Shown piece after piece: positions 1-64,000 of a stretch of 64,000 bases of DNA. Origin of the DNA: Anaerolineales bacterium. Its GTDB lineage: Bacteria; Chloroflexota; Anaerolineae; Anaerolineales; UBA4823. Location of the stretch: the NCBI GenBank assembly GCA_003105035.1, contig PQAL01000029.1, positions 1-64,000 on the forward strand. The letters run 5' to 3'. Numbering within the stretch: position 1 is the stretch's first letter; each line of letters starts with the position of its first letter. The notes under the pieces are model-generated. The model made no database searches and had not been told where the DNA came from. It was given only the letters and a program-made list of their open reading frames with translations. The position numbers and the translations under genes were made by a program.

Positions 1-1080
1 GGTGGGCGCTCGGGTGAATACGAGATCTCACTCCAATCAGCGCGCTCAGTCCTGGATGTGCTTGATCCATTCCGTTACGATGTCATCCAGATCGGCATCA
101 CCCGGGATGGAACCTGGCTGACCGGAATGAACGTGCTGGAGGCCATGCAGAAGGAGAAGCTGGATGATCTCCAAACTGCGGCGCTCCTGCCTGATCCTTC
201 CTGGGCGGGCATCCATATCGTCCAGAAAACAGAGTTCGGTCTGGTGATCAAGCTGCTTGGCAAGCTAGATGTGGTCTTCCCGGTGTTGCACGGAACCTAT
301 GGCGAAGACGGTACCTTGCAGGGATTGTTGGAGTTAGCCGATATCGCGTACGTTGGTGCAGGAGTGCTGGGATCATCGGTGGGCATGGATAAAGGTCTGT
401 TCCAGGATGTGATGCGCGCCAACCGTATCCCCATCGCGGATGGAATGGTTGTCCTGCGCAGCATCCTCCCCGGGCAGATGAATAGTGTGATCACGCAGGC
501 GGAAAAACTCGCTCCATACCCGTTGTTCGTCAAGCCAGCCAACCTTGGGTCGTCGGTGGGTGTGAGCAAATGTAACAACCGCTCGGACCTGATGGAAGGG
601 ATCATGGAAGCCGCCCGTTATGATCGGCGTATCCTGATTCAGCAAGGAATCAACGCCCGCGAGATCGAAGTGAGTGTGCTGGGTAATGATGATCCGGAAG
701 TCTCCGTCCCGGGTGAGGTGGTTCCAAGCCGTGAGTTTTATTCCTATGAAGCCAAGTATATTGACAACGCTTCACAACTGCTCATCCCTGCACCCATCCC
801 GGAGAAAACCAGTGCGCGGATCAGGAAGCTGGCTGTTAAAGCGTTCAAGGCGATCGATTGCCAGGGTATGGCACGCGTCGATTTCCTGCTCGATCGTGTC
901 ACAGGAGAAGTCTATCTGAATGAGTTGAACACCATCCCTGGTTTTACTTCGATCAGCATGTATCCGAAATTATGGGAAGCCTGCGGACTTCCTTATCCAC
1001 AGCTTGTTGACCGTTTGATTGAGCTGGCGCTTGAGCGTAAAGAAGACTGCCAAAAAAATATACACCGGTATTTGGGATGA
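1..1080 (+). CDS. ddl: D-alanine--D-alanine ligase, 5' end cut by window edge
   Basis: ATP-dependent ligase that makes the D-Ala-D-Ala dipeptide for peptidoglycan in the cytoplasm. The reading frame is open from base 1: the first residues visible are GGRSGEYEISLQSA, the conserved N-terminal Ddl motif, so the start codon lies just upstream of the window. The ATP-grasp core is visible (KPANLGSSVGVSK around residue 180 of the visible part), as is the C-terminal metal/substrate motif NELNTIPGFTSISMYP. About 359 residues are present, near full family length. It sits 3 bases before ftsQ, the usual division and cell-wall cluster order, and is probably co-transcribed with ftsQAZ. Confidence 0.95.
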   Translation, partial: GGRSGEYEISLQSARSVLDVLDPFRYDVIQIGITRDGTWLTGMNVLEAMQKEKLDDLQTAALLPDPSWAGIHIVQKTEFGLVIKLLGKLDVVFPVLHGTYGEDGTLQGLLELADIAYVGAGVLGSSVGMDKGLFQDVMRANRIPIADGMVVLRSILPGQMNSVITQAEKLAPYPLFVKPANLGSSVGVSKCNNRSDLMEGIMEAARYDRRILIQQGINAREIEVSVLGNDDPEVSVPGEVVPSREFYSYEAKYIDNASQLLIPAPIPEKTSARIRKLAVKAFKAIDCQGMARVDFLLDRVTGEVYLNELNTIPGFTSISMYPKLWEACGLPYPQLVDRLIELALERKEDCQKNIHRYLG

Positions 1081-1083
1081 ATT

Positions 1084-2481
1084 ATGAGTAATCTGGAGCA
1101 GGGAAAAAACAGGATCGGATCCTCCAAGGATCTGGGTAGAGCCCGCAAGCGGAAAATGAGGCGCGAGGGGATATCGTATACACCCTCAGCGCCTAGTTCC
1201 TCATCCGGGCACCAGTCTGCCAGGCGGAAGACAAGCCCGGCAAAAGGTCCATCGCTGCGTGAACAGGTGGTTAATAGTAATGTAAGGCTCTCTGGCATTG
1301 ACCTGGTTGATGTCCCTGGAAAGATTGGTGCCAGGCTCACGTCCAGCGTGAAAAAGACAGGCAGAAAGGCCACCGCAGCTCTGCTCAATCCTCAGGGTAA
1401 CGCTCCAACAAACGAAAGCCGGCCTCCAAGAAAAGCCCGGCGAACAGAGAACACGTATGAAGCCGCTGCGCATGTGGAAACCCAGCGAAAAACCGGATCA
1501 GAGGATGGATTTTTACCCCACAAAAACCGACGTGTGTATGAATCGCGTTCCGAATCCACTCCACCGGTTATGGTCCGAGGTGGGATGGGCGGGATGGCAT
1601 TTGGAAGGACCGCCTCATCGAGAGCGAATAAGCAAAAACCTCCGAAACGTCGCATCGATGTACCCCTGCATGTGACTGGTGCTGAAGTTCGCTTGCCATC
1701 CCTTCCACTTGTGCATATTGGGTGGAGGGCAGTGTCATTGCTGATGGTGTTGATGATGGCCGCTTGCCTGGTCCTGATGTGGAAGGCTCCTGTATTCCAG
1801 GTGAATTCCTTGCAGGTTGTAGGTTTGGAACGGTTGACCATGAGCGATCTGAATGCTGTCGCACGAACGGCAGGAAAATCGATTTTCACCGTCAACCCAA
1901 GCCATGTGGACGAAGCACTGCACCAGGCTTTCCCCGAGCTTTCGAAAATCGCAGTGAAAGTGAATCTACCTGCCAGCGTAAAAGTAGTCGTGACCGAGCG
2001 CGTGCCAGTTGTTGACTGGGTCCAGGACGGAAACGAGATGTGGGTAGACGCGGATGGATACTCCTTCCCGGTGCGTGGGACGATTTCGACCACTTTGGTG
2101 AAGGTAGAAGGACATGGCTCTCCTCCCACGATAGTCATGGGTGAACCTGCCAGCATGGAAGATATTGAGATTGCCAGCCAGGTGCCCATCACGACAACCA
2201 CCATACCAGTAATGCGGTTATCCCCTGACCTGGTAGCTGCCATCCTCTCCCTGGGGTCCAAGATGCCTCCTGACACTTTATTGGTCTATGACAGCGAGCA
2301 CGGGTTAGGATGGAACGATCCTAATGGCTGGGATGTGTTTTTTGGCGCAGAAGACGAAGACATGGACATGAAATTAGCAGTGTATCAATCTCTGGTGGAG
2401 CGCCTGGCGAGCCAGGGAATACAACCGGCGTTGATCAGCGTGGAGTATGTCCACGCACCATATTATCGGATGGAGCGGTAA
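1084..2481 (+). CDS. ftsQ: Cell division protein FtsQ/DivIB with long N-terminal extension
   Basis: Bitopic division protein linking early and late divisome components. A single membrane helix lies near residues 216-236 and is followed by a POTRA domain (FQVNSLQVVGLERLT...) and the FtsQ beta domain (VVVTERVPVVDWVQ, then WVDADGYSFP). The first ~210 residues are low-complexity, rich in Lys, Arg, Ser and Pro, and predicted disordered. Typical FtsQ/DivIB cytoplasmic tails are much shorter, so at 465 residues this is long for the family. The call rests on the POTRA region plus position between ddl and ftsA. The ATG at 1084 follows the ddl stop closely, with only a weak purine-rich stretch before it. 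Confidence 0.85.
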   Translation: MSNLEQGKNRIGSSKDLGRARKRKMRREGISYTPSAPSSSSGHQSARRKTSPAKGPSLREQVVNSNVRLSGIDLVDVPGKIGARLTSSVKKTGRKATAALLNPQGNAPTNESRPPRKARRTENTYEAAAHVETQRKTGSEDGFLPHKNRRVYESRSESTPPVMVRGGMGGMAFGRTASSRANKQKPPKRRIDVPLHVTGAEVRLPSLPLVHIGWRAVSLLMVLMMAACLVLMWKAPVFQVNSLQVVGLERLTMSDLNAVARTAGKSIFTVNPSHVDEALHQAFPELSKIAVKVNLPASVKVVVTERVPVVDWVQDGNEMWVDADGYSFPVRGTISTTLVKVEGHGSPPTIVMGEPASMEDIEIASQVPITTTTIPVMRLSPDLVAAILSLGSKMPPDTLLVYDSEHGLGWNDPNGWDVFFGAEDEDMDMKLAVYQSLVERLASQGIQPALISVEYVHAPYYRMER

Positions 2482-2502
2482 ACCTACCGCAAAGAAGTGA
2501 TT

Positions 2503-3744
2503 ATGGACGAACCTGTTATTGTCGCAATTGATATCGGAACCACCAAGATCTGTACCCTGGTTGGGCGTGAAGAAGTTCCTGGGACTCTACGCATCCTGGG
2601 AGTGGGCATCGAGCCTTCACAGGGGGTACGCAAGGGTGTAGTGGTGGACATGGTGGCGGCCTCACAGGCTGTGGTACGCTCCGTCGAAAAAGCCGAGCGC
2701 ACCTGTGGCATGGAAATTGACTCAGCCATTGTCAGCCTGGCAGGCTCGCAGGTTTCTTCGGTGAACAGCCGGGGAGTGGTGGGGATTGCCGGGAGGATGA
2801 TCGATGAAGGTGATATTGCCCGGGCGATCGATGCTGCCAAGGCGGTGAACATCCCCCATAATCGTGAAATCATCCACATCATCCAGCGCGGTTTCAGTAT
2901 TGACGGTCAGGAGGGCATCCGCAAGCCACTGGGCATGCATGGCTACAGACTTGAGGTGGAAACCCACATCATCACCGCGTCAGCAGCCTCGGTGGAAAAC
3001 CTGCGACAGTGCGTTGGAGCAGCAGGCGTGGAGGTTTCACAATTTGTGCTCAACCCGCTGGCTTCCGCTGAAGTAGTGCTGACCGAAACTGAACGCGAGA
3101 TGGGCGTCGTGATCTGTGACATGGGCGGTGGCACCACCGATATGGCGATCTATATTGGTGGAGATGTGTGGCATACCAATGTCCTGGCTGTTGGCGGCGA
3201 TCACATCACCTCCGACATTGCCCATGGATTACGGCTTCCCATCAGCCAGGCTGAGGAAGTCAAGATCAAACACGGGCATGCCATCCGAGATGAGGTTCCC
3301 CCAGGTGAATCTTTTGGGGTGAAGCCATTTGGTGAAGAGGTGTCAGTGGAGATAAATCGGCGGGAGCTGGCTCATATCATCGAAGCCCGGGTGGAGGAGA
3401 TGTTCAGCTTGGTCTTGCAAGAGATCAAGCGCTCGGGGTATGATGGCTTGCTGCCCGCCGGGTTGGTGCTCACGGGTGGAACCAGCAACTTGCCAGGTAT
3501 TCGTGCCCTTGCGAGCCAGACACTTAACCTGCCGGTGCGCGTTGCCATGCCGGAAAACCTGATCGGCATGTCGGACAAACTGCAATCACCAGCGTACTCG
3601 ACGAGTGTAGGGTTGTTGAAGTGGGCTTTATTGATGACAGACATTTATGTGCAGTCAGCTCGCACTGGAATGCGGATTGGTCCGGTGGCAGCTGGATTCG
3701 AATGGGGTTCGGTAAAAGATTTTCTTAGGAGGTTGCTACCATAA
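2503..3744 (+). CDS. ftsA: Cell division protein FtsA
   Basis: Actin-like ATPase that tethers FtsZ to the membrane. The N-terminal phosphate-1 motif AIDIGTTKICTLVG, the phosphate-2 motif VICDMGGGTTDMAIY and the adenosine motif LTGGTSNLPG are all present. The C-terminus ends in a short amphipathic segment (VKDFLRRLLP) typical of the FtsA membrane-targeting helix. Length is about 413 residues, normal for the family. A GTG six bases upstream (2497) is in frame, but the purine stretch AAAGAAG sits at a sensible distance only from the ATG at 2503, so that start is preferred. Confidence 0.95.
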   Translation: MDEPVIVAIDIGTTKICTLVGREEVPGTLRILGVGIEPSQGVRKGVVVDMVAASQAVVRSVEKAERTCGMEIDSAIVSLAGSQVSSVNSRGVVGIAGRMIDEGDIARAIDAAKAVNIPHNREIIHIIQRGFSIDGQEGIRKPLGMHGYRLEVETHIITASAASVENLRQCVGAAGVEVSQFVLNPLASAEVVLTETEREMGVVICDMGGGTTDMAIYIGGDVWHTNVLAVGGDHITSDIAHGLRLPISQAEEVKIKHGHAIRDEVPPGESFGVKPFGEEVSVEINRRELAHIIEARVEEMFSLVLQEIKRSGYDGLLPAGLVLTGGTSNLPGIRALASQTLNLPVRVAMPENLIGMSDKLQSPAYSTSVGLLKWALLMTDIYVQSARTGMRIGPVAAGFEWGSVKDFLRRLLP

Positions 3745-3849
3745 GCCAATTATGAAAAAGAGTAATCGCCTGAGCAATAATAGAAGTCCGGTTATAACAC
3801 GGACGAAGGAACAAAATCATTACATTTTATTTGGAGGAGGATCGTACAT

Positions 3850-5004
3850 ATGAATCAAATCAGTAGTTTTACTAGCCAGTTGGAATCATTTGCCCACATC
3901 AAGGTGGTGGGTGTCGGCGGCGGCGGATGTAATGCCGTCGAACGGATGATAAAGGAAGGCCTGCAGGGTGTTGAATTCATCGCCATCAACACCGATGCCC
4001 AGGCACTCATGCTCTCCAGTGCAGCCACCAGGGTGAGGATCGGCGAGAAGCTAACCCGCGGTCTCGGTTCAGGTGGAAACCCTGAGCAGGGAAGCAAGGC
4101 AGCCGAGGAATCACAGGAGGCCCTGTACAACGTGCTGCGCGGGGCCGATATGGTCTTTGTTACCGCCGGTATGGGCGGTGGGACTGGGACAGGGGCAGCC
4201 TCAATCATTGCCCAGATCGGGCGTGAGCTGGGTGCACTGACGATCGGTGTCGTAACCCGTCCCTTCGCGTTTGAAGGCTCAAAGCGAATTCAGGTGGCTG
4301 AACAAGGCATCGAGAAATTAAAAGAGCAGGCTGATACATTGATCGTCATCCCCAATGACCGCCTGTTGCAGATCGTCGATAAGCATGCCAATTTACAGGA
4401 TGCCTTCCGCATCGCGGATGACGTCCTGCGCCAGGGTGTCCAGGGCATCTCAGAGTTGATCACCGTACCCGGCTTGATCAACCTGGACTTTGCTGACGTC
4501 CGTACCATCATGTCAGAAGGTGGGGCTGCCTTAATGGCTGTCGGCAACGGCAAGGGAGATGAACGAGCCCGTATGGCTGCAGAACAAGCCATCTCCAGCC
4601 AGCTACTGGACATCACCATTGATGGGGCGCGCGGCATCCTGTTTAACGTAACCGGTGGACCTGACTTGACCTTGTTTGAGGTCAACCAAGCTGCAGCCAT
4701 CATTAAAGAAACTGCCCATCCTGATGTCAACCTGATCTTCGGGGCTGTGATCGACCAGAATATGGGTGATGATGTGCGCGTAACGGTCATTGCAACCGGT
4801 TTTGAGCGTTCAGGTATCGCAGTCCGGAGGGCTGCTGAAACTCAGAAGAACCCTTTACGGACTGAAATGCCCATTATGCACCAGGAAGAGGTGGCGCGTG
4901 AAGCGCAGCCTATCGAGGTGGCCAAGACCGACTTTGCGCCGCGCACTATAAAAACGGAAGACCTGGATATCCCAACCTTCCTGCGGAACCGCAATCGCAG
5001 CTAA
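3850..5004 (+). CDS. ftsZ: Cell division protein FtsZ
   Basis: Tubulin-like GTPase that forms the division ring. The GTP-binding signature GGGTGTGAA is present, as are the N-terminal loop [11 protein letters not shown] and the synergy-loop region. The C-terminal conserved peptide [14 protein letters not shown], which binds FtsA, closes the protein after a short linker. At 384 residues it is a typical length. A strong Shine-Dalgarno (GGAGGAGG at about 3834-3841) precedes the ATG. A 105-nt gap after ftsA contains a small inverted repeat (GTCCG/CGGAC), so ftsZ may have its own promoter or leader. Confidence 0.98.
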
Positions 5005-5659
5005 GCATGGATATAGACTGATCTAGGATAAGGATCAGCATGGCACGCGCAGTACCTGGCGACAAAGTCTGGGGGGGTCTGCGCCAGGGATCATTGAGCA
5101 AGTTTCAGGTGTCTATCAGGAATCCTGATGGATATCTATGGCACTATCCCTGCTCGATACGGATGGAGAGCGCTCTCCATCTCGTAAAAAAGCGGGAAAA
5201 TTGTTGGTTTACCTTCACCCTGCTATTTTCCGGATTATGGGTTGAGCGTGATCGTTTGGGTGAGGTAGTAAGCTTGGTAGGGGATTGCCGGCCTCCTCCT
5301 CCCGGCAATCCCCGCCGGCCCGCCCGCCTGCGAAGTGATCATTCCAGGCAGGGTGGGTGGTGGAGTAATAAAGTTTTCGCAGCCATTGGAGATGGCGTTT
5401 TTACCGCAAGAATGGGTAAACATGGGGGAAAACACACCTTCGAAGAAGTATCTTCTTCATTATATAGACATCAACTTTATCGCAATCTTAAAGAATTAAA
5501 TCAACTTCAATATTTTAAGAATAATCGCTCATATTTCTCTTGCAGGAGGGGTAACCCTGTGCTAAAATTTGAGCATCTCCACTCCCACCTATGCGGGTTA
5601 AAGGTTGTGGAGCCCCCGCCTATAGCGATTACAAATGTTCTAAGAACTAGGTAAACGAT
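5005..5659 (+). other. Hairpin-rich ftsZ-nrdR intergenic region, possible structured RNA
   Basis: No credible gene was found here; a 615-nt open frame (5040-5654) has no recognisable domain and unlikely composition. The stretch carries a series of inverted repeats: CTGATC/GATCAG at 5018-5038; CCTGGCG/CGCCAGG at 5055-5088; ATCAGG/CCTGAT at 5115-5129; a perfect 20-bp palindrome at 5162-5181; a perfect 12-bp GC-rich stem GGGGATTGCCGG/CCGGCAATCCCC at 5280-5313; an adjoining imperfect 12-bp stem at 5319-5357; and CTCCAC/GTGGAG at 5577-5612. None has a U-tract typical of an intrinsic terminator. It could be an ncRNA gene, a long nrdR leader or the ftsZ 3' region. No match to RNase P RNA, tmRNA, SRP RNA or cobalamin riboswitch core motifs was seen by eye. 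Confidence 0.45.
5280..5357. repeat. Two tandem GC-rich hairpins
   Basis: The first stem is a perfect 12-bp inverted repeat (5280-5291 with 5302-5313, 10-nt loop). The second pairs 5319-5330 with 5345-5357 through about 11 Watson-Crick pairs, one G-U pair and one bulged A. They are only 5 nt apart and are the most stable structures in the gap between ftsZ and nrdR. Confidence 0.6.
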
Positions 5660-6109
5660 ATGCGCTGTCCTTATTGCCGACATGATGAATCACGGGTCAT
5701 TGATACTTCTCACGACACTCGCGGAGGCGTGCGACGCCGCCGGGAATGTGAAAGTTGTGGACAGAGATTCAGCACCTATGAACGGCCGATCCTGGCTACA
5801 CCGTTGATCGTTAAGCAGGATGGGACACGCGAGGAATTTGACCACGAAAAATTAAGCCGGGGCATACGCATCGCGTGTGCCAAGCGCCCGGTGCCAGCCG
5901 CGGATGTTGACCGCCTGGTAGGCGAGATAGAAGCCACCTTGCAGGCCATGGGGCGCGCAGAAGTGTCCTCGCGGGTAGTAGGCGATATGGTCATTGCTGG
6001 ACTGAAGGAGATGGACCAGATTGCCTATATTCGGTATGCCATCGTTTACCTGGGATTAGATGACCTGCGGTCGATCCGCACAGAGATCGACCGCCTTTTG
6101 GAAGGCTGA
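5660..6109 (+). CDS. nrdR: Transcriptional repressor NrdR
   Basis: Nucleotide-sensing repressor of ribonucleotide reductase genes. It begins with a zinc ribbon whose two cysteine pairs are CPYC and CESCGQ, followed by an ATP-cone (roughly residues 46-136) that senses ATP/dATP. At 149 residues it is the typical length. It lies 30 bases upstream of nrdJ and is almost certainly co-transcribed with it, so it probably regulates its own operon. No convincing pair of NrdR boxes was found upstream by eye. Confidence 0.96.
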   Translation: MRCPYCRHDESRVIDTSHDTRGGVRRRRECESCGQRFSTYERPILATPLIVKQDGTREEFDHEKLSRGIRIACAKRPVPAADVDRLVGEIEATLQAMGRAEVSSRVVGDMVIAGLKEMDQIAYIRYAIVYLGLDDLRSIRTEIDRLLEG

Positions 6110-6139
6110 GCAAATTAGGGGATAAGCGGAGTTATAAAT

Positions 6140-8761
6140 ATGGCACAGACTTCAGAAAAGAAAATTGACCGGTACGGTCTATTACCCACACCAGAGATGC
6201 CTCCAGGCTTGCCTGCCATAGAGCTAACCGATAATGCGCGCCAGGTGTTGATCCGGCGGTATGTGCGGCGTAACCGTGAAGGGCAGCCCGCCGAGAGTGT
6301 GGATGAGATGTTTTGGCGGGTGGCATACCACGTTGCCAGGGTAGAAACGACCTGGAATGTCCCAGAGATGGACCGAGCCGTTGAGTTTTATCAACTACTT
6401 ACCAGAAAGCAGTTCTTCCCCAACTCGCCGACATTTACCGGTGCTGGTACTCCCCTCGGCCAGCTGGCTGCTTGTTTCGTGTTGCCCATCGCAGATGACA
6501 TGGGCAGGAATGAAGCCGGTATTTTCCAGACATTGCGTGATGCTGCCCTGATTCAACAGACCGGGGGAGGCAATGGTTTTTCTTTTTCGAGATTAAGACC
6601 AAAAAACACCCTGGTAAAGTCCTCTGCCGGGCAGGCCACAGGCCCGGTGGGTTTTCTGCGGGTTTATGACCAGGCATTCGGTGAGATTGCCCAGGGCGGT
6701 ACGCGCCGCGGAGCCAATATGGCTGTCCTGCGCGTCGATCACCCGGATATCGAAGACTTTATCACCTGTAAAACTGACGAAAACGCCATTACCAACTTTA
6801 ACATTTCTGTGGGGATCACCGATGCCTTCATGAAGGCTGTCGAAGAAGATGCCCAGTGGGACCTGTGTTTCCCCGATGTTGCCAGCCCCGAATATCATGA
6901 ATTCCACGGGACGCTTGAAGCTGCAGAGAAGAAGGGGATTCCTGTTCAAACCCACCACCAGGTGCGGGCTCGCGATTTGTTTAATAAAATCGTCAAGCAA
7001 GCCCACCATAACGGTGAGCCAGGCATGTTGTTCCTGGATACAGCTAACCGTCACAATCCGGTACCCCACCTATACCAGCTGGAAGCGACCAACCCCTGTG
7101 GTGAGCAGTGGCTTGGGCCGTATGAAAATTGTTGTCTGGGTTCGATCAACCTGGCAGAGATGTTCGGTGCTGACCACCAGGTGGATTGGGAAAAACTACG
7201 CCAGGCGGTTGAACTATCGACCATTTTCCTGGATGATGTTATCCAGGCGAATGCATACGTCCCGGCAGTTCCCCAGCTCAAACGAGCTGCTGAGCAGGCG
7301 CGCCGGATTGGGCTTGGATTAATGGGCCTGGGCGACTTGATGTATCATGCGGGTATTCGCTATGGTTCGGAGGAAGGGCAAGAATTCGCTGCCCAGGTGA
7401 TGGAATTCATCCGCTACCATGCCATGCTTACCAGCATCAAGCTGGCAGAGCAACGCGGATCATTTCCTGCCATCAAGGGATCGATTTACGATCCCGAAGG
7501 TGTGTCATGGAAGCCGCCCCGACCGATCACACCGTTTGCGCGCAATTTCGAGCGCCCCAACATTGATTGGCAGGTTGTCGTAAATGGGATCAAGGAACAC
7601 GGCATCCGCAATGCCGCTCAAACCACCATCGCACCTACCGGGACGATCGCTACGGTGGCGGGCTGCGAAGGCTATGGCTGTGAGCCAGTCTTCGCCCTGG
7701 CTTACATCCGCCATGTCAATGATCAGGGGCAAGACCTGCCTCTGGTATATACCAGCCCACAGTTTGAAGATGCCCTCATCGAAGCTGGAATAGATGAAGT
7801 CACACGCCAGGCGATCGTTGATGAGGTGATGGAGAGTGGCACCTGCCAGGGGATCCAGGCCGTGCCTGAGTCAATCCAGCAGGTGTTCGTCGTTTCATTG
7901 GATATCACCGCAGAAGAGCATGTGCGTACCCAGGCCGCCATGCAGGCATTTGTTGACAACAGCCTGAGTAAGACGGTCAATTTCCCGGCCAACGCCACCG
8001 AAGAGGATGTGGCTATGGTCTACATGCTGGCCTGGAAACTGGGATGCAAAGGCATCACCGTGTACGTAACCGGTTCACGCCAGAAGGTAGTACTCGAAAC
8101 GAAAGCCACATCGCGCGAGAAAGAACAACCTGCCCGTGAAGAAAAAATATATGAAGCCGGGCATTCCAGTGATTATGGTGACACAGAGCACAAGTGGTCA
8201 GCTACCAAGAAGCCTCGCCCGCGCCGCTTGCGTGGATACACCTATAGTATCAGCACCCCGGTAGGCAAGGCATTTGTGACTGTTAATGAAAATGGTGGTG
8301 ACCATCCATTTGAAGTGTTTGTGAGTACAGCTAAGGCTGGCTCCGAGACTGCCGCAGTATCGGAGGCGATTGGACGCCTGATATCCTACCTGCTGCGCCT
8401 GGCATCACCTGTCCTGCCACGTGAACGCCTGAAAGAGATCGTCAAGCAGCTTTCAGGCATCGGAGGTGGACGTAGCCTGGGGTTCGGGCCAAACCGTGTA
8501 CGGTCACTTCCCGATGGGGTAGCCCAGACGCTGGCGGAATACCTGGATGATTCGGAAGAATACCAGGAAGCCGCTGCCTACAGTGGTAATGGTGGGTATG
8601 ATAAAAGGCCCATCAGGCCATCAGATATCGTGGAAAAACAAATGTCCACGGTGCAGCCGGCGTTTCGGATCGGAGACCTGTGCCCGGAGTGTGGCCAGGC
8701 AGCAGTGGTTAATGAAGAAGGCTGCCGCAAATGCTACGCATGTGGCTATTCGGAATGCTAG
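6140..8761 (+). CDS. nrdJ: Adenosylcobalamin-dependent class II ribonucleotide reductase
   Basis: Reduces ribonucleotides to deoxyribonucleotides using adenosylcobalamin as radical source, so the cell can do this with or without oxygen. The catalytic cysteines are visible: C112 in LAACFVLP, the thiyl-radical C320 in NPCGE, and C331/C332 in [10 protein letters not shown]. The phosphate loop [11 protein letters not shown] lies near residue 498. A long C-terminal extension ends in a zinc ribbon (CPECG...CYACGYSEC, about residues 848-873), the redox-active tail of this subclass. Length 873 residues. It follows nrdR closely and is followed by a strong terminator, giving an nrdR-nrdJ operon. No separate small subunit is expected. 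Confidence 0.97.
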
Positions 8762-8782
8762 ATAGGCTTGAAAATAAAATTC

Positions 8783-8812
8783 CAGGGCACCGATCGGGTG
8801 CCCTGTTTTTTT
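8783..8812 (+). terminator. Intrinsic terminator of nrdR-nrdJ
   Basis: Perfect 9-bp stem CAGGGCACC/GGTGCCCTG (8783-8791 with 8797-8805), 5-nt loop, followed by a run of seven T. Confidence 0.93.
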
Positions 8813-8920
8813 ATCTAATGATTGTGGGATAAGAAAATTTAAATCTCGGTTGGAGCGCTGGGGAGGATGTTCAGTGCTGTGCGCAGGATTCCTCCCCAGC
8901 GCCCCTATAGGGGAAAAATA

Positions 8921-9721
8921 TCAAGGTGTGGGTGTGGGGGTGGGCTGAGTTGCTCCTGTTAAGGATTGTAATTTCATGATTAACGCCTGCAGAAGCATAG
9001 TATTCACCCGGTTAGCCTGGGTGCTGAAGCGGGCCTGAGCGGTGGCCTGAATGGATGGATCCTGAGTGCCTTGCCCCATGGGTCCTCCACCCAAACCAGC
9101 AGCACTGCCAACATCACCCATCGGCCCTCCCTGGATAACCAATCCACCGGAGGGCATATTTGGCCGTTGACCACCCGTGGACCCACCTGATCCAAATCCG
9201 CTGGGAGGAGAACCGCTGAAGCCTTCAGGAGGCTCGCCTCCGGCTTGGAAATTTCCGCCGCTGGGAAAATCAAAGCTCGGGGTGCTATTTGGGTCAGGAG
9301 TCCCACGCGGTCCCATCGGTCCACCCATAGATTGCATCAGCTCCATCATATCGGTGCTGGTCAGATTCATGTCAGTAATGGCATCTATCTGTTGTGCCGT
9401 CATGCTGGCTTGGATTTGTTTTAGTAAACCGCCCACTTCAGCTTCTGCTGCTGTATCACTGTTACTCAGCGAGAGATATGCCTGCCAGAGGGGTAGCAGC
9501 TGTGCAGCCTGTTCAGACGTCAACGCATTGGCTGTACCATCCAGCTTTAGCGTGCCCACCAGTAATTGGTTCACTTCAGACATACTGGTGGCATTTTGAG
9601 AGTCGTTCGTGCCTGTGCTATTGGCTGCTGCAATGGATGAGCTGGACGACGCCTGGCAACCGGATAATCCCCATGCGAGGATTATGGATAATAGTAACAA
9701 TAAGAGTCCATTTCGTTTCAT
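8921..9721 (-). CDS. Gly/Pro/Met-rich lipoprotein, last gene of efflux operon
   Basis: The protein begins with a lipoprotein signal (MKRNGLLLLLLSIILAWGLSGC, lipobox LSGC, mature Cys at about residue 22). Residues 50-130 form a predicted helical region with two short motifs LTSEQAAQLLPLWQ and MTAQQIDAIT. The rest is rich in Gly, Pro, Met, Ser and Gln (for example GGPMGPRGTPDPN) and looks unstructured. No family was recognised. It lies 28 bases downstream of the MacB-type permease on the same strand and is probably the fourth gene of that operon, an outer-face accessory of the pump. The helical motifs faintly resemble those in the secreted protein at 13427, which may be convergent. Confidence 0.75.
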   Translation of the reverse strand: MKRNGLLLLLLSIILAWGLSGCQASSSSSIAAANSTGTNDSQNATSMSEVNQLLVGTLKLDGTANALTSEQAAQLLPLWQAYLSLSNSDTAAEAEVGGLLKQIQASMTAQQIDAITDMNLTSTDMMELMQSMGGPMGPRGTPDPNSTPSFDFPSGGNFQAGGEPPEGFSGSPPSGFGSGGSTGGQRPNMPSGGLVIQGGPMGDVGSAAGLGGGPMGQGTQDPSIQATAQARFSTQANRVNTMLLQALIMKLQSLTGATQPTPTPTP

Positions 9722-9749
9722 GTTTTCTCCTTATCAAATTCGATCAACA

Positions 9750-10994
9750 TTATTCATGGCGTAAAGCCTCAATCGGATCAAGCTGCGCAGCCTTGTTGGC
9801 CGGGTAAAACCCGAAGAATATACCCACGATGGCTGCCGAGGCAAAAGCCAGCAGGATGGAGGAAGGTACCACAACGGTACGCATACCACCGATCTGCTCG
9901 AAGATATATGCGCCACCCACGCCAGCGATAATGCCAATCAGGCCACCTGTCAGGCTTAGCAGGAGTGCTTCAGTCAGGAACTGCCCGCGCACGTCCCCTG
10001 GTGTAGCACCAGTCGCCTGGCGGATGCCGATCTCACGCGTCCGCTCAGTGACGCTGACCAGCATGATGTTCATAATGCCGATCCCACCCACCACCAGTGA
10101 GACGGCTGCCACCCAGGCGAGTAACTGGCGAAAAGCCGCCGTGGTCGATTCCTGGGTGGTGATGATATCCTCCTGCGTCCGGACTGTGAACGGCAGGTCT
10201 GCAACCGTGGTGTCGTGGCGCTTGGCAAGCAGGATCTGGATCTGGGTGATGACATTGTCCATGGTTTTCAGATCAGCCACCTGTACGAGGACGGTGCCTA
10301 CCTGTTGGCCCTGCACACGGGCAAAAGGAGAGAAGGTGAATTTTTCGAATACCAGGGTGAGCGGGATGTACACCCGCTCGTCATAGTTGGTGTTGCCAAC
10401 CACACCCTTTTTATCCATGACACCCACCACGGTCAGTTTGATGTCACCGACAGTAATCTTTTCACCCACTGGATCGGCATCTCCAAAAAGGGTCTGTGCA
10501 GTACTGTACCCCAGCACTGCTACCTTGGCAGCTTTTTCAATGTCATTATCGGTCAGGAAGCGTCCGGAGGCGACAGTGAGGTCCCTGACTTCCGGGTAGG
10601 ATGAAGTGGACCCTACCACCGATGCACTATCCACAGAATTGCTCCCGTATTTAATCGTTTCTGAAATATCGCGTTCGACCACAACACCAGAGATGCCCGA
10701 GATGGAGCTTTCGATGGCCTTCGCATCATCATAAATCAGGAAGTTCGAATTCGACCCAGAGGTGCGAGAGGGTCCCATGGACATCTGCCCGCCCATGCTT
10801 TGAGTAACAAAAAGTAAATTGGTGCCCAGGCTCTGGATATTTTCAGCGATGGTAGCTTCGGTACCGGCGCTGATGGCGATCATGATGATGACCGCTGCCA
10901 CACCGATGATCACACCCAGCATGGTAAGTAGAGCGCGCAGCTTATTCCGGGAGATACCTTCGGCAGCGATCCTTAGGACTTCTGAGATTTTCAT
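9750..10994 (-). CDS. MacB-type ABC transporter permease (FtsX/MacB-PCD family)
   Basis: Permease of a mechanotransmission-type ABC efflux system, moving lipoproteins, peptides or antibiotics outward. The sequence shows an N-terminal membrane helix (LLTMLGVIIGVAAVIIMIAIS), a large extracytoplasmic MacB-PCD domain (about residues 45-270), and three C-terminal helices, with the conserved VTERTREIGIRQATGATPGD cytoplasmic loop between the first and second of them. Length 414 residues. Its ATG overlaps the stop of the ATPase gene by 4 bases (ATGA), showing translational coupling. The ATPase is separate rather than fused as in E. coli MacB. Confidence 0.92.
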   Translation of the reverse strand: MKISEVLRIAAEGISRNKLRALLTMLGVIIGVAAVIIMIAISAGTEATIAENIQSLGTNLLFVTQSMGGQMSMGPSRTSGSNSNFLIYDDAKAIESSISGISGVVVERDISETIKYGSNSVDSASVVGSTSSYPEVRDLTVASGRFLTDNDIEKAAKVAVLGYSTAQTLFGDADPVGEKITVGDIKLTVVGVMDKKGVVGNTNYDERVYIPLTLVFEKFTFSPFARVQGQQVGTVLVQVADLKTMDNVITQIQILLAKRHDTTVADLPFTVRTQEDIITTQESTTAAFRQLLAWVAAVSLVVGGIGIMNIMLVSVTERTREIGIRQATGATPGDVRGQFLTEALLLSLTGGLIGIIAGVGGAYIFEQIGGMRTVVVPSSILLAFASAAIVGIFFGFYPANKAAQLDPIEALRHE

Positions 10995-11728
10995 GCCAGG
11001 CCTCCCGCGACTGCCTGAACCGGCATATCGACAGGATTGTTGTTGCCATTGAGCCGACCATCCTTCAGTTGGATGGTCCGCTCTGCATACGCAGCGTTCT
11101 TGGCATCATGGGTGATCATCACAATCGTTCTGCCTTCGGAGTGTAAATTTTGCAGGATCTCCATGATCTCCTTGCCAGAGTGAGAATCCAGGTTACCTGT
11201 GGGTTCATCGGCTAAGATAAGCGCAGGAGAGTTGATTAACGCCCGGGCAATGGCTACTCGTTGCTGTTGTCCGCCTGACATCTCAGTGGGTTTATGATGA
11301 TCCCGGTCCACCAGTCCCACAGAAACCAGGGCATTGTGGGCCATTTCTACTCTATCCTTGTTTGGGATATGCCCGTTGTGACGATATACGATGGGCATAA
11401 GCACATTCTGAACTGCGGTTGCCTGGGCTAAGAGGTTGTAAGATTGGAAAATAAAACCAATCTTCTGATTGCGGATGTGGGCCAGCTGCTCGCGACTCAT
11501 GCGGCTGACATCCTGACCTGCCAAAAGGTACGTTCCACTGGTCGGCCGATCGAGACAACCCAGGATGTTCATCAGGGTGGATTTACCTGAGCCCGATGGC
11601 CCCATGATGGCTAGGAATTCACCTTCCTGAACATTCAAGCTAACACCATCCAGTGCGGTGACCTTGACATCACCCATCTGGTAAATCTTTATTATCTGGT
11701 TAAGCTCAATAATGGATGATCCGGTCAT
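10991..11728 (-). CDS. ABC transporter ATP-binding protein (MacB/LolD type)
   Basis: ATPase partner of the permease just downstream. It shows Walker [10 protein letters not shown], the Q-loop in [11 protein letters not shown], the ABC signature [15 protein letters not shown], Walker [13 protein letters not shown] and the H-loop MITHD. At 245 residues it is typical of the LolD/MacB ATPase family. Overlaps of 4 bases with both neighbours give a tight adaptor-ATPase-permease operon. Confidence 0.95.
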
Positions 11729-13149
11729 TTAGACGTCTCCACAATTCCGGTGGTAACCACATCGCCTTCGTTCAAGCCTGATTTGATCTCCGCATAGGTG
11801 TAGTCTTGCAACCCGACTTCCACGGTCTTAAAGGTTGGGGTGCCATTTTCCATTACGAAGACACCATAACTGTCCGTGGAAATCTCGTGCAGGGCTTCGA
11901 CAGGTACGAGCAGGGTGTTATTTGCCTGCTCGCTGATCACTTCGACCGTAGCACTTAATCCGATCGGGAGGTTTTGAGGTTTGGAGAAGGAGGAGGTGTC
12001 CAATTTTGCGGTGGTCTGGATGGCCGTGACGTTGAAGGCATTGGACAGGCTAGGGTTGATCGCGACGATCTTGCCAGTGAAGGTCTGGTTGGGTAAGGCG
12101 TCAAAGGTAACCGAAACTTCATAGCCGATGCCTACATTATTCAGGTCTGATTCATCCAACAACACTTCCAGGTAGGGTTGGCTGAGGTCGGCGATGGTGA
12201 TGAATTTCTGAGTTCCCACATCATCCCCCACCTTGTTTGAGATCGCGATGATCGTGCCATCGAATGGAGCGGTGATGGTGTTGCTGACCGATTCAGATTC
12301 AACCACAGCCAAGCTGGCTTGGGCATCATCTAGCTTAGCTTGGGCAATCTGTTGGTCCAATGTATTGGATGTGCCTGAGCTCAGGGCTTCAATCTGTGAC
12401 TGGTCTTCTGCAATCTGTGATACCAGCAGCTTGATGGTAGCTTTCATGGAGGCAATCTCGGCGTCTTTCGCTTCCAGCTCTTCCTGCGAATAATTGGCGT
12501 TGCACCAGTTATAGTTATATAGCGCAGCAACCATCTGCTGATATTCTGTGCTGTTCGTTAGGTGGTCTGAGCGGTTCCAGCGATCCAGGGCAATCTGGTA
12601 GGCTTCCAGTTTGCTTTCAATCGTATCAGAATCACAGCGCTTGCCGTTCATAGATGCCCGCTCATTGACCAGGTCGGTAAGGTTGGATTGGTTGTCGTAG
12701 ACACTCACCTGCCTGGTTGCCAGGTCAGATTGCAATTGATCCAGGCTTACGGCGGTGTTGGTAGCTGAAGTCAGATCATCCAGATTTTGTTGGGCTTGTA
12801 AGACGGCCAGCCTGGCTGATGTAAGCTTGGACTGAATGGTTGCAGCTGAGTCACTGGGTGAGGAGACTGCAAGCACATCCCCATTCTTGACCTCATCACC
12901 CACAGCGACGTTCAGATGAGCAAGCAAACCACCGTTTTCGAAACCGAGCTGGGTTTCACTCTCGCTGATCACTGCACCCGTACCACTGGCGGAAAGCACC
13001 AGATTGCCTCTTTTAACTGTAGCCGTCTGAAGTGGAGTAGCGCTGGAAGCTTCGACCGTGGTAGCGGTGTGTTGATAGTAATAGTACCCTCCCGCTGCAG
13101 CAGCCAGGATGACAACGACTAAAATCCAAAATACAGGTTTCTTGAACAT
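11725..13149 (-). CDS. HlyD/MacA-family efflux adaptor protein
   Basis: Membrane-anchored adaptor of the efflux pump. It has one N-terminal helix (FWILVVVILAAAAGGYYYY), then a lipoyl-like barrel half (GDEVKNGDVLAVSS), a long coiled-coil hairpin (about residues 110-280, rich in Gln, Leu and Ala), the second barrel half (ITAPFDGTIIAISNKVGDDV) and a beta-barrel plus membrane-proximal domain. Length 474 residues. It is the first gene of the operon, with a clear Shine-Dalgarno (AAGGAGG) before the ATG. A candidate operator lies about 75 bases upstream. Confidence 0.9.
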   Translation of the reverse strand: MFKKPVFWILVVVILAAAAGGYYYYQHTATTVEASSATPLQTATVKRGNLVLSASGTGAVISESETQLGFENGGLLAHLNVAVGDEVKNGDVLAVSSPSDSAATIQSKLTSARLAVLQAQQNLDDLTSATNTAVSLDQLQSDLATRQVSVYDNQSNLTDLVNERASMNGKRCDSDTIESKLEAYQIALDRWNRSDHLTNSTEYQQMVAALYNYNWCNANYSQEELEAKDAEIASMKATIKLLVSQIAEDQSQIEALSSGTSNTLDQQIAQAKLDDAQASLAVVESESVSNTITAPFDGTIIAISNKVGDDVGTQKFITIADLSQPYLEVLLDESDLNNVGIGYEVSVTFDALPNQTFTGKIVAINPSLSNAFNVTAIQTTAKLDTSSFSKPQNLPIGLSATVEVISEQANNTLLVPVEALHEISTDSYGVFVMENGTPTFKTVEVGLQDYTYAEIKSGLNEGDVVTTGIVETSK

Positions 13150-13186
13150 ATGCCTCCTTAGAGAACAATCAGATTTATCCCTGTAA

Positions 13187-13243
13187 ATTGTAGGAAAAAG
13201 CTATAAAGACAAGGTTAGGAGATTATTTAGAAATTGTTATGAA
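13187..13243 (-). promoter_or_regulatory. Candidate promoter and operator for the efflux operon
   Basis: On the minus strand a -10-like TACAAT (plus 13187-13192) lies upstream of the adaptor gene. About 31 bases further upstream, plus 13223-13243 reads TTATTTAGAAATTGTTATGAA. This closely matches 16868-16889 and, inverted, 13334-13351. See the finding on the shared operator. Confidence 0.45.
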
Positions 13244-13333
13244 TTTCACCTGATGTATAGCTCGGCGATGGCAGAAACACTTTTGCCCCTCTGAACCTGC
13301 TTACCAGGAACTTTAATCCTAACAAAATAACTT

Positions 13334-13351
13334 CTTAATAATTCCTAAATA
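13334..13351 (+). promoter_or_regulatory. Candidate operator upstream of secreted repeat protein
   Basis: Read on the minus strand this is TATTTAGGAATTATTAAG, matching the 13223 and 16868 copies. It has the same orientation relative to its gene as those two copies. It lies about 75 bases before the ATG at 13427, with a TACTAA -10-like box near 13392. Confidence 0.4.
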
Positions 13352-13373
13352 TCAGATTGTTATCCTTCAGGCA

Positions 13374-13388
13374 GATCCACAGTGGATC
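13374..13388 (+). repeat. Short inverted repeat in leader
   Basis: GATCCAC/GTGGATC around a single A (13374-13388), between the candidate operator and the ribosome-binding site of the next gene. It may be a protein-binding palindrome or a small hairpin in the leader. Confidence 0.35.
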
Positions 13389-13426
13389 AAATACTAAAAA
13401 AAAGTAAAGGAGATAAAAATCTAAGA

Positions 13427-14212
13427 ATGCAAAACAAACGAATCATATCCATCCTTGTTTTAGGTGCGCTGGCCATCGCCACAGCTTTCGGCGTTATCGC
13501 CTACCAATCGGTCGAAGCGGCTACACCCACAACCTCAACAGGAACTACATCTACCGGTATAACCAGCACAACCACACAGCCTGGCCCTGGTGGGCCTGGT
13601 AAAGGCATGAATGAAGGCTATAACAGCCAGAACCTGGCAGATGCACTCGGGATCACCCTGGACGAGCTGAATACCGCCAACCAGACTGCATATACCAATG
13701 CGTTGAAAGACGCTGTATCGCAGGGATTGATCACCCAGGCGCAAGCTGACCAGCTGACTTCCAATGGAAATGCATTCCCATTCGGCAACCGCTGGGATGG
13801 CTGGTTAGGACAAAATGGTATCGACTTCAATACTTACCTGGCTGATGCCCTGGGGATCAGTGTGGAGGCCTTAAAAACCGCACAGACTACAGCTTACAAT
13901 GCCAATCTTGACCAGTTGGTGACGGACGGTACGCTGAGCCAGGAGCAGGCGGATCTGATGAAAGGTGAATATGCCTTACACAACGACAGCACCTTCCAGT
14001 CGAGTATGCAGGCAGCTTACACCTCAGCAGTCACTGCAGCGGTCTCAGCGGGTGTCATTACTCAGGCCCAGGCTGATCAAATCCTCAGTAAAAGCAGCAA
14101 TATGTTCACTGGTGGGATGGGTGGCTGGGGCGGTCATGGTGGTCCACACGGCCGCTGTGGCGAAGGAGGCTTCATGCCTGACTCTGGCACTCCACCTTCA
14201 ACAACTCCATAA
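13427..14212 (+). CDS. Secreted three-repeat helical protein of unknown function
   Basis: An N-terminal signal peptide (ISILVLGALAIATAFGVIAY) is followed by a Thr/Ser-rich linker and three helical repeats. Repeats 1 and 2 contain LADALGI..EL and A..Q..ITQAQADQ, at roughly residues 65-115 and 135-185. Repeat 3 lacks the LADALGI part but keeps AAVSAGVITQAQADQIL. A Gly/His/Trp-rich tail follows. Similar repeats occur in secreted proteins of Chloroflexota and Actinobacteria without assigned function. The open frame extends to 13382, but the ATG at 13427 has a GGAG element 14 bases upstream and starts a proper signal peptide. It sits divergently from the efflux operon and directly before the two-component genes. 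Confidence 0.8.
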   Translation: MQNKRIISILVLGALAIATAFGVIAYQSVEAATPTTSTGTTSTGITSTTTQPGPGGPGKGMNEGYNSQNLADALGITLDELNTANQTAYTNALKDAVSQGLITQAQADQLTSNGNAFPFGNRWDGWLGQNGIDFNTYLADALGISVEALKTAQTTAYNANLDQLVTDGTLSQEQADLMKGEYALHNDSTFQSSMQAAYTSAVTAAVSAGVITQAQADQILSKSSNMFTGGMGGWGGHGGPHGRCGEGGFMPDSGTPPSTTP

Positions 14213-14243
14213 CACCCCGACGTTTCATTTCTTCTCCTCCTCA

Positions 14244-14287
14244 TAAGGGTAAAGTATCCGGGAATGAGCCCCCCGGATACTCCCTTA
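14244..14287. terminator. Hairpin after secreted protein gene
   Basis: Perfect 10-bp stem AGTATCCGGG/CCCGGATACT (14253-14262 with 14272-14281) flanked by a second paired block TAAGGG/CCCTTA. There is no T-run after it, so termination is likely but not certain. Confidence 0.55.
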
Positions 14288-14330
14288 ATGGATAACGGGG
14301 ATGCTCGGTAACTAGATTTCCTAATAGAGA

Positions 14331-14345
14331 TGATAAAATCAGCTT
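14331..14345 (+). promoter_or_regulatory. Extended -10 promoter giving a leaderless mRNA
   Basis: TGA followed by TAAAAT (14334-14339) ends 6 bases before the response regulator ATG, and no Shine-Dalgarno is present. Transcription would start at or next to the ATG. No -35 box is visible, so activator help is plausible. Confidence 0.5.
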
Positions 14346-15038
14346 ATGACCAAAAAAATCCTGGTAGTCGACGATAAACTCGAATTACGAACATTGCTAA
14401 AATCCTATCTTACCCAGGAAGGCTTCGATGTGGTTACAGCCAGTGATGGTCAAGAAGCGTTATTCGTTGCCCGGCACGAAAAACCCAATTTGATCATCCT
14501 GGACCTGATGATGCCTGAAATGGGCGGGTACGAGTTCATGCGCTGTTACAACCGGGAAGCCGATACCCCGGTGGTGATTCTGACCGCCAAGATCGACGAG
14601 AATGACAAGGTGCTTGGGCTTGAGCTGGGGGCAGACGACTATGTGACCAAGCCCTTCAGTCCGCGCGAGCTGACCGCCCGGGTGAGAGCGGTGCTGCGCC
14701 GGGCAGAGAAACAGACCAGCTCAGCAGAGATTTTGAGGATTGGAACTATCGAGCTGGATTGGGCAGGAAGGACAACCACCGTGGATGGCCAAATCGTGGA
14801 GCTGACACCTTCTGAATTCTCGCTGTTGGCTACATTGATGGCTACTCCCGGCAGGGTCTTCTCACGCCTTGAGCTGTTGGATCGACTGCAGGGGAGTGCC
14901 TATGAGGGCTATGAACGTACGATTGATGTGCACATCCGTAACCTGAGGGCAAAGATCGAGCTTGACTCAGCCAATCCCACCTACATAGAGACCGTGTACG
15001 GAGCGGGATACCGCTTCGCCAACCCAAATATAGGATAA
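14346..15038 (+). CDS. OmpR/PhoB-family response regulator
   Basis: DNA-binding output of a two-component system. The receiver domain (residues 1-120) has the acidic pocket D9/D10, the phosphoacceptor D53 in LIILDLMMPE, the switch Thr in VILTAK and the conserved Lys in VTKPFSPREL. A winged-helix effector domain (about 130-228) ends with the typical YIETVYGAGYRF. Length 230 residues. The stop is 6 bases before the histidine kinase gene, its cognate partner. The start appears leaderless. Confidence 0.96.
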   Translation: MTKKILVVDDKLELRTLLKSYLTQEGFDVVTASDGQEALFVARHEKPNLIILDLMMPEMGGYEFMRCYNREADTPVVILTAKIDENDKVLGLELGADDYVTKPFSPRELTARVRAVLRRAEKQTSSAEILRIGTIELDWAGRTTTVDGQIVELTPSEFSLLATLMATPGRVFSRLELLDRLQGSAYEGYERTIDVHIRNLRAKIELDSANPTYIETVYGAGYRFANPNIG

Positions 15039-15044
15039 AAGCCT

Positions 15045-16421
15045 GTGATGCGCTCATTGGCGGTAAAACTAACCCTGGCCTTTCTACTGGTCGGCCTGAC
15101 GGGCTCAATCCTGGTGACGGTCATCATCCAGACGCAGACACGGACGGCATTCAACAATTTCATTGTGAACCAGGAGCAGCAGACACTTGCAGACAACCTG
15201 GAGGCCTACTACCAGGCGAATGGGTCATGGGCAGGGGTGAGTAACGATATTTTATATGCGCAAATGCCGCTGCCATTGCAGCCAACGGGAGGACACGGTG
15301 ACCCGCGTGGTGGCAGTCCCTTCACCCTGGTCGGGCCGGACAGGGTGGTCATCTTCAGTAATCAACCGGATGAAATCGGTCAGACGTTGAGTAAGAGTAC
15401 GGTGAGTCACGCCATCAACCTGCAGTGGGATAATCAAACCATTGGATGGCTGATTCTGACGCCCATCCAGCGTAGTTTTACGCCTAACACCCCTGAAGGA
15501 AATTTTCTACGCAACGTCAATACGGCGACACTCCTAAGTGCATCGGTAGCTGTACTACTGGCTGTTTGTTTGGGAGGATTGCTGGCGTTTACTATGACGC
15601 GTTCATTGCGTGAGCTCACTGAGGCTACTATTGAAATCGCCAAAGGCAGGTTCGGAAAACAGGTCACGGTGCGCTCGAAGGACGAAATTGGGAAATTAGC
15701 TGAATCTTTCAATCAGATGAGCCTGGACCTGGATCAGGCTACCCAGGCTCGGCGGCAAATGACTGCGGATATTGCCCACGACTTGCGATCCCCGCTGAGC
15801 GTCATTACCGGATATGCCGAAGCACTCAGCGATAATAAACTGCCTGGCACTCCCGAAGTTTATGACATCCTGTTACAGGAGACGAAGCACCTGGATCGCC
15901 TGGTGGATGACTTGCGCTTGCTCAGCCTGGCTGATACAGGTGAGCTACCCCTGACCGAGCAAACCATCTACCCTCAGGCCTTGCTTGAGAGAGTGGCAGC
16001 TCGCCACGCCGTGGCGAGCGAACAATATAAAGTCGAACTGAAAATCGAGGCCGAAGATAATCTTCCTTTGATCAAGGTGGATGTTGAGCGCATGTCACAA
16101 GTGCTTGACAACCTGATCTTAAACGCATTTCGCTATACTCCTGAAGGCGGGTGCGTGATTCTGGGAGCATCATGCACAGGAGACTCTGTTTTCCTGCGCG
16201 TGAAGGATACTGGCAGGGGGATTGCAGCTGAAGACTTATCGCATATATTCGACCGCTTCTACCGGGGAGATAAATCTCGCCCGCATAACGGTGAGTCGGG
16301 GTTGGGATTAGCGATCGTGAAGTCTATCGTTGAGGCGCATGGTGGAAATATCAGCGTAATAAGCTCACCTGGGCAAGGTGCAGAATTCACCATCACGCTA
16401 AAATCTTTAATTGATATTTAG
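15045..16421 (+). CDS. Membrane sensor histidine kinase
   Basis: Cognate kinase of the preceding regulator. Helix 1 lies at about residues 9-28 and helix 2 near 163-185, enclosing an extracytoplasmic sensor domain of about 135 residues. A HAMP linker follows. The H-box ADIAHDLRSPLSV carries the phosphorylated H245. N-box (DNLILNAFRYTPEGG), G1 (KDTGRGI) and G2 (GLGLAIVKSIV) motifs complete the ATPase. Length 458 residues, classic EnvZ-like layout. The sensor domain has no recognised ligand fold. Nearby targets suggest it senses envelope stress or a toxic compound; this is inference. Confidence 0.95.
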   Translation: MMRSLAVKLTLAFLLVGLTGSILVTVIIQTQTRTAFNNFIVNQEQQTLADNLEAYYQANGSWAGVSNDILYAQMPLPLQPTGGHGDPRGGSPFTLVGPDRVVIFSNQPDEIGQTLSKSTVSHAINLQWDNQTIGWLILTPIQRSFTPNTPEGNFLRNVNTATLLSASVAVLLAVCLGGLLAFTMTRSLRELTEATIEIAKGRFGKQVTVRSKDEIGKLAESFNQMSLDLDQATQARRQMTADIAHDLRSPLSVITGYAEALSDNKLPGTPEVYDILLQETKHLDRLVDDLRLLSLADTGELPLTEQTIYPQALLERVAARHAVASEQYKVELKIEAEDNLPLIKVDVERMSQVLDNLILNAFRYTPEGGCVILGASCTGDSVFLRVKDTGRGIAAEDLSHIFDRFYRGDKSRPHNGESGLGLAIVKSIVEAHGGNISVISSPGQGAEFTITLKSLIDI

Positions 16422-16431
16422 CTATATTTTC

Positions 16432-16824
16432 TTATTGAGCGGTCATCAGCTCGTACCTACGAAGAAGCGAGTGTACTCGAGCGATGAACACCTGTGGGTG
16501 GAAAGTCTCCCTCAAACACAGGTCAGCACCAACTTCCAGACCGATTAAAACATCCTCTTCCCGCATATTTGTTCCTACCAAAATAACCGGGATGTGACTT
16601 GAGACATCGTTCTGGCGTAGAGAACGGATGATCGCCAGGCTGTTAAAGTCCGGCACACTTATATCGAGCACGACAAGTGCAGGACTCTCGTTTTGGATCA
16701 GGTCGACTGCCCCCACCCCCCTGGTTGAGTGAATGGCTTTGTATCCTGATTGGACCAGGCTGGTCAGGATGGATTTCGCCAATGAATCATCCGCGCTGAC
16801 AAGCATGATGGTGTTTCGTGACAT
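16432..16824 (-). CDS. Stand-alone degenerate receiver-domain protein
   Basis: A single CheY-like fold of 130 residues with no output domain. The acidic pair D12/D13 and the phosphoacceptor position D54 (VVLDISVPD) are kept. The switch Thr is replaced (VILVGTN) and the conserved Lys of the usual KPF motif is Glu (RETFHP), so normal phosphorylation-driven switching is doubtful. It converges on the two-component operon with 10 bases between stops. The upstream region carries the third copy of the shared operator candidate. It could be a phosphate sink, a pseudo-receiver or a connector protein. Confidence 0.85.
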   Translation of the reverse strand: MSRNTIMLVSADDSLAKSILTSLVQSGYKAIHSTRGVGAVDLIQNESPALVVLDISVPDFNSLAIIRSLRQNDVSSHIPVILVGTNMREEDVLIGLEVGADLCLRETFHPQVFIARVHSLLRRYELMTAQ

Positions 16825-16836
16825 GTTCGAACCCGA

Positions 16837-16889
16837 TTAATATCCTTTTGACCAGTATATCGGGAGCTTATTTAGATATCGTTAAGGAA
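16837..16889 (-). promoter_or_regulatory. Candidate promoter and operator for the receiver protein
   Basis: A -10-like TATTAA on the minus strand (plus 16837-16842) precedes the gene. Plus 16868-16889 begins TTATTTAGATATCGTTAAGG, the clearest copy of the motif seen also at 13223 and 13334. It starts 26 bases beyond the -10 box, where an activator would sit. Confidence 0.45.
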
Positions 16890-16916
16890 TCATTTCAGGA
16901 TTGTTCGAGCTGGATT

Positions 16917-16954
16917 AAAAAAAAGAACCCTGCATGAATGCTAACGCAGGGTTC
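16917..16954 (-). terminator. Intrinsic terminator of the Ig-domain lipoprotein gene
   Basis: Perfect 9-bp stem GAACCCTGC/GCAGGGTTC (16925-16933 with 16946-16954). Read on the minus strand it is followed by eight T (plus 16917-16924). Confidence 0.92.
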
Positions 16955-16975
16955 CTTTCTTAATCAATCGACTCA

Positions 16976-18193
16976 TTATTGATTGGTTAGGTCCCAATAA
17001 GAGACCTGATCAACATTTATTGTCAAGTTTTGCGTGTCGGCTGCACCGATCACCAGACCGAACTGACCCTGGCTAAACGTGCTGTCAGTGAACTCAGCCA
17101 GCTTATAGCTATTTGCATAGATGCGTAAGGTATTCCCTTTCATCCAGATACCCATGATATTGGTCTGGTTGGCACCTGCCTTGATCGGGGAAGCAGCTTT
17201 CCATTCCTGAAGGGCGACATAGGTATTATCTTCCCAAGTATACAGGCGGTAACGGCCATCGCATGAAAATTCAAGCACGTAACCCTGGCTCGGGTCGGGG
17301 GCGCGTGCCAGCAGGCCATATTTATCAAGACCAGAGCATGTACCGCCGTTAATGAACGTGGCCTGCAGGTAATAATCTTTCATGGAGGCCTTGTTGGATA
17401 ATCCCCATTCATCACCTTGGCCTGGATTAGTCTGGGTCATGACCAGCTTTCCGTCACCCTGAGTAAACTTCGAATTGGCAGTACTCAGCAGATACCAGCT
17501 CGAAGTAACGTTATCCATGTTGTCCGTCCAGGTGGGGTTGCCAAGGTTGAGCGCAGATTCACCTTCCACCACCTTAATGAGTACATAAAAGGGTTCGGAG
17601 GCATTATTTCCTGTGCCAAATTTCACCCCGGAGGGATTTTGCAGCTCCCAATTGCCCTGATAAGTGCCGACAGTGCCTGGGGATTTCATGGATGCCGATA
17701 CATCCAGTGTAGCATTGGGTGCTGTGGTGCCAGTCAGCGGCAAGGGGCTGACGCCGTTCATCTGGTCACCACTGATAAACACGAGTGAGTATTGGTTGTT
17801 CCAGGTGCACGTCCCGGCATTCTGCAAGCGCCATGTCTTGACAAAGTCCTGACCAGGCAACATTTCAGTGTTATCCGGGATAGTGATATCGTCAATGAAC
17901 TTAACCTTATCGAGACAAGCTCCCGGTACATTCGTCGGTGCAGCGGTGGGTGTAACGGTTGGTAAAGGAGTGGATGTGGCCGTGGGTACACTGACAGTTG
18001 CTGAAGGCACCACCTGGGTAGGTATCGTCGTTGGGACTGTGACCGGTTGGGTGATTGTGACCAATGGTAGCCCTGTTTGCGTGGGGAGAGGTGGTGAAGT
18101 AGGGGGAACTTCACCCGTGCTGGGCATATTGCATGCCGCAGCAAACAGGGCAATCAGGATCAGGGTGGATATGGTAAAAAGTGGGCGTTTCAT
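16976..18193 (-). CDS. Lipoprotein with NBR1-type Ig-like domain and laminin-G-like domain
   Basis: The lipoprotein signal MKRPLFTISTLILIALFAAAC is followed by a Pro/Thr/Val-rich stalk (about residues 22-95). Next comes an Ig-like domain resembling the four-Trp domain of NBR1 (FVKTWRLQNAGTCTWNNQY, then GTYQGNWELQNPSG), and a C-terminal beta-sandwich of concanavalin type (about residues 225-405). The same C-terminal fold recurs in the lipoprotein at 39086. It is probably surface-anchored and binds a polymer or protein; the ligand is unknown. The frame is open to 18217, but GGAGGG lies just before the ATG at 18193, which begins the signal. Confidence 0.8.
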   Translation of the reverse strand: MKRPLFTISTLILIALFAAACNMPSTGEVPPTSPPLPTQTGLPLVTITQPVTVPTTIPTQVVPSATVSVPTATSTPLPTVTPTAAPTNVPGACLDKVKFIDDITIPDNTEMLPGQDFVKTWRLQNAGTCTWNNQYSLVFISGDQMNGVSPLPLTGTTAPNATLDVSASMKSPGTVGTYQGNWELQNPSGVKFGTGNNASEPFYVLIKVVEGESALNLGNPTWTDNMDNVTSSWYLLSTANSKFTQGDGKLVMTQTNPGQGDEWGLSNKASMKDYYLQATFINGGTCSGLDKYGLLARAPDPSQGYVLEFSCDGRYRLYTWEDNTYVALQEWKAASPIKAGANQTNIMGIWMKGNTLRIYANSYKLAEFTDSTFSQGQFGLVIGAADTQNLTINVDQVSYWDLTNQ

Positions 18194-18346
18194 GCTCTTT
18201 CCCTCCAAGGCGTTCAAACATATAATTATGTTTGATTTAATAAATCAATCACAGCAGTCTCTATGACGTAAATTATACGTCAGTTGTTCCAGAGGTTTGC
18301 CTTCCATCGCCAGCATGTTCGTAGATTATTCCTCGGAGGACAGTCC

Positions 18347-18991
18347 ATGACAAAACGCATCATCATCGTAGCCGGTAACATTGGAGTCGGAAAAACATCA
18401 CTCGCTGAGCGGTTAAGTGTACGCATGGGCTGGCAATGTGCCTTTGAATCAGTGGCGGACAACCCCTACCTGGCTGATTTTTACCGTGATATGCACGAGT
18501 GGTCGTTCCACCTGCAGATCTTTTTCCTTGGCCACCGCGCTACGCAGTATCTCGAGCTGTCGAAAATTCCCCAATCGGTGATCTTCGACCGCACGATTTT
18601 TGAAGACTTTTACATCTTTGCCCGGGCGCTGCATACGATGGGGAACGTCGACGAACGCGATTACCAATCTTATCAGCGTGTGTTTGAGTTGGTGACATCC
18701 CAACTACCACCCCCTGATCTTCTAATTTACCTTAAAGCGCCGGTTGACGTGCTGATGAAGCGCATCCACAACCGGGCGCGCAGCATTGAGACTGGCATCA
18801 CCAGCGAATACCTGTCTCTGCTGGAATCATTTTACGATGATTGGATGAAGATCTATGACGTTTGCCCGGTTATCACCATCAGCTCGGATGACCTGGATTT
18901 TGTGCACAAGCCACAGCACCTGGACGTCGTCGTGCAGCGTATCCAGGATCGATTGGCTGGTAAAGAGGAGCTGGAATTTCCGGCTGGTTGA
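18347..18991 (+). CDS. Deoxynucleoside kinase (dGK/dAK family)
   Basis: Phosphorylates deoxynucleosides with ATP for nucleotide salvage. The P-loop is GNIGVGKTSL, the substrate/base motif FDRTIFEDFYIFA matches the DR(S/T) element of the family, and the LID arginines lie in RIHNRARSIE. From the chosen start it has 214 residues, the usual size. The frame is open from 18284, but GGAGGA precedes the ATG at 18347 at good spacing and the P-loop then lies at the very N-terminus, as expected. It ends 3 bases from the convergent prenyltransferase stop. Confidence 0.9.
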   Translation: MTKRIIIVAGNIGVGKTSLAERLSVRMGWQCAFESVADNPYLADFYRDMHEWSFHLQIFFLGHRATQYLELSKIPQSVIFDRTIFEDFYIFARALHTMGNVDERDYQSYQRVFELVTSQLPPPDLLIYLKAPVDVLMKRIHNRARSIETGITSEYLSLLESFYDDWMKIYDVCPVITISSDDLDFVHKPQHLDVVVQRIQDRLAGKEELEFPAG

Positions 18992-18994
18992 GGC

Positions 18995-20020
18995 TTAGAA
19001 TAGGGAAATCCTCAAGATGGTCGGGAAGTAAACCGTCAGCAGCGAGTCGACGATCAACGCCAGCATGAACCATACTCCGAAACTGCGGTTGTGGATGAAG
19101 GCGGCTGCCACAAAGTAATTTGGCCATACATCCGGGTAATCGGCAGGTTTTTCATCGGGCTTGGGGGCTTTGAACATCGGCCAGATCTTCCGCATCGTGG
19201 GGATCGCCAAGAGCACTGCTGCCATCACCAGGGTGTAATACCCGTTCAATACCAGGACGAAGACGAGAATATATTGCAAGATGAGCATGCCCACCAAAGT
19301 GACGCGGGCTGGTTTCTCACCGATCACCACCGGGAGGGTGTGAATCTTGCGATCCTTATCCATCTGGTACTTGTCGATGTGCTTGCCGAAGATCACCCCG
19401 GTCACGCCTAAAGCGTATGGCAGGCTGGCCAATACCACGATCCAGCTCCACGCACCTGTGATAACGTAGTAGCCTCCACCGATCATCAGCGGACCCCATA
19501 CCAATAAAACGGAGAGCTCACCCAGGGCGATATATTTCAATGGCCAGGTATAAAATAACACGAAGAAAACGCCCAAACCCAGGAGCAAGACCGTCCACCA
19601 GCTGTGGGTGAGGATCACGAGCAGGATGCCCATGACCAGGGCAATCGCACCGGTGACACCCGCGTAGGTCAGGTGCTGGCGTTTGGACATCAGGCCATGC
19701 ACCAATGGCTGTGGACCATACTGTGCCCGGTAGTAGTTATCCTTGTCCACGCCCCGGTTGAAGTCGGTATAGTCGTTTAACAGGTTATTTGTGGCATGCG
19801 AGAAGATCAACCCAAGGGTCAGAAGGACCCACTTTAATAAATCAAACTTTCCATCGCGAAAGGCGAAGATACCAGCAAAAGCCCCACTCAAAAAAGTCAT
19901 GATCAACACTGCAGCCCGGGTGGAGATCAACCATTTTGAAATCACATCCAGCTTGTTCCATTCCTCATTGGACACATGCGGGATGACCTGCAAAGCTCTA
20001 CGCCACATTGATATATTCAT
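18995..20020 (-). CDS. UbiA-family membrane prenyltransferase
   Basis: Intramembrane prenyltransferase transferring an isoprenoid chain to an aromatic or similar acceptor. The first Asp-rich motif is NDYTDFNRGVD (NDxxDxxxD). The second Asp-rich region lies in FGKHIDKYQMDKDRK. About eight or nine membrane helices can be read. Length 341 residues. A MenA-like role in menaquinone synthesis is possible, but no menaquinone gene is adjacent and the substrate cannot be told from sequence alone. Confidence 0.85.
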   Translation of the reverse strand: MNISMWRRALQVIPHVSNEEWNKLDVISKWLISTRAAVLIMTFLSGAFAGIFAFRDGKFDLLKWVLLTLGLIFSHATNNLLNDYTDFNRGVDKDNYYRAQYGPQPLVHGLMSKRQHLTYAGVTGAIALVMGILLVILTHSWWTVLLLGLGVFFVLFYTWPLKYIALGELSVLLVWGPLMIGGGYYVITGAWSWIVVLASLPYALGVTGVIFGKHIDKYQMDKDRKIHTLPVVIGEKPARVTLVGMLILQYILVFVLVLNGYYTLVMAAVLLAIPTMRKIWPMFKAPKPDEKPADYPDVWPNYFVAAAFIHNRSFGVWFMLALIVDSLLTVYFPTILRISLF

Positions 20021-20142
20021 AAACCACTCCTAATTTACAAATGACGACCAAGTATACCCTTTAAATATTGATAGGTGCAAGGTATGAATCTATGAGGATC
20101 GCCCGACTGCCTCATATCATCGGCTCAGAAGGGCGTGAAATT

Positions 20143-20853
20143 TCAGGCTGATTCCACGGCGGAGATCCATTGGTCCACAAGCGCAGGAACGATCGTTACT
20201 GCACTGCCCTGATAGTAATTAAATCCAGACGGAATCGCCTGCATTTCCAGGGAAACCAGGCATTTTTCGGCATCTTTGCGTGCCAGGAAGACCAGCGAGG
20301 CAAAAGGAAACACTGCCAGTGAGGTCCCCACGACCAACACGATGTCTGCTGTAGCAACATGCAATCGGCTCTCGTCTAAGCTCAATACTTCTTCACCGAA
20401 CCATACAACATCAGGGCGGAGCTGGCAATTATCTTCGCCGAGCTGTCCGAGGGTGATCGGATTTCCATCGATACGGTAGCGTAGATCAGGATACCTGGTG
20501 CTTCTGGCATATGCCAGGTTGCCATGCACATGGATGACATACTTCGATCCACCCCGTTCATGCAGCTCGTCCACATTTTGGGTGATCACCACCACATCAT
20601 AATAATTCTCCAACTTGCCGATCGCCAAATGCGCAGCGTTGGGTTTGGCTTTCCAGGCTGCTGCGCGCCTTTCATTGTAAAACTCGAGTACCAGGGCAGG
20701 ATTCTTAAGCCAGCCTTCCGGGCTGGCTACTTCCTCCCAGGCATAATTTCTCCACAGGCCGTTCATATCGCGGTAGGTAGGAAGTCCGCTCTCCGCGCTG
20801 ATCCCCGAACCGGTTAAGATGGTGATTTTCGATGAGCTTCTTTTGATGGTCAT
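20143..20853 (-). CDS. Sir2-family NAD-dependent protein deacylase lacking the zinc tetrad
   Basis: Sirtuin that removes acyl groups from lysine using NAD. The NAD-binding start TGSGISAESGLPTYRD, the TQNVDELHERGG motif and the catalytic His in HVHGN are present, as are VVWFGE and the GTS motif. A Tyr and Arg spaced YNER match the class III (SIRT5/CobB-like) acyl-binding pair. The four zinc cysteines normally found between HGN and VVWFGE are absent; the module is replaced by a short Arg/Tyr/Asp-rich stretch. Such zinc-less sirtuins are known in Bacteroidota. At 236 residues it is complete. It lies 18 bases after the aminotransferase gene and is probably in that operon. Confidence 0.9.
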   Translation of the reverse strand: MTIKRSSSKITILTGSGISAESGLPTYRDMNGLWRNYAWEEVASPEGWLKNPALVLEFYNERRAAAWKAKPNAAHLAIGKLENYYDVVVITQNVDELHERGGSKYVIHVHGNLAYARSTRYPDLRYRIDGNPITLGQLGEDNCQLRPDVVWFGEEVLSLDESRLHVATADIVLVVGTSLAVFPFASLVFLARKDAEKCLVSLEMQAIPSGFNYYQGSAVTIVPALVDQWISAVESA

Positions 20854-20871
20854 TCGACTTGAAGAACCACA

Positions 20872-22071
20872 CTAAACGATAACTTCTCTCAGCACCTGGC
20901 AGACTCTTTCAATCTGGGCCTCCTCCATTACGCCGGAGAACGGTAAAGCCAGGCCTCGCCGTCCAAGGTCTTCTGTAACGGGGAAGGCGCCTTCCTGGTA
21001 GCCGAAGCGGTCCACCATGAAGGGCTGCAGGTGAATGGGCAGGAAATAGGGCCGGGCGGGAATGCCCTTTTCTCCCAGCTTCCTGGCGATCTCGTCTCGC
21101 TCGATGCCAGGCGCGAAGCGTACGACGTACACGAACCAGCTCACCCGGGTGGTATACCTGGCGATTTGTGGTGGTTCAACCCCGGGGATCTCGGACAAGC
21201 GCTCGTTATACCAGCCAGCAACTTTCTCTCGCTTCGCAATCAGCTCATCCAGGCGCTTCATCTGCGCCAGCCCAAGGGCGGCACTCATCTCATCCAGGCG
21301 GTAGTTATACCCCAGGTGGGTATGTTGCAGCCAGGTATCGCCTGGGGCTCGGCCCTGGTTACGCAAGGCGCGCATGAATAAAGCTGCGTCTTCGTCATCG
21401 GTAATGATCATCCCACCTTCGCCGGTGGTGATTTGCTTATTGGGATAGAAGCCGAACACACCATAATCACCCAGGGTACCGGCAGTGTGTCCTTTATATG
21501 ATGCCCCCAGTGCTTCACAGGAATCTTCAATCACCTTCAGCTTGTACTTCCAGGCTGTGTTCAAGATCAGCTCAAAGTCAACCGGCTGGCCGAAGACATC
21601 CACGGGTAGGATAGCTTTCAATTTAGCATCAGCATTGGCGCCTTTCGGAGGCAGCCAGGCCTGGGCACTCCGACCGCCTTGCATGATGTCTTGGGTGGCT
21701 GCGAAGACCAGGTATGGATCGATATTGCCTGATCGAGGCTCAACATCCACAAATACGGGCACAGCTCCTTCATATAGTAGAACGTTAGATGAAGCAACAA
21801 AGGAAAAAGGTGTGGTGATCACCAGGTCGCCAGGGCTAATCCCGGCCGCCCTGACGCATAAATGCAAACCTGCCGTACCGGAAGAGACCCCCACGGCATG
21901 CTTGCTGCCCGTGTAGCTCCGGACGCTTTCCTCGAAAAGGTTGATCTGGTCTCCCATCGATAGGCTAGGTGTGGCCATCACCCGGGCGACTGCCTGGCGT
22001 TCCTCTTCGGTCAGATCGGGGGAAGACATACTGATGGGTGGTGTTGCAGGAAGGTTATCAAATGGAGTCAT
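20872..22071 (-). CDS. DegT/DnrJ/EryC1/StrS-family PLP aminotransferase
   Basis: PLP enzyme that typically aminates a keto-sugar nucleotide. The PLP-binding Lys is K212 in FGFYPNKQITTGEGGM. The Asp of the cofactor pyridine site is in VIEDSCEALGA, and GTAGLHLCVRA is the N-terminal phosphate-binding region. Length 399 residues. The upstream partner gene encodes the lipoyl/NeuD acyltransferase fusion, so the likely product is an amino sugar that is then N-acylated, as in the PglE/PglD pair. The start lacks a clear Shine-Dalgarno. Substrate unknown. Confidence 0.93.
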   Translation of the reverse strand: MTPFDNLPATPPISMSSPDLTEEERQAVARVMATPSLSMGDQINLFEESVRSYTGSKHAVGVSSGTAGLHLCVRAAGISPGDLVITTPFSFVASSNVLLYEGAVPVFVDVEPRSGNIDPYLVFAATQDIMQGGRSAQAWLPPKGANADAKLKAILPVDVFGQPVDFELILNTAWKYKLKVIEDSCEALGASYKGHTAGTLGDYGVFGFYPNKQITTGEGGMIITDDEDAALFMRALRNQGRAPGDTWLQHTHLGYNYRLDEMSAALGLAQMKRLDELIAKREKVAGWYNERLSEIPGVEPPQIARYTTRVSWFVYVVRFAPGIERDEIARKLGEKGIPARPYFLPIHLQPFMVDRFGYQEGAFPVTEDLGRRGLALPFSGVMEEAQIERVCQVLREVIV

Positions 22072-22110
22072 AGAATTAAGGCAATCCAGGTATTAATGAC
22101 AATATGGGTT

Positions 22111-23211
22111 TTAATCCGGCCAGATAGTGCCTGCCCGGACAATGCTGCCAGTGGGTACATCGCGTTTTATGGTGGCTCCATTGCCGATGCGGACCCGGTC
22201 ACCCACCTTCACGCGTAGATTGATCGTGACACCCATCCCAACCAGGGTAGCTTCCCCAATGGTCACCTCACCGGCCAGGATCGCACCTGGTGAAAGATTG
22301 GAGAAATCTCCCAAAATGCAGTCATGTGAGACGATGGCTCCGGTGTTGATGATGGCTCCGAAACCAACATGCACCTCACTGCCCACATAAGCATGCGGCA
22401 TCACCTGCACGCCATCGGATAGCACGGCACTGGGCTCAACAAATGCAATCGGGTGAACCAGCGTTGGGCAGCTGAAGCCGGCATTTGTAAGATTCTCGAA
22501 TACGCCCAGGCGAGGGGCGATATTCCCAATGCCGCCCACTGCGTTGGCTGCCAGGTGTACCCCCGCTTTTTCCAACTCTTTCAAGATACCTGCCCCGCCA
22601 AGCACGCTGACCTCCATGATTTCAGTACCGACAGGGATGCCATCGTCGACGATGCCGATGACGGTATAGCGGTCCAGATACCTGATCAAGTCGATCAGGG
22701 CTTTACCGTGACCACCCCCGCCGTACACAATGATTGCGTTTGGCTGGAAATGCTTCCCCTGGAAATCAACTGTTGAAGCAGCCGCCAGGTTAATCTTCTC
22801 CAGCACCATCTTCTCGGTGACGAACAGATCGGTTGGGAATTGGGATAGGTCAAGGTTGTGCTTGTGGGCCAGCTGAAGTGCCGGTTGGCTGATGCGCAGG
22901 TTAGCCGGTACTGTACCACCGGTTTCCTCGGCGGTGGGGATCGCCGGAGGCCTCCAATCTGGTGAACCTGCCAGGTAGCCGAAAATCTCACCCGCCTGGA
23001 CAGTCTGTCCAACCTGATGCGTCAAGCCTACCAGGTAGCCGTCAGCTTCAGCACTCAGCTCCAGGGTGGACTTGGTAGTCTCCAGGGTGCACAATTTGGT
23101 ACCCCGCACCAGGTACTGACCTTCGACAACGAGCAGCTCAGCCAGCAAAGCCCCGGGCTCGTTGGGATTTATCAATGGGATGAGGATGCGAGTTGGCTCA
23201 GGCATGTTCAT
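22111..23211 (-). CDS. Lipoyl domain + E3-binding domain + NeuD-type sugar acyltransferase fusion
   Basis: Three modules are readable. Residues 7-82 are a lipoyl-type domain with K47 in LETTKST, the lipoylation site of 2-oxoacid dehydrogenase E2 proteins rather than the AMKM biotin type. Residues 103-140 look like the peripheral subunit-binding domain that docks E1 or E3 (ISQPALQLAHKHNLDLSQF). Residues 158-366 are a NeuD/PglD-like acyltransferase: Rossmann-like start GGGGHGK (164-170) then a left-handed beta helix of hexapeptide repeats with the catalytic-type His in IVSHD. The usual E2 acyltransferase core is absent. The E1-beta gene lies upstream and an aminotransferase downstream. Inferred role: direct transfer of an acyl group from the lipoyl arm to an amino sugar. 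A second ATG (23205) is possible. Confidence 0.85.
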   Translation of the reverse strand: MNMPEPTRILIPLINPNEPGALLAELLVVEGQYLVRGTKLCTLETTKSTLELSAEADGYLVGLTHQVGQTVQAGEIFGYLAGSPDWRPPAIPTAEETGGTVPANLRISQPALQLAHKHNLDLSQFPTDLFVTEKMVLEKINLAAASTVDFQGKHFQPNAIIVYGGGGHGKALIDLIRYLDRYTVIGIVDDGIPVGTEIMEVSVLGGAGILKELEKAGVHLAANAVGGIGNIAPRLGVFENLTNAGFSCPTLVHPIAFVEPSAVLSDGVQVMPHAYVGSEVHVGFGAIINTGAIVSHDCILGDFSNLSPGAILAGEVTIGEATLVGMGVTINLRVKVGDRVRIGNGATIKRDVPTGSIVRAGTIWPD

Positions 23212-23226
23212 ATGGATTCTTGATGA

Positions 23227-23235
23227 ATTTTAACA
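23227..23235 (-). promoter_or_regulatory. Candidate extended -10 promoter for the lipoyl-NeuD/aminotransferase genes
   Basis: Minus strand TGT-TAAAAT (TAAAAT is the complement of plus 23227-23232). Predicted transcription start is about 9 bases before the ATG at 23211, giving a very short leader without a Shine-Dalgarno. Confidence 0.35.
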
Positions 23236-23289
23236 TTAACGGGTGGAATATTGGCTGTGAAAGGGGAAATTAGGTTCATAACACACGGG

Positions 23290-24321
23290 TCAACACCTCA
23301 TCTCAACGGCAGACCGGAGGATATCGTCGACTCCTGGCAGGATAGCCTGCTCAAGTGCGGGCGAAACCGGGATGGGGAATTCCTGGGCTGCAAGCCGTCT
23401 CACGGTCAGCATCTTTCCTGCCTGAGCTTCAGCCACCCGGGCGACAATCTCTGCGCCCCAGCCCAGGCTGTGGGTGCCCTCTTCAAGCACCAGAAGAGCA
23501 CCGGTACGGCTGGCTGACTGGGCAATCGGCCCAACATCAAAGGGGGCGAGCTGAGTCGGTACGACGAGCTCAGCAAACAGCTCATGTTCATAAGCCAGGC
23601 GCTGGATTGCCTGCCTGGCAAGCTCTGCCATATAACCATAGGCTGCAATGGTCAGCGTAGGAGCGGGGGCAGCCCGCAGGGCGAGCATGTAGAAGGGGAA
23701 TCTTGCTTCGCGACCACAAAACTGCACAGTTAGGTTGAATTCTGCCAGGTCGCTTTGCGCCTGGACGGGGAGTAAATACCCCAGCTTGTTTTCCAGGAAT
23801 AGTGTAGGGTCCGTTGCCTGTAGAACGCAACGATAGAGTAAGTCGCCCGGGCTACCAGTACCATCCGGCTGGCAAAAGCTCACCGGTGCGATCACCTGCA
23901 GACCTGGGATTCCCAGGTATAGCTTTTCGAGGCTCTGGCTATGTGTGGGGCCGTAACCCCTCCTGCCACCCATGGGGGTGCGAATCACAAGGGGCACACT
24001 CACCTGCTCGTTATACATCCAACGGAATTTGCTGATGTGGTTGACCAGCTGGTCTGCCATCAGGGTGACAAAATCGCCGAACATGATTTCCACCACTGGG
24101 CGTAAGCCTCGCAGGGCCATCCCGGCTGCCAAGCCGACGAAGCCTGCTTCAGAAATGGGCGTGGTGAGCACCCGGCTGGGGAAGGCGCTGGACAGTCCTT
24201 TGGTGACTTTGAAGGCACCTCCATACGGGTCCAGAACATCTTCACCTAAACAATATACCTGCTCGTTCTCAGAGAACGCACGATGCAAGGCTGTATTGAG
24301 CGATTCCAGGACAGATGGCAT
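23290..24321 (-). CDS. 2-oxoacid dehydrogenase E1 component, beta subunit
   Basis: Beta half of a thiamine-diphosphate-dependent E1 (pyruvate or branched-chain 2-oxoacid dehydrogenase type). The TPP-activating Glu is E58 in TPISEAGFVG. The conserved THSQSLE with H127 is present. The C-terminal transketolase domain shows VLEEGTHSLGWGAEIVA. Length 343 residues, complete. No alpha subunit gene lies next to it; an alpha-beta heterotetramer is required for activity in this family, so the partner must be elsewhere. An in-frame stop lies just upstream of the ATG, and no Shine-Dalgarno precedes it. It lies 78 bases upstream of the lipoyl-domain fusion. Confidence 0.92.
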   Translation of the reverse strand: MPSVLESLNTALHRAFSENEQVYCLGEDVLDPYGGAFKVTKGLSSAFPSRVLTTPISEAGFVGLAAGMALRGLRPVVEIMFGDFVTLMADQLVNHISKFRWMYNEQVSVPLVIRTPMGGRRGYGPTHSQSLEKLYLGIPGLQVIAPVSFCQPDGTGSPGDLLYRCVLQATDPTLFLENKLGYLLPVQAQSDLAEFNLTVQFCGREARFPFYMLALRAAPAPTLTIAAYGYMAELARQAIQRLAYEHELFAELVVPTQLAPFDVGPIAQSASRTGALLVLEEGTHSLGWGAEIVARVAEAQAGKMLTVRRLAAQEFPIPVSPALEQAILPGVDDILRSAVEMRC

Positions 24322-24383
24322 GGGGGATGGTCAACTCAGCGCGGGGAGCTGGAGCTCACCTGGCAGCTTGTGGGTTTGGGAAC

Positions 24384-24824
24384 TCAACCAGAGCCTTCTT
24401 CTGGTCCCCCAGGCCGACGGTACACTGGTTTATTAATCTCAACCTTCAAGCTTTCGATATTCTCGCGCACGCGGACTTTTTCAGCTTCGGTGAGGTGAGT
24501 GGAAGCAAGCACGCTTTCCAGTAGTTTCAAGCTCTCACGCGGTTTATTGATCTGCTTGAGATAGGTCGCCAGATATTCCTGGGCCTCGAATCGGCAATGG
24601 GGCTTTTCCAGCTGGACCGCTTTGTAATACCATTCCAGGCATAGGGAGAGATTACCCAGCTTATCGTAAATCACAGCGATGTTGAGGCACATTGACGATT
24701 TATCGAGATCAGAAATATCGCTGTTTACCAGAGAAGTGAACGCTTCCAAGGCAGCCTGCAGGTTCCCAGCATCAAACATCTGGGTGCCATAATCGACACG
24801 ATTTTGGAAATCCTTGTAGTTCAT
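24384..24824 (-). CDS. Small TPR-repeat protein
   Basis: 146 residues with about three tetratricopeptide-like helical pairs: GTQMFDAGNLQAALEAFTSL, then LNIAVIYDKLGNLSLCLEWYYKA and EYLATYLKQINKPRESLKLLE. No signal peptide or membrane helix. It is probably a protein-interaction scaffold. It lies 62 bases upstream of the E1-beta gene on the same strand and may be co-transcribed, but a functional link is not shown. Confidence 0.75.
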   Translation of the reverse strand: MNYKDFQNRVDYGTQMFDAGNLQAALEAFTSLVNSDISDLDKSSMCLNIAVIYDKLGNLSLCLEWYYKAVQLEKPHCRFEAQEYLATYLKQINKPRESLKLLESVLASTHLTEAEKVRVRENIESLKVEINKPVYRRPGGPEEGSG

Positions 24825-24955
24825 ACCTGCCTCCTCAGCTTCTCAGGCTTACTGATCCTCCTTACGAAGGATTGTGATTATGGCAAAGCGATGAGAATTG
24901 GTGTGGTCCCATGTATATTTTATCTCAACAGCGGGAAAATAGCACCCTGGTGGCG

Positions 24956-27900
24956 TCAATCTGTTTCAAGTTGGTGCAAAACCACAATTAGCTGATCCTG
25001 CCAACTTTCCAGCGCTGCGATGGGTATCCAAATGGCATTCTTGCCGGTGCGGATATCACCGCCCAGCTCGGGAATCGGGCGGGAAGTTTCACCTTCAGGC
25101 AGGGGGGGATAGCGGAGGATAATCTGCCCACCTTCGGCGCTGATGGAGGCAAGACCGACCTTGTCTGCCAGCATCTTCACCTTAAGCTGGTAAAACAGGT
25201 TGCGAGTTTCAGCTGGCAGGGGGCCAAAACGATCGATGAATTCACCTTCAAGGGCGTCGATCTCATCCTGAGTACGCAGGTCGGCCAGCCGCCTATACAA
25301 TCGAGTGCGTGTTTGCCGGTCGGGAATATAACTGGCAGGTAGGCTCACTGCGAGAGGCAGGTCGACTGAAATGGGTAGCCCCGGTGCCGCTTGATCAGCC
25401 TGTAAAGCCTGGGCTAACACTGGAACAGGTTTACCAACGCGTAAGCGTTGCACGGCATCGGCGAGTAATCGGGTGTACAGGTGAAAGCCCACCGAGGCGA
25501 TATATCCGTGCTGGCGTGTGCCAAGAATGTCTCCTGCACCGCGGATTTCTAGGTCGCGCATGGCGATGGAATAGCCGGCGCCAAGCTGGGTGTTTTCTGC
25601 GATTGTCTCCAGGCGTTGCCGGCCTTCGATGGTGGGAGCCAGGTGCTTGTGACGGAAGAAGTAGGCATAAGCGCGCTGGGCACCGCGTCCCACACGCCCT
25701 CGCAGCTGATAGAGCTGGGCCAGGCCGAAGGTATCCGCCCGGTCCACGATCAGGGTGTTGGCATTGGGGATATCCAACCCCGACTCGATAATCGAGGTGC
25801 TGAGCAAGATATCCACATTACCATTGGAGAACTGCTCCATACGCTGCGAGAGCTGGTCTTCTGCCATCTGGCCATGAGCCACCACCACGCGAGCCTCCGG
25901 CACCAGCTTTTCGAGGTGAAAACGCATGGCACCGATCGTTTGTACCCGATTATGTACGAAGAAAACCTGGCCACCTCGCTCTAGCTCACGCAGGATCGCC
26001 TGGCGGACGAGGGTGGGCGAGTAAGGACCCACATGTGTGATGATTGGCAAGCGCTCTTCGGGAGGCGTGTTAATAGTGGAAATATCGCGTACTCCGGTCA
26101 ATGTCATGTATAGTGTGCGCGGGATAGGCGTGGCTGTCAGGGTCAGCACATCTACTTCCGTGCGCATCTTTTTCAGGGTTTCCTTGTGGGTAACTCCGAA
26201 GCGTTGTTCTTCATCGATTATTAACAAGCCCATATCTTTGAATACGACATCACCCTGCAGCAGGCGGTGGGTACCGATGATGATATCCACCTTTCCAATA
26301 GACAACTTCTCGAGGATGTCTTTTTGTTGTTGTGGGGTGCGGAAGCGTGAAAGCATTTCCACTTCCACTGGGAAAGGTGCCAGGCGCTGGGTGAAGGTGT
26401 GATAATGCTGTTGGGCCAGCACGGTGGTCGGGACCAAAATGGCTACTTGCCTCCCATCCATGACCGCCTTGAAGGCAGCCCGTAAAGCAACCTCGGTCTT
26501 GCCATAACCAACATCCCCGCAGATCAGGCGATCCATGGGTTTTACCGCTTCCATGTCTTGCTTGACTTCCGAGATAACCCTGAGCTGATCGGTTGTCTCG
26601 ATATATGGAAAGCTCGCTTCCAGCTCCTTCTGCCAGGGAGCATCCTTGCCAAAGGCATGACCTTCAACGACGTTCCGGTGAGCGTATAGATCAAGGAGAT
26701 CCTGGGCTACCTCCTCAACCGCTTCCTTTACATGTGATTTGGTGGTACGCCACTCAGGGCTACCTAGGCGCGTAGGTGTTGGGGCGTGGGAATCATGCCC
26801 AATATAACGGGTCAGGCGGTCAGCCTGGTAGACTGGCACAAACAGCTGGTCGCCTTCGGCATATTCAACCGCCAGGTACTCGCGCTCGATTCCATCCACA
26901 CTACGTTCAACCAGGCCGATAAACCGGCCGATGCCGTAATCGACATGCACCACCCAGTCACCAGGTTCAAAGTCGGCATAAGCAGCTTCAGGGGCTTCAG
27001 CCATCGGGCGCGGTCGTTGTCGTAACTCAGGCCGGCGCCAGCCGAAGATCTCACCATCAGTGAACAGGTGGATGGGCTTTTCTCCAGGAGCGGCAAAGGT
27101 CAGGCCTTCCGACAGGCTGGCATCATAGAAGGACAGGCATTCGCTGGAAGGTGTGAACGGGTTATGTTCCTTCCACAGCTCCTGCAAGCGGGCGGATTGG
27201 CGTGAGACGATGATGATGGGCTCACTCTGGGCACAACATTGGTCCAGGTGCTCCATCAACGGCTTGAGCTGGCCTGCGAAGCGTACTCCGGGCAGGAAGC
27301 TATCCGCGATATTGGTCGGTCTACCTGGCAGGGCTTCATTATTCACAGGCAAGCCAAGATCGATGGCTTGTTTACCTGCCAGGGTGTCTTCGAGCTCACT
27401 CCAGGTGAGATACGGGATGGGGAAATCTTCCGGCAGCTCGCTATCCTTGATGTAATCGCGACGCAATCCTACTGCCTGCTCTTCGACCTCCTGGACGCTA
27501 TCCCGCACAGCCTGCTCATCATCGACCAAGACCAGGCTTTGCGAAGGGAGGTAATCCAGCAAGCTGGCAGGCTCGGGGTGAAGCACGGGGATATAAAATT
27601 CTGACAGGCTGCCTGGCTCAATAGCTAATTTCTGCAGGGTTTCCGTGTCTGGGGTAATGAATTCACGTGCCGGTGAGATCGGTAGGCGCTCGATGGTGTT
27701 AATCGTGCGCTGGGTAGCCGGATCAAAGCAGCGTAGCGTGTCGATCTCATCCCCAAACAGCTCAATCCTCACCGGCTGCTCCGCTGAAGGTGTCCAGATA
27801 TCGAGGATGCCACCCCGGCGGGAGAACTGACCGGGGCTCACCACGATATTGGTATGTTCATATCCCATGGCAACCCAGGCGCGTAACAGCTCGTCTGGCT

Positions 27901-28366
27901 GGACGACCTGCCCGACCTTGATGGTGCGCAAAATCTTGAGAAATTCCCGCCTGGGAAGTGTGCGCACCATCAAAGCTCTCACCGGGGTGATGATGATCGG
28001 TGGCGGGGGTTTTACCCCACCTGGAATATGGTATCCGGCCAGGCTTGAAAGCACCATAAGGCGATCGCGCCGGGTGGTCAAACCCCAGGTCGCATTTTCA
28101 TAAAACAGGGGGGTTGGTTCTGGGAAGAAAAGAAGGGGTAGCTTGGGTGCCCATAACGCCAGCTCATCCGCAAGCGTGAGGGCATGGTCATTGCGATCGG
28201 TAATGAGCAGGATCGGTCGTTCAGCAGCCTGGCGTAAGGCTGCCAGCCATGGTAAGCGGGCAGACCGCCTGATTCCAAGGGGAGGGATAGCCTGCCCCAG
28301 CTCAATCAGCTTGAACAACTCGCCAGATGCCGATACAATCGAATCGATTATTCCATCAAGTTCCAT
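24956..28366 (-). CDS. mfd: Transcription-repair coupling factor Mfd
   Basis: DNA translocase that removes stalled RNA polymerase and recruits UvrA. It has an N-terminal UvrB-like module (residues 1-350), the RNA-polymerase-interacting CarD-like domain near 469-530 (GDWVVHVDYGIGRFIGL), a RecG-type helicase with Walker A GDVGYGKTEVAL at about 613 and the DEEQ box at about 717, and a C-terminal TRCF domain. Length 1136 residues, complete. It follows pth with 31 bases between stop and start. Confidence 0.97.
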   Translation of the reverse strand: MELDGIIDSIVSASGELFKLIELGQAIPPLGIRRSARLPWLAALRQAAERPILLITDRNDHALTLADELALWAPKLPLLFFPEPTPLFYENATWGLTTRRDRLMVLSSLAGYHIPGGVKPPPPIIITPVRALMVRTLPRREFLKILRTIKVGQVVQPDELLRAWVAMGYEHTNIVVSPGQFSRRGGILDIWTPSAEQPVRIELFGDEIDTLRCFDPATQRTINTIERLPISPAREFITPDTETLQKLAIEPGSLSEFYIPVLHPEPASLLDYLPSQSLVLVDDEQAVRDSVQEVEEQAVGLRRDYIKDSELPEDFPIPYLTWSELEDTLAGKQAIDLGLPVNNEALPGRPTNIADSFLPGVRFAGQLKPLMEHLDQCCAQSEPIIIVSRQSARLQELWKEHNPFTPSSECLSFYDASLSEGLTFAAPGEKPIHLFTDGEIFGWRRPELRQRPRPMAEAPEAAYADFEPGDWVVHVDYGIGRFIGLVERSVDGIEREYLAVEYAEGDQLFVPVYQADRLTRYIGHDSHAPTPTRLGSPEWRTTKSHVKEAVEEVAQDLLDLYAHRNVVEGHAFGKDAPWQKELEASFPYIETTDQLRVISEVKQDMEAVKPMDRLICGDVGYGKTEVALRAAFKAVMDGRQVAILVPTTVLAQQHYHTFTQRLAPFPVEVEMLSRFRTPQQQKDILEKLSIGKVDIIIGTHRLLQGDVVFKDMGLLIIDEEQRFGVTHKETLKKMRTEVDVLTLTATPIPRTLYMTLTGVRDISTINTPPEERLPIITHVGPYSPTLVRQAILRELERGGQVFFVHNRVQTIGAMRFHLEKLVPEARVVVAHGQMAEDQLSQRMEQFSNGNVDILLSTSIIESGLDIPNANTLIVDRADTFGLAQLYQLRGRVGRGAQRAYAYFFRHKHLAPTIEGRQRLETIAENTQLGAGYSIAMRDLEIRGAGDILGTRQHGYIASVGFHLYTRLLADAVQRLRVGKPVPVLAQALQADQAAPGLPISVDLPLAVSLPASYIPDRQTRTRLYRRLADLRTQDEIDALEGEFIDRFGPLPAETRNLFYQLKVKMLADKVGLASISAEGGQIILRYPPLPEGETSRPIPELGGDIRTGKNAIWIPIAALESWQDQLIVVLHQLETD

Positions 28367-28397
28367 ATTATTTTAGAGTAAATTCACAAATGCCGGC

Positions 28398-29009
28398 TCA
28401 ACCATTGAACAAGTTCATTGACCGCTCCAGACCGAACCGAGTGTAGGTCAGTACAGCCTCAACCGCCCTATCTAGGGTTTGTTTCAAGAGCTCGGCGTCA
28501 CTGGATGGGAAGTCTTGCAGCACGTAATCTGCGGCTTCCATCCTACCCGGCGGCCTGCCCGTGCCGATTCGCAAGCGAGGGAATTCGTCGGTCCCCAGAC
28601 GCTCGATAATTGACTGCATCCCCTTTTGGCCAGCCGAGCCACCGAACGGGCGGATGCGAAGCGTCCCCAAAGGCAAATCAACGTCATCATAGGCCACCAG
28701 CAGGTTTTCTATGGGAACCTTGTAGAAATGTACCAGGGAGCTGACTGCTTTGCCGGATTCATTCATAAAAGTTTGAGGTTTAATCAGGATTACCCTCTCA
28801 CCGAAATAGGAAGTTTTCGCCACCAGGGCACGTGACTGTACCTGCCCAAAGCTTGTGTCAAGCTTTGCTGCCAGGCGGCTTACCAGCATGAAACCTACGT
28901 TATGGCGGTTGTTCTCGTATTGCCTGCCCGGGTTACCCAGCCCCGCGATTAAAAAAGGCCCTTGGCGTTGGGTGGGTTGGATTTGAAGGCTATCATCTGA
29001 TTCAGTCAT
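28398..29009 (-). CDS. pth: Peptidyl-tRNA hydrolase
   Basis: Releases tRNA from peptidyl-tRNA that drops off ribosomes. Family motifs are GLGNPGRQYENNRHNVGF with the catalytic His, then KPQTFMNESG and AYDDVDLPLG. From the chosen start it has about 203 residues. The frame is open back to 29057, but those residues are not family-like. GGAGG lies just 3 bases before the ATG at 29009, closer than ideal yet the only Shine-Dalgarno in the area. It is upstream of mfd on the same strand, a common bacterial arrangement. Confidence 0.95.
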   Translation of the reverse strand: MTESDDSLQIQPTQRQGPFLIAGLGNPGRQYENNRHNVGFMLVSRLAAKLDTSFGQVQSRALVAKTSYFGERVILIKPQTFMNESGKAVSSLVHFYKVPIENLLVAYDDVDLPLGTLRIRPFGGSAGQKGMQSIIERLGTDEFPRLRIGTGRPPGRMEAADYVLQDFPSSDAELLKQTLDRAVEAVLTYTRFGLERSMNLFNG

Positions 29010-29330
29010 ACGCCTCCAGGATTGCATAAATTGACGATGTTCGCCACCTGCTGGCAACTTCGAGACTGGTTGGCTGGATCATAAAGTGCTCATGCTCCCA
29101 TTTTGTTTCAAGATATGCAATTTATTTACCAACAATATCCCATACCATAAGATTAACCGATACCACTCGGCAACCGCTTACTATAACATAAAACCCGGCG
29201 CTCATCAAATTCCCCGGCAGATAACAGTAAGGATCCAAGGTCTGCAGTAATAACTTACTCGATGCTTTGATAAAACTATGGTAAACTTTTTGATTGTGGT
29301 TTTATCTTCATCTGTGAGGTAAGGCAACCC
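29010..29330. other. Divergent intergenic region between pth and roadblock gene
   Basis: 321 AT-rich bases with no open frame of interest, no tRNA and no strong hairpin. It must hold the divergent promoters of the pth-mfd operon and the roadblock gene, but no -35/-10 pair stands out. Confidence 0.5.
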
Positions 29331-29705
29331 ATGACACTAACTCGCACGGAACAAATGGTGACAAGATTACGCCAGATGCAGTCTGTTTCGCCAGATATTG
29401 AAGCCTCCGCGGTCGTGTCTGTGGATGGGCTAATCATCGCCTCTGCACTACCCAATGAGGTGGAGGAAGACCGTGTTTCTGCCATGTCTGCTGCCATGCT
29501 CAGCCTGGGTGAGCGAATTTCCACTGAGCTGGGCCGTGGCAGTCTGGAACAAGTATATATCAGGGGTTTAAATGGTTTCGTCATCCTTACATCGATTGGT
29601 GCAGATGCTGTCCTGACTGCCCTGGCAGGTCCTCAGGCAAAGCTTGGCCTGGTCTTCCTTGAAATGCGAAGGGCAGCCGATGACATTGAGAAGGTGATGG
29701 CATGA
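29331..29705 (+). CDS. Roadblock/LC7-domain protein
   Basis: 124 residues forming a single roadblock/longin-type fold: ASAVVSVDGLIIASALP, then SAAMLSLGERISTELGRG and GFVILTSIGADAVLTAL. In bacteria such proteins (MglB-like) often regulate small Ras-like GTPases or act in polarity and gliding, but no MglA-type GTPase gene is adjacent. GAGGTAAGG precedes the ATG. A strong terminator follows, so it appears monocistronic. Confidence 0.9.
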   Translation: MTLTRTEQMVTRLRQMQSVSPDIEASAVVSVDGLIIASALPNEVEEDRVSAMSAAMLSLGERISTELGRGSLEQVYIRGLNGFVILTSIGADAVLTALAGPQAKLGLVFLEMRRAADDIEKVMA

Positions 29706-29741
29706 TTTACCCGGCCAAACCGGAACATCCTGCAGATTACG

Positions 29742-29784
29742 GTGGGGAGGCTGCCGTCCAACGGCCCTCCCCACTGCCTTTTTT
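29742..29784 (+). terminator. Intrinsic terminator of roadblock gene
   Basis: Stem GTGGGGAGG/CCTCCCCAC (29742-29750 with 29766-29774) with an inner CCGT/ACGG pairing, followed by a T-run at 29779-29784. Confidence 0.9.
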
Positions 29785-29821
29785 ATTTGGAAGTTATCAT
29801 CATGCGGATTATTTTGATTAA

Positions 29822-31459
<1,638 letters not shown>

Positions 31460-31517
31460 TCACCAGCCTTTGAATTCTGTTTCTTTCTTGAATCTTTACT
31501 CTCGGGAAAAAACGGCT

Positions 31518-31544
31518 GGAAAACCTGTCTAAATGCGGTAAAAT
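31518..31544 (+). promoter_or_regulatory. Possible promoter of eno
   Basis: A -10-like TAAAAT at 31539-31544 with a weak -35 (TGGAAA) 16 bases upstream. It lies about 75 bases before the enolase ATG. Confidence 0.3.
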
Positions 31545-31608
31545 AGTGGCTGTTTTCACAAAGCAAAGATCATCACATTATTGTGATGTAAATTTCCGAA
31601 AAGAATAG

Positions 31609-32907
<1,299 letters not shown>

Positions 32908-32916
32908 GAAAAAGCA

Positions 32917-32944
32917 ACGGCGCATCTCACGATGCGCCGTTTTC
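32917..32944. terminator. Bidirectional terminator between eno and zinc-ribbon gene
   Basis: Perfect 10-bp stem ACGGCGCATC/GATGCGCCGT (32917-32926 with 32931-32940), followed by TTTT on the plus strand and, on the minus strand, by TTGCTTTTTCC. The stop codon of the minus-strand gene falls in the loop. Confidence 0.8.
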
Positions 32945-33499
32945 ATTATCAGCTTCTTCCAAGAAGGGTTCCACCACCGTAAACGCCCCACCTGGTTGGG
33001 ATTGTTCTTCCAGTGGGGCTGGTCGAGTGACGTCATCCATGGTCTTGTTTTCACGCCGTTTTCCTGGGGCAGGTGTGCCGCAATAAGGGCACAGGTTCCA
33101 CGACAGCTCCATCAACTTGCGACAATGATGGCAAGTCTTCCGTAAACGCATGTTGCAGCTTGGACAGACCATCCAGGCATCCTGAATCTTTCGGCCACAC
33201 CCAGGGCAGACTGCAACATCTTCGATGGATTGCAGGAGCGCTTCCTCCTCCAGGGTTTGTTGGTATTCTTCCTCCAGCGTGTGGGAAGGGCGCAGGATGA
33301 GATAAATAACGATCCCTGGCAGGAATAACAGGGCGACCACAACAATAGCCAGGATGCGCAACAGCTGGTCGCGTGACCTGGCACGGATATCCCGGTAGGT
33401 CCAAAAGATCAGGCTAAGCCATAATGCCACCAGGAATGCCAACCCCCAGGCCGTTCCAGCCGTGATAAGATTGTTGATGGTCTGTGGATCAACGATCAT
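32927..33499 (-). CDS. Membrane-anchored zinc-ribbon protein
   Basis: Two membrane helices at the N-terminus (AWGLAFLVALWLSLIFWTY and ILAIVVVALLFLPGIVIYLIL) are followed by a charged linker and a double zinc ribbon: CPGCGRKI / CPSCNMRL and CHHC / CPYCGTP. The tail is acidic. About 190 residues from the chosen start, which has GGGAGA at good spacing; the frame is open to 33556. Function unknown; such proteins are frequent in Chloroflexota. Confidence 0.8.
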   Translation of the reverse strand: MIVDPQTINNLITAGTAWGLAFLVALWLSLIFWTYRDIRARSRDQLLRILAIVVVALLFLPGIVIYLILRPSHTLEEEYQQTLEEEALLQSIEDVAVCPGCGRKIQDAWMVCPSCNMRLRKTCHHCRKLMELSWNLCPYCGTPAPGKRRENKTMDDVTRPAPLEEQSQPGGAFTVVEPFLEEADNENGAS

Positions 33500-33588
33500 C
33501 GGATTCTCCCAGGGTTGATTATAGCATCTCGTTATGGAATCATCGGTCTCTTTCAAATGGCTGGATTCAGCCAGAGGAGTGATGGAAT

Positions 33589-34293
33589 ATGAGCCGTCAG
33601 GAAGCTAATGCATATACGATCAAAGATATGAGTGAAGAGGAGCGCCCGCGTGAGCGCCTGGCAAAGCTGGGTCCTCAATCACTTACCACCGCAGAGCTGC
33701 TGGCAATCCTGCTCCGGGTCGGCATGGCTGGGGAGACAGCCGTCCAGGTGGGTCAGCGATTGCTGCAGACTTTTGGCGGTATTTCTGGCATCCACCGGGC
33801 ATCCTTCGCAGAGCTGAGCGGACAAAAAGGAGTCAAATTGGCCAAGGCAGCCCAAATTAAAGCTGCCATCGAGCTCGGCAGGCGGTTGGTGCTCGAAGCA
33901 CCCGATGAGCGCCCGGGAGTGCATACCCCTGCAGATGCAGCCGAAATGGTGCAATATGAGATGAGCGCTTTGGAGCAAGAGGAGCTTCGGGTGATGCTGC
34001 TCGATACCCGCAACCGTGTGCAGCACATCGAGACGGTTTATCGCGGTAGCGTGAACTCTTCTCAGGTGCGTATTGCAGAGATCTTCAAAGCCGCCATCCG
34101 GCGTAACGCCAGCAACGTGATCGTTATCCATAATCACCCCTCAGGTGACCCTACACCCAGCCCGGATGATGTAGCCATCACGCGCGCCATACTGCAAGCT
34201 GGCGAGCTGTTGGATATTAAGCTGCTCGACCACATCATCGTTGGTAGTGGTAAGTTTGTGTCTTTAAAGGAAAGAGGGCTGGGATTTTCTTAG
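33589..34293 (+). CDS. radC: RadC-family JAB/MPN-domain protein
   Basis: 234 residues. The N-terminal part is a helix-hairpin-helix-like region (RERLAKLGPQSLTTAELLAILLR). The C-terminal JAB/MPN metalloprotease-like domain carries the JAMM residues in VIVIHNHPSGDPTPSPDD. Historically linked to DNA repair, but the biochemical role of the family is not settled. The start follows GGAG by about 10 bases. Confidence 0.95.
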   Translation: MSRQEANAYTIKDMSEEERPRERLAKLGPQSLTTAELLAILLRVGMAGETAVQVGQRLLQTFGGISGIHRASFAELSGQKGVKLAKAAQIKAAIELGRRLVLEAPDERPGVHTPADAAEMVQYEMSALEQEELRVMLLDTRNRVQHIETVYRGSVNSSQVRIAEIFKAAIRRNASNVIVIHNHPSGDPTPSPDDVAITRAILQAGELLDIKLLDHIIVGSGKFVSLKERGLGFS

Positions 34294-34305
34294 GGTAGGC
34301 GTGGC

Positions 34306-34599
34306 TTAGATCGTGCTTACTACATCAAAACTAATAAATTCTCCCGTTGCAGCGAGCCAGTCATAGCAAACATTGTCAATCACAGCCATGGGTGGCCCTT
34401 CACGAAGGGCGGCCAGCAACAGCTCAAGATCCTGGTGTGCCCCTTCTGCGGTCACTTCTACCGTGCCGTTCCATCGATTACGCACCCAGCCCCGTAAATT
34501 GAGCTTATCAGCCTGTTCCATCACGAAGTACCGGAAGCTTACTCCCTGTACGCGCCCTGCGATGGTGGCATGTAAACGTGAGCTGGTCTCTTCAGTCAT
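34306..34599 (-). CDS. acyP: Acylphosphatase
   Basis: Small hydrolase of acyl phosphates. The signature GRVQGVSFRYFVMEQA with the catalytic Arg and the GWVRNRWNGTVEV motif with the catalytic Asn are clear. About 97 residues from the chosen ATG, which has GGATGG upstream; the frame is open to 34623. It is downstream of the AEC transporter gene on the same strand and converges on radC. Confidence 0.95.
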   Translation of the reverse strand: MTEETSSRLHATIAGRVQGVSFRYFVMEQADKLNLRGWVRNRWNGTVEVTAEGAHQDLELLLAALREGPPMAVIDNVCYDWLAATGEFISFDVVSTI

Positions 34600-34629
34600 T
34601 TTTCCATCCTTCTGCGTTAACAATTGTCC

Positions 34630-35541
34630 TTAAGCCCCAAGTAGGGCCAGGAGGGGGGTTAAAGTAAGTGGGCTGAGCAGTGTGGTGACCAGCACTGCGG
34701 TGGTTACAAAGGTTGGCTCTGTCTCAAACTCGGTAGCCAGGATAGTGGTGAGTACGGCTACTGGCATGGCGGCTTCCAGCACCACAGCTTGCTGGGCAAC
34801 AAGGGTCATCCCGAACAGGCGGGTGAGGCCAAAGGCAATCAACGGAGCGATCAGCAGGCGGATACTGCTGGTGACAACCAGCGGTTTGATATGCCCATCC
34901 AGGCGGATGTTGACCAGCTGCATCCCCAACAGCACCAGCATGCAGGGAATGGCAGCATTACTGAGCAAATCCACGGTGCGATCTAGCCCGGTAGGTAGCT
35001 GCCAGCCAAACTGTAGGAAGATAATCCCGAAAATCAGGGCATATGTGGCTGGGAATTTTACCAGCCCCTTGATGGCAGACCAAACGCTCATCGAACCTGA
35101 CGAGGCGATCACGATACCAACCGTGTTGGTAAACAAAGCATTGATCACAAAAAAAACACTGGCGAAAGCCAATGCTTCTTCGCCGAAGGCAAAGCTGGTG
35201 AGAGGCAAGCCATAATTGCCAGCGTTCATGAACATGGTGGTGATCATCACTGCAGCCAGGGTGCTGCGGTTGAAACGCAGTACACCGCCCACCAGCCAGG
35301 TGAGCAACCCGACGATGACGAGCAGGGTGAGAGCAAAGGCTAGAATCCAAAGGATATCCTTATTGCTCAGCTGGCTATTCATGATCAGGTTAAACACCAA
35401 TATGGGGCTGAACACATAAAAAACGACCTGCGAGAGAGGTCGTGGAGGTATCTTTAGCCATTTTGCCAGGGCAAAACCGATACAGGCTGCCAGCAGAATA
35501 GGGAACAGGTTATTAAAGAACAGGCTGAAGAGATTACTCAA
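34630..35541 (-). CDS. AEC (auxin efflux carrier) family transporter
   Basis: Integral membrane carrier of 303 residues with about ten hydrophobic helices in the two-half AEC layout. Examples are ILLAACIGFALAKWL at the N-terminus and TTAVLVTTLLSPLTLTPLLALL at the C-terminus. Bacterial members move organic acids such as malate, or other anions; the substrate is not deducible. Its start overlaps the stop of the HEAT-repeat gene by 4 bases. Confidence 0.9.
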   Translation of the reverse strand: MSNLFSLFFNNLFPILLAACIGFALAKWLKIPPRPLSQVVFYVFSPILVFNLIMNSQLSNKDILWILAFALTLLVIVGLLTWLVGGVLRFNRSTLAAVMITTMFMNAGNYGLPLTSFAFGEEALAFASVFFVINALFTNTVGIVIASSGSMSVWSAIKGLVKFPATYALIFGIIFLQFGWQLPTGLDRTVDLLSNAAIPCMLVLLGMQLVNIRLDGHIKPLVVTSSIRLLIAPLIAFGLTRLFGMTLVAQQAVVLEAAMPVAVLTTILATEFETEPTFVTTAVLVTTLLSPLTLTPLLALLGA

Positions 35542-36566
35542 TCTTCTTCCTCAGATAGGAAATCATCTGTGTCAACGTCCAGGTCATCCTCTGAGGCAAG
35601 CTCCGGTTCTTCTGCGTCTTCTGGAATTTCCAATAACGCCAGATCTTTCATCTCTTCGGTGAATTCCAGGTTTTCCAGGGCATTATCGATCTGGTTGGCT
35701 TCTTCATCGTCATCGGTACTTTCCAGCATTTCCTCCAGCCGCCTGCGTACGCCTTCTCCACCCAGCTGGGATAAGGCCCAGATTGAAGCCATGCGTACGT
35801 CTATATCACTATCTTCGAGCAATTCCAACAACCTGGGTATTGCGGCGTTAATTTCTAGCTCCCCGGCTGCACTGGCAGCTTCTGCCCGCACAGGTGGGTG
35901 CTGGTGGTCTAGCATTTTCAATACTTTTTGGTTCCAGCGTGAATTCGCCGATCGTCCCATGGCAAACAGGGCTGTAACCAGCCAATCCAGGTCTGGGGAG
36001 GCATATGCTTTGTTTATTAATTCAGGCACTTCCTTGCGGGATGAGAAACCGAGTGCTTCCAACGCTCTGCGGCGTACCAGCGTAGTATCCGAGCCGGAGG
36101 TCAGTTTTAACAGGCATTCCTCGACCTGCAACAGTTTTTTCGGCGAGATGTCTTCCACTTCGCCGAGGTATATATAAGTTGCCAGCGCAGCTGCAGATGC
36201 AGCACGCACTTCCGCATCCTGGTCGTGTTCTGACATGTGGATGAAGGTCGGCATCAAGTCTACCAGTTCATATTCGCGCAGGATCTGCACAGCACGCCTA
36301 CGCACATCCGGTTCGCTATCCTTTAATGCTATGCGTCCTACTTCTTCGAAGCACAGGAGGTCATCAGCCAGATGAAGCTCTTCAAGATCCTCAAGTAATG
36401 CGAAGCGCCGCCTGGGTGAGATCTTTGACCAGGTAGCAACCAGTGTGGAGGCATCAGCAGGGTCGAGATCGGAAAATCTGTTCAGGTAGCGTGGTGGAAA
36501 AGGCTTGCTCTCATCGAGCAACGCTTCGATCAATAGATTAAAGGGAATCGGTTGATTGGTGGGCAT
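35538..36566 (-). CDS. HEAT-repeat protein with acidic tail
   Basis: 342 residues of helical repeats, for example DVRRRAVQILREYELVDLMP, EVRAASAAALATYIY, PVRAEAASAAGELEINAAIP and DVRMASIWALSQLGGEGVR. These are HEAT/PBS-lyase-type units. The last ~50 residues are rich in Asp and Glu. No signal peptide. It is probably a scaffold; partner unknown. It lies 4 bases downstream of the site-2 protease gene and is coupled to the AEC transporter gene. Confidence 0.88.
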   Translation of the reverse strand: MPTNQPIPFNLLIEALLDESKPFPPRYLNRFSDLDPADASTLVATWSKISPRRRFALLEDLEELHLADDLLCFEEVGRIALKDSEPDVRRRAVQILREYELVDLMPTFIHMSEHDQDAEVRAASAAALATYIYLGEVEDISPKKLLQVEECLLKLTSGSDTTLVRRRALEALGFSSRKEVPELINKAYASPDLDWLVTALFAMGRSANSRWNQKVLKMLDHQHPPVRAEAASAAGELEINAAIPRLLELLEDSDIDVRMASIWALSQLGGEGVRRRLEEMLESTDDDEEANQIDNALENLEFTEEMKDLALLEIPEDAEEPELASEDDLDVDTDDFLSEEED

Positions 36567-36570
36567 ATCA

Positions 36571-37638
36571 TTAAGGTGTGGGGGTCAGGATTGGATTAAT
36601 GAAATCCTGAGCATTAATATACAGCATCAAAATGATCAGGAGGATAAAGGCTACAGAAGAGACCCATACTTCATATTTGATGGGGATTCGTTTATGGAAG
36701 ATGAGCTCTGGAAGAGCGAAAAGAATTTTGCCTCCATCCAGGGGAGGGATGGGGAGCAGGTTCATAATACCCAATGAAAAGCTGATGATCGCAAAAAATT
36801 GGAATACATTGGCTATCTTGGGGATACCTGGTGTGGTAGGGCTCCTGACGATGTATGAATACATGTCATACATCCCCTTCAGTCCCACAGGACGGACTTC
36901 GGAGGCGTTGGTTTGCCCGCTGATCGCTTGCCCGATAGTACTGAATAGCAGGGTGCCATAATCATACAGGGATGTGGCACTTTCAGGGATCGCTCCCAGA
37001 GCTTCGAAGGGTTTCATCGGGTTGCTCAATAAGACTCCGATCGCACCCGAGCTGCCAGGGTGAGCCAGTGGCGTGACGGTCACCCCTTTCGTGATGCCAT
37101 CATGGATAAAAACTACATTCAAGGGTTCTCCCAGGTGGCTGTAAATCTGCGTCTGGGCTTCCTCTTGCGAATGAACTACCACCCCATCGATGCTCACGAT
37201 CACATCACCGGCTTGCAGCCCTGCTTGAGCGGCGGGTAGGCCTGCTACGACTTCAACAAGCTCAACGCGGCTGCGATCGGGCATCGATCCGATGATGGCG
37301 AATACCAGGTAGAACAGGATAAAGGCGGTCAGCAAATTCATTATCGGACCTGCCAACAGCATTAAGATGCGCTTGAATGGGTGAGCGGCCATCATGCCAC
37401 CCTCAACGTTGGGGTCAGATTCACCCTTCGGTCTGACGAAACCACCAAATGGCAGCCAGTTAATCGTGTACTTGGTACCCCCATGCTCGAATAAGGTCAG
37501 GGCCCTGGGTGGGTACCCGAAACCAAACTCTTCGACCTGGATACCGATCGCTTTACAAACGATAAAATGTCCGAATTCATGGACGAAGATTAACACCACC
37601 AGACCAATGGCAAATTCGATTATTAATTGGATCGTCAT
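36571..37638 (-). CDS. rseP: Site-2 intramembrane metalloprotease (M50, RseP/MmpA type)
   Basis: Zinc protease that cuts membrane-embedded substrates such as anti-sigma factors. The active site HEFGH lies in the first helix (VLIFVHEFGHFIV). The second catalytic motif LLPIPPLDGGKILF supplies the third zinc ligand Asp. A PDZ domain sits in the middle (AGLQAGDVIVSIDGVVVHS, about residues 140-190). Length 355 residues. It heads a same-strand run with the HEAT protein, AEC carrier and acylphosphatase. Confidence 0.93.
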   Translation of the reverse strand: MTIQLIIEFAIGLVVLIFVHEFGHFIVCKAIGIQVEEFGFGYPPRALTLFEHGGTKYTINWLPFGGFVRPKGESDPNVEGGMMAAHPFKRILMLLAGPIMNLLTAFILFYLVFAIIGSMPDRSRVELVEVVAGLPAAQAGLQAGDVIVSIDGVVVHSQEEAQTQIYSHLGEPLNVVFIHDGITKGVTVTPLAHPGSSGAIGVLLSNPMKPFEALGAIPESATSLYDYGTLLFSTIGQAISGQTNASEVRPVGLKGMYDMYSYIVRSPTTPGIPKIANVFQFFAIISFSLGIMNLLPIPPLDGGKILFALPELIFHKRIPIKYEVWVSSVAFILLIILMLYINAQDFINPILTPTP

Positions 37639-37801
37639 TTTTTCCCTTACGTAGTATTATGTACTGTCCGACCTTAGTAGTTCAAATTAATCAACGAATT
37701 ATACCTCTCCTGGAAAGATAAACTATCAGAGGCTTGCGATATTGAAACTTTCTAACAGAATTCTAAGGCTGAGATCGGCGCAAAATTATTCAATTGGACG
37801 T

Positions 37802-38800
37802 TTACTTCAGGGATATCATTCTCGCTGGCCCACCAACACGGGCAGTGATTACCTCACTGACTCCGGGAAGCTCGCGCAACTTTCGGCTGATGTGATCTGA
37901 GTGAGGCTCAGCACAAATTACATGCACATTTGGACCAGCATCGATGGTGTAACTGGTTGGCAAGCCAGCCTTTCGCCACGCTTGTACTGCTTGAACGACC
38001 GCTAATGTGGCGGGTAGCCAGTACAGCAGAGGAGGCTGGGAGGTGCACATTACGGAGTGCATCAGGTTACTGTCTAACTCGACGACTTCTGCTAATGCTC
38101 CGAAATCGCGGTTGAAGATAGCATGCCGGCAGTGCTCCAACCTGCGTGGGGCATCCGCCAGGCGGGCTGCCTGCAGCGGGCTGGTGGCAGCCAGCGCATG
38201 TCCTACCAGAGAGCTGTGTGATTTTTCAGCCTTGCTTACAATTGCGATGCAGTCCACTAGGTCCCAATGCTCTGGAGGGGCGATGGAAATAGCATACGAA
38301 TCCAGGTCGTTGGAGCCTGCCTTCCACTCTACAAATCCCCCTGGGATCGATCGGCAGGCTGACCCGGAACCGGTACGCGCCAGGCGGGTGAGCTCTCGCT
38401 CATCCAGGCTCAAGCCGGCTGCTTGCGACGCAGCCAGGCTCAGGGCAGCGAAACCCGAAGCCGAGGAGGCAATCCCGGCACTGCTTGGGAAGTTATTCTC
38501 GCTGCTCACTCTGGCAAAGGTCGCTATGCCTGCCATGTGACGCACCCGGTCCAATAATTGTATGACTCGTCCCAGGGCCGTGCCCACCTGTACTTTTCCA
38601 TTTAGGATAAATTCGTCAGCAATCAGCTGTGAGTCAAACTTCACAGAGGTCTGCGTGTGAAGCTCCGCCAACGTTATCGAGATCGAGCCATTGGCGGGGA
38701 TGTGCAGGTCTTGGTCTGCATCGCCCCAATATTTGATCAGGGCAATATTGGGATGAGCGACGGCCGTGACTGGATTCGTAGAGGCTGAGCCTTGTTGCAT
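37802..38800 (-). CDS. mvaD: Diphosphomevalonate (or phosphomevalonate) decarboxylase
   Basis: GHMP-superfamily decarboxylase of the mevalonate pathway to isopentenyl units. The start AHPNIALIKYWG, the phosphate-binding SSAGIASSASGFAAL and the catalytic Asp in YTIDAGPNVHVI are all typical. Chloroflexota are known to use a variant route with phosphomevalonate decarboxylase plus isopentenyl phosphate kinase, and sequence alone does not decide which substrate is used. The ATG at 38800 is preferred over 38806 because the -10 box directly abuts the latter; the mRNA would be leaderless. No other mevalonate gene is adjacent. Confidence 0.88.
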   Translation of the reverse strand: MQQGSASTNPVTAVAHPNIALIKYWGDADQDLHIPANGSISITLAELHTQTSVKFDSQLIADEFILNGKVQVGTALGRVIQLLDRVRHMAGIATFARVSSENNFPSSAGIASSASGFAALSLAASQAAGLSLDERELTRLARTGSGSACRSIPGGFVEWKAGSNDLDSYAISIAPPEHWDLVDCIAIVSKAEKSHSSLVGHALAATSPLQAARLADAPRRLEHCRHAIFNRDFGALAEVVELDSNLMHSVMCTSQPPLLYWLPATLAVVQAVQAWRKAGLPTSYTIDAGPNVHVICAEPHSDHISRKLRELPGVSEVITARVGGPARMISLK

Positions 38801-38806
38801 GGTCAT

Positions 38807-38815
38807 AGTTTATCA
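38807..38815 (-). promoter_or_regulatory. Extended -10 promoter, leaderless start of mvaD
   Basis: Minus strand TGA-TAAACT (TAAACT is the complement of plus 38807-38812). It ends 6 bases before the ATG at 38800, and no Shine-Dalgarno is present. The spacing equals that at 14339/14346 and 50677/50684. Confidence 0.5.
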
Positions 38816-38912
38816 TCACGAAGATAAAAAAGCGAACTATCCGATTTGTTGGCTAAGCTATGATGATCTAGCATTTTTAAAAAAATTCCTGTCAATTCTT
38901 CCTTGGAGAGAA

Positions 38913-38941
38913 TTGCTTTTCGCATCGTATCGCTGTATACT
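38913..38941 (+). promoter_or_regulatory. Sigma-70-type promoter of the 39086 lipoprotein
   Basis: TTGCTT (38913-38918), 17-base spacer, TATACT (38936-38941). It lies about 145 bases before the ATG. Confidence 0.55.
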
Positions 38942-39085
38942 GAAAAGGAAGTTTTGATCTCCTATCCATTTTTTTGTGAGACATATTCGCAGCTTTGTGA
39001 GTACTTGGTCCCCAATAAAAGTACATACGCAGGCAGCTATTTATTGATTTTTCAAAGATAGGCTGTTCCTCATGAAAAAGGTACT

Positions 39086-39871
39086 ATGAAGATAAGATAT
39101 TTGGTCTTCCCAATAATGTTGCTATCCCTGCTCTGGCTCTCCGCCTGCAGTGTGGTTCAAAGTGTTCTGGATGCTACCCGCACGCAGATAGGTCCAGGCT
39201 TGAGTGCCATTCAAACGGTACAGGCGACGGCTGTATGGAACGCGCTAACCCCTGGAGCGAACATGCGCAACAAGTCTCAATCGGGCCCTATCTTGCCCAT
39301 CAAGCCAACCCGTGTGCCGGAGATAATATTCGAAGATGATTTTTCAAACCCGGATAGTGGCTGGGGTGAATACTCGGACGATTATGGCTCGAACAGCTAT
39401 TCCAACGGCAGCTACAGCATTTACGTTGAGCAATTAGATTATTGTATTTGGGATACCTTAGGCCGTTCTTTCAGTGATATCGCCATTGAGGTGGATGTTC
39501 AAAAAGTGCGTGGTCCTGAGACCAATGAATACGGAGTAATCTGCCGGCTAAAGGATAACGATAATTTTTACTATGCGGGAATCACCAGTGATGGTTATTA
39601 TGGATTCGGCAAGATGCTGGACGGAGAGTGGGCTGATCTGGGTAAGCATGAGTGGGATTTTAATGACCAGGTGATCGACACCGTCGATGGAGTCAACCAC
39701 CTCAAATTCACCTGTGATTATAGTGAGATGCTCGAGGAAGTAAATGGTACACACCTGGCGTACGCCTCTGACCCAGATTTTCGGTCAGGCGACATCGGTC
39801 TATATGTGTGTGCGTATGATGAAGGTGGTGTGGAAGTGTTATTTGATAATCTGAAGGTGACCACGCCGTAA
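39086..39871 (+). CDS. Lipoprotein with concanavalin-like beta-sandwich domain
   Basis: 261 residues. The lipoprotein signal ends in LWLSAC (lipobox LSAC). After a ~60-residue linker, a beta-sandwich domain starts at IIFEDDFSNPDSGWGEYSDD and runs to the end (LYVCAYDEGGVEVLFDNLKV). This is the DUF1080/laminin-G-like layout, and it resembles the C-terminal domain of the lipoprotein at 16976. It is probably surface-exposed; ligand unknown. AAGG lies 5 bases before the ATG. Confidence 0.8.
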   Translation: MKIRYLVFPIMLLSLLWLSACSVVQSVLDATRTQIGPGLSAIQTVQATAVWNALTPGANMRNKSQSGPILPIKPTRVPEIIFEDDFSNPDSGWGEYSDDYGSNSYSNGSYSIYVEQLDYCIWDTLGRSFSDIAIEVDVQKVRGPETNEYGVICRLKDNDNFYYAGITSDGYYGFGKMLDGEWADLGKHEWDFNDQVIDTVDGVNHLKFTCDYSEMLEEVNGTHLAYASDPDFRSGDIGLYVCAYDEGGVEVLFDNLKVTTP

Positions 39872-40112
39872 GCATATCCGGACTAGTCAAAGCCATGCAG
39901 TAGTAAAAAAATCAACAGCATAGCATCCATGCAGATAGCTGAAATTCTCTATCTAGCCACGTAAATATTTTCCAGAGCTAGCAGGGTGTCAGTTAAATAA
40001 ATAGGAGGCAAGCTGCTTCATAAGGACTGGGATGATAATGCCCTGGTAGAAGCAACAGCTCCGATCGGGCTGCAAAACCTAACCGTCGCCTAAGAATGTG
40101 TTTTGTGCTTGC

Positions 40113-41450
40113 TCAGATTTTCTGGTCGAGCTGACGCTCGTATAGATGGTCTTCCAGGTGCAGGTAGCCCAGGATCACCTGGCTCGCAGCCATGCGAAAC
40201 GGCTCGGGAGGCCAGGGGATCATCGCCCGGTTGACGAACCACACATCCGTCAGGTCGCTCTTGCGTTCAAGGGCCAGGTCAGCCAGTGTGCATCCATTGA
40301 GATGGGTCATCGATACCCCATGCCCCACACAGCCCAGGCTGTATATCACCCGTTTATCACCCAGGAAGCCAATCGCAGGCGCCATCTGCATGGGGACCGA
40401 CACAGGCCCACCCCAACGGTGGGTGATACCAATCCCCTTCAGGTGAGGGAATAACCAGGTGATATCATGCTCAAGGGTGGCAAAGGTTTGGGGATTCAGG
40501 TCATGCTCCATGTTTTCACCATATGCCAAACTGACGTTGCTGCCTCCCATGGCGATGCGGTTGTCACTTGTCAGGCGGAAGTAATGTACCAGGTTGCGGG
40601 CGTCTTCAATCCCCTGGCGGTTTTTCCAGCCCATGGGCTCTATTTGGGCCGGGGTAAGTGGCTCTGTAACCACCATGTGGGTAAAGGCGGGCACTTGTTT
40701 ACGCTTCAGCTCGGGGATCAGGTGCGAATATGCATTGGTGGCAAAGATAACTTTCTTGGCGACCACCTTTCCAGAAAGGGTGATCAGGGTGAAGTCAGTC
40801 CCGCGCTGGATCTCCAACACCGGGGTTTCTTCATAGACCTGCGCGCCAAATTGCTGTGCCACTCTTTTTAATTCCCTGACCTGCTTGGCAGGGTTCAACA
40901 AAGCAGAACGTGGCTCCCACCAGCCTCCAAGGAAACGGGGTGAATTGACCTCGTTTTTGATACCCTCAGCCTCGATCCACTCAATCCCGCTGATCCCCAA
41001 GGAGGTCAGGATTTCCAGGTCATGTTGAATACGTTTGACATAGCCCGGCGCGGTGGCAGCGCGCAGGAAGCCAGGATACCAATAATCTGATTGAATGGCA
41101 TACGTATTGACAAGCTCATCCACATAGTCAACGGCGCGTTCCATATACCGATGGGCTTCAACGGTCTTCTGATGGCCGAACAACGCTTTCGTTACTGCCG
41201 GCTCGAGCCCAAACAGGGTCATCGAAAAGCCTCCGTTTCGGCCACTGGCACCAAAGCCTACCACTTCACTCTCCAGAACAGCCACTTCCAGGCCCTGGTC
41301 CTGTTTTCGTAGGTTAAACGCAGTTGATAGCCCGGTGAACCCTGCCCCAATGATGGCGATATCGACCTTGAGCTCTCCCACCAGGGGTGGATTGGGGTGA
41401 TACTCACCGTAATCCGCCAGCCAGAATGATTTATCGCGATAATCTTTCAT
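40113..41450 (-). CDS. FAD-dependent amine/amino-acid oxidoreductase (DAO family)
   Basis: The N-terminal dinucleotide fold IAIIGAGFTGLSTAFNL, then GFGASGRNGG, places it in the DAO superfamily, nearest gamma-glutamylputrescine oxidase and glycine/sarcosine oxidase-like enzymes. The C-terminal FAD contact region is IYSLGCVGHGVSMTHLNG. About 445 residues. The frame is open to 41483, but AGGAGG lies 6 bases before the ATG at 41450. The substrate is unknown; a polyamine derivative or secondary amine is likely by family. Confidence 0.88.
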   Translation of the reverse strand: MKDYRDKSFWLADYGEYHPNPPLVGELKVDIAIIGAGFTGLSTAFNLRKQDQGLEVAVLESEVVGFGASGRNGGFSMTLFGLEPAVTKALFGHQKTVEAHRYMERAVDYVDELVNTYAIQSDYWYPGFLRAATAPGYVKRIQHDLEILTSLGISGIEWIEAEGIKNEVNSPRFLGGWWEPRSALLNPAKQVRELKRVAQQFGAQVYEETPVLEIQRGTDFTLITLSGKVVAKKVIFATNAYSHLIPELKRKQVPAFTHMVVTEPLTPAQIEPMGWKNRQGIEDARNLVHYFRLTSDNRIAMGGSNVSLAYGENMEHDLNPQTFATLEHDITWLFPHLKGIGITHRWGGPVSVPMQMAPAIGFLGDKRVIYSLGCVGHGVSMTHLNGCTLADLALERKSDLTDVWFVNRAMIPWPPEPFRMAASQVILGYLHLEDHLYERQLDQKI

Positions 41451-41555
41451 ACGCATCCTCCTTTGGGAATCGGGTGCACGCACTGTTTATTATTGCACAA
41501 TTCTGAATAATTGATTCATACAATTTATGTAGTTTAAAATCAAGGCTGCTATCTA

Positions 41556-41583
41556 TTGACTCCTGGATAGCTTGATATACTAT
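41556..41583 (+). promoter_or_regulatory. Probable promoter of the acyl-CoA dehydrogenase gene
   Basis: TTGACT (41556-41561), 16-base spacer, TACTAT (41578-41583), in an AT-rich stretch 38 bases before the GTG start. Confidence 0.45.
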
Positions 41584-41620
41584 ATTTATATGCCCAATTG
41601 ATTGCCTGAGGAGGATATCC

Positions 41621-43324
41621 GTGAATAACTTACTGCTCAATCCTAAAAAGCATAGCCGTTATTATCCTGACGAACGTTCCAGGGAAATCATGCAGAAAAC
41701 GATTGGCTTTTTTGAGAACAAGGGTAAGCGCCAGCTTAAGAAAGACGACCGGGAGTGCGTTTGGTACGCTGATTTCCTGGAATTTCAGAAACAGGAGAGA
41801 TTATTCGCTAGCCTGCTGACCCCTGCCGGTTATGGGGAACCAGATTGCCGCTGGGATACCTGGCGGAACTGCGAGTTCAACGAAATCCTGGCTTTCTACG
41901 GATTGGGGTACTGGTACACCTGGCAGGTTTCCATCCTGGGTTTGGGACCCATCTGGCAGAGTGAAAACGAAGCGCTGAAACGCAAAGCAGCCCGTTTGCT
42001 TGAAGATGGGGAAGTATTCGCCTTCGGTCTCTCAGAGCGCCAGCATGGAGCGGATATCTATTCAACAGAGATGAGCCTGACCCCTGAGCCGGATGGAACT
42101 TACCGGGCGAATGGGGAGAAATATTACATCGGAAACGGCAATATCGCTCCGATGGTATCGAACTTTGGAAAGATCAATCCGGCGAGGGAATATGTATTTT
42201 TTGTAGCGGATTATCGCCAAAAAGGGTATGAGCTTATCAAAAATGTGACCAACAGCCAATCTTATGTAGCAAACTTTGCCCTGCAGGATTATCCAATCAC
42301 CGAGTCGGACATCTTATCCAGGGGCCAGGCGGCCTGGGATGCAGCCTTGAATACGGTAAACATCGGCAAGTTCAACCTGGGATGGGGCTCGATCGGTATC
42401 TGCACGCACGCCTTTTATGAAGCGATTCACCATGCCGCCAACCGGCATCTCTATGGGATGGCGGTGACGGATTTTCCACACGTGCAGATGATGTTCACCG
42501 AGGCGTATGCCCGACTGGTAGCGATGAAATTATTCTCATTAAGGGCAGCGGATTATATGCGTATAGCCAATCAGGACGACCGGCGCTACTTGCTTTACAA
42601 TCCTGTGGAGAAGATGAAAGTCACTACCCAGGGCGAGCAGGTGATCAACCTGTTGTGGGATGTGATCGCAGCCAAGGGTTTTGAGAAGGACATGTACTTT
42701 GAAATGGCAGTCAGGGATATCCGCGCCTTGCCCAAGCTGGAAGGTACCGTGCATGTCAACATTGCCCTGATCGTCAAGTTCATGGCAAACTATTTCTTTT
42801 TCCATAAAGAGTATCCGCCCATCGAGCGCCAGTCGGAGCCACGCAATGATGACTTTCTCTTTCACCAAGGACCGGCTAAAGGATTGAGCAAAATCCAATT
42901 CCATGATTACGCCACTGCATTTGAAAAGCATGCCCTGCCGAATGTCATCATCTTCAAGGAGCAGCTTGAAATATTCAAATCGATGCTTGCCCAGGCTACA
43001 CCCACGCCGGAGCAGGCCAAGGACACCGATTTCCTGCTCACCCTGGGTGAGGCATTTACCCAGATCGTTTACGCGCAGTTGATCCTGGAAAATGCTGACT
43101 TTTATCACGTAGATGACGACTTGCTGGACCAGATCTTCGATTGCATGGTGCGCGATCTATCAGGCTTTGCGCTAAAGCTTTATTGCCAACCCACCACGAG
43201 CACAGCACAGATGGAATTCTGCCAGCAACTCATCCGCCGACCACAGGTAAACCCTGATCGTTTCAAGAAAGTGTGGCTAGACCAGGTGTTTGCCTTGCGT
43301 GATGAATATGAGATGAACCCTTAA
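41621..43324 (+). CDS. Acyl-CoA dehydrogenase-like flavoprotein
   Basis: 567 residues of the acyl-CoA dehydrogenase superfamily. The N-terminal helical domain is followed by the middle beta domain (FAFGLSERQHGADIYSTEM, then YRANGEKYYIGNGN, the usual FAD/substrate region) and a helical C-terminal half. It is longer than standard ~380-residue members and may carry an extra C-terminal helical domain. The start is GTG, with GAGGAGGA at ideal spacing. It lies divergently from the FAD oxidoreductase and converges on an acyltransferase, which suggests fatty-acid or lipid metabolism. Exact substrate unknown. Confidence 0.87.
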   Translation: MNNLLLNPKKHSRYYPDERSREIMQKTIGFFENKGKRQLKKDDRECVWYADFLEFQKQERLFASLLTPAGYGEPDCRWDTWRNCEFNEILAFYGLGYWYTWQVSILGLGPIWQSENEALKRKAARLLEDGEVFAFGLSERQHGADIYSTEMSLTPEPDGTYRANGEKYYIGNGNIAPMVSNFGKINPAREYVFFVADYRQKGYELIKNVTNSQSYVANFALQDYPITESDILSRGQAAWDAALNTVNIGKFNLGWGSIGICTHAFYEAIHHAANRHLYGMAVTDFPHVQMMFTEAYARLVAMKLFSLRAADYMRIANQDDRRYLLYNPVEKMKVTTQGEQVINLLWDVIAAKGFEKDMYFEMAVRDIRALPKLEGTVHVNIALIVKFMANYFFFHKEYPPIERQSEPRNDDFLFHQGPAKGLSKIQFHDYATAFEKHALPNVIIFKEQLEIFKSMLAQATPTPEQAKDTDFLLTLGEAFTQIVYAQLILENADFYHVDDDLLDQIFDCMVRDLSGFALKLYCQPTTSTAQMEFCQQLIRRPQVNPDRFKKVWLDQVFALRDEYEMNP

Positions 43325-44227
43325 CTAGACGTGGGGATGTTTTGCCAATAATTGGCGAGCCTGATCAATCAGGCCGTTAAATAGCGTCCCTTCGGGCGAG
43401 TCAACTCCGCCCAGTTCAGCTACCGTAAGTGGGGTTGAAAATGTGACCATGGGGGTCACATCAGGCACCTTCCCGGACCACAGCTGAGATGAGATCTGGA
43501 ATATCTCGGCTACTTTTTGGCGTTGTTCGTATTTTTTCCAAAGGTTAATCAGTGGATTTTTATACCATCTCGCTGAAAGTACCCCACTGGCCATAGCCAC
43601 CACCGAATTGGTCTGAGGCACGCGGCGTAAAAACAGCTCAATGCTGGGTGACCAACCCGGCAAGCTCTGTTCCGCTCCAGGCGAGACAGCTGGATCTGGT
43701 TCCACATCACCACGTGGGAAGAGCAGGACCGCGCCTCCATCATTCAACTGCCGGATCGTCGTTTTAACCGTTTGAAGCCGGGAAGGGATATTGTAAGGTA
43801 CTGGAATGACATGGGCAGCAATATTTGGGAATAGCTGAATGAGAGGGATATCAGAGGCTAATATCTTAAGGTCATCCCTTTGTAAGGCAGCTGCCAGGAT
43901 GGCAACATCGTAGGCGGCTGGATGGTTACACACGACCATTAACGGTCCACTCAGTGGGATATGACCTTCTCCACTCAATTTACTATCCAGGACGAAGTTT
44001 TCCAGGAATACTCTTGCGGCTGAATGCCAGCCATTCCTGGAGATGTTAAGATCTAGATCGACCAGGATCTGTGACATGCGCGTGATGGGTTTATTGAGAA
44101 TGAGAGCTAATGTACGGGTAAGGATGTTCGACTGCTTAAACCCCATTACCTTTGTAAGCTGATTAAACAGGACTTCCTTAATGACTCCAACTTCCGGTGT
44201 GGGCAACGAGGATGGCGTAGTCATCAT
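43325..44227 (-). CDS. PlsC-like glycerolipid acyltransferase
   Basis: 300 residues with the acyltransferase block I motif HX4D as NHPAAYD, and a block III variant LFPRGDVEP in place of FPEGT. This is the 1-acylglycerol-phosphate acyltransferase superfamily but a divergent member. The N-terminal ~80 residues are extra. There is a 4-base overlap (ATGA) with the small upstream gene at 44224. Substrate not certain. Confidence 0.82.
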   Translation of the reverse strand: MMTTPSSLPTPEVGVIKEVLFNQLTKVMGFKQSNILTRTLALILNKPITRMSQILVDLDLNISRNGWHSAARVFLENFVLDSKLSGEGHIPLSGPLMVVCNHPAAYDVAILAAALQRDDLKILASDIPLIQLFPNIAAHVIPVPYNIPSRLQTVKTTIRQLNDGGAVLLFPRGDVEPDPAVSPGAEQSLPGWSPSIELFLRRVPQTNSVVAMASGVLSARWYKNPLINLWKKYEQRQKVAEIFQISSQLWSGKVPDVTPMVTFSTPLTVAELGGVDSPEGTLFNGLIDQARQLLAKHPHV

Positions 44228-44460
44228 ATTAGTATATCATCAGAATTTTCCTTCATTCTCTTGTAGATGTAGCGAAGACACTTAATGAGTAGATTGGTTA
44301 ATCGTTGGATATCTGCTTTTCGGTTGCCCATCAGGTCAAAGAATTCAGGTTCAACGATGGTGATCAACTCAGCTGAGGGATAAACCGCCATCATATAAAC
44401 AGGAAACTCTTGATCAACAGGGGACTGGAACATGCTATTAAGTACTACAAGGTCTGGCAT
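44224..44460 (-). CDS. Small hypothetical protein coupled to acyltransferase
   Basis: About 78 residues, not recognised. It contains hydrophobic stretches (LVVLNSMF, VYMMAVYPSAELITIV) and a basic helical C-terminus (LLIKCLRYIYKRMKE). GAGG lies 6 bases before the ATG at 44460, and its stop overlaps the acyltransferase ATG, both arguing for a real gene. An earlier in-frame ATG (44472) lacks a Shine-Dalgarno. Confidence 0.6.
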   Translation of the reverse strand: MPDLVVLNSMFQSPVDQEFPVYMMAVYPSAELITIVEPEFFDLMGNRKADIQRLTNLLIKCLRYIYKRMKENSDDILI

Positions 44461-44563
44461 GAATGACCTCATCGTTGGATTAACGTATGAATACTAAATC
44501 TGGTCAAGCCTGTTAGAATTGCAGGGTTAAATAATACTTTCCAGTATTCACAGGAGAGAAGCT

Positions 44564-45964
44564 TTGTCATCAGGGATATCACTGCGTCGAAGCCAGGCGT
44601 TTGCCGGTTTCTTCAGCGATCGGGATTTCTATCAGCGCCTGTTCAAGATTGCGCTCCCGATCGCGCTGACGCAATTCATCATGTCTTCACTGAACATGGT
44701 CGGTGTATTAATGATCGGCCAGCTGGGAGCTGTACCGGTTGCGGCGGTTGGCCTGGCCAACCAGATATTCTTCCTGTTAAACTTGATGTTGTTCGGCATA
44801 TACAGCGGCTCTGCCATGTTCACTGCCCAGCTGTGGGGTATGCGTGATATTCCCAACATCCGCAAAGTCCTCGGGCTGGCTCTCAGCCTGGGTCTGGCCG
44901 CGGGTGCGCTGTTCCTGGTCATTGCTGAAGCCTTCCCTGTTGCGGCCTTGAGTATCTACTCAAGAGACCCCGCGGTGGTGGCGCTTGGAAGTGAATATTT
45001 ACGTATCATTGGTCTTACTTTCATCCCCTATGCGATTTCATTCTGCTACGCGGCGGTGTTGCGCAGCACCGGTGATGTGCAGACCCCCCTGATCGTGACG
45101 ATTGCTTCATTGTCGTTGAATACCGTGCTGAGTTTTCTGCTCATCTTTGGAAAGCTTGGTTTTCCCATGCTTGGCGTGCATGGGGCGGGGGTTGCTGTGC
45201 TGGTGTCACGCATGGTGGAGTTATCGCTCATGCTATTCATTACCTACCGCAAACAGAGCGCGGCAGCCGCAAAAATCAAGGAATTATTCAGTTTCGATGC
45301 GAGTTTTGCGAAAAAGGTATTAAAGCCAGTCCTGCCTGTGGTGGTTAACGAGATGCTATGGTCGTTGGGGATCACTGCCTATAGTGTCGTTTATGCTCGC
45401 ATCAGCACAGATTCGATCGCAGCCATGAATATCGTTGGCTCGTTCGAACAGCTGGCTTTTGTGGTATTCAATGGCATTGGGCATGCTTGTGCTGTCCTGG
45501 TTGGCAACCGTATCGGGGCGGGCGAAGATGAACAGGCCTTCCGCTACGGCGCCCGTTCTGAAGCGCTGGGTGTGCTGGGAGGGGTGGCAATTGGCTCGCT
45601 CATCTTGCTCAGCTCAAACCTGATCCTATATCTCTACAAGGTACCCCCTCAAGTGATCGAATATGCCAGCCGTGTACTCATCATCGTGGGCTCGTTGCTC
45701 TGGCTTAAATCTTCCAATGTGATCCTGTTTATAGGCATCCTGCGCAGTGGGGGAGACCCTCGCTTTGCCCTGATCCTGGATGGGCTGATCATCTGGGTGG
45801 TTGGGGTTCCGTTAGCCTTCCTTGGAGCATTTGTGTTCCACCTGCCGGTGTATTGGGTATATCTGCTGGTCATGACTGAGGAGCTCACCAAGTGGTGCCT
45901 GGGGCTGTACCGGTTTTTCTCGCGTAAATGGATCCACAACCTGGCAATGAGCGTGACGGGCTAA
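44564..45964 (+). CDS. MATE-family multidrug/toxin efflux transporter
   Basis: Twelve-helix cation-coupled exporter of 466 residues. Typical MATE features are FKIALPIALTQFIMSSLNMVGVLMIGQLG in helix 1-2, GLANQIFFLLNLMLFGIYSG, and the matching second half VVNEMLWSLGITAYSVVYARIS. It starts at TTG with GGAGAG upstream. A terminator follows before typA. Confidence 0.93.
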   Translation: MSSGISLRRSQAFAGFFSDRDFYQRLFKIALPIALTQFIMSSLNMVGVLMIGQLGAVPVAAVGLANQIFFLLNLMLFGIYSGSAMFTAQLWGMRDIPNIRKVLGLALSLGLAAGALFLVIAEAFPVAALSIYSRDPAVVALGSEYLRIIGLTFIPYAISFCYAAVLRSTGDVQTPLIVTIASLSLNTVLSFLLIFGKLGFPMLGVHGAGVAVLVSRMVELSLMLFITYRKQSAAAAKIKELFSFDASFAKKVLKPVLPVVVNEMLWSLGITAYSVVYARISTDSIAAMNIVGSFEQLAFVVFNGIGHACAVLVGNRIGAGEDEQAFRYGARSEALGVLGGVAIGSLILLSSNLILYLYKVPPQVIEYASRVLIIVGSLLWLKSSNVILFIGILRSGGDPRFALILDGLIIWVVGVPLAFLGAFVFHLPVYWVYLLVMTEELTKWCLGLYRFFSRKWIHNLAMSVTG

Positions 45965-46020
45965 GCCACCTCTGTTCAAATAAGCTTCCATCTGATAAGA
46001 TTGCCATCCGACAATGCCAG

Positions 46021-46046
46021 CCCTGACCAACCTGGTCGGGGTTTTT
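46021..46046 (+). terminator. Intrinsic terminator after MATE gene
   Basis: 8-bp stem CCCTGACC/GGTCGGGG with one T-G pair (46021-46028 with 46034-46041), followed by five T. Confidence 0.85.
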
Positions 46047-46070
46047 ATATGCTCATGTAGGGAAAAGATT

Positions 46071-47927
46071 GTGAAAACTGAAAGAAAAGAGCTGCGTAAT
46101 ATTGCTATTATCGCCCATGTAGACCATGGGAAGACAACACTTGTGGATGGCCTGCTCAAGCAGGCGCGTGTTTTTCGCGAGAACCAGCTGGTTGCTGAAC
46201 GTGTAATGGACTCGAATGACCTCGAGCGCGAGCGCGGCATCACCATCCTGGCCAAGAACACCGCCATCGAGATCTGGGATGCGGAAATCAACGGGCAGGT
46301 GAAGATTAACATCGTTGATACACCCGGACATGCTGATTTTGGCGGCGAGGTCGAACGCGTGATGAACATGGTTGACGGTGTGCTGCTTTTGGTGGATGCC
46401 GCCGAAGGACCCATGCCCCAAACACGCTTCGTGCTCAAGAAGGCCCTTGAGATGGGTCACCGGGCGATTGTGGTGATCAATAAAGTTGACCGCAAGGATG
46501 CGGAACCGGAACGTGTGCTCAACCAGACATTCGACCTGTTCATTGAGCTGGGTGCCTCCGATGAACAGGCAGAATTCCCGATCATCTATGCCAATGCCAT
46601 TACCGCCCAAGCAGGGTTGACACCTACGCTTGGCCCCGATCTACAGCCTCTGTTCCAGGCAATCTTGCGCCATATCCCCGCGCCAATGGTGGATGTGGAT
46701 GCACCCCTGCAGATGCTGGTGACAACCCTGGGCTACGATGAATACCGCGGCGTGACTGCGGTTGGACGCCTGTTTGCCGGGAAAATAACCCTGGGTCAGC
46801 CTTTGGCGCGCATCACCGTGGATGGTCAGGTGCTGCCCGAGCGAGCGCGCTATCTGTATGTCCACCAGGGATTGAAGCGTGTCGAGGTAGAGCAAGCCCT
46901 GGCGGGTGAGATTGTTGCCCTGGCAGGGTTAGAAGGCATTGCCATTGGAGAAACCCTGGCCGATCCGGAGAGTCCCGTCTCATTACCCCCCATCAAGGTG
47001 GAGGAACCGACTGTGCGGATGACTTTCGGGGTTAACACCTCGCCATTTTCGGGCCGTGAAGGGCGCTGGAACACCTCCCGCCGGCTGCGTGAGCGCCTTT
47101 TCGATGAGCTACGTTCCAACGTAGCTTTACGCGTGGCCGAGATGGAGACTGCCGATTCGTTCCTGGTCTCAGGGCGAGGAGAGCTGCACCTGGCCATCCT
47201 GATCGAAACCATGCGGCGTGAAGGCTATGAATTCCAGGTTTCACGTCCGGAGGTCATCCTGCGTGAAGGCGAAGATGGTGAGATCCTGGAGCCTTTCGAG
47301 GAGGTCTACATCGAGACCAGCCAGGAGACGGTGGGTGTGGTGGTCGAGATGTTGGGTGGTCGGCGCGGGCAGATGCTGGATATGCAGGACACCCTGGAAA
47401 ACACGGTGCGCTTGAAATACCTGGTGCCCACGCGGGGGCTATTGGGTTTCAGATATCAATTTCTGACCGCCACACGCGGCGCTGGCACCCTGCACACCAT
47501 TTTTTATGATTACCTGACCATGGTTGGCCCCATGGCAGGGCGTGAAGCTGGCTCGATCATTGCCTGGGAGCCAGGAGAGACCACTACTTATGGATTAAAG
47601 AATGCCGAGGAACGCGGCATCCTCTTCTTTGGGCCGGGTGTGCCAGTTTATGAAGGTATGGTGGTGGGTGAGCACCAGCGCCCTGGAGACCTGACGATTA
47701 ATATATGCAAGAAGAAGCACATGACCAATGTACGGGCTGCACGGGGTGAGATGGAGATCCGCCTCACACCACCCCGCCAGATGAGCCTGGATGAGGCCAT
47801 CGAATACCTGGCGGATGATGAGCTACTGGAGGTCACACCGCAGAATTACCGTATCCGCAAGCGCATCCTCGATTCGCACGAGCGTGGCCGCCAGACCAAG
47901 CTGGCCAAGCTGGAAAGCGTTGAATAA
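46071..47927 (+). CDS. typA: Ribosome-associated GTPase TypA/BipA
   Basis: Translational GTPase of the EF-G family linked to stress and ribosome assembly. G1 is [10 protein letters not shown], then RGITILAKN (switch I), [13 protein letters not shown] (G3) and NKVDRKDA (G4). Domains II, III and V and the TypA-specific C-terminal domain follow. About 618 residues from the GTG at 46071. The frame is open back to 46014, but that stretch contains the preceding terminator; AGGG precedes the GTG. Confidence 0.96.
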
Positions 47928-47944
47928 TTACCTGAATATAATCA

Positions 47945-47971
47945 AATGACCAGCGGATTTTACTGGTCATT
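47945..47971. terminator. Bidirectional terminator between typA and the convergent gene
   Basis: 9-bp stem AATGACCAG/CTGGTCATT (47945-47953 with 47963-47971) followed by TTTAGTT on the plus strand. It lies between convergent stops. Confidence 0.75.
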
Positions 47972-47985
47972 TTAGTTCCTCTGAT

Positions 47986-49110
47986 TTAAACCTTTAGCCG
48001 GTAGACGCGATAGCGCTTATATAGCCTGGCGCCTGCCCGGGCAGCCAACGTAGGGGTATATGGATTATCATCCGAAGTCAAAGAAAGGTCGAACCAGGCG
48101 TACCCTTTGGGGAGAGCCCGTTTTGCCATTTCATCGAAGAGTAATACAGCCACACCCGTATCCCAATATTCCGGTAATACCAGCACGCTTTTGATGGCCA
48201 GGCATTTAGGCTGTCTGCGCAGGTAGGGCAGCACACGGAGGTAGTCCCATGGATAACGCAGGCCATTGGCATAGATCAAGGTTTCATAGACATTTGGGAT
48301 CCCGGGGAACCAACCAACAGCTTCACCATTAACTTCTGCAAACAAGACCAGCTCCGGGTCGACGATCTGGCGGAATCCAGCCAGCGAGGCATGTAGCGCT
48401 TCGCGCGGCCAGGGAATAAAATCGGGCAGGTGAGCCAGGGCTTTATTCAACAGGCTGTGAATCCGATCGACTTCCTCATCCCAATGGGAAAGGTCGGCAG
48501 AACGTATGTTGATTGACCCGCGCCTGCGCAGGCGGTCTGCTAGCCTGGATACCCTGGTGAGCTCTACTGCCCCTGATGCAGGTGTGATCTCATATGCCAG
48601 GTTGTCACCGCGGGCGGGTGCGAACTCATAATTTTCGAAATAACCCTGGTAGTAGGCGGGGGTATGACCGCACAGGACGACTGGAGGGCGATCACGCCCC
48701 TCAATTAGCACACCGTAGCCATCTTCATAATCGAGGTTGAACGGGCCATACAGCGTATTCAGTCCGTGCTCGGTAGCCCAACACCGGGCGTGGTCGAATA
48801 ATGCCCTAGCGACCATTTCATCCTCAAGGCACTCGAAAAATCCAATCATGCAATCGGCCAGTCCACGAGCCGCATTGGTCTCACGATCGTCAGCGCAGCA
48901 GATCGTGCCTGCAAGCTTACCATCTTTCAGGGCGATGAAAAACTCAGCGATCCCCCTTTTGAAGAAGACGCCGGTCGCAGGGTCGATCGTTTTAAGCCGT
49001 TCGCTGAATAAAGGTGGCACCCACAGCGGATCGTGCCGGTAAATCTGCCACGGAAAGGTGGTGAACCGCCGGCGTTCTGCAGCAGTTGAGACTTGCTGGA
49101 TCTCTATCAT
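47986..49110 (-). CDS. GNAT-like protein of the YghO type
   Basis: 374 residues. The N-terminal WQIYRHDPLWVPPL and the RALFDHARCWATEHGLNTLYGPFN block are typical of a poorly studied acetyltransferase-like family that includes E. coli YghO. The C-terminal half carries a GNAT-like core (LVLPEYWDTGVAVLLFDEMAKRALPKGYAWFDLS). Catalytic function unproven. Its ATG overlaps the stop of the upstream symporter gene by 4 bases, so the two are coupled. Confidence 0.8.
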   Translation of the reverse strand: MIEIQQVSTAAERRRFTTFPWQIYRHDPLWVPPLFSERLKTIDPATGVFFKRGIAEFFIALKDGKLAGTICCADDRETNAARGLADCMIGFFECLEDEMVARALFDHARCWATEHGLNTLYGPFNLDYEDGYGVLIEGRDRPPVVLCGHTPAYYQGYFENYEFAPARGDNLAYEITPASGAVELTRVSRLADRLRRRGSINIRSADLSHWDEEVDRIHSLLNKALAHLPDFIPWPREALHASLAGFRQIVDPELVLFAEVNGEAVGWFPGIPNVYETLIYANGLRYPWDYLRVLPYLRRQPKCLAIKSVLVLPEYWDTGVAVLLFDEMAKRALPKGYAWFDLSLTSDDNPYTPTLAARAGARLYKRYRVYRLKV

Positions 49111-50477
49111 GGCTCCGCTTCTTCAGCCGGGTGGGTGAGACGGCGTTCTTCGAGCTCGAGTGCGATTTGCGTATAACGCTCGCGACCAAGTGGATATAAG
49201 GCCGCAAACAGGATACCGATACTTAACAGTACAGCCGGGATGGGGCCGACCAGGAAGCGGATGCCATTAACTGCACTGGTCGGTTGCTGGGAACTATTCG
49301 GTATATACCCCGTGATATCCAACATCAACAAGGCCAGTGGGATGGCTACCGAAGAAGCTACCTTCTGAGAAAGTGAAATCAGGCTGTAGAACATGCCTTC
49401 ATAACGCTTCCCCGTATCCAGCTCCCCAAATTCGATCGCATCGGGGATCATAGACCATGGAATGACATGCGCTGCAGAAACGCCGATGCCCGCCAGCACA
49501 CATAAGCCCAGGATGATGGACAGGGGTGTGAGTGGCGTCAGGTTGATTAGCACCAGCAGAACGCCCGCAAAAAATACCATGCCGATGATGTATGCCAGGC
49601 GTTTATTCAGCTTGCGGGATGTCCAGGTCCATAATGGCAGGGCGAATATGCCGACGACGAAAATGGTGCCCATGATCAGGTCACTATTGGCTTCTTGATC
49701 TACACCATGCTTTATGAAATAAAGCAGGATGGTCTGCAGGATATCAATCGAAAGCCAGGTGAACAGGAAGATAATTGCGCTGAAGATAAATGGTCGATTC
49801 TTCAAGGAGGCTTTCAGGGACTCCAATAAACCTGGTTGTTGCTGGTGCATGAATTCTGGGCGCTCACGCGTGCCGAAAAAGACAACGAACAGTGGAATGG
49901 TTGATATGACGGCGAAAGTGATGCCCATGACCAAGACGTTTTGGGCATTTTCAGGGGAGAAACCACCGATAATGGCCAGCGGGATCGTAAAAGCCAGCAA
50001 GCTGCCAAAGATAGAGAAAAATGCCCTTACGGAAGTCAGCGAGGTACGCTCGTCATAATCGGAGGTAAGCTCAGGGGTTAAGGCAAAATAGGGCATATAG
50101 ATCATGGTGGCCGTCGCCTCGTACAGCACATACACGAAGGCGTAATAGACCACCAGGGCAGCATCACTTTGAAGAGGCGGCTTCCACCACATCAATGTGA
50201 ATACGAGTGCGAAGGGGATTGCCCCAAAAAGCAGGAATGGTCGCCGCCTCCCCCAGCGTGTGCGCGTGTGATCAGAGATGTAACCGAATAAGGGATCATT
50301 GACCCAATCCCAGATCTTACCCACGGCGATGGCAATCCCAGCCACACCAGCCCGTACTCCGACCACATCGGTGAGAAATATGGCGAAGTAGGCTGCTACG
50401 ATGGTGCTTGTCAGACTAAAGCCCAGGTCTCCTGACCCATACATCCACTTACGCCATATCGGCAGATTTTTGGTCAT
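49107..50477 (-). CDS. GPH-family (MelB-like) sugar:cation symporter
   Basis: Twelve-helix carrier of the glycoside-pentoside-hexuronide:cation symporter family, about 456 residues. The N-terminus WRKWMYGSGDLGFSLT and the loop IGKIWDWVNDPLFGYISD followed by TRWGRRRPFLL are hallmark motifs. Substrate unknown, probably a glycoside or sugar acid. The frame is open to 50504, but the ATG at 50477 (GGGAAGG upstream) gives the family N-terminus. Confidence 0.92.
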   Translation of the reverse strand: MTKNLPIWRKWMYGSGDLGFSLTSTIVAAYFAIFLTDVVGVRAGVAGIAIAVGKIWDWVNDPLFGYISDHTRTRWGRRRPFLLFGAIPFALVFTLMWWKPPLQSDAALVVYYAFVYVLYEATATMIYMPYFALTPELTSDYDERTSLTSVRAFFSIFGSLLAFTIPLAIIGGFSPENAQNVLVMGITFAVISTIPLFVVFFGTRERPEFMHQQQPGLLESLKASLKNRPFIFSAIIFLFTWLSIDILQTILLYFIKHGVDQEANSDLIMGTIFVVGIFALPLWTWTSRKLNKRLAYIIGMVFFAGVLLVLINLTPLTPLSIILGLCVLAGIGVSAAHVIPWSMIPDAIEFGELDTGKRYEGMFYSLISLSQKVASSVAIPLALLMLDITGYIPNSSQQPTSAVNGIRFLVGPIPAVLLSIGILFAALYPLGRERYTQIALELEERRLTHPAEEAEP

Positions 50478-50668
50478 TAACCTTCCCAATAGTACCAGGA
50501 ACAACTCATTTTACACCGATTTGAATCGCCCATCTCTGGACAACTCGCACCTAACTGGATTCTGTAGCTGGTTAGAAACCAAGATAAAAAACTTGCTGGA
50601 TTAATAAACACTTCCAGCTCACAAAGTTTCGCCATTACCTGGGAAGGGAAACCACCTCAAACTCTGCA

Positions 50669-50677
50669 TGCTATAAT
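50669..50677 (+). promoter_or_regulatory. Extended -10 promoter, leaderless start
   Basis: TGC followed by a perfect TATAAT (50672-50677), ending 6 bases before the ATG at 50684. No Shine-Dalgarno is visible. Confidence 0.6.
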
Positions 50678-50683
50678 CACGGC

Positions 50684-51625
50684 ATGATTTTGGTCACAGG
50701 AGGAACAGGCTTCATCGGCAAGGCGCTTGTCCGGCAGCTCACGGAAGCCGGCTATCCGGTGCGCTTGCTCATCCGCCCATCGAAGCAGTCTCCTGACCTG
50801 CCCCGTGGCGTGCCTGTGGAAGTGGCAGTCAGCAACCTGACCGATATTCGCAGTGTCCGCTCGGCCATGATGGACGTGGATATTGTTTACCATCTGGCCG
50901 GGGTCGAGTGGCATGGTGCGCATGCCAGCCTGATGAACGTGGACATCCAGGGCACACAAGCCATCAGCCAGGTAGCCGTTGAATCAGGGGTCAAACGTTT
51001 CTTCTATATCAGCCACCTGGGTGCTGACCGCGCTTCAGCCTATCCCGTCTTGAAAGCCAAAGCCATTGCTGAGGAAAGCATCCGACGCAGTGGTGTAAAT
51101 CACACCATCCTGCGTTCTGCATTGGTATACGGATTGAACGATCACTTTACCAGCAGCCTGGCGCGCTTGCTGAATGCCTTACCGTACTTTTTCTTTGTCC
51201 CTGAAGAAGGGAACACACTGCTGCAACCGATCTGGGTGGAAGACCTGGTGACTTGCCTGGTGTGGGCGTTGGATAACGAGCTTACCATCAACCAGACCTA
51301 TTCCATCGGCGGGCCAGAATACCTGACCTTCAACCATATCCTTCAAACGATCATGCAGACGATCGATGTTCGACGCAGGGTGGTACGCATGTTTCCGCCT
51401 TACTTGCGGGCCATGACCGTAGTGTTTGAATCGATGTTTCCCGGGCTGCCGGTGTCAGTATACTGGCTGGATTACCTGGCCACCAACCGTACATGTAACC
51501 TGGATAGCTTATCCCGCACGTTCAATATCCTTCCGGCACGCTTCGATCACACATTGGACCATTTGAAATTTACCAACTGGCGGGTCTCGTTATGGAGCAG
51601 GCTGTTCCGCAAGCGTAGACGCTAA
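50684..51625 (+). CDS. NAD(P)-binding SDR protein (atypical/extended)
   Basis: 313 residues. The dinucleotide motif is VTGGTGFIGKALVRQL. The rest resembles the NAD(P)H-binding atypical SDRs near complex I NDUFA9-like proteins and NAD-dependent epimerases (FFYISHLGADRASAYPVLKAKAIAEESIRRSG). The Tyr/Lys pair is in AYPVLKAK rather than the strict YxxxK. Substrate unknown. It lies 7 bases upstream of the GNAT gene and probably heads the operon with menC. Confidence 0.85.
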   Translation: MILVTGGTGFIGKALVRQLTEAGYPVRLLIRPSKQSPDLPRGVPVEVAVSNLTDIRSVRSAMMDVDIVYHLAGVEWHGAHASLMNVDIQGTQAISQVAVESGVKRFFYISHLGADRASAYPVLKAKAIAEESIRRSGVNHTILRSALVYGLNDHFTSSLARLLNALPYFFFVPEEGNTLLQPIWVEDLVTCLVWALDNELTINQTYSIGGPEYLTFNHILQTIMQTIDVRRRVVRMFPPYLRAMTVVFESMFPGLPVSVYWLDYLATNRTCNLDSLSRTFNILPARFDHTLDHLKFTNWRVSLWSRLFRKRRR

Positions 51626-51632
51626 GAGGACC

Positions 51633-52508
51633 ATGAAAACACCTTTGACGATCAAGGTCATTGAATATATGGATGAAATGCACCGGGTTGAGGAGCTCCA
51701 ACGCCAGGTGTGGCAGGAACCGGATATGGATATCGTTCCGGCTCACTTGTTGAACTCAGCTGTTCACAATGGCGGTCTGGTGCTGGGTGCATATGCAGAG
51801 GAGATCCTGGTGGGTTTCGTATTCGGTTTTGCGGGTTTCTACAGCACACCGGATGGCCCTCGCTTGAAGCATTACTCGAGCATGCTGGGAGTACGCGGAG
51901 AATGGCAGGGCCAGGGAATTGGTTTTGCGCTCAAGCGCGCCCAATGGCAGATGGTCCGGCATCAGGGCATCGATCGCATTACCTGGACTTACGACCCACT
52001 GCTCAGCCGGAACGCCTGGCTGAACATCACCCGCCTGGGAGCGGTGTGCAACACCTACCATCGCGATTTCTATGGCGAGATGCATGACACGCTCAATCAG
52101 GGACTGCCCACAGATCGCTTCGATGTGGATTGGTGGGTGAACTCACACCGCGTCAACCGCAGGCTCAGCCGGCGGAGGCGGAACGACCTCACCCTGACGC
52201 ATTACCTGGCAGGAGGCTCCCAAATGGTAAATCCGGCAGAAATGGATGAGCGTGGGGTACCCCATCCCTCAAGCTTTACAGGACTGCCGCCTGGGAAGGA
52301 ACAATCTATTCTACTGGTGGAAATCCCGGCTGATTTCCAGGCAGTTAAGTCTGCCGACATTCACCTGGCTATGAAATGGCGCCTGCACACCCGTAACCTG
52401 TTTGAAGATCTATTCAGAGTTGGATACCTGGTGACAGATTTTGTCCAGTCCACCAACCTTCCGGTACGTAGTTATTACGTTTTGATCCATGGAGAAAGCA
52501 CCTTATGA
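51633..52508 (+). CDS. GNAT acetyl/succinyltransferase (COG3375 type)
   Basis: 291 residues. The GNAT acyl-CoA-binding loop appears in LGVRGEWQGQGIGFALKRAQWQ, followed by the family-typical ITWTYDPLLSRNAWLNITRLGA. This family is regularly encoded next to MenC-like N-acylamino acid racemases, where a member acts as a D-amino acid N-succinyltransferase. Here its stop overlaps the MenC-like ATG by 4 bases, supporting a joint pathway. Acyl donor not deducible. Confidence 0.87.
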   Translation: MKTPLTIKVIEYMDEMHRVEELQRQVWQEPDMDIVPAHLLNSAVHNGGLVLGAYAEEILVGFVFGFAGFYSTPDGPRLKHYSSMLGVRGEWQGQGIGFALKRAQWQMVRHQGIDRITWTYDPLLSRNAWLNITRLGAVCNTYHRDFYGEMHDTLNQGLPTDRFDVDWWVNSHRVNRRLSRRRRNDLTLTHYLAGGSQMVNPAEMDERGVPHPSSFTGLPPGKEQSILLVEIPADFQAVKSADIHLAMKWRLHTRNLFEDLFRVGYLVTDFVQSTNLPVRSYYVLIHGESTL

Positions 52509-53611
52509 AAATCACCCGCATCAACCTGTACCACCTGCGAATGCCATTAAAAAGTGCCTTCGAGACTTCTTTTGGACGCATCCATACCCGTGACTGTGTG
52601 CTGGTAGAAGCTTTTGCTGACGGTTTGATCGGATATGGTGAGTGTGCAGCAGACCTGGACCCGGGCTACTCCTATGAGACAGTTGGCACAGCCTGGCATA
52701 TCCTGAAGGACTTTATCATCCCAGCTGTGCTTGATAAAGATATCACTGAGCCAGAGTCCCTGCAGCAGCTGATGGCTTTCGTGCGTGGGCACCTGATGGC
52801 CAAGGCTGGGCTGGAGATGTCCTTGTGGGACCTGATGGGTAAAGCCCAGGATATACCCCTGGTCAGGATGCTGGGCGGGGTACGCCAGAAAGTGGAAGTG
52901 GGTGTCTCGGTCGGATTGCAAGAATCTCCCGAGCGGCTGATCCAGGTGGCACAAGGCTATCTTGAGCAGGGCTACCAGCGGATAAAGATAAAAATCAAAC
53001 CGGGGAGGGATGTAGGGGATGCCAGGGCCTTACGCAGCGCCTTCCCTGACCTACGCCTGCAGGTGGATGCCAACTCAGCCTATACGCTGGAGAGTGCGGA
53101 TGCCCTCCTTCCGCTGGATGAGCTCGATTTGCTGCTTATCGAGCAGCCATTGTCAGAGGATGATTTATGGGACCATCATTGGCTGCAGGCGAAGTTCAAA
53201 ACCCCGATCTGCCTGGATGAGAGCATCACTTCGCCCCGCCTTGCCAGGCAAGCGCTTGAGATGAAAGCCTGCCGGGTGGTGAACATCAAGGCAGGCAGGG
53301 TGGGGGGTCTCAGCCAGGCTGTGGAAATTCATAATCTGTGCCACAGCCAGCACATCCCTGTCTGGTGTGGCGGAATGCTTGAGACCGGAGTCGGCAGGGC
53401 ATCCAACCTGGCCCTGGCCAGCTTACCCGGCTTCACCTTGCCTGGCGATATCTCCGCTACCGACCGGTATTACGACGAAGATATTACCTATGAGCGCTAC
53501 AAATTAAACTCTGACAGCACCATCGATGTGCCAGATGCACCTGGCTTGGGGGTGAGCATCAACCTGGCTGCATTGCAACGGGCAACGCTTGCCAAGCTCA
53601 ACCTCCCCTAA
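52505..53611 (+). CDS. menC: MenC-family enzyme: o-succinylbenzoate synthase / N-succinylamino acid racemase
   Basis: Enolase-superfamily enzyme of 368 residues. The catalytic lysine pair is K161/K163 in RIKIKIKPG, metal ligands lie in LQVDANSAYT, LIEQPL and CLDESI, and the second catalytic Lys is K262 in VNIKAGRVGG. This family covers both o-succinylbenzoate synthase (menaquinone) and N-succinylamino acid racemase. With a coupled GNAT gene and no other men gene near, the racemase role is at least as likely. A terminator follows. Confidence 0.9.
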   Translation: MKITRINLYHLRMPLKSAFETSFGRIHTRDCVLVEAFADGLIGYGECAADLDPGYSYETVGTAWHILKDFIIPAVLDKDITEPESLQQLMAFVRGHLMAKAGLEMSLWDLMGKAQDIPLVRMLGGVRQKVEVGVSVGLQESPERLIQVAQGYLEQGYQRIKIKIKPGRDVGDARALRSAFPDLRLQVDANSAYTLESADALLPLDELDLLLIEQPLSEDDLWDHHWLQAKFKTPICLDESITSPRLARQALEMKACRVVNIKAGRVGGLSQAVEIHNLCHSQHIPVWCGGMLETGVGRASNLALASLPGFTLPGDISATDRYYDEDITYERYKLNSDSTIDVPDAPGLGVSINLAALQRATLAKLNLP

Positions 53612-53636
53612 CGATCCTAATGTTGTATGGATAAAG

Positions 53637-53659
53637 CCCCGCTCAACGCGGGGTTTTTT
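53637..53659 (+). terminator. Intrinsic terminator after menC-like gene
   Basis: 6-bp GC stem CCCCGC/GCGGGG (53637-53642 with 53648-53653), 5-nt loop, six T. Confidence 0.92.
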
Positions 53660-53686
53660 GTTGATGGAAATTGAGTGCTAAAAAAG

Positions 53687-53715
53687 TTGCATTATTTTTA
53701 ACTCTATTCTATACT
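53687..53715 (+). promoter_or_regulatory. Sigma-70-type promoter of cyclase-family gene
   Basis: TTGCAT (53687-53692), 17-base spacer, TATACT (53710-53715); the ATG follows 25 bases later with AAGGAGG upstream. Confidence 0.7.
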
Positions 53716-53740
53716 TTTTTACATATGAAGGAGGCAGGCA

Positions 53741-54373
53741 ATGCGGACGTATGATATTACCCTCACGATATCTCCTCAATCGATTGTCTGGCCGGGAGAT
53801 GCCCCGGTCAGCATCAAACGTACCAGCAGCATTGCTTCGGGGGATAATGCCAATGTCTCAGAAGTAACCATGAGTTGCCATACCGGTACCCATGTGGACG
53901 CACCGGACCACTTTTTGAACAACGGAATAACCGTAGAAGACCTGTCGCTTGAACTTTTGGTCGGCAGAGCGTACGTCTTGCACCTGCCTGATGTGGATAT
54001 GATCACCGCTTCGATTTTGATGGACGCAGAGATACCACCTCGCACCAGAAGATTGCTCTTCAAAACCCGTAATTCGGAACTGTGGACGAACGGGAATTCA
54101 GAATTTAAAACGGATTATGTGGGTCTCAGCGTAGACGCGGCTGAGCTGCTGGTGGATCGCAACGTCAGGCTGGTAGGAATCGATTACCTGTCGATAGCGC
54201 CATACAAAATGGGAACGCCCGTGCATAAAATCCTGCTGGATGCCGGGGTGGTAGTGATCGAGGGACTTGACCTGTCGATAGTATCGCAAGGGAGATATAC
54301 CCTGCACTGCCTGCCACTCAAGCTGGGGGGTGTGGATGGAGCTCCTGCCCGGTGTATCCTGGTGGGTGTCTGA
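53741..54373 (+). CDS. Cyclase-family metal-dependent hydrolase (KynB-like)
   Basis: 210 residues of the cyclase/kynurenine formamidase family, metal-dependent amide hydrolases. The signature SCHTGTHVDAPDHF supplies the metal-binding His and Asp residues. VRLVGIDYLSIAPY and the C-terminal LHCLPLKLGGVDGAPARCILV are family-typical. The start has AAGGAGG and a good promoter, so it is separately transcribed from menC. It could hydrolyse an N-formyl or N-acyl amide; true substrate unknown. Confidence 0.9.
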   Translation: MRTYDITLTISPQSIVWPGDAPVSIKRTSSIASGDNANVSEVTMSCHTGTHVDAPDHFLNNGITVEDLSLELLVGRAYVLHLPDVDMITASILMDAEIPPRTRRLLFKTRNSELWTNGNSEFKTDYVGLSVDAAELLVDRNVRLVGIDYLSIAPYKMGTPVHKILLDAGVVVIEGLDLSIVSQGRYTLHCLPLKLGGVDGAPARCILVGV

Positions 54374-54531
54374 GGATAAATAGCAATAAAGCGCAAGAGA
54401 CACAAAGTAAACGAAGTAACAAGGGATTTCTGGGGGTAAAAATAGTTTTTGCTCTGTGAGTCTGAAAACCGGCAATCGTTGATTGGATTGGTAATCTTCA
54501 TAAAACTGTCAAATTAGCCATGCTTATGCCC

Positions 54532-54560
54532 TTGAATTTCAGGGAGATTTGGAATATAGT
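54532..54560 (+). promoter_or_regulatory. Sigma-70-type promoter of PEBP gene
   Basis: TTGAAT (54532-54537), 17-base spacer, TATAGT (54555-54560); the ATG at 54584 lies 24 bases after the -10 box. GGAAT/ATTCC forms a small inverted repeat across the -10. Confidence 0.5.
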
Positions 54561-54583
54561 AATTCCGTGTGAAGGTATGAAGG

Positions 54584-55135
54584 ATGAGGGTTCAGAGAAT
54601 TCGTGCATTGTTAATCACCCTGGGTCTCTTGCTGGTTGCGGTAAGCTGCAAGGGAAGTGCTTCAGCCCCTCAAGCACAAGGAGGAAATGATATGGCGATC
54701 ACCATCACGAGCACGGCATTTTCAGAGGGTGAAAAGATACCTGGCTTGTATACCTGTGATGACCAAAACGTATCCCCGCCACTGGCATGGACGGGGGTGC
54801 CCACCAACACCGTCAGCCTGGCGCTGATCATGGATGACCCCGACGCGCCTTCTGGCACATGGGTACACTGGGTGCTATTTAACCTGCCTTCCAGTTTGAC
54901 CGGGCTGGACCAGGGGAAGAACGGTGGCGGAACCGAAGGGCAGAATGATTTTAGAGAGATTGGCTACGGCGGTCCATGCCCACCGCGGGGCTCAAACCAC
55001 AGGTATTTATTTAAGCTGTATGCTCTGGATACTAGTTTAGATTTAAAACCTGGCGCCAGCAAGGCTCAACTGGAAGATTCCATGAAGGGGCACATCCTGG
55101 CTCAGGGCCAGCTGATGGGTCGATACGGTAGGTAA
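54584..55135 (+). CDS. PEBP (YbhB/YbcL, Raf-kinase-inhibitor-like) lipoprotein
   Basis: 183 residues. Lipoprotein-type signal (ALLITLGLLLVAVSC). The PEBP fold is shown by YTCDDQNVSPPLAWTG, LIMDDPDAPSGTWVHWVLFNLP and YGGPCPPRGSNHRYLFKLYAL, the conserved ligand-pocket motifs. Bacterial members have no firm function; some bind phospholipid-like or small anionic ligands. Confidence 0.93.
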   Translation: MRVQRIRALLITLGLLLVAVSCKGSASAPQAQGGNDMAITITSTAFSEGEKIPGLYTCDDQNVSPPLAWTGVPTNTVSLALIMDDPDAPSGTWVHWVLFNLPSSLTGLDQGKNGGGTEGQNDFREIGYGGPCPPRGSNHRYLFKLYALDTSLDLKPGASKAQLEDSMKGHILAQGQLMGRYGR

Positions 55136-55237
55136 CAGGGGCGAGTCTCAAAATCCATCCTGGCTTTGATCGCAAGAGCGTGTATCGTCAGAAGTAACCG
55201 GCACTAGTCAATTTGACAGTCACTCTTTGAAATAAGC

Positions 55238-56026
55238 TTAGATATCGGTATGAAGGCCGATGCCTGGGGCGTTGATCGAAGCGCCGCCATCAATGGCGAT
55301 AACCTGTCCGCGGATCATGCCAGCCTCCGGCGAGCAGAGGAACACCACCAGGTTGGCGATATCCTGGGGGGTGACCAGGCGACCTGCCGGGGTGATGGCG
55401 CTGGTTTTCTCAGCCAGGTGCACATCACTACGTACCATCTCGAAGTGCTGTAAAGCGTCGGTGAGCACCATCCCCGGGGAGATGGCGTTGACCACGATGT
55501 TCTTGGGAGATAACTCGACCGCCAGGTAACGGGTGATGGCCTCAATGGCGGCCTTGCTCGCCCCAACCACCACGTAGTCTGGCAGCACCCGGGTGGCACC
55601 GGGGCTGGAGATGGCGACGATGGCGCCTCCACCACGTTTTTCCATGAGTGGAGTGGCATGCTGCGCAGCGAAGAGCAGGGACCGGGCATTAATGTTCATC
55701 GTCCAATCCCAACCCCTGGGTTTTTGCTGCAGCGCGGGGCGGTTATAACCGGAAGCGGCGTTGTGGACAAAATAATCCAATCCACCAAATTCCTGTTCCA
55801 CCGCCTCGAAAAGTCTATCAATCTGGTCCAGCTCACCCAAGTTGGCCTTCACCAGCAAAGCCTTGCGGCCAAGCTCACGGATTTTCGCAGCAGTTACTTC
55901 AGCTGGTTGGCGGTTGCGAAAGTAATTCACCACCACATCCGCTCCCAGGGAAGCGAAGTGTAGGGCGATCACAGCTCCAATCCCCCGCCCCGATCCGCTG
56001 ACCAGGGCAACCTTATTGGTGAACAT
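55238..56026 (-). CDS. fabL: SDR enoyl-ACP reductase FabL-like
   Basis: 262 residues of classical SDR type. The cofactor loop SGSGRGIGAVIALHFA and the NAASGYNRPALQ and WTMNINARSLLFAAQHA segments match FabL-type enoyl-ACP reductases. The active-site region runs through AISSPGATRVLPDYVVVGASKAAIE, where the usual Tyr is followed by VVVGASK rather than strict YxxxK, as in FabL. Likely role in fatty-acid elongation. It overlaps the upstream glycosyltransferase gene by 14 bases. Confidence 0.85.
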   Translation of the reverse strand: MFTNKVALVSGSGRGIGAVIALHFASLGADVVVNYFRNRQPAEVTAAKIRELGRKALLVKANLGELDQIDRLFEAVEQEFGGLDYFVHNAASGYNRPALQQKPRGWDWTMNINARSLLFAAQHATPLMEKRGGGAIVAISSPGATRVLPDYVVVGASKAAIEAITRYLAVELSPKNIVVNAISPGMVLTDALQHFEMVRSDVHLAEKTSAITPAGRLVTPQDIANLVVFLCSPEAGMIRGQVIAIDGGASINAPGIGLHTDI

Positions 56027-56762
56027 ATCCGTTCTCAGGCTTGAGATGGCGGTAATGCGAGCGCAGTTCGATCACCCTTAATGCAGCTTCAATTTTAACA
56101 TTCGCGTCCATTTTGCTCTCCCCCTGCCGGCGTTCCTCGAAGTAAATGGGGATTTCCTTGATGCGCATACCCAGCTTCTCAGCCAGGTAACACATCTCCA
56201 CCTGGAAGATATAACCGGTTGATCGGATGCGTTCCAGCCCGATACGCTGCAAGGCCTCTGCTTTCCAGCACTTGAAGCCGGCTGTGGAATCCTTGGTCCT
56301 TGTGTGTAATATGAGGCGCACCCACACCGAGTTTGCCCACCAGCTCAGCAGGCGACGATACCAGGGCCAGCTCACATCCAAACGCCCGCCCTTGGTGTAG
56401 CGCGAACCTACCACTACGTCATAATCGGGGATAGATGCTAGCATCTGGGGCACGAACTCAGGGGGATGTGAAAAATCAGCGTCCATATGGAGCACGTAAC
56501 GGTAACCTTGCTGCAACGCCCATTGAAAGCCCTGGATATACGCCGTGCCCAGGCCGAGCTTGCCCTTGCGGTGCATCACATGAAAACGCTCAGGATATTC
56601 TGTTACTAGCCTATCGGCCAACTGCCCGGTACCATCTGGCGAATCGTCATCGACGTCGAGTATCTCCAGGTCGTCGATCTTCAAATCAAACAGGGCTTTA
56701 CTGATCTCGGCGATGTTCTCGACTTCGTTATACGTGGGGATAACAACCAGGGTTCCAGGCAT
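56013..56762 (-). CDS. Polyprenol-phosphate mannosyltransferase (GT2)
   Basis: Makes polyprenyl-phosphate mannose (or another hexose) from the nucleotide sugar. The N-terminus LVVIPTYNEVENI, the DVDDDSPDGTGQLAD motif and HMDADFSHPPE (metal-binding DAD) are typical of the DPM1 family. 249 residues with no membrane helices, so this is the soluble-type enzyme. It lies 9 bases after mazG on the same strand. Confidence 0.93.
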   Translation of the reverse strand: MPGTLVVIPTYNEVENIAEISKALFDLKIDDLEILDVDDDSPDGTGQLADRLVTEYPERFHVMHRKGKLGLGTAYIQGFQWALQQGYRYVLHMDADFSHPPEFVPQMLASIPDYDVVVGSRYTKGGRLDVSWPWYRRLLSWWANSVWVRLILHTRTKDSTAGFKCWKAEALQRIGLERIRSTGYIFQVEMCYLAEKLGMRIKEIPIYFEERRQGESKMDANVKIEAALRVIELRSHYRHLKPENGYVHQ

Positions 56763-56771
56763 AGGGATATT

Positions 56772-58235
56772 TTACAACCTTTTTGCCTTCTGCCAGTAGG
56801 CTTCCATTTCGTCCAAGGTCAGGTCACTGATCGACTTGCCCTCTTTTTTGGCTGATTTTTCGATGTAAGCAAAACGCGTGCGGAAACGTGTGTTGGTTTC
56901 GCGCAGGGCAGATTCGGCATCGATCTCGTAGTGGCGTGCCAGGTTGACCACCGAGAATAGCAGGTCTCCCAGCTCATCTGCGCGTGATGCCAGGTTATCT
57001 GCAGCCAGCAGCTCGTGGCACTCTTCGCTTATTTTATCCACGACACCGCGCTCATCTGGCCAGTCAAACCCCACCCGAGCAGCCCGGCGCTGGATTTCTT
57101 CAGCTTGTGCCAGGGCTGGCAAAGCGATCTCAACCCCATCCAACAGTCCTTTCTGGCTAATCCCATTCTCTAATTCAGCTTCAGCCCGCTCAGCAGCTTT
57201 TAGCTTCTCCCATTTCTGAAGCACGTGCTCCACTCCCTGCACTTGCCAGTCTCCGAAGACATGCGGGTGGCGGCGGATGATCTTATCGTAGATGCCTTTG
57301 ATCACCTGGGCGATATTAAATTCGCCATACTCGTTGGCAATCTGGGCATGCAGGGTGATTTGCAGTAACAGGTCACCAAACTCCTCGCGCATATGGCCGG
57401 GGTCATTGGCATCCAATGCAGCCAGTGTTTCGTAGGTTTCCTCAAGCAGGTTGGTACGCAAGGTCTGATGATCTTGTTCCCGATCCCATGGGCAGCCATC
57501 GGGAGCCCGCAAGTGGGCGATGATCTCCTGGAAGGCTTCGAATGAAGTTCCCTTTTCGAGGGGAGGCAGATATAAAGAGGTGAGCAGGCCAGTCGTGCCA
57601 CTTTGATCGATGGCATGCAGGGGCAGGTCTTCCACCAGCTCTTGGATTGTGCCCGCTTTATGTACCAACCTGACGGGGTGATCATCCGGATAGGTTTCCA
57701 TCAGAGTCAGCTTGACATCGCTCGCCACCTGGCGGGAGTAAATCTGGGCGATCAAAGCTGGTGCGTCAGGCGGGAAAGGAGGTACGTGGGCAGTAGCCAG
57801 CTCGATGGCATCGATGATTGATAGCTTGGGCAGGGGGTCTACTCCCAATGCGGTCAAAGTCGGCTCAATAAAGCTCAGCCCTTCGATGACCTGAACCGGG
57901 AGACCTTCCAAACGGGCACGTCGGGCGATCTCTGGGCAGGTGGCTTCGGCAACAAATGGGTGACCGGGTACTGCGTAGACCACGCCTTGCTGATGTCTGC
58001 CGAGTTCCAGGACCTGCTCGATGATATGCGCATAGACATCATTAAAGGTGGGCAGGCTATCGTAGAGATCGTCGAAGGTATGTACGGTGAGGGAAGCAGG
58101 AAAGCCTGCCACGGTCGGGTGCTGGCTTGTGCGCAGGTATACGTCAGAAGAATTTTCCAAGACCTGCCAGGCCTGGCGGGTAAGCAGCGAAGCATCACCA
58201 GGGCCGAGACCAAGAAGCGTAATCATGGGTGCCAT
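56772..58235 (-). CDS. mazG: Tetrapyrrole-methylase-like / MazG nucleotide pyrophosphohydrolase fusion
   Basis: The N-terminal half (ITLLGLGPGDASLLT, then VYAVPGHPFVAEATC) is the SAM-dependent tetrapyrrole methylase fold. The C-terminal half is MazG, with two MazG-like units: the first with EEFGDLLLQITLHAQ, the second with DELGDLLFSVVNLAR. Same layout as Bacillus YabN. It hydrolyses NTPs, preferably non-canonical ones. About 488 residues from the ATG at 58235, which has GAGG upstream; the frame is open to 58253. Confidence 0.93.
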   Translation of the reverse strand: MAPMITLLGLGPGDASLLTRQAWQVLENSSDVYLRTSQHPTVAGFPASLTVHTFDDLYDSLPTFNDVYAHIIEQVLELGRHQQGVVYAVPGHPFVAEATCPEIARRARLEGLPVQVIEGLSFIEPTLTALGVDPLPKLSIIDAIELATAHVPPFPPDAPALIAQIYSRQVASDVKLTLMETYPDDHPVRLVHKAGTIQELVEDLPLHAIDQSGTTGLLTSLYLPPLEKGTSFEAFQEIIAHLRAPDGCPWDREQDHQTLRTNLLEETYETLAALDANDPGHMREEFGDLLLQITLHAQIANEYGEFNIAQVIKGIYDKIIRRHPHVFGDWQVQGVEHVLQKWEKLKAAERAEAELENGISQKGLLDGVEIALPALAQAEEIQRRAARVGFDWPDERGVVDKISEECHELLAADNLASRADELGDLLFSVVNLARHYEIDAESALRETNTRFRTRFAYIEKSAKKEGKSISDLTLDEMEAYWQKAKRL

Positions 58236-58277
58236 AGGACCTCGATCAATCATTGCTAACCAGATAAGCGGTCGAAT

Positions 58278-58330
58278 TAAAAGCGTAATGCGTAAAACGG
58301 AAGCCTGTCAGCCACGTTTTTACGCATTAC
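58278..58330 (-). terminator. Terminator of the rplM-rpsI operon
   Basis: 15-bp stem with one bulge pairing GTAATGCGTAAAACG (58285-58299) with CGTTTTTACGCATTAC (58315-58330). On the minus strand it is followed by GCTTTTAATT. Confidence 0.8.
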
Positions 58331-58346
58331 TGGGGATAACAAAGGA

Positions 58347-58748
58347 TTAACGCTTGGTGTAGGTAGGTGCCTTGCGAGCGCGCTTGAGGCCGGGTTTCTT
58401 GCGCTCTTTAACACGTGCGTCGCGGGTTAGAAAGCCACCTTTTCTCAGGGTAGGGCGGGCATCGGGCTTCATGAGCAGCAAGGCTCGGGCCAGGCCCATC
58501 ATGACCGCATCCGTCTGACCAGTGGTCCCACCGCCGTTTACGGTTGCGGTAATATCCAGGGCATTACGGACTTCACCAACAGCCGCCAGGGGAGCGACGA
58601 TTGTCTCCACATCGCCGGTGCGACCGAAGTAATCTTCCAGTGTCTTTTGATTGACGGTGAATATGCCAGTGCCACTGGAAACGCGAACACGGGCAGTGCT
58701 TTCTTTGCGACGACCAATTCCTTCATAATACTGAGCTGTCATACTCAC
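58347..58748 (-). CDS. rpsI: 30S ribosomal protein S9
   Basis: 133 residues. YEGIGRRKESTARVRV start and the basic C-terminus KKPGLKRARKAPTYTKR, whose Lys-Arg end reaches the P-site tRNA, are typical. It lies 17 bases downstream of rplM, the usual pair. Confidence 0.98.
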   Translation of the reverse strand: MSMTAQYYEGIGRRKESTARVRVSSGTGIFTVNQKTLEDYFGRTGDVETIVAPLAAVGEVRNALDITATVNGGGTTGQTDAVMMGLARALLLMKPDARPTLRKGGFLTRDARVKERKKPGLKRARKAPTYTKR

Positions 58749-58765
58749 TCCTTTTTACAAATGCC

Positions 58766-59209
58766 CTACACCAGCGGCTTTGGGTTCTGGGAGGCATGCG
58801 GGTGTTCAGGACCTGCATAAACCTTCATCTTCTTGATCAACGACCGGCCAAATTTGTTGTGCGGTAGCATTCCCCATACCGCATTACGGATGACGCGATC
58901 GGGATGCCTGGTCAGCTGAGTGCGGAGGTTGATGCTCTTGATCCCACTGGGATAGCCACTATGATGGTAGTACATCTTGTCTTCCATCTTATTCCCGGTG
59001 ACCATGATTTGCTCCGCATTGATCACCACAACAAAATCACCCGTTTCAACACCTGGTGTGAAGTTGGGCTTATTCTTGCCAAGCAGGAGGCTGGCAATCT
59101 GGGTGGCGAGACGCCCGAGATATTGATCCTTGGCGTCAACCAGGATCCACTCGTTGGTTATTTCATTCTTTTTTGGGACGTATGTTTTTTGCACGTCATC
59201 CTTCTCCAA
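58766..59209 (-). CDS. rplM: 50S ribosomal protein L13
   Basis: 147 residues. EWILVDAKDQYLGRLATQIA and the MLPHNKFGRSLIKKMKVY motif are diagnostic. It heads the rplM-rpsI pair, with AAGGATG before the ATG. Confidence 0.98.
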   Translation of the reverse strand: MEKDDVQKTYVPKKNEITNEWILVDAKDQYLGRLATQIASLLLGKNKPNFTPGVETGDFVVVINAEQIMVTGNKMEDKMYYHHSGYPSGIKSINLRTQLTRHPDRVIRNAVWGMLPHNKFGRSLIKKMKVYAGPEHPHASQNPKPLV

Positions 59210-59257
59210 TATTTTGCCAGAAGCTTAGTTTGATGAACTCCTGGTCACTATTTTTAT

Positions 59258-60064
59258 TTACTTATCCTCACTCACCCTCAGGCACTCTGCTTCGTAATGG
59301 ACTTCCGCCAGGATCAGTCCCTGGGCAGGAGCCAGTCCATGCACCATGCGCTGGCCAGGTTTCTGGGGCTGACCATCACCGAGCTCTGGATGGGCATTGC
59401 TCTTGAGAGCATGTTCCAAATCAGTGATGCTCAGTCTGCCCTGGGCGATACTCACCTGCATGAAGACGATGCGCCGTACCATGTGGTACAAGAAAGCCTG
59501 GGCGGCGATATCGAAAACCAGGTAAGGTGCTTCTTCCTTCCAGTTCGCTTCATAGACCAACCGTACTGTGCTGCCTCCGGCTTGGGGCGGGGTGCCGAAA
59601 GCACCATAATCGTGAGTGCCAATGAGCGATTGGGCGGTTTCATTCAACCGGCTGATCTCAATTGCTGGCCAAATTCGCCAGGCATAGGGCTCAAGCAGCG
59701 GCTGGCGTACAGGTTCGATGTAAAGACGGTAGTTGTACCGCCGCCAGCTGGCATCGTGGCGGGGATGGAAACTCCGCCTGACTGCCCGGATTTCCCTGGC
59801 AACCACATCTGCTGGCAGATGAGCGTTCAACGCCGTCTGCAGTTCCTGTGAACCATGCTCCCAATCCAGATCGAAGGCGATCACCTGACCCGTAGCATGC
59901 ACGCCAGTATCGGTACGCCCGGCTGCCAGGATCGATTTCCCCTGCCAGTTGAGCTTACGCAGGGCATTTTCAACCGCTGCCTGCACGCTTTGTGCGTGTG
60001 CCTGCCGCTGAAAGCCCTTGTAATGAGAGCCGTCGTAAGCGAGGATAACTTGGTAACGTTCCAT
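59258..60064 (-). CDS. truA: tRNA pseudouridine synthase A
   Basis: Makes pseudouridine at positions 38-40 of the tRNA anticodon arm. The catalytic Asp is in AAGRTDTGVHATGQV. YDGSHYKGFQRQ at the N-terminus and FLYHMVRRIVFMQVSIAQG near the C-terminus are family marks. 268 residues. Located between rplQ and rplM, a common order. Confidence 0.96.
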   Translation of the reverse strand: MERYQVILAYDGSHYKGFQRQAHAQSVQAAVENALRKLNWQGKSILAAGRTDTGVHATGQVIAFDLDWEHGSQELQTALNAHLPADVVAREIRAVRRSFHPRHDASWRRYNYRLYIEPVRQPLLEPYAWRIWPAIEISRLNETAQSLIGTHDYGAFGTPPQAGGSTVRLVYEANWKEEAPYLVFDIAAQAFLYHMVRRIVFMQVSIAQGRLSITDLEHALKSNAHPELGDGQPQKPGQRMVHGLAPAQGLILAEVHYEAECLRVSEDK

Positions 60065-60131
60065 GGATGGCTGACAGAGATCTGTCGTGAGGTGGTGTTC
60101 CCACCCGCCTCACTGCCATTGGTTTAAGGAT

Positions 60132-60509
60132 CTATTCTTCGATTAGCTCGATTAGCACCATCTCTGCATTATCACCCAGGCGCGGACCCAGCTTATGAAT
60201 GCGGGTATATCCGCCCAGGCGATCAGCATAACGGGGTGCAATATCATCAAAAAGCTTGGTGACTGCCTTCGGGTTGCTCAGCCTGGAAGCTGCCAACCGG
60301 CGGGCGTGCACCATCTTGGCATCGCCTTCCATGATGCCGTGTTTGGCCAGGGTGATCAGGCGTTCTGTTTGTCCACGCACTGCCAGGGCTTTAGCCTGGG
60401 TAGTTTCAATTCGCTCGTGTTCAAGGAGTTGCGCGATCAGGGTGCGGCGAAGTGCAGCGCGTACATCCTTCTTGCGGCCTAATTTTATTCCTGCTACTCG
60501 GTGTCGCAT
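60132..60509 (-). CDS. rplQ: 50S ribosomal protein L17
   Basis: 125 residues from the ATG at 60509 (MRHRVAGIKLGRK). Family motifs ALRRTLIAQLLEHERIETT and GGYTRIHKLGPRLGDNAEM are present. It lies 6 bases after rpoA. Confidence 0.97.
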   Translation of the reverse strand: MRHRVAGIKLGRKKDVRAALRRTLIAQLLEHERIETTQAKALAVRGQTERLITLAKHGIMEGDAKMVHARRLAASRLSNPKAVTKLFDDIAPRYADRLGGYTRIHKLGPRLGDNAEMVLIELIEE

Positions 60510-60515
60510 ATCCAA

Positions 60516-61487
60516 TTACTCCGCTTCGTCTTGAGGTTGATCTCGGAGATAGCCCTTCTCACGCATCTTCAAGCGCAATTCGTCGAGGCTTTTCTCACCA
60601 AAGTTCCGGATTGACATGACCGCTTCTTCACCCTTGTCGAGCAGTTCCAAGACTTCACCAACGGTGGTGATCCCGGTGCGCTTGAGGGAGTTGAATACCC
60701 GCACCGAGAGATCAAGGTTCTCGATTGGGGTTTCAATCATCTCACTAGTGAGATGATCCTCTTCGCTTGCTTCTTCCGTCAGGGAGGCCAGGGTTTCCTC
60801 ACTTATTCCTGCCAGATGACGCAGGTGATCAATGAGGATCTTAGCTGAAGTGCTCAGGGCATGTTCCGGAGTGATGGTGCCATCAGTCCAGATCTCCAGG
60901 ATTAATCTATCGTAATTCGTGCTTTGCCCAACACGGGCAGAGCTAACTTCCCAATTCACCCGCCGGATAGGGCTGTAGATGGCATCCACCGGCAGCTCAC
61001 CAATGGGCAGGCGGCCCGTTCGATCGTCAGCAGGGGAATAGCCCCGGCCGCGTTCCACGGTCATATCAATTTCTAGGTTGGCTTTCGGGTCATCAACCGT
61101 GAACAGGTACAGCTCAGGGTTGACGACTTCGACATCCGGATTGGGCGATATATCTGCTGCGGTTACCGTGCCATCTCCCTGGACTGCCAGGTGGAGATGG
61201 GCGGAATCGACATCCAGTAAACGCATGCGCATTTGCTTGATCTGCAGCATCACGCGGATCACGTCCTCGCGTACACCCGGGATCTCGCTGAACTCGTGCT
61301 GTACGTCAGCGATGCGGATGGATGTCACTGCTACACCGTCCAAGGAGGACAGCAAGACACGCCGCAGGGCATTGCCCAGGGTGATGCCATAGCCATGTTC
61401 CAATGGACTGATGACGAACTTGCCGTAGTTGCGAGCTTCAGCTTCACGCTCGATCTTCGGCGTTACCATGTTACTTAGTCCTAACAC
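60516..61487 (-). CDS. rpoA: RNA polymerase alpha subunit
   Basis: 323 residues. The N-terminal assembly domain starts GKFVISPLEHGYGITLGNALRRVLL, and the C-terminal helix-hairpin-helix domain ends with LDLSVRVFNSLKRTGITTVGE. The linker is acidic. The GTG at 61487 has GAGG 6 bases upstream and is preferred to the ATG at 61469. Confidence 0.98.
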   Translation of the reverse strand: MLGLSNMVTPKIEREAEARNYGKFVISPLEHGYGITLGNALRRVLLSSLDGVAVTSIRIADVQHEFSEIPGVREDVIRVMLQIKQMRMRLLDVDSAHLHLAVQGDGTVTAADISPNPDVEVVNPELYLFTVDDPKANLEIDMTVERGRGYSPADDRTGRLPIGELPVDAIYSPIRRVNWEVSSARVGQSTNYDRLILEIWTDGTITPEHALSTSAKILIDHLRHLAGISEETLASLTEEASEEDHLTSEMIETPIENLDLSVRVFNSLKRTGITTVGEVLELLDKGEEAVMSIRNFGEKSLDELRLKMREKGYLRDQPQDEAE

Positions 61488-61513
61488 AGTTCACCTCTTC
61501 CCCCGCGCCGGGA

Positions 61514-62152
61514 TTATCTTGAGTAATACTCAACGATGAGTTGCTCGCCAAGGTTGGCATCGATTTCCGAACGCTCAGGCATGCGGACCACAGTGCCGGC
61601 CAGATCTTTGAGATCACGGCTCAGCCAGTTGGGTACATTGCGGTCCTCTGCCAGGTCTGCCAGCTCTTTGAAGTAGGTTCTCCTGCGTGAGCTGGGGCGG
61701 ACGGAAACAACATCACCGATGGCAACGGTCATGGATGGGACGTCTGTACGCCGTCCATTGACAATGAAGTGTCCATGGGTCACCAGGAGACGGGCTTTCG
61801 CACGACTATCTGCGTATCCGAGGCGGTAAATTACATTATCCAACCGGCTCTCAAGGATCTGCAGCATGGTCAGACCGGTCAAGCCACGTCGTTTTAGCGC
61901 TGCAGCGTGGTAGCGGCGGAACTGGCGTTCCAGAACACCATACACGCGGCGGGCTTTTTGTTTGGCACGCAGCTGGCGTGCATAATCTGATTCTCGCTTA
62001 CGGCGAAACTGGGCGCTCTTGCCGTGCAAACCGGGTGGATATCCACGCCGCTCGAACGAACATTTCGGTGTGTAGCACCGGGCACCCTTGAGGAACAGTT
62101 TTTCACCTTCTCGCCGGCACAATTTGCATACTGGCCCACGATACTTTGCCAT
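61514..62152 (-). CDS. rpsD: 30S ribosomal protein S4, zinc-binding form
   Basis: 212 residues. The N-terminus carries four cysteines (CKLCRREG...CYTPKC), the zinc-binding C+ type. The S4 RNA-binding domain ([21 protein letters not shown]) follows. Confidence 0.98.
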
Positions 62153-62185
62153 AAATTCTTACCTCTTCCTTATGATTAATTCTAA

Positions 62186-62587
62186 TTAAACACGGCGCTT
62201 TTTCGGAGGCCGGCATCCATTATGTGGTACAGGGGTCACATCGGTGATCGAAGTAACCTTCATGCCTGAAGTCTGTACGGCACGAATGGCATTCTCGCGA
62301 CCAGGTCCAGGACCTTTGACGTAAATTTCCACTTCCTGCATCCCCAGAGCCTGGGCATTTTTCATCGCTACTTCAGCAGCCACACGGGCTGCATATGGGG
62401 TGCTCTTGCGAGAGCCCTTGAAGCCCGAGGCACCTGCAGAAGCGCTGGTGACTGCATTGCCTGATGTGTCGGTGATCGTGACGATCGTATTATTGAAAGT
62501 CGCCAGAATATGCACCTGTCCGGCTGACAGGAGACGCTTGGTCTTGCGGGTGGATTTTCGGCGTCCAGTTGATGAAGTTTGAGCCAT
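62186..62587 (-). CDS. rpsK: 30S ribosomal protein S11
   Basis: 133 residues. [18 protein letters not shown] and the C-terminal [17 protein letters not shown] are diagnostic. Confidence 0.98.
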
Positions 62588-62609
62588 ATTACCTCGCTAT
62601 TACCTTCTA

Positions 62610-62999
62610 TTATTTCTTTGTTGCGCCACGCCGTCGACCGCGCCCGGCAACAGTCTTCTTAGGACCCTTGCGTGTGCGTGAGTTGGTACGGGTGCGCTGG
62701 CCTCGAACCGGCAGATTGCGCCGGTGGCGGAGACCACGGTAACTGCCAATCTCGATTAAGCGTTTGATGTTCATTTGAAGGCTCCGGCGAAGGTCACCTT
62801 CAACCTTATAGTTCTGGCCGATAAAATCGCGCAGAAGGCCAACTTCCGCATCGGTCAAATCTTTAACCCGGGTATCCGGATTCACACCGGTAGCCGTGAG
62901 GATATCTTGAGCGTGGGAATCCCCAATGCCAAAGATGTAAGTCAAGCCGACTTCAACCCGTTTATTACGTGGTAGATCAACACCTTCGATTCTTGCCAT
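62610..62999 (-). CDS. rpsM: 30S ribosomal protein S13
   Basis: 129 residues. [20 protein letters not shown] and [21 protein letters not shown] are diagnostic; the C-terminus is basic, as usual. Confidence 0.98.
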
Positions 63000-63004
63000 A
63001 AGTC

Positions 63005-63118
63005 CTATCCTTGTCGTTGCTTATGTTTGGGATTATCGCAAATGATATACAGGCGACCTTTGCGTTTAACGACCTTGCACTTAGAGCAACGTTTTCTAAT
63101 TGACGAAGAAACTTTCAT
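63005..63118 (-). CDS. rpmJ: 50S ribosomal protein L36
   Basis: 37 residues. It starts [19 protein letters not shown] and ends NPKHKQRQG, with the CxxC...C...H zinc site of the zinc-binding L36 form. TAGGAG lies upstream of the ATG. It sits 5 bases before rpsM, its normal place. Confidence 0.96.
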
Positions 63119-63204
63119 AAATAGTACTCCTAACGATTGCCAAGTAGTTCCGTGAAGCCAAAGCGTTGATTATACCTGACCATGCACATAGCGTCCAGTA
63201 CCAG

Positions 63205-63975
63205 TTACGGCAAGGTCAGTATGAGAGGCTCTCCATCCGTAATTGCAACGGAGTGCTCCCAATGAGCGGTGAGGGTGCCATCGGCGGAGACGACCGTCCA
63301 TTGATCTGCCAGGACGCGCGTCTGGGAGGTGCCGACCAGTACCATCGGTTCGAGGGCGATGGTCATGCCTTGGCGGAGCAGCTGGCCTCGTCCAGGGGTA
63401 CCGTAATTAGGCACCTGGGGGCCTTCATGCATCTGCCTGCCAACGCCATGACCGGTATATTCTCGAGTGACGTAAAAACCTGCCTTTTCCACAAATTCCT
63501 GGATGGCGGCTGAGACATCACCAACCCGGTTATCAGCCCGCATTTTGCGAATACCTACATAGAGAGCCTGCTCCGTAACTTCGATCAGCCGTTGGGCTAC
63601 GGGGGAAAGCTCGCCAACACCAACGGTGATGGCTGAATCTCCCACAAAACCCTCGAAGGTTGAGCCGCAATCTATGGAGATGATATCGCCCGCTTGCAAC
63701 TTGCGCTTGCCAGGTATGCCATGGACCAGCTGTTCATTGATACTGGCACAGATTGACGCCGGGTAGGGGTACGGGCCTTGATATCCCTTGAAGGTAGGGA
63801 TAGCTCCATGCTTCCGGATCACTTCTTCCGCGGCTGCATCCAGCTCTGCGGTCGTGACCCCTGGACGGATCAACTGGCGAACAGCTTCCAAAGCCCGTGC
63901 ATTGATGCGACCTGCTTCACGCAGCGCAGCGATTTCCTGGGGGCTTTTAATCACAATGTTACGTTCCCAACTCAT
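63205..63975 (-). CDS. map: Methionine aminopeptidase, type I
   Basis: Removes the initiator Met from new proteins. Metal ligands are visible in ISIDCGSTFEGFVGDSAITV (two Asp), TGHGVGRQMHEGPQ (His), the Glu in ALEPMV and the last Glu in HWEHSVAITDGEP. 256 residues. It is usually followed by infA, but here 86 bases lead directly to rpmJ. AAGGA precedes the ATG. Confidence 0.97.
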   Translation of the reverse strand: MSWERNIVIKSPQEIAALREAGRINARALEAVRQLIRPGVTTAELDAAAEEVIRKHGAIPTFKGYQGPYPYPASICASINEQLVHGIPGKRKLQAGDIISIDCGSTFEGFVGDSAITVGVGELSPVAQRLIEVTEQALYVGIRKMRADNRVGDVSAAIQEFVEKAGFYVTREYTGHGVGRQMHEGPQVPNYGTPGRGQLLRQGMTIALEPMVLVGTSQTRVLADQWTVVSADGTLTAHWEHSVAITDGEPLILTLP

Positions 63976-64000
63976 TACGTTAATTTCCTTCTAACGCCAC

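Follow-up and report, generated by a model that had tools for sequence, protein, structure and literature searches.

A lipoyl-NeuD/PglD fusion protein linked to a dedicated E1 in Anaerolineales: a probable E2-like acyl carrier with an amino-sugar N-acyltransferase core

In 2-oxoacid dehydrogenases, E1 reductively acylates lipoyl domains, and peripheral-subunit-binding domains (PSBDs) dock E1 and E3. To our knowledge, the acyl groups on E2-type lipoyl domains end on CoA. The DNA analysed here, a stretch of 64,000 nucleotides of an Anaerolineales bacterium (contig PQAL01000029.1; in the following, the window), raises the question whether such a group can be passed to an amino sugar instead. The initial annotation described an E2-like protein with an acyltransferase of the NeuD/PglD type in place of the E2 core and proposed a transfer without CoA. 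According to our analysis, the best explanation as a whole is an E2-like acyl carrier with an amino-sugar N-acyltransferase core that is charged by E1, and we regard it as probable.

Modules of the fusion protein

Of the three annotated modules, the lipoyl-type and the NeuD/PglD module are confirmed and the PSBD-like one is supported by its predicted fold; they lie in a single frame of 366 amino acids with an ATG start (22111-23211, minus strand). With Pfam, Biotin_lipoyl (residues 24-77, E 4e-10), PglD_N (160-241, 1e-9) and Hexapep (1e-13) were matched. The AlphaFold model of the whole protein had a mean pLDDT of 84.9 and a pTM of 0.61, with part of the C-terminal beta-helix at low confidence. 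An artefact or a chance fusion was rejected: of 251 genomes sampled from the order, 88 carry the complete architecture (by reading of the match rows; one of the 88 begins at position 22 and one stops where its contig ends), and so do two records whose titles call them chromosomes (L131, L139). For the source genome and 60 relatives, matches at E<=1e-10 were obtained in 45 of the 61 genomes, and 38 of the 61 carry the full length by the same reading. A scan of genome contigs with the fusion confirmed 144 places. The 80 listed of these form the 80-locus set, and all 80 titles name Anaerolineae or other Chloroflexota. None of the 70 plasmid records matching the window's fusion, and none of the 334 matching the second-lineage fusion described below, covered 80% of the query. 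A lipoyl-NeuD/PglD fusion was not found in the titles or abstract starts of the matches listed from the open-licence PMC literature; in the portion of PMC4875605 considered, the word lipoylation refers to fatty-acid genes. At two loci (L252 in G649, L253 in G620) the fusion was matched in part or in two frames, with both adjoining E1 genes intact. These broken genes could be assembly errors or decaying copies.

The lipoyl domain (residues about 7-82; 22966-23193, minus strand) was detected by Pfam, by profile matches to E2 lipoyl domains in the PDB and by AlphaFold, with pLDDT values of 93-98 for the residue blocks 21-90. The annotated lysine in ETTKST, K47 (codon 23071-23073, minus strand), is the presumed lipoylation site. 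Together with E44 and T46 of the ETTK motif it is invariant in all 77 aligned sequences, i.e. the window protein and 76 of the 80 loci listed. ETTK was also read in the four loci outside the alignment, of which two are matches cut short and two are cases where ORF selection had picked another frame. The source genome encodes LipA, two LplA/LipB-type proteins and a dihydrolipoyl dehydrogenase above its profile cut-off (557 vs 408.8 bits). The domain has the conserved lysine of E2 lipoyl domains, and lipoylation of K47 itself is predicted.

Alternatively, K47 might be biotinylated or unmodified and the domain a scaffold. A single Pfam model covers biotin and lipoyl domains, and BCCP folds are among the matches too, which would fit this explanation. 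AMKM-type sequences are the biotin motif and ETDK is a classical lipoyl motif. The AMKM type expected of a biotin carrier was not found, since the family has ETTK throughout, and the second-lineage fusion carries ETDK. The best NCBIfam scores over the domain belong to E2 proteins, weakly so for the window protein, and the strict linkage to E1 genes also argues against biotin or a mere scaffold. We consider this alternative extremely unlikely.

For the annotated PSBD-like stretch (103-140) the predicted fold agrees with PSBDs, but E3_binding of Pfam was not matched in the window protein at E<=0.1. Nor does this family occur among the 21 Pfam families found across 32 members of the protein family (E<=10). 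Of the families expected from the initial annotation, biotin_lipoyl and the NeuD/PglD hexapeptide families were thus recovered and E3_binding was missed. As the VIA-align search was filled by the NeuD domain and uninformative on the arm, residues 99-147 were folded alone, giving a pLDDT of 85. With this model Foldseek gave 20 PDB entries at E<=10, the first 18 of them all PSBDs of E2 or E3BP or E2 chain models. The best E-value was only 0.45, as expected for a query of 49 residues. Among ten weak matches of a profile search with the stretch were three E2 PSBDs (E 0.025, 0.085 and 0.66); the top match was an unrelated hydrolase (E 0.016). Aligned with E2 PSBDs, the stretch has three residues fewer. 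The model therefore supports, with weak E-values, a PSBD fold at residues about 105-146 (22774-22899, minus strand), predicted as a shortened domain below detection by Pfam.

The catalytic core of E2 enzymes, 2-oxoacid_dh (PF00198), is absent from the fusion at E<=0.1 and from the families matched by the 32 members at E<=10; it is present in other proteins of the source genome. An ordinary E2 was rejected for this reason.

In place of this core, residues 158-366 (22114-22740, minus strand) form a left-handed beta-helix N-acyltransferase of the NeuD/PglD/PerB type, in agreement with the annotation. The NCBIfam model TIGR03570 (NeuD) was matched over residues 160-358 with 161.1 bits, barely over the cut-off of 160.8. 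Structural comparison of this part with VIA-align ranked PerB (Z 26.8), NgPglB (25.9), VioB (24.7) and PglD (23.6) first, then LpxD (17.8). H296 (codon 22324-22326, minus strand) is histidine in 76 of the 77 fusions and aligns with His141 of PerB and with the histidine of NgPglB. In the H141N entry of PerB the substituted residue falls at this alignment position. D189, D190 and H168 of the UDP-sugar site are conserved in 77/77. As given in the portion of PMC8040287 considered, PglD acts with His125 in the sugar site, and His125 is listed with the UDP-sugar site; the counterparts of the histidine and the Asp pair were taken from there and from our alignments. H296 is presumably the catalytic histidine and the counterpart of PglD His125. 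The score, the histidine and the UDP-sugar-binding Asp pair all place the core in the NeuD/PglD family.

Dedicated E1 genes and their linkage to the fusion

Both genes annotated alongside adjoin the fusion in the window, share its direction and are separated from it by 78 and 39 bases. One encodes a dedicated E1-beta of 343 amino acids (23290-24321, minus strand; Transket_pyr and Transketolase_C by Pfam), the other a sugar aminotransferase of the DegT/PglE/PseC type with 399 amino acids (20872-22071, minus strand; DegT_DnrJ_EryC1, E 2e-107). The best NCBIfam models for the latter are PseC and LegC, both under their cut-offs. Within the window no E1-alpha gene lies beside these three genes. The best E1-alpha match of the source genome is found on another contig (C28:74499-75368) and is 68% identical to the E1-alpha of a relative. 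A Bac_transf sugar transferase gene lies upstream of it, separated by one EamA-type transporter ORF.

Several further genes were observed around these loci. The operon half with sugar transferase and E1-alpha (L077:8070-11375, on C28) lies apart from the contig with E1-beta, fusion and DegT. Upstream of it is a gene judged LexA-like by eye, relatives of which recur upstream of the sugar transferase at several loci. A small TPR protein gene (24384-24824, minus strand) is positioned between Mfd and E1-beta in the window, a place taken in several relatives by the sugar transferase and E1-alpha; in L114 a TPR gene lies between E1-alpha and E1-beta. An ATP-grasp-like protein, recognized by eye, is encoded upstream of the sugar transferase or the E1 genes in L120, L148, L173 and L175. 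Co-directional with DegT and 18 bases behind it is a Sir2-family deacylase gene (20143-20853, minus strand); lipoyl-lysine is among the substrates that bacterial sirtuins can accept. As a lipoamidase partner Sir2 was discarded, as it was never the best match in the listed neighbourhoods of 40 and 80 loci.

The conservation of the neighbourhood was examined in the 80 loci listed of the 144 places. Of the 74 loci with at least 1.1 kb of flank, 73 have a co-directional E1-beta upstream, and of the 66 with 2.2 kb or more, 63 have an E1-alpha there; L172 and L174 are exceptions without E1-alpha nearby. The sugar transferase was found upstream in 30/59, DegT within 7 kb downstream in 23/58 and immediately downstream in 17/71. 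A second set of 40 loci, partly overlapping with the first (together 120 loci), gave E1-beta in 36/38, E1-alpha in 31/34, the sugar transferase in 23/30 and DegT in 15/29. From these counts E1-alpha, E1-beta and the fusion are the core triad, and the sugar transferase and DegT are common, not constant, partners. The neighbourhood that the initial annotation had expected is hence conserved in its order E1-alpha/E1-beta/fusion, and for DegT the expectation holds often, but not always.

With E1_dh and transketolase domains and conserved positions, the pair belongs to the E1 proteins. D140, N169, H237 and R244 of E1-alpha are conserved in 58/58 sequences (Asn168 of the motif varies in 8/58), E58 and H127 of E1-beta in 65/65; we take these to be ThDP-motif and catalytic positions. 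The curated cut-offs for PDH-E1 are missed by E1-beta (181.2 vs 321) and by the E1-alpha of the source genome (245.5 vs 393.85), so the pair is a divergent subfamily. In the tree, the window's E1-beta falls in a clade of its own with other fusion-linked E1-beta proteins (support 100/100). Among 44 chosen genomes, 11 have this dedicated E1-beta (at least 360 bits), and the next E1-beta scores below 192 bits. Ten of these 11 genomes also encode the fusion; the remaining one is G054, where the gene is cut off by a contig end. In G041 the fusion is present and only an E1-beta of housekeeping type was found (best 172.7 bits). The source genome also has separate classical sets, with E1/E2 on C18 and with an E1-like protein, E2 and dihydrolipoyl dehydrogenase on C28.

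Orthologues without the lipoyl module and a second lineage

Within the order, 109 of the 251 genomes match the fusion at E<=1e-60. By reading of the match rows these comprise the 88 at full length, 15 with the NeuD part only and 6 partial. The lipoyl-less orthologues are a built-in control and provide the strongest evidence of the analysis. Neither E1-alpha nor E1-beta was detected in any of the 15 NeuD-only loci, DegT is present in 12 and the sugar transferase in 4. The order sugar transferase, NeuD, DegT in L240, L242 and L243 is that of the same operon minus the E1 and lipoyl parts. With the threshold relaxed to E<=1, nothing in the 15 loci matched E1 or the lipoyl part with more than 25 bits. 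In seven fusion loci compared, two of them with a broken or partial fusion frame, both E1 genes reached 341-431 bits and the lipoyl part 74-104 bits. The dedicated E1-beta was found in none of the lipoyl-less genomes G049, G233 and G273, which are among the 44 chosen. Together with the conserved neighbourhood and the invariant lysine, the joint absence of E1 and lipoyl module where the acyltransferase stays strongly supports that E1 feeds the lipoyl arm of the fusion. That E1, arm and acyltransferase form one functional unit is well supported by this comparison of loci.

In G273 the NeuD orthologue (L187:7007-8116) has what looks like a degenerate lipoyl-like N-terminus without the ETTK lysine, no match to Pfam Biotin_lipoyl at E<=0.01 and no E1 nearby. 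It is an apparent intermediate of module loss. In the tree the lipoyl-less rows are placed within the fusion family (fork 87/88 below the first-branching fusions) and need one change (support 56/81, 57% of bootstrap trees). Given the nested placement and the single change with weak support, the loss of the lipoyl module looks secondary, and its joint loss with E1 amounts to one or a few events. The strongest argument against the proposal, besides the partial neighbourhood evidence for DegT, is that such orthologues exist: the core does not strictly need the arm. This suggests that it can also accept another donor, presumably acyl-CoA.

A related arrangement was found in G215, which belongs to a different class of the phylum. 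Its genes run from a sugar transferase (assigned by similarity and by eye) through a Gfo/Idh oxidoreductase, a lipoyl(ETDK)-NeuD fusion, E1-alpha and E1-beta to DegT. For the oxidoreductase the best NCBIfam model is UDP-GlcNAc 3-dehydrogenase (163.2 vs a cut-off of 450), and the acceptor of this lineage is perhaps a 3-amino sugar. Counterparts of the G215 genes lie on two contigs in G358. By row reading the lipoyl part occurs only in these two of 150 sampled genomes of the class. The second-lineage NeuD domain forms a long separate branch, and its E1-beta is sister to the window's E1-beta clade (95/94). Because E1-beta groups with that of the window while NeuD does not, the arrangement may have been built twice. 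This suggests that the combination of E1, lipoyl domain and amino-sugar acyltransferase recurs.

Acyl donor, acceptor and known systems

The main alternative concerns the donor. The acyltransferase could use ordinary acyl-CoA, with lipoyl domain, PSBD and E1 serving local supply via CoA or regulation, so that the fusion merely co-locates them. The PDB titles describe NeuD, PglD and PerB as acetyltransferases with CoA or acetyl-CoA, the lipoyl-less orthologues retain the active-site residues in nearly all readable rows, and the second-lineage fusion has the canonical GVPAK C-terminus. Against this, the fusion lacks the E2 acyltransferase core, and a match to the classical E2 of the source genome was found in only 1 of the 120 loci of the two overlapping sets. 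Thus no local enzyme is at hand for a lipoyl-to-CoA transfer. Nor would CoA as the sole donor explain why E1 and lipoyl module are so strictly linked. On balance we judge this alternative unlikely.

Remodelling of the CoA site was considered as proof of a lipoyl donor and dismissed: the altered C-terminus (AGxIWP and the like) is common to the lipoyl-less orthologues, and the second-lineage fusion keeps GVPAK. Position 323 (codon 22243-22245, minus strand) is Leu in 77/77 fusions and Gln in all 13 readable of the 15 lipoyl-less orthologues. L323 would agree with a change of donor but might simply mark the lineage, and an ordinary NeuD (L200) also appears to have Leu here.

Alternatively, E1 and arm could deliver an acyl or aldehyde unit for a C-C bond on a ketosugar, yielding a branched sugar, with NeuD acting separately on acyl-CoA. 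In orthosomycin-type clusters two-carbon sugar branches are made with PDH-like E1 pairs, which would fit such chemistry. We know of no orthosomycin-type system with a lipoyl domain fused to an N-acyltransferase, and the aminotransferase in the second lineage and at many loci of the first fits N-acylation. The branched-sugar route is therefore very unlikely in our view.

Returning to the E1-charged acyl carrier, the modules, the conserved catalytic residues and the E1-lipoyl linkage come from sequence and comparison, and a mechanism can be put forward on this basis. The dedicated ThDP-dependent E1 (alpha on C28, beta at 23290-24321) would decarboxylate a 2-oxoacid and reductively acylate the lipoyl group on K47, with the PSBD docking E1 and/or E3. 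The arm would then swing to the left-handed beta-helix active site of the NeuD domain, which is probably a trimer. There the amino group of a UDP-4-amino sugar, the product of DegT, would attack with the help of H296, and we infer that the acyl group would pass over directly, without CoA. The dihydrolipoyl arm would be re-oxidised by the cell's E3, and the product could enter a surface glycan via the PglC-like sugar transferase. The presence of a dedicated E1 suggests an acyl group for which perhaps no CoA ester is at hand. That a minimal 2-oxoacid dehydrogenase complex of E1, lipoyl/PSBD arm and shared E3 N-acylates a nucleotide sugar without free CoA seems somewhat likely to us. Acyl-CoA may also serve the fusion, because its core still has the fold and active-site residues of acyl-CoA enzymes and the lipoyl module is absent from 15 of the 109 genomes matched in the order. 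If the proposal is true, the swinging-arm principle is separated from the E2 fold, a CoA-free route leads to N-acyl sugars in cell-surface glycans, and the E1-lipoyl-transferase triad can be assayed with few purified proteins.

Compared with the E2 of 2-oxoacid dehydrogenases, the fusion has the same sequence of lipoyl domain, flexible linker, PSBD and catalytic core, and both are encoded after E1-alpha and E1-beta. The core differs, with an unrelated left-handed beta-helix acyltransferase in place of PF00198, and the presumed acceptor is an amino sugar instead of CoA. PerB, PglD, NgPglB, VioB and WeeI (TIGR03570) share the core fold and the active-site residues. They take acetyl from acetyl-CoA, and their solved forms are listed without a lipoyl/PSBD arm, whereas the core of the fusion is joined to such an arm and linked to a dedicated E1.

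LpxD and LpxA, likewise left-handed beta-helix enzymes, acylate sugar nucleotides with ACP as the acyl donor. LpxD appeared at ranks 17-18 of the structural matches (Z 17.8), with entries titled 'Chasing Acyl Carrier Protein Through a Catalytic Cycle of Lipid A Production'. The proposed role of the fusion is comparable, as a carrier protein would be the acyl donor. In LpxD/LpxA the carrier is a separate ACP with phosphopantetheine, in contrast to the fused lipoyl domain here.

PglD acylates a UDP-4-amino sugar. In bacillosamine operons (PglF-PglE-PglD-PglC) NeuD is ordinary, and the fusion occupies the PglD slot. Such a row, with a Bac_transf-type gene, an ordinary NeuD, DegT and a PF02719 dehydratase, was found in other Chloroflexota (L190, L198, L200); their DegT proteins are 56-60% identical to that of the window, and no E1 or lipoyl genes are labelled in these stretches. 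The source genome has Bac_transf near E1-alpha, DegT next to the fusion (PseC and LegC cut-offs missed) and two PF02719 proteins elsewhere. From the bacillosamine-like gene row with a similar DegT, a bacillosamine-like UDP-4-amino sugar would be the acceptor in the window's lineage, and a 4-amino (or 3-amino) nucleotide sugar is the best reading for the fusion.
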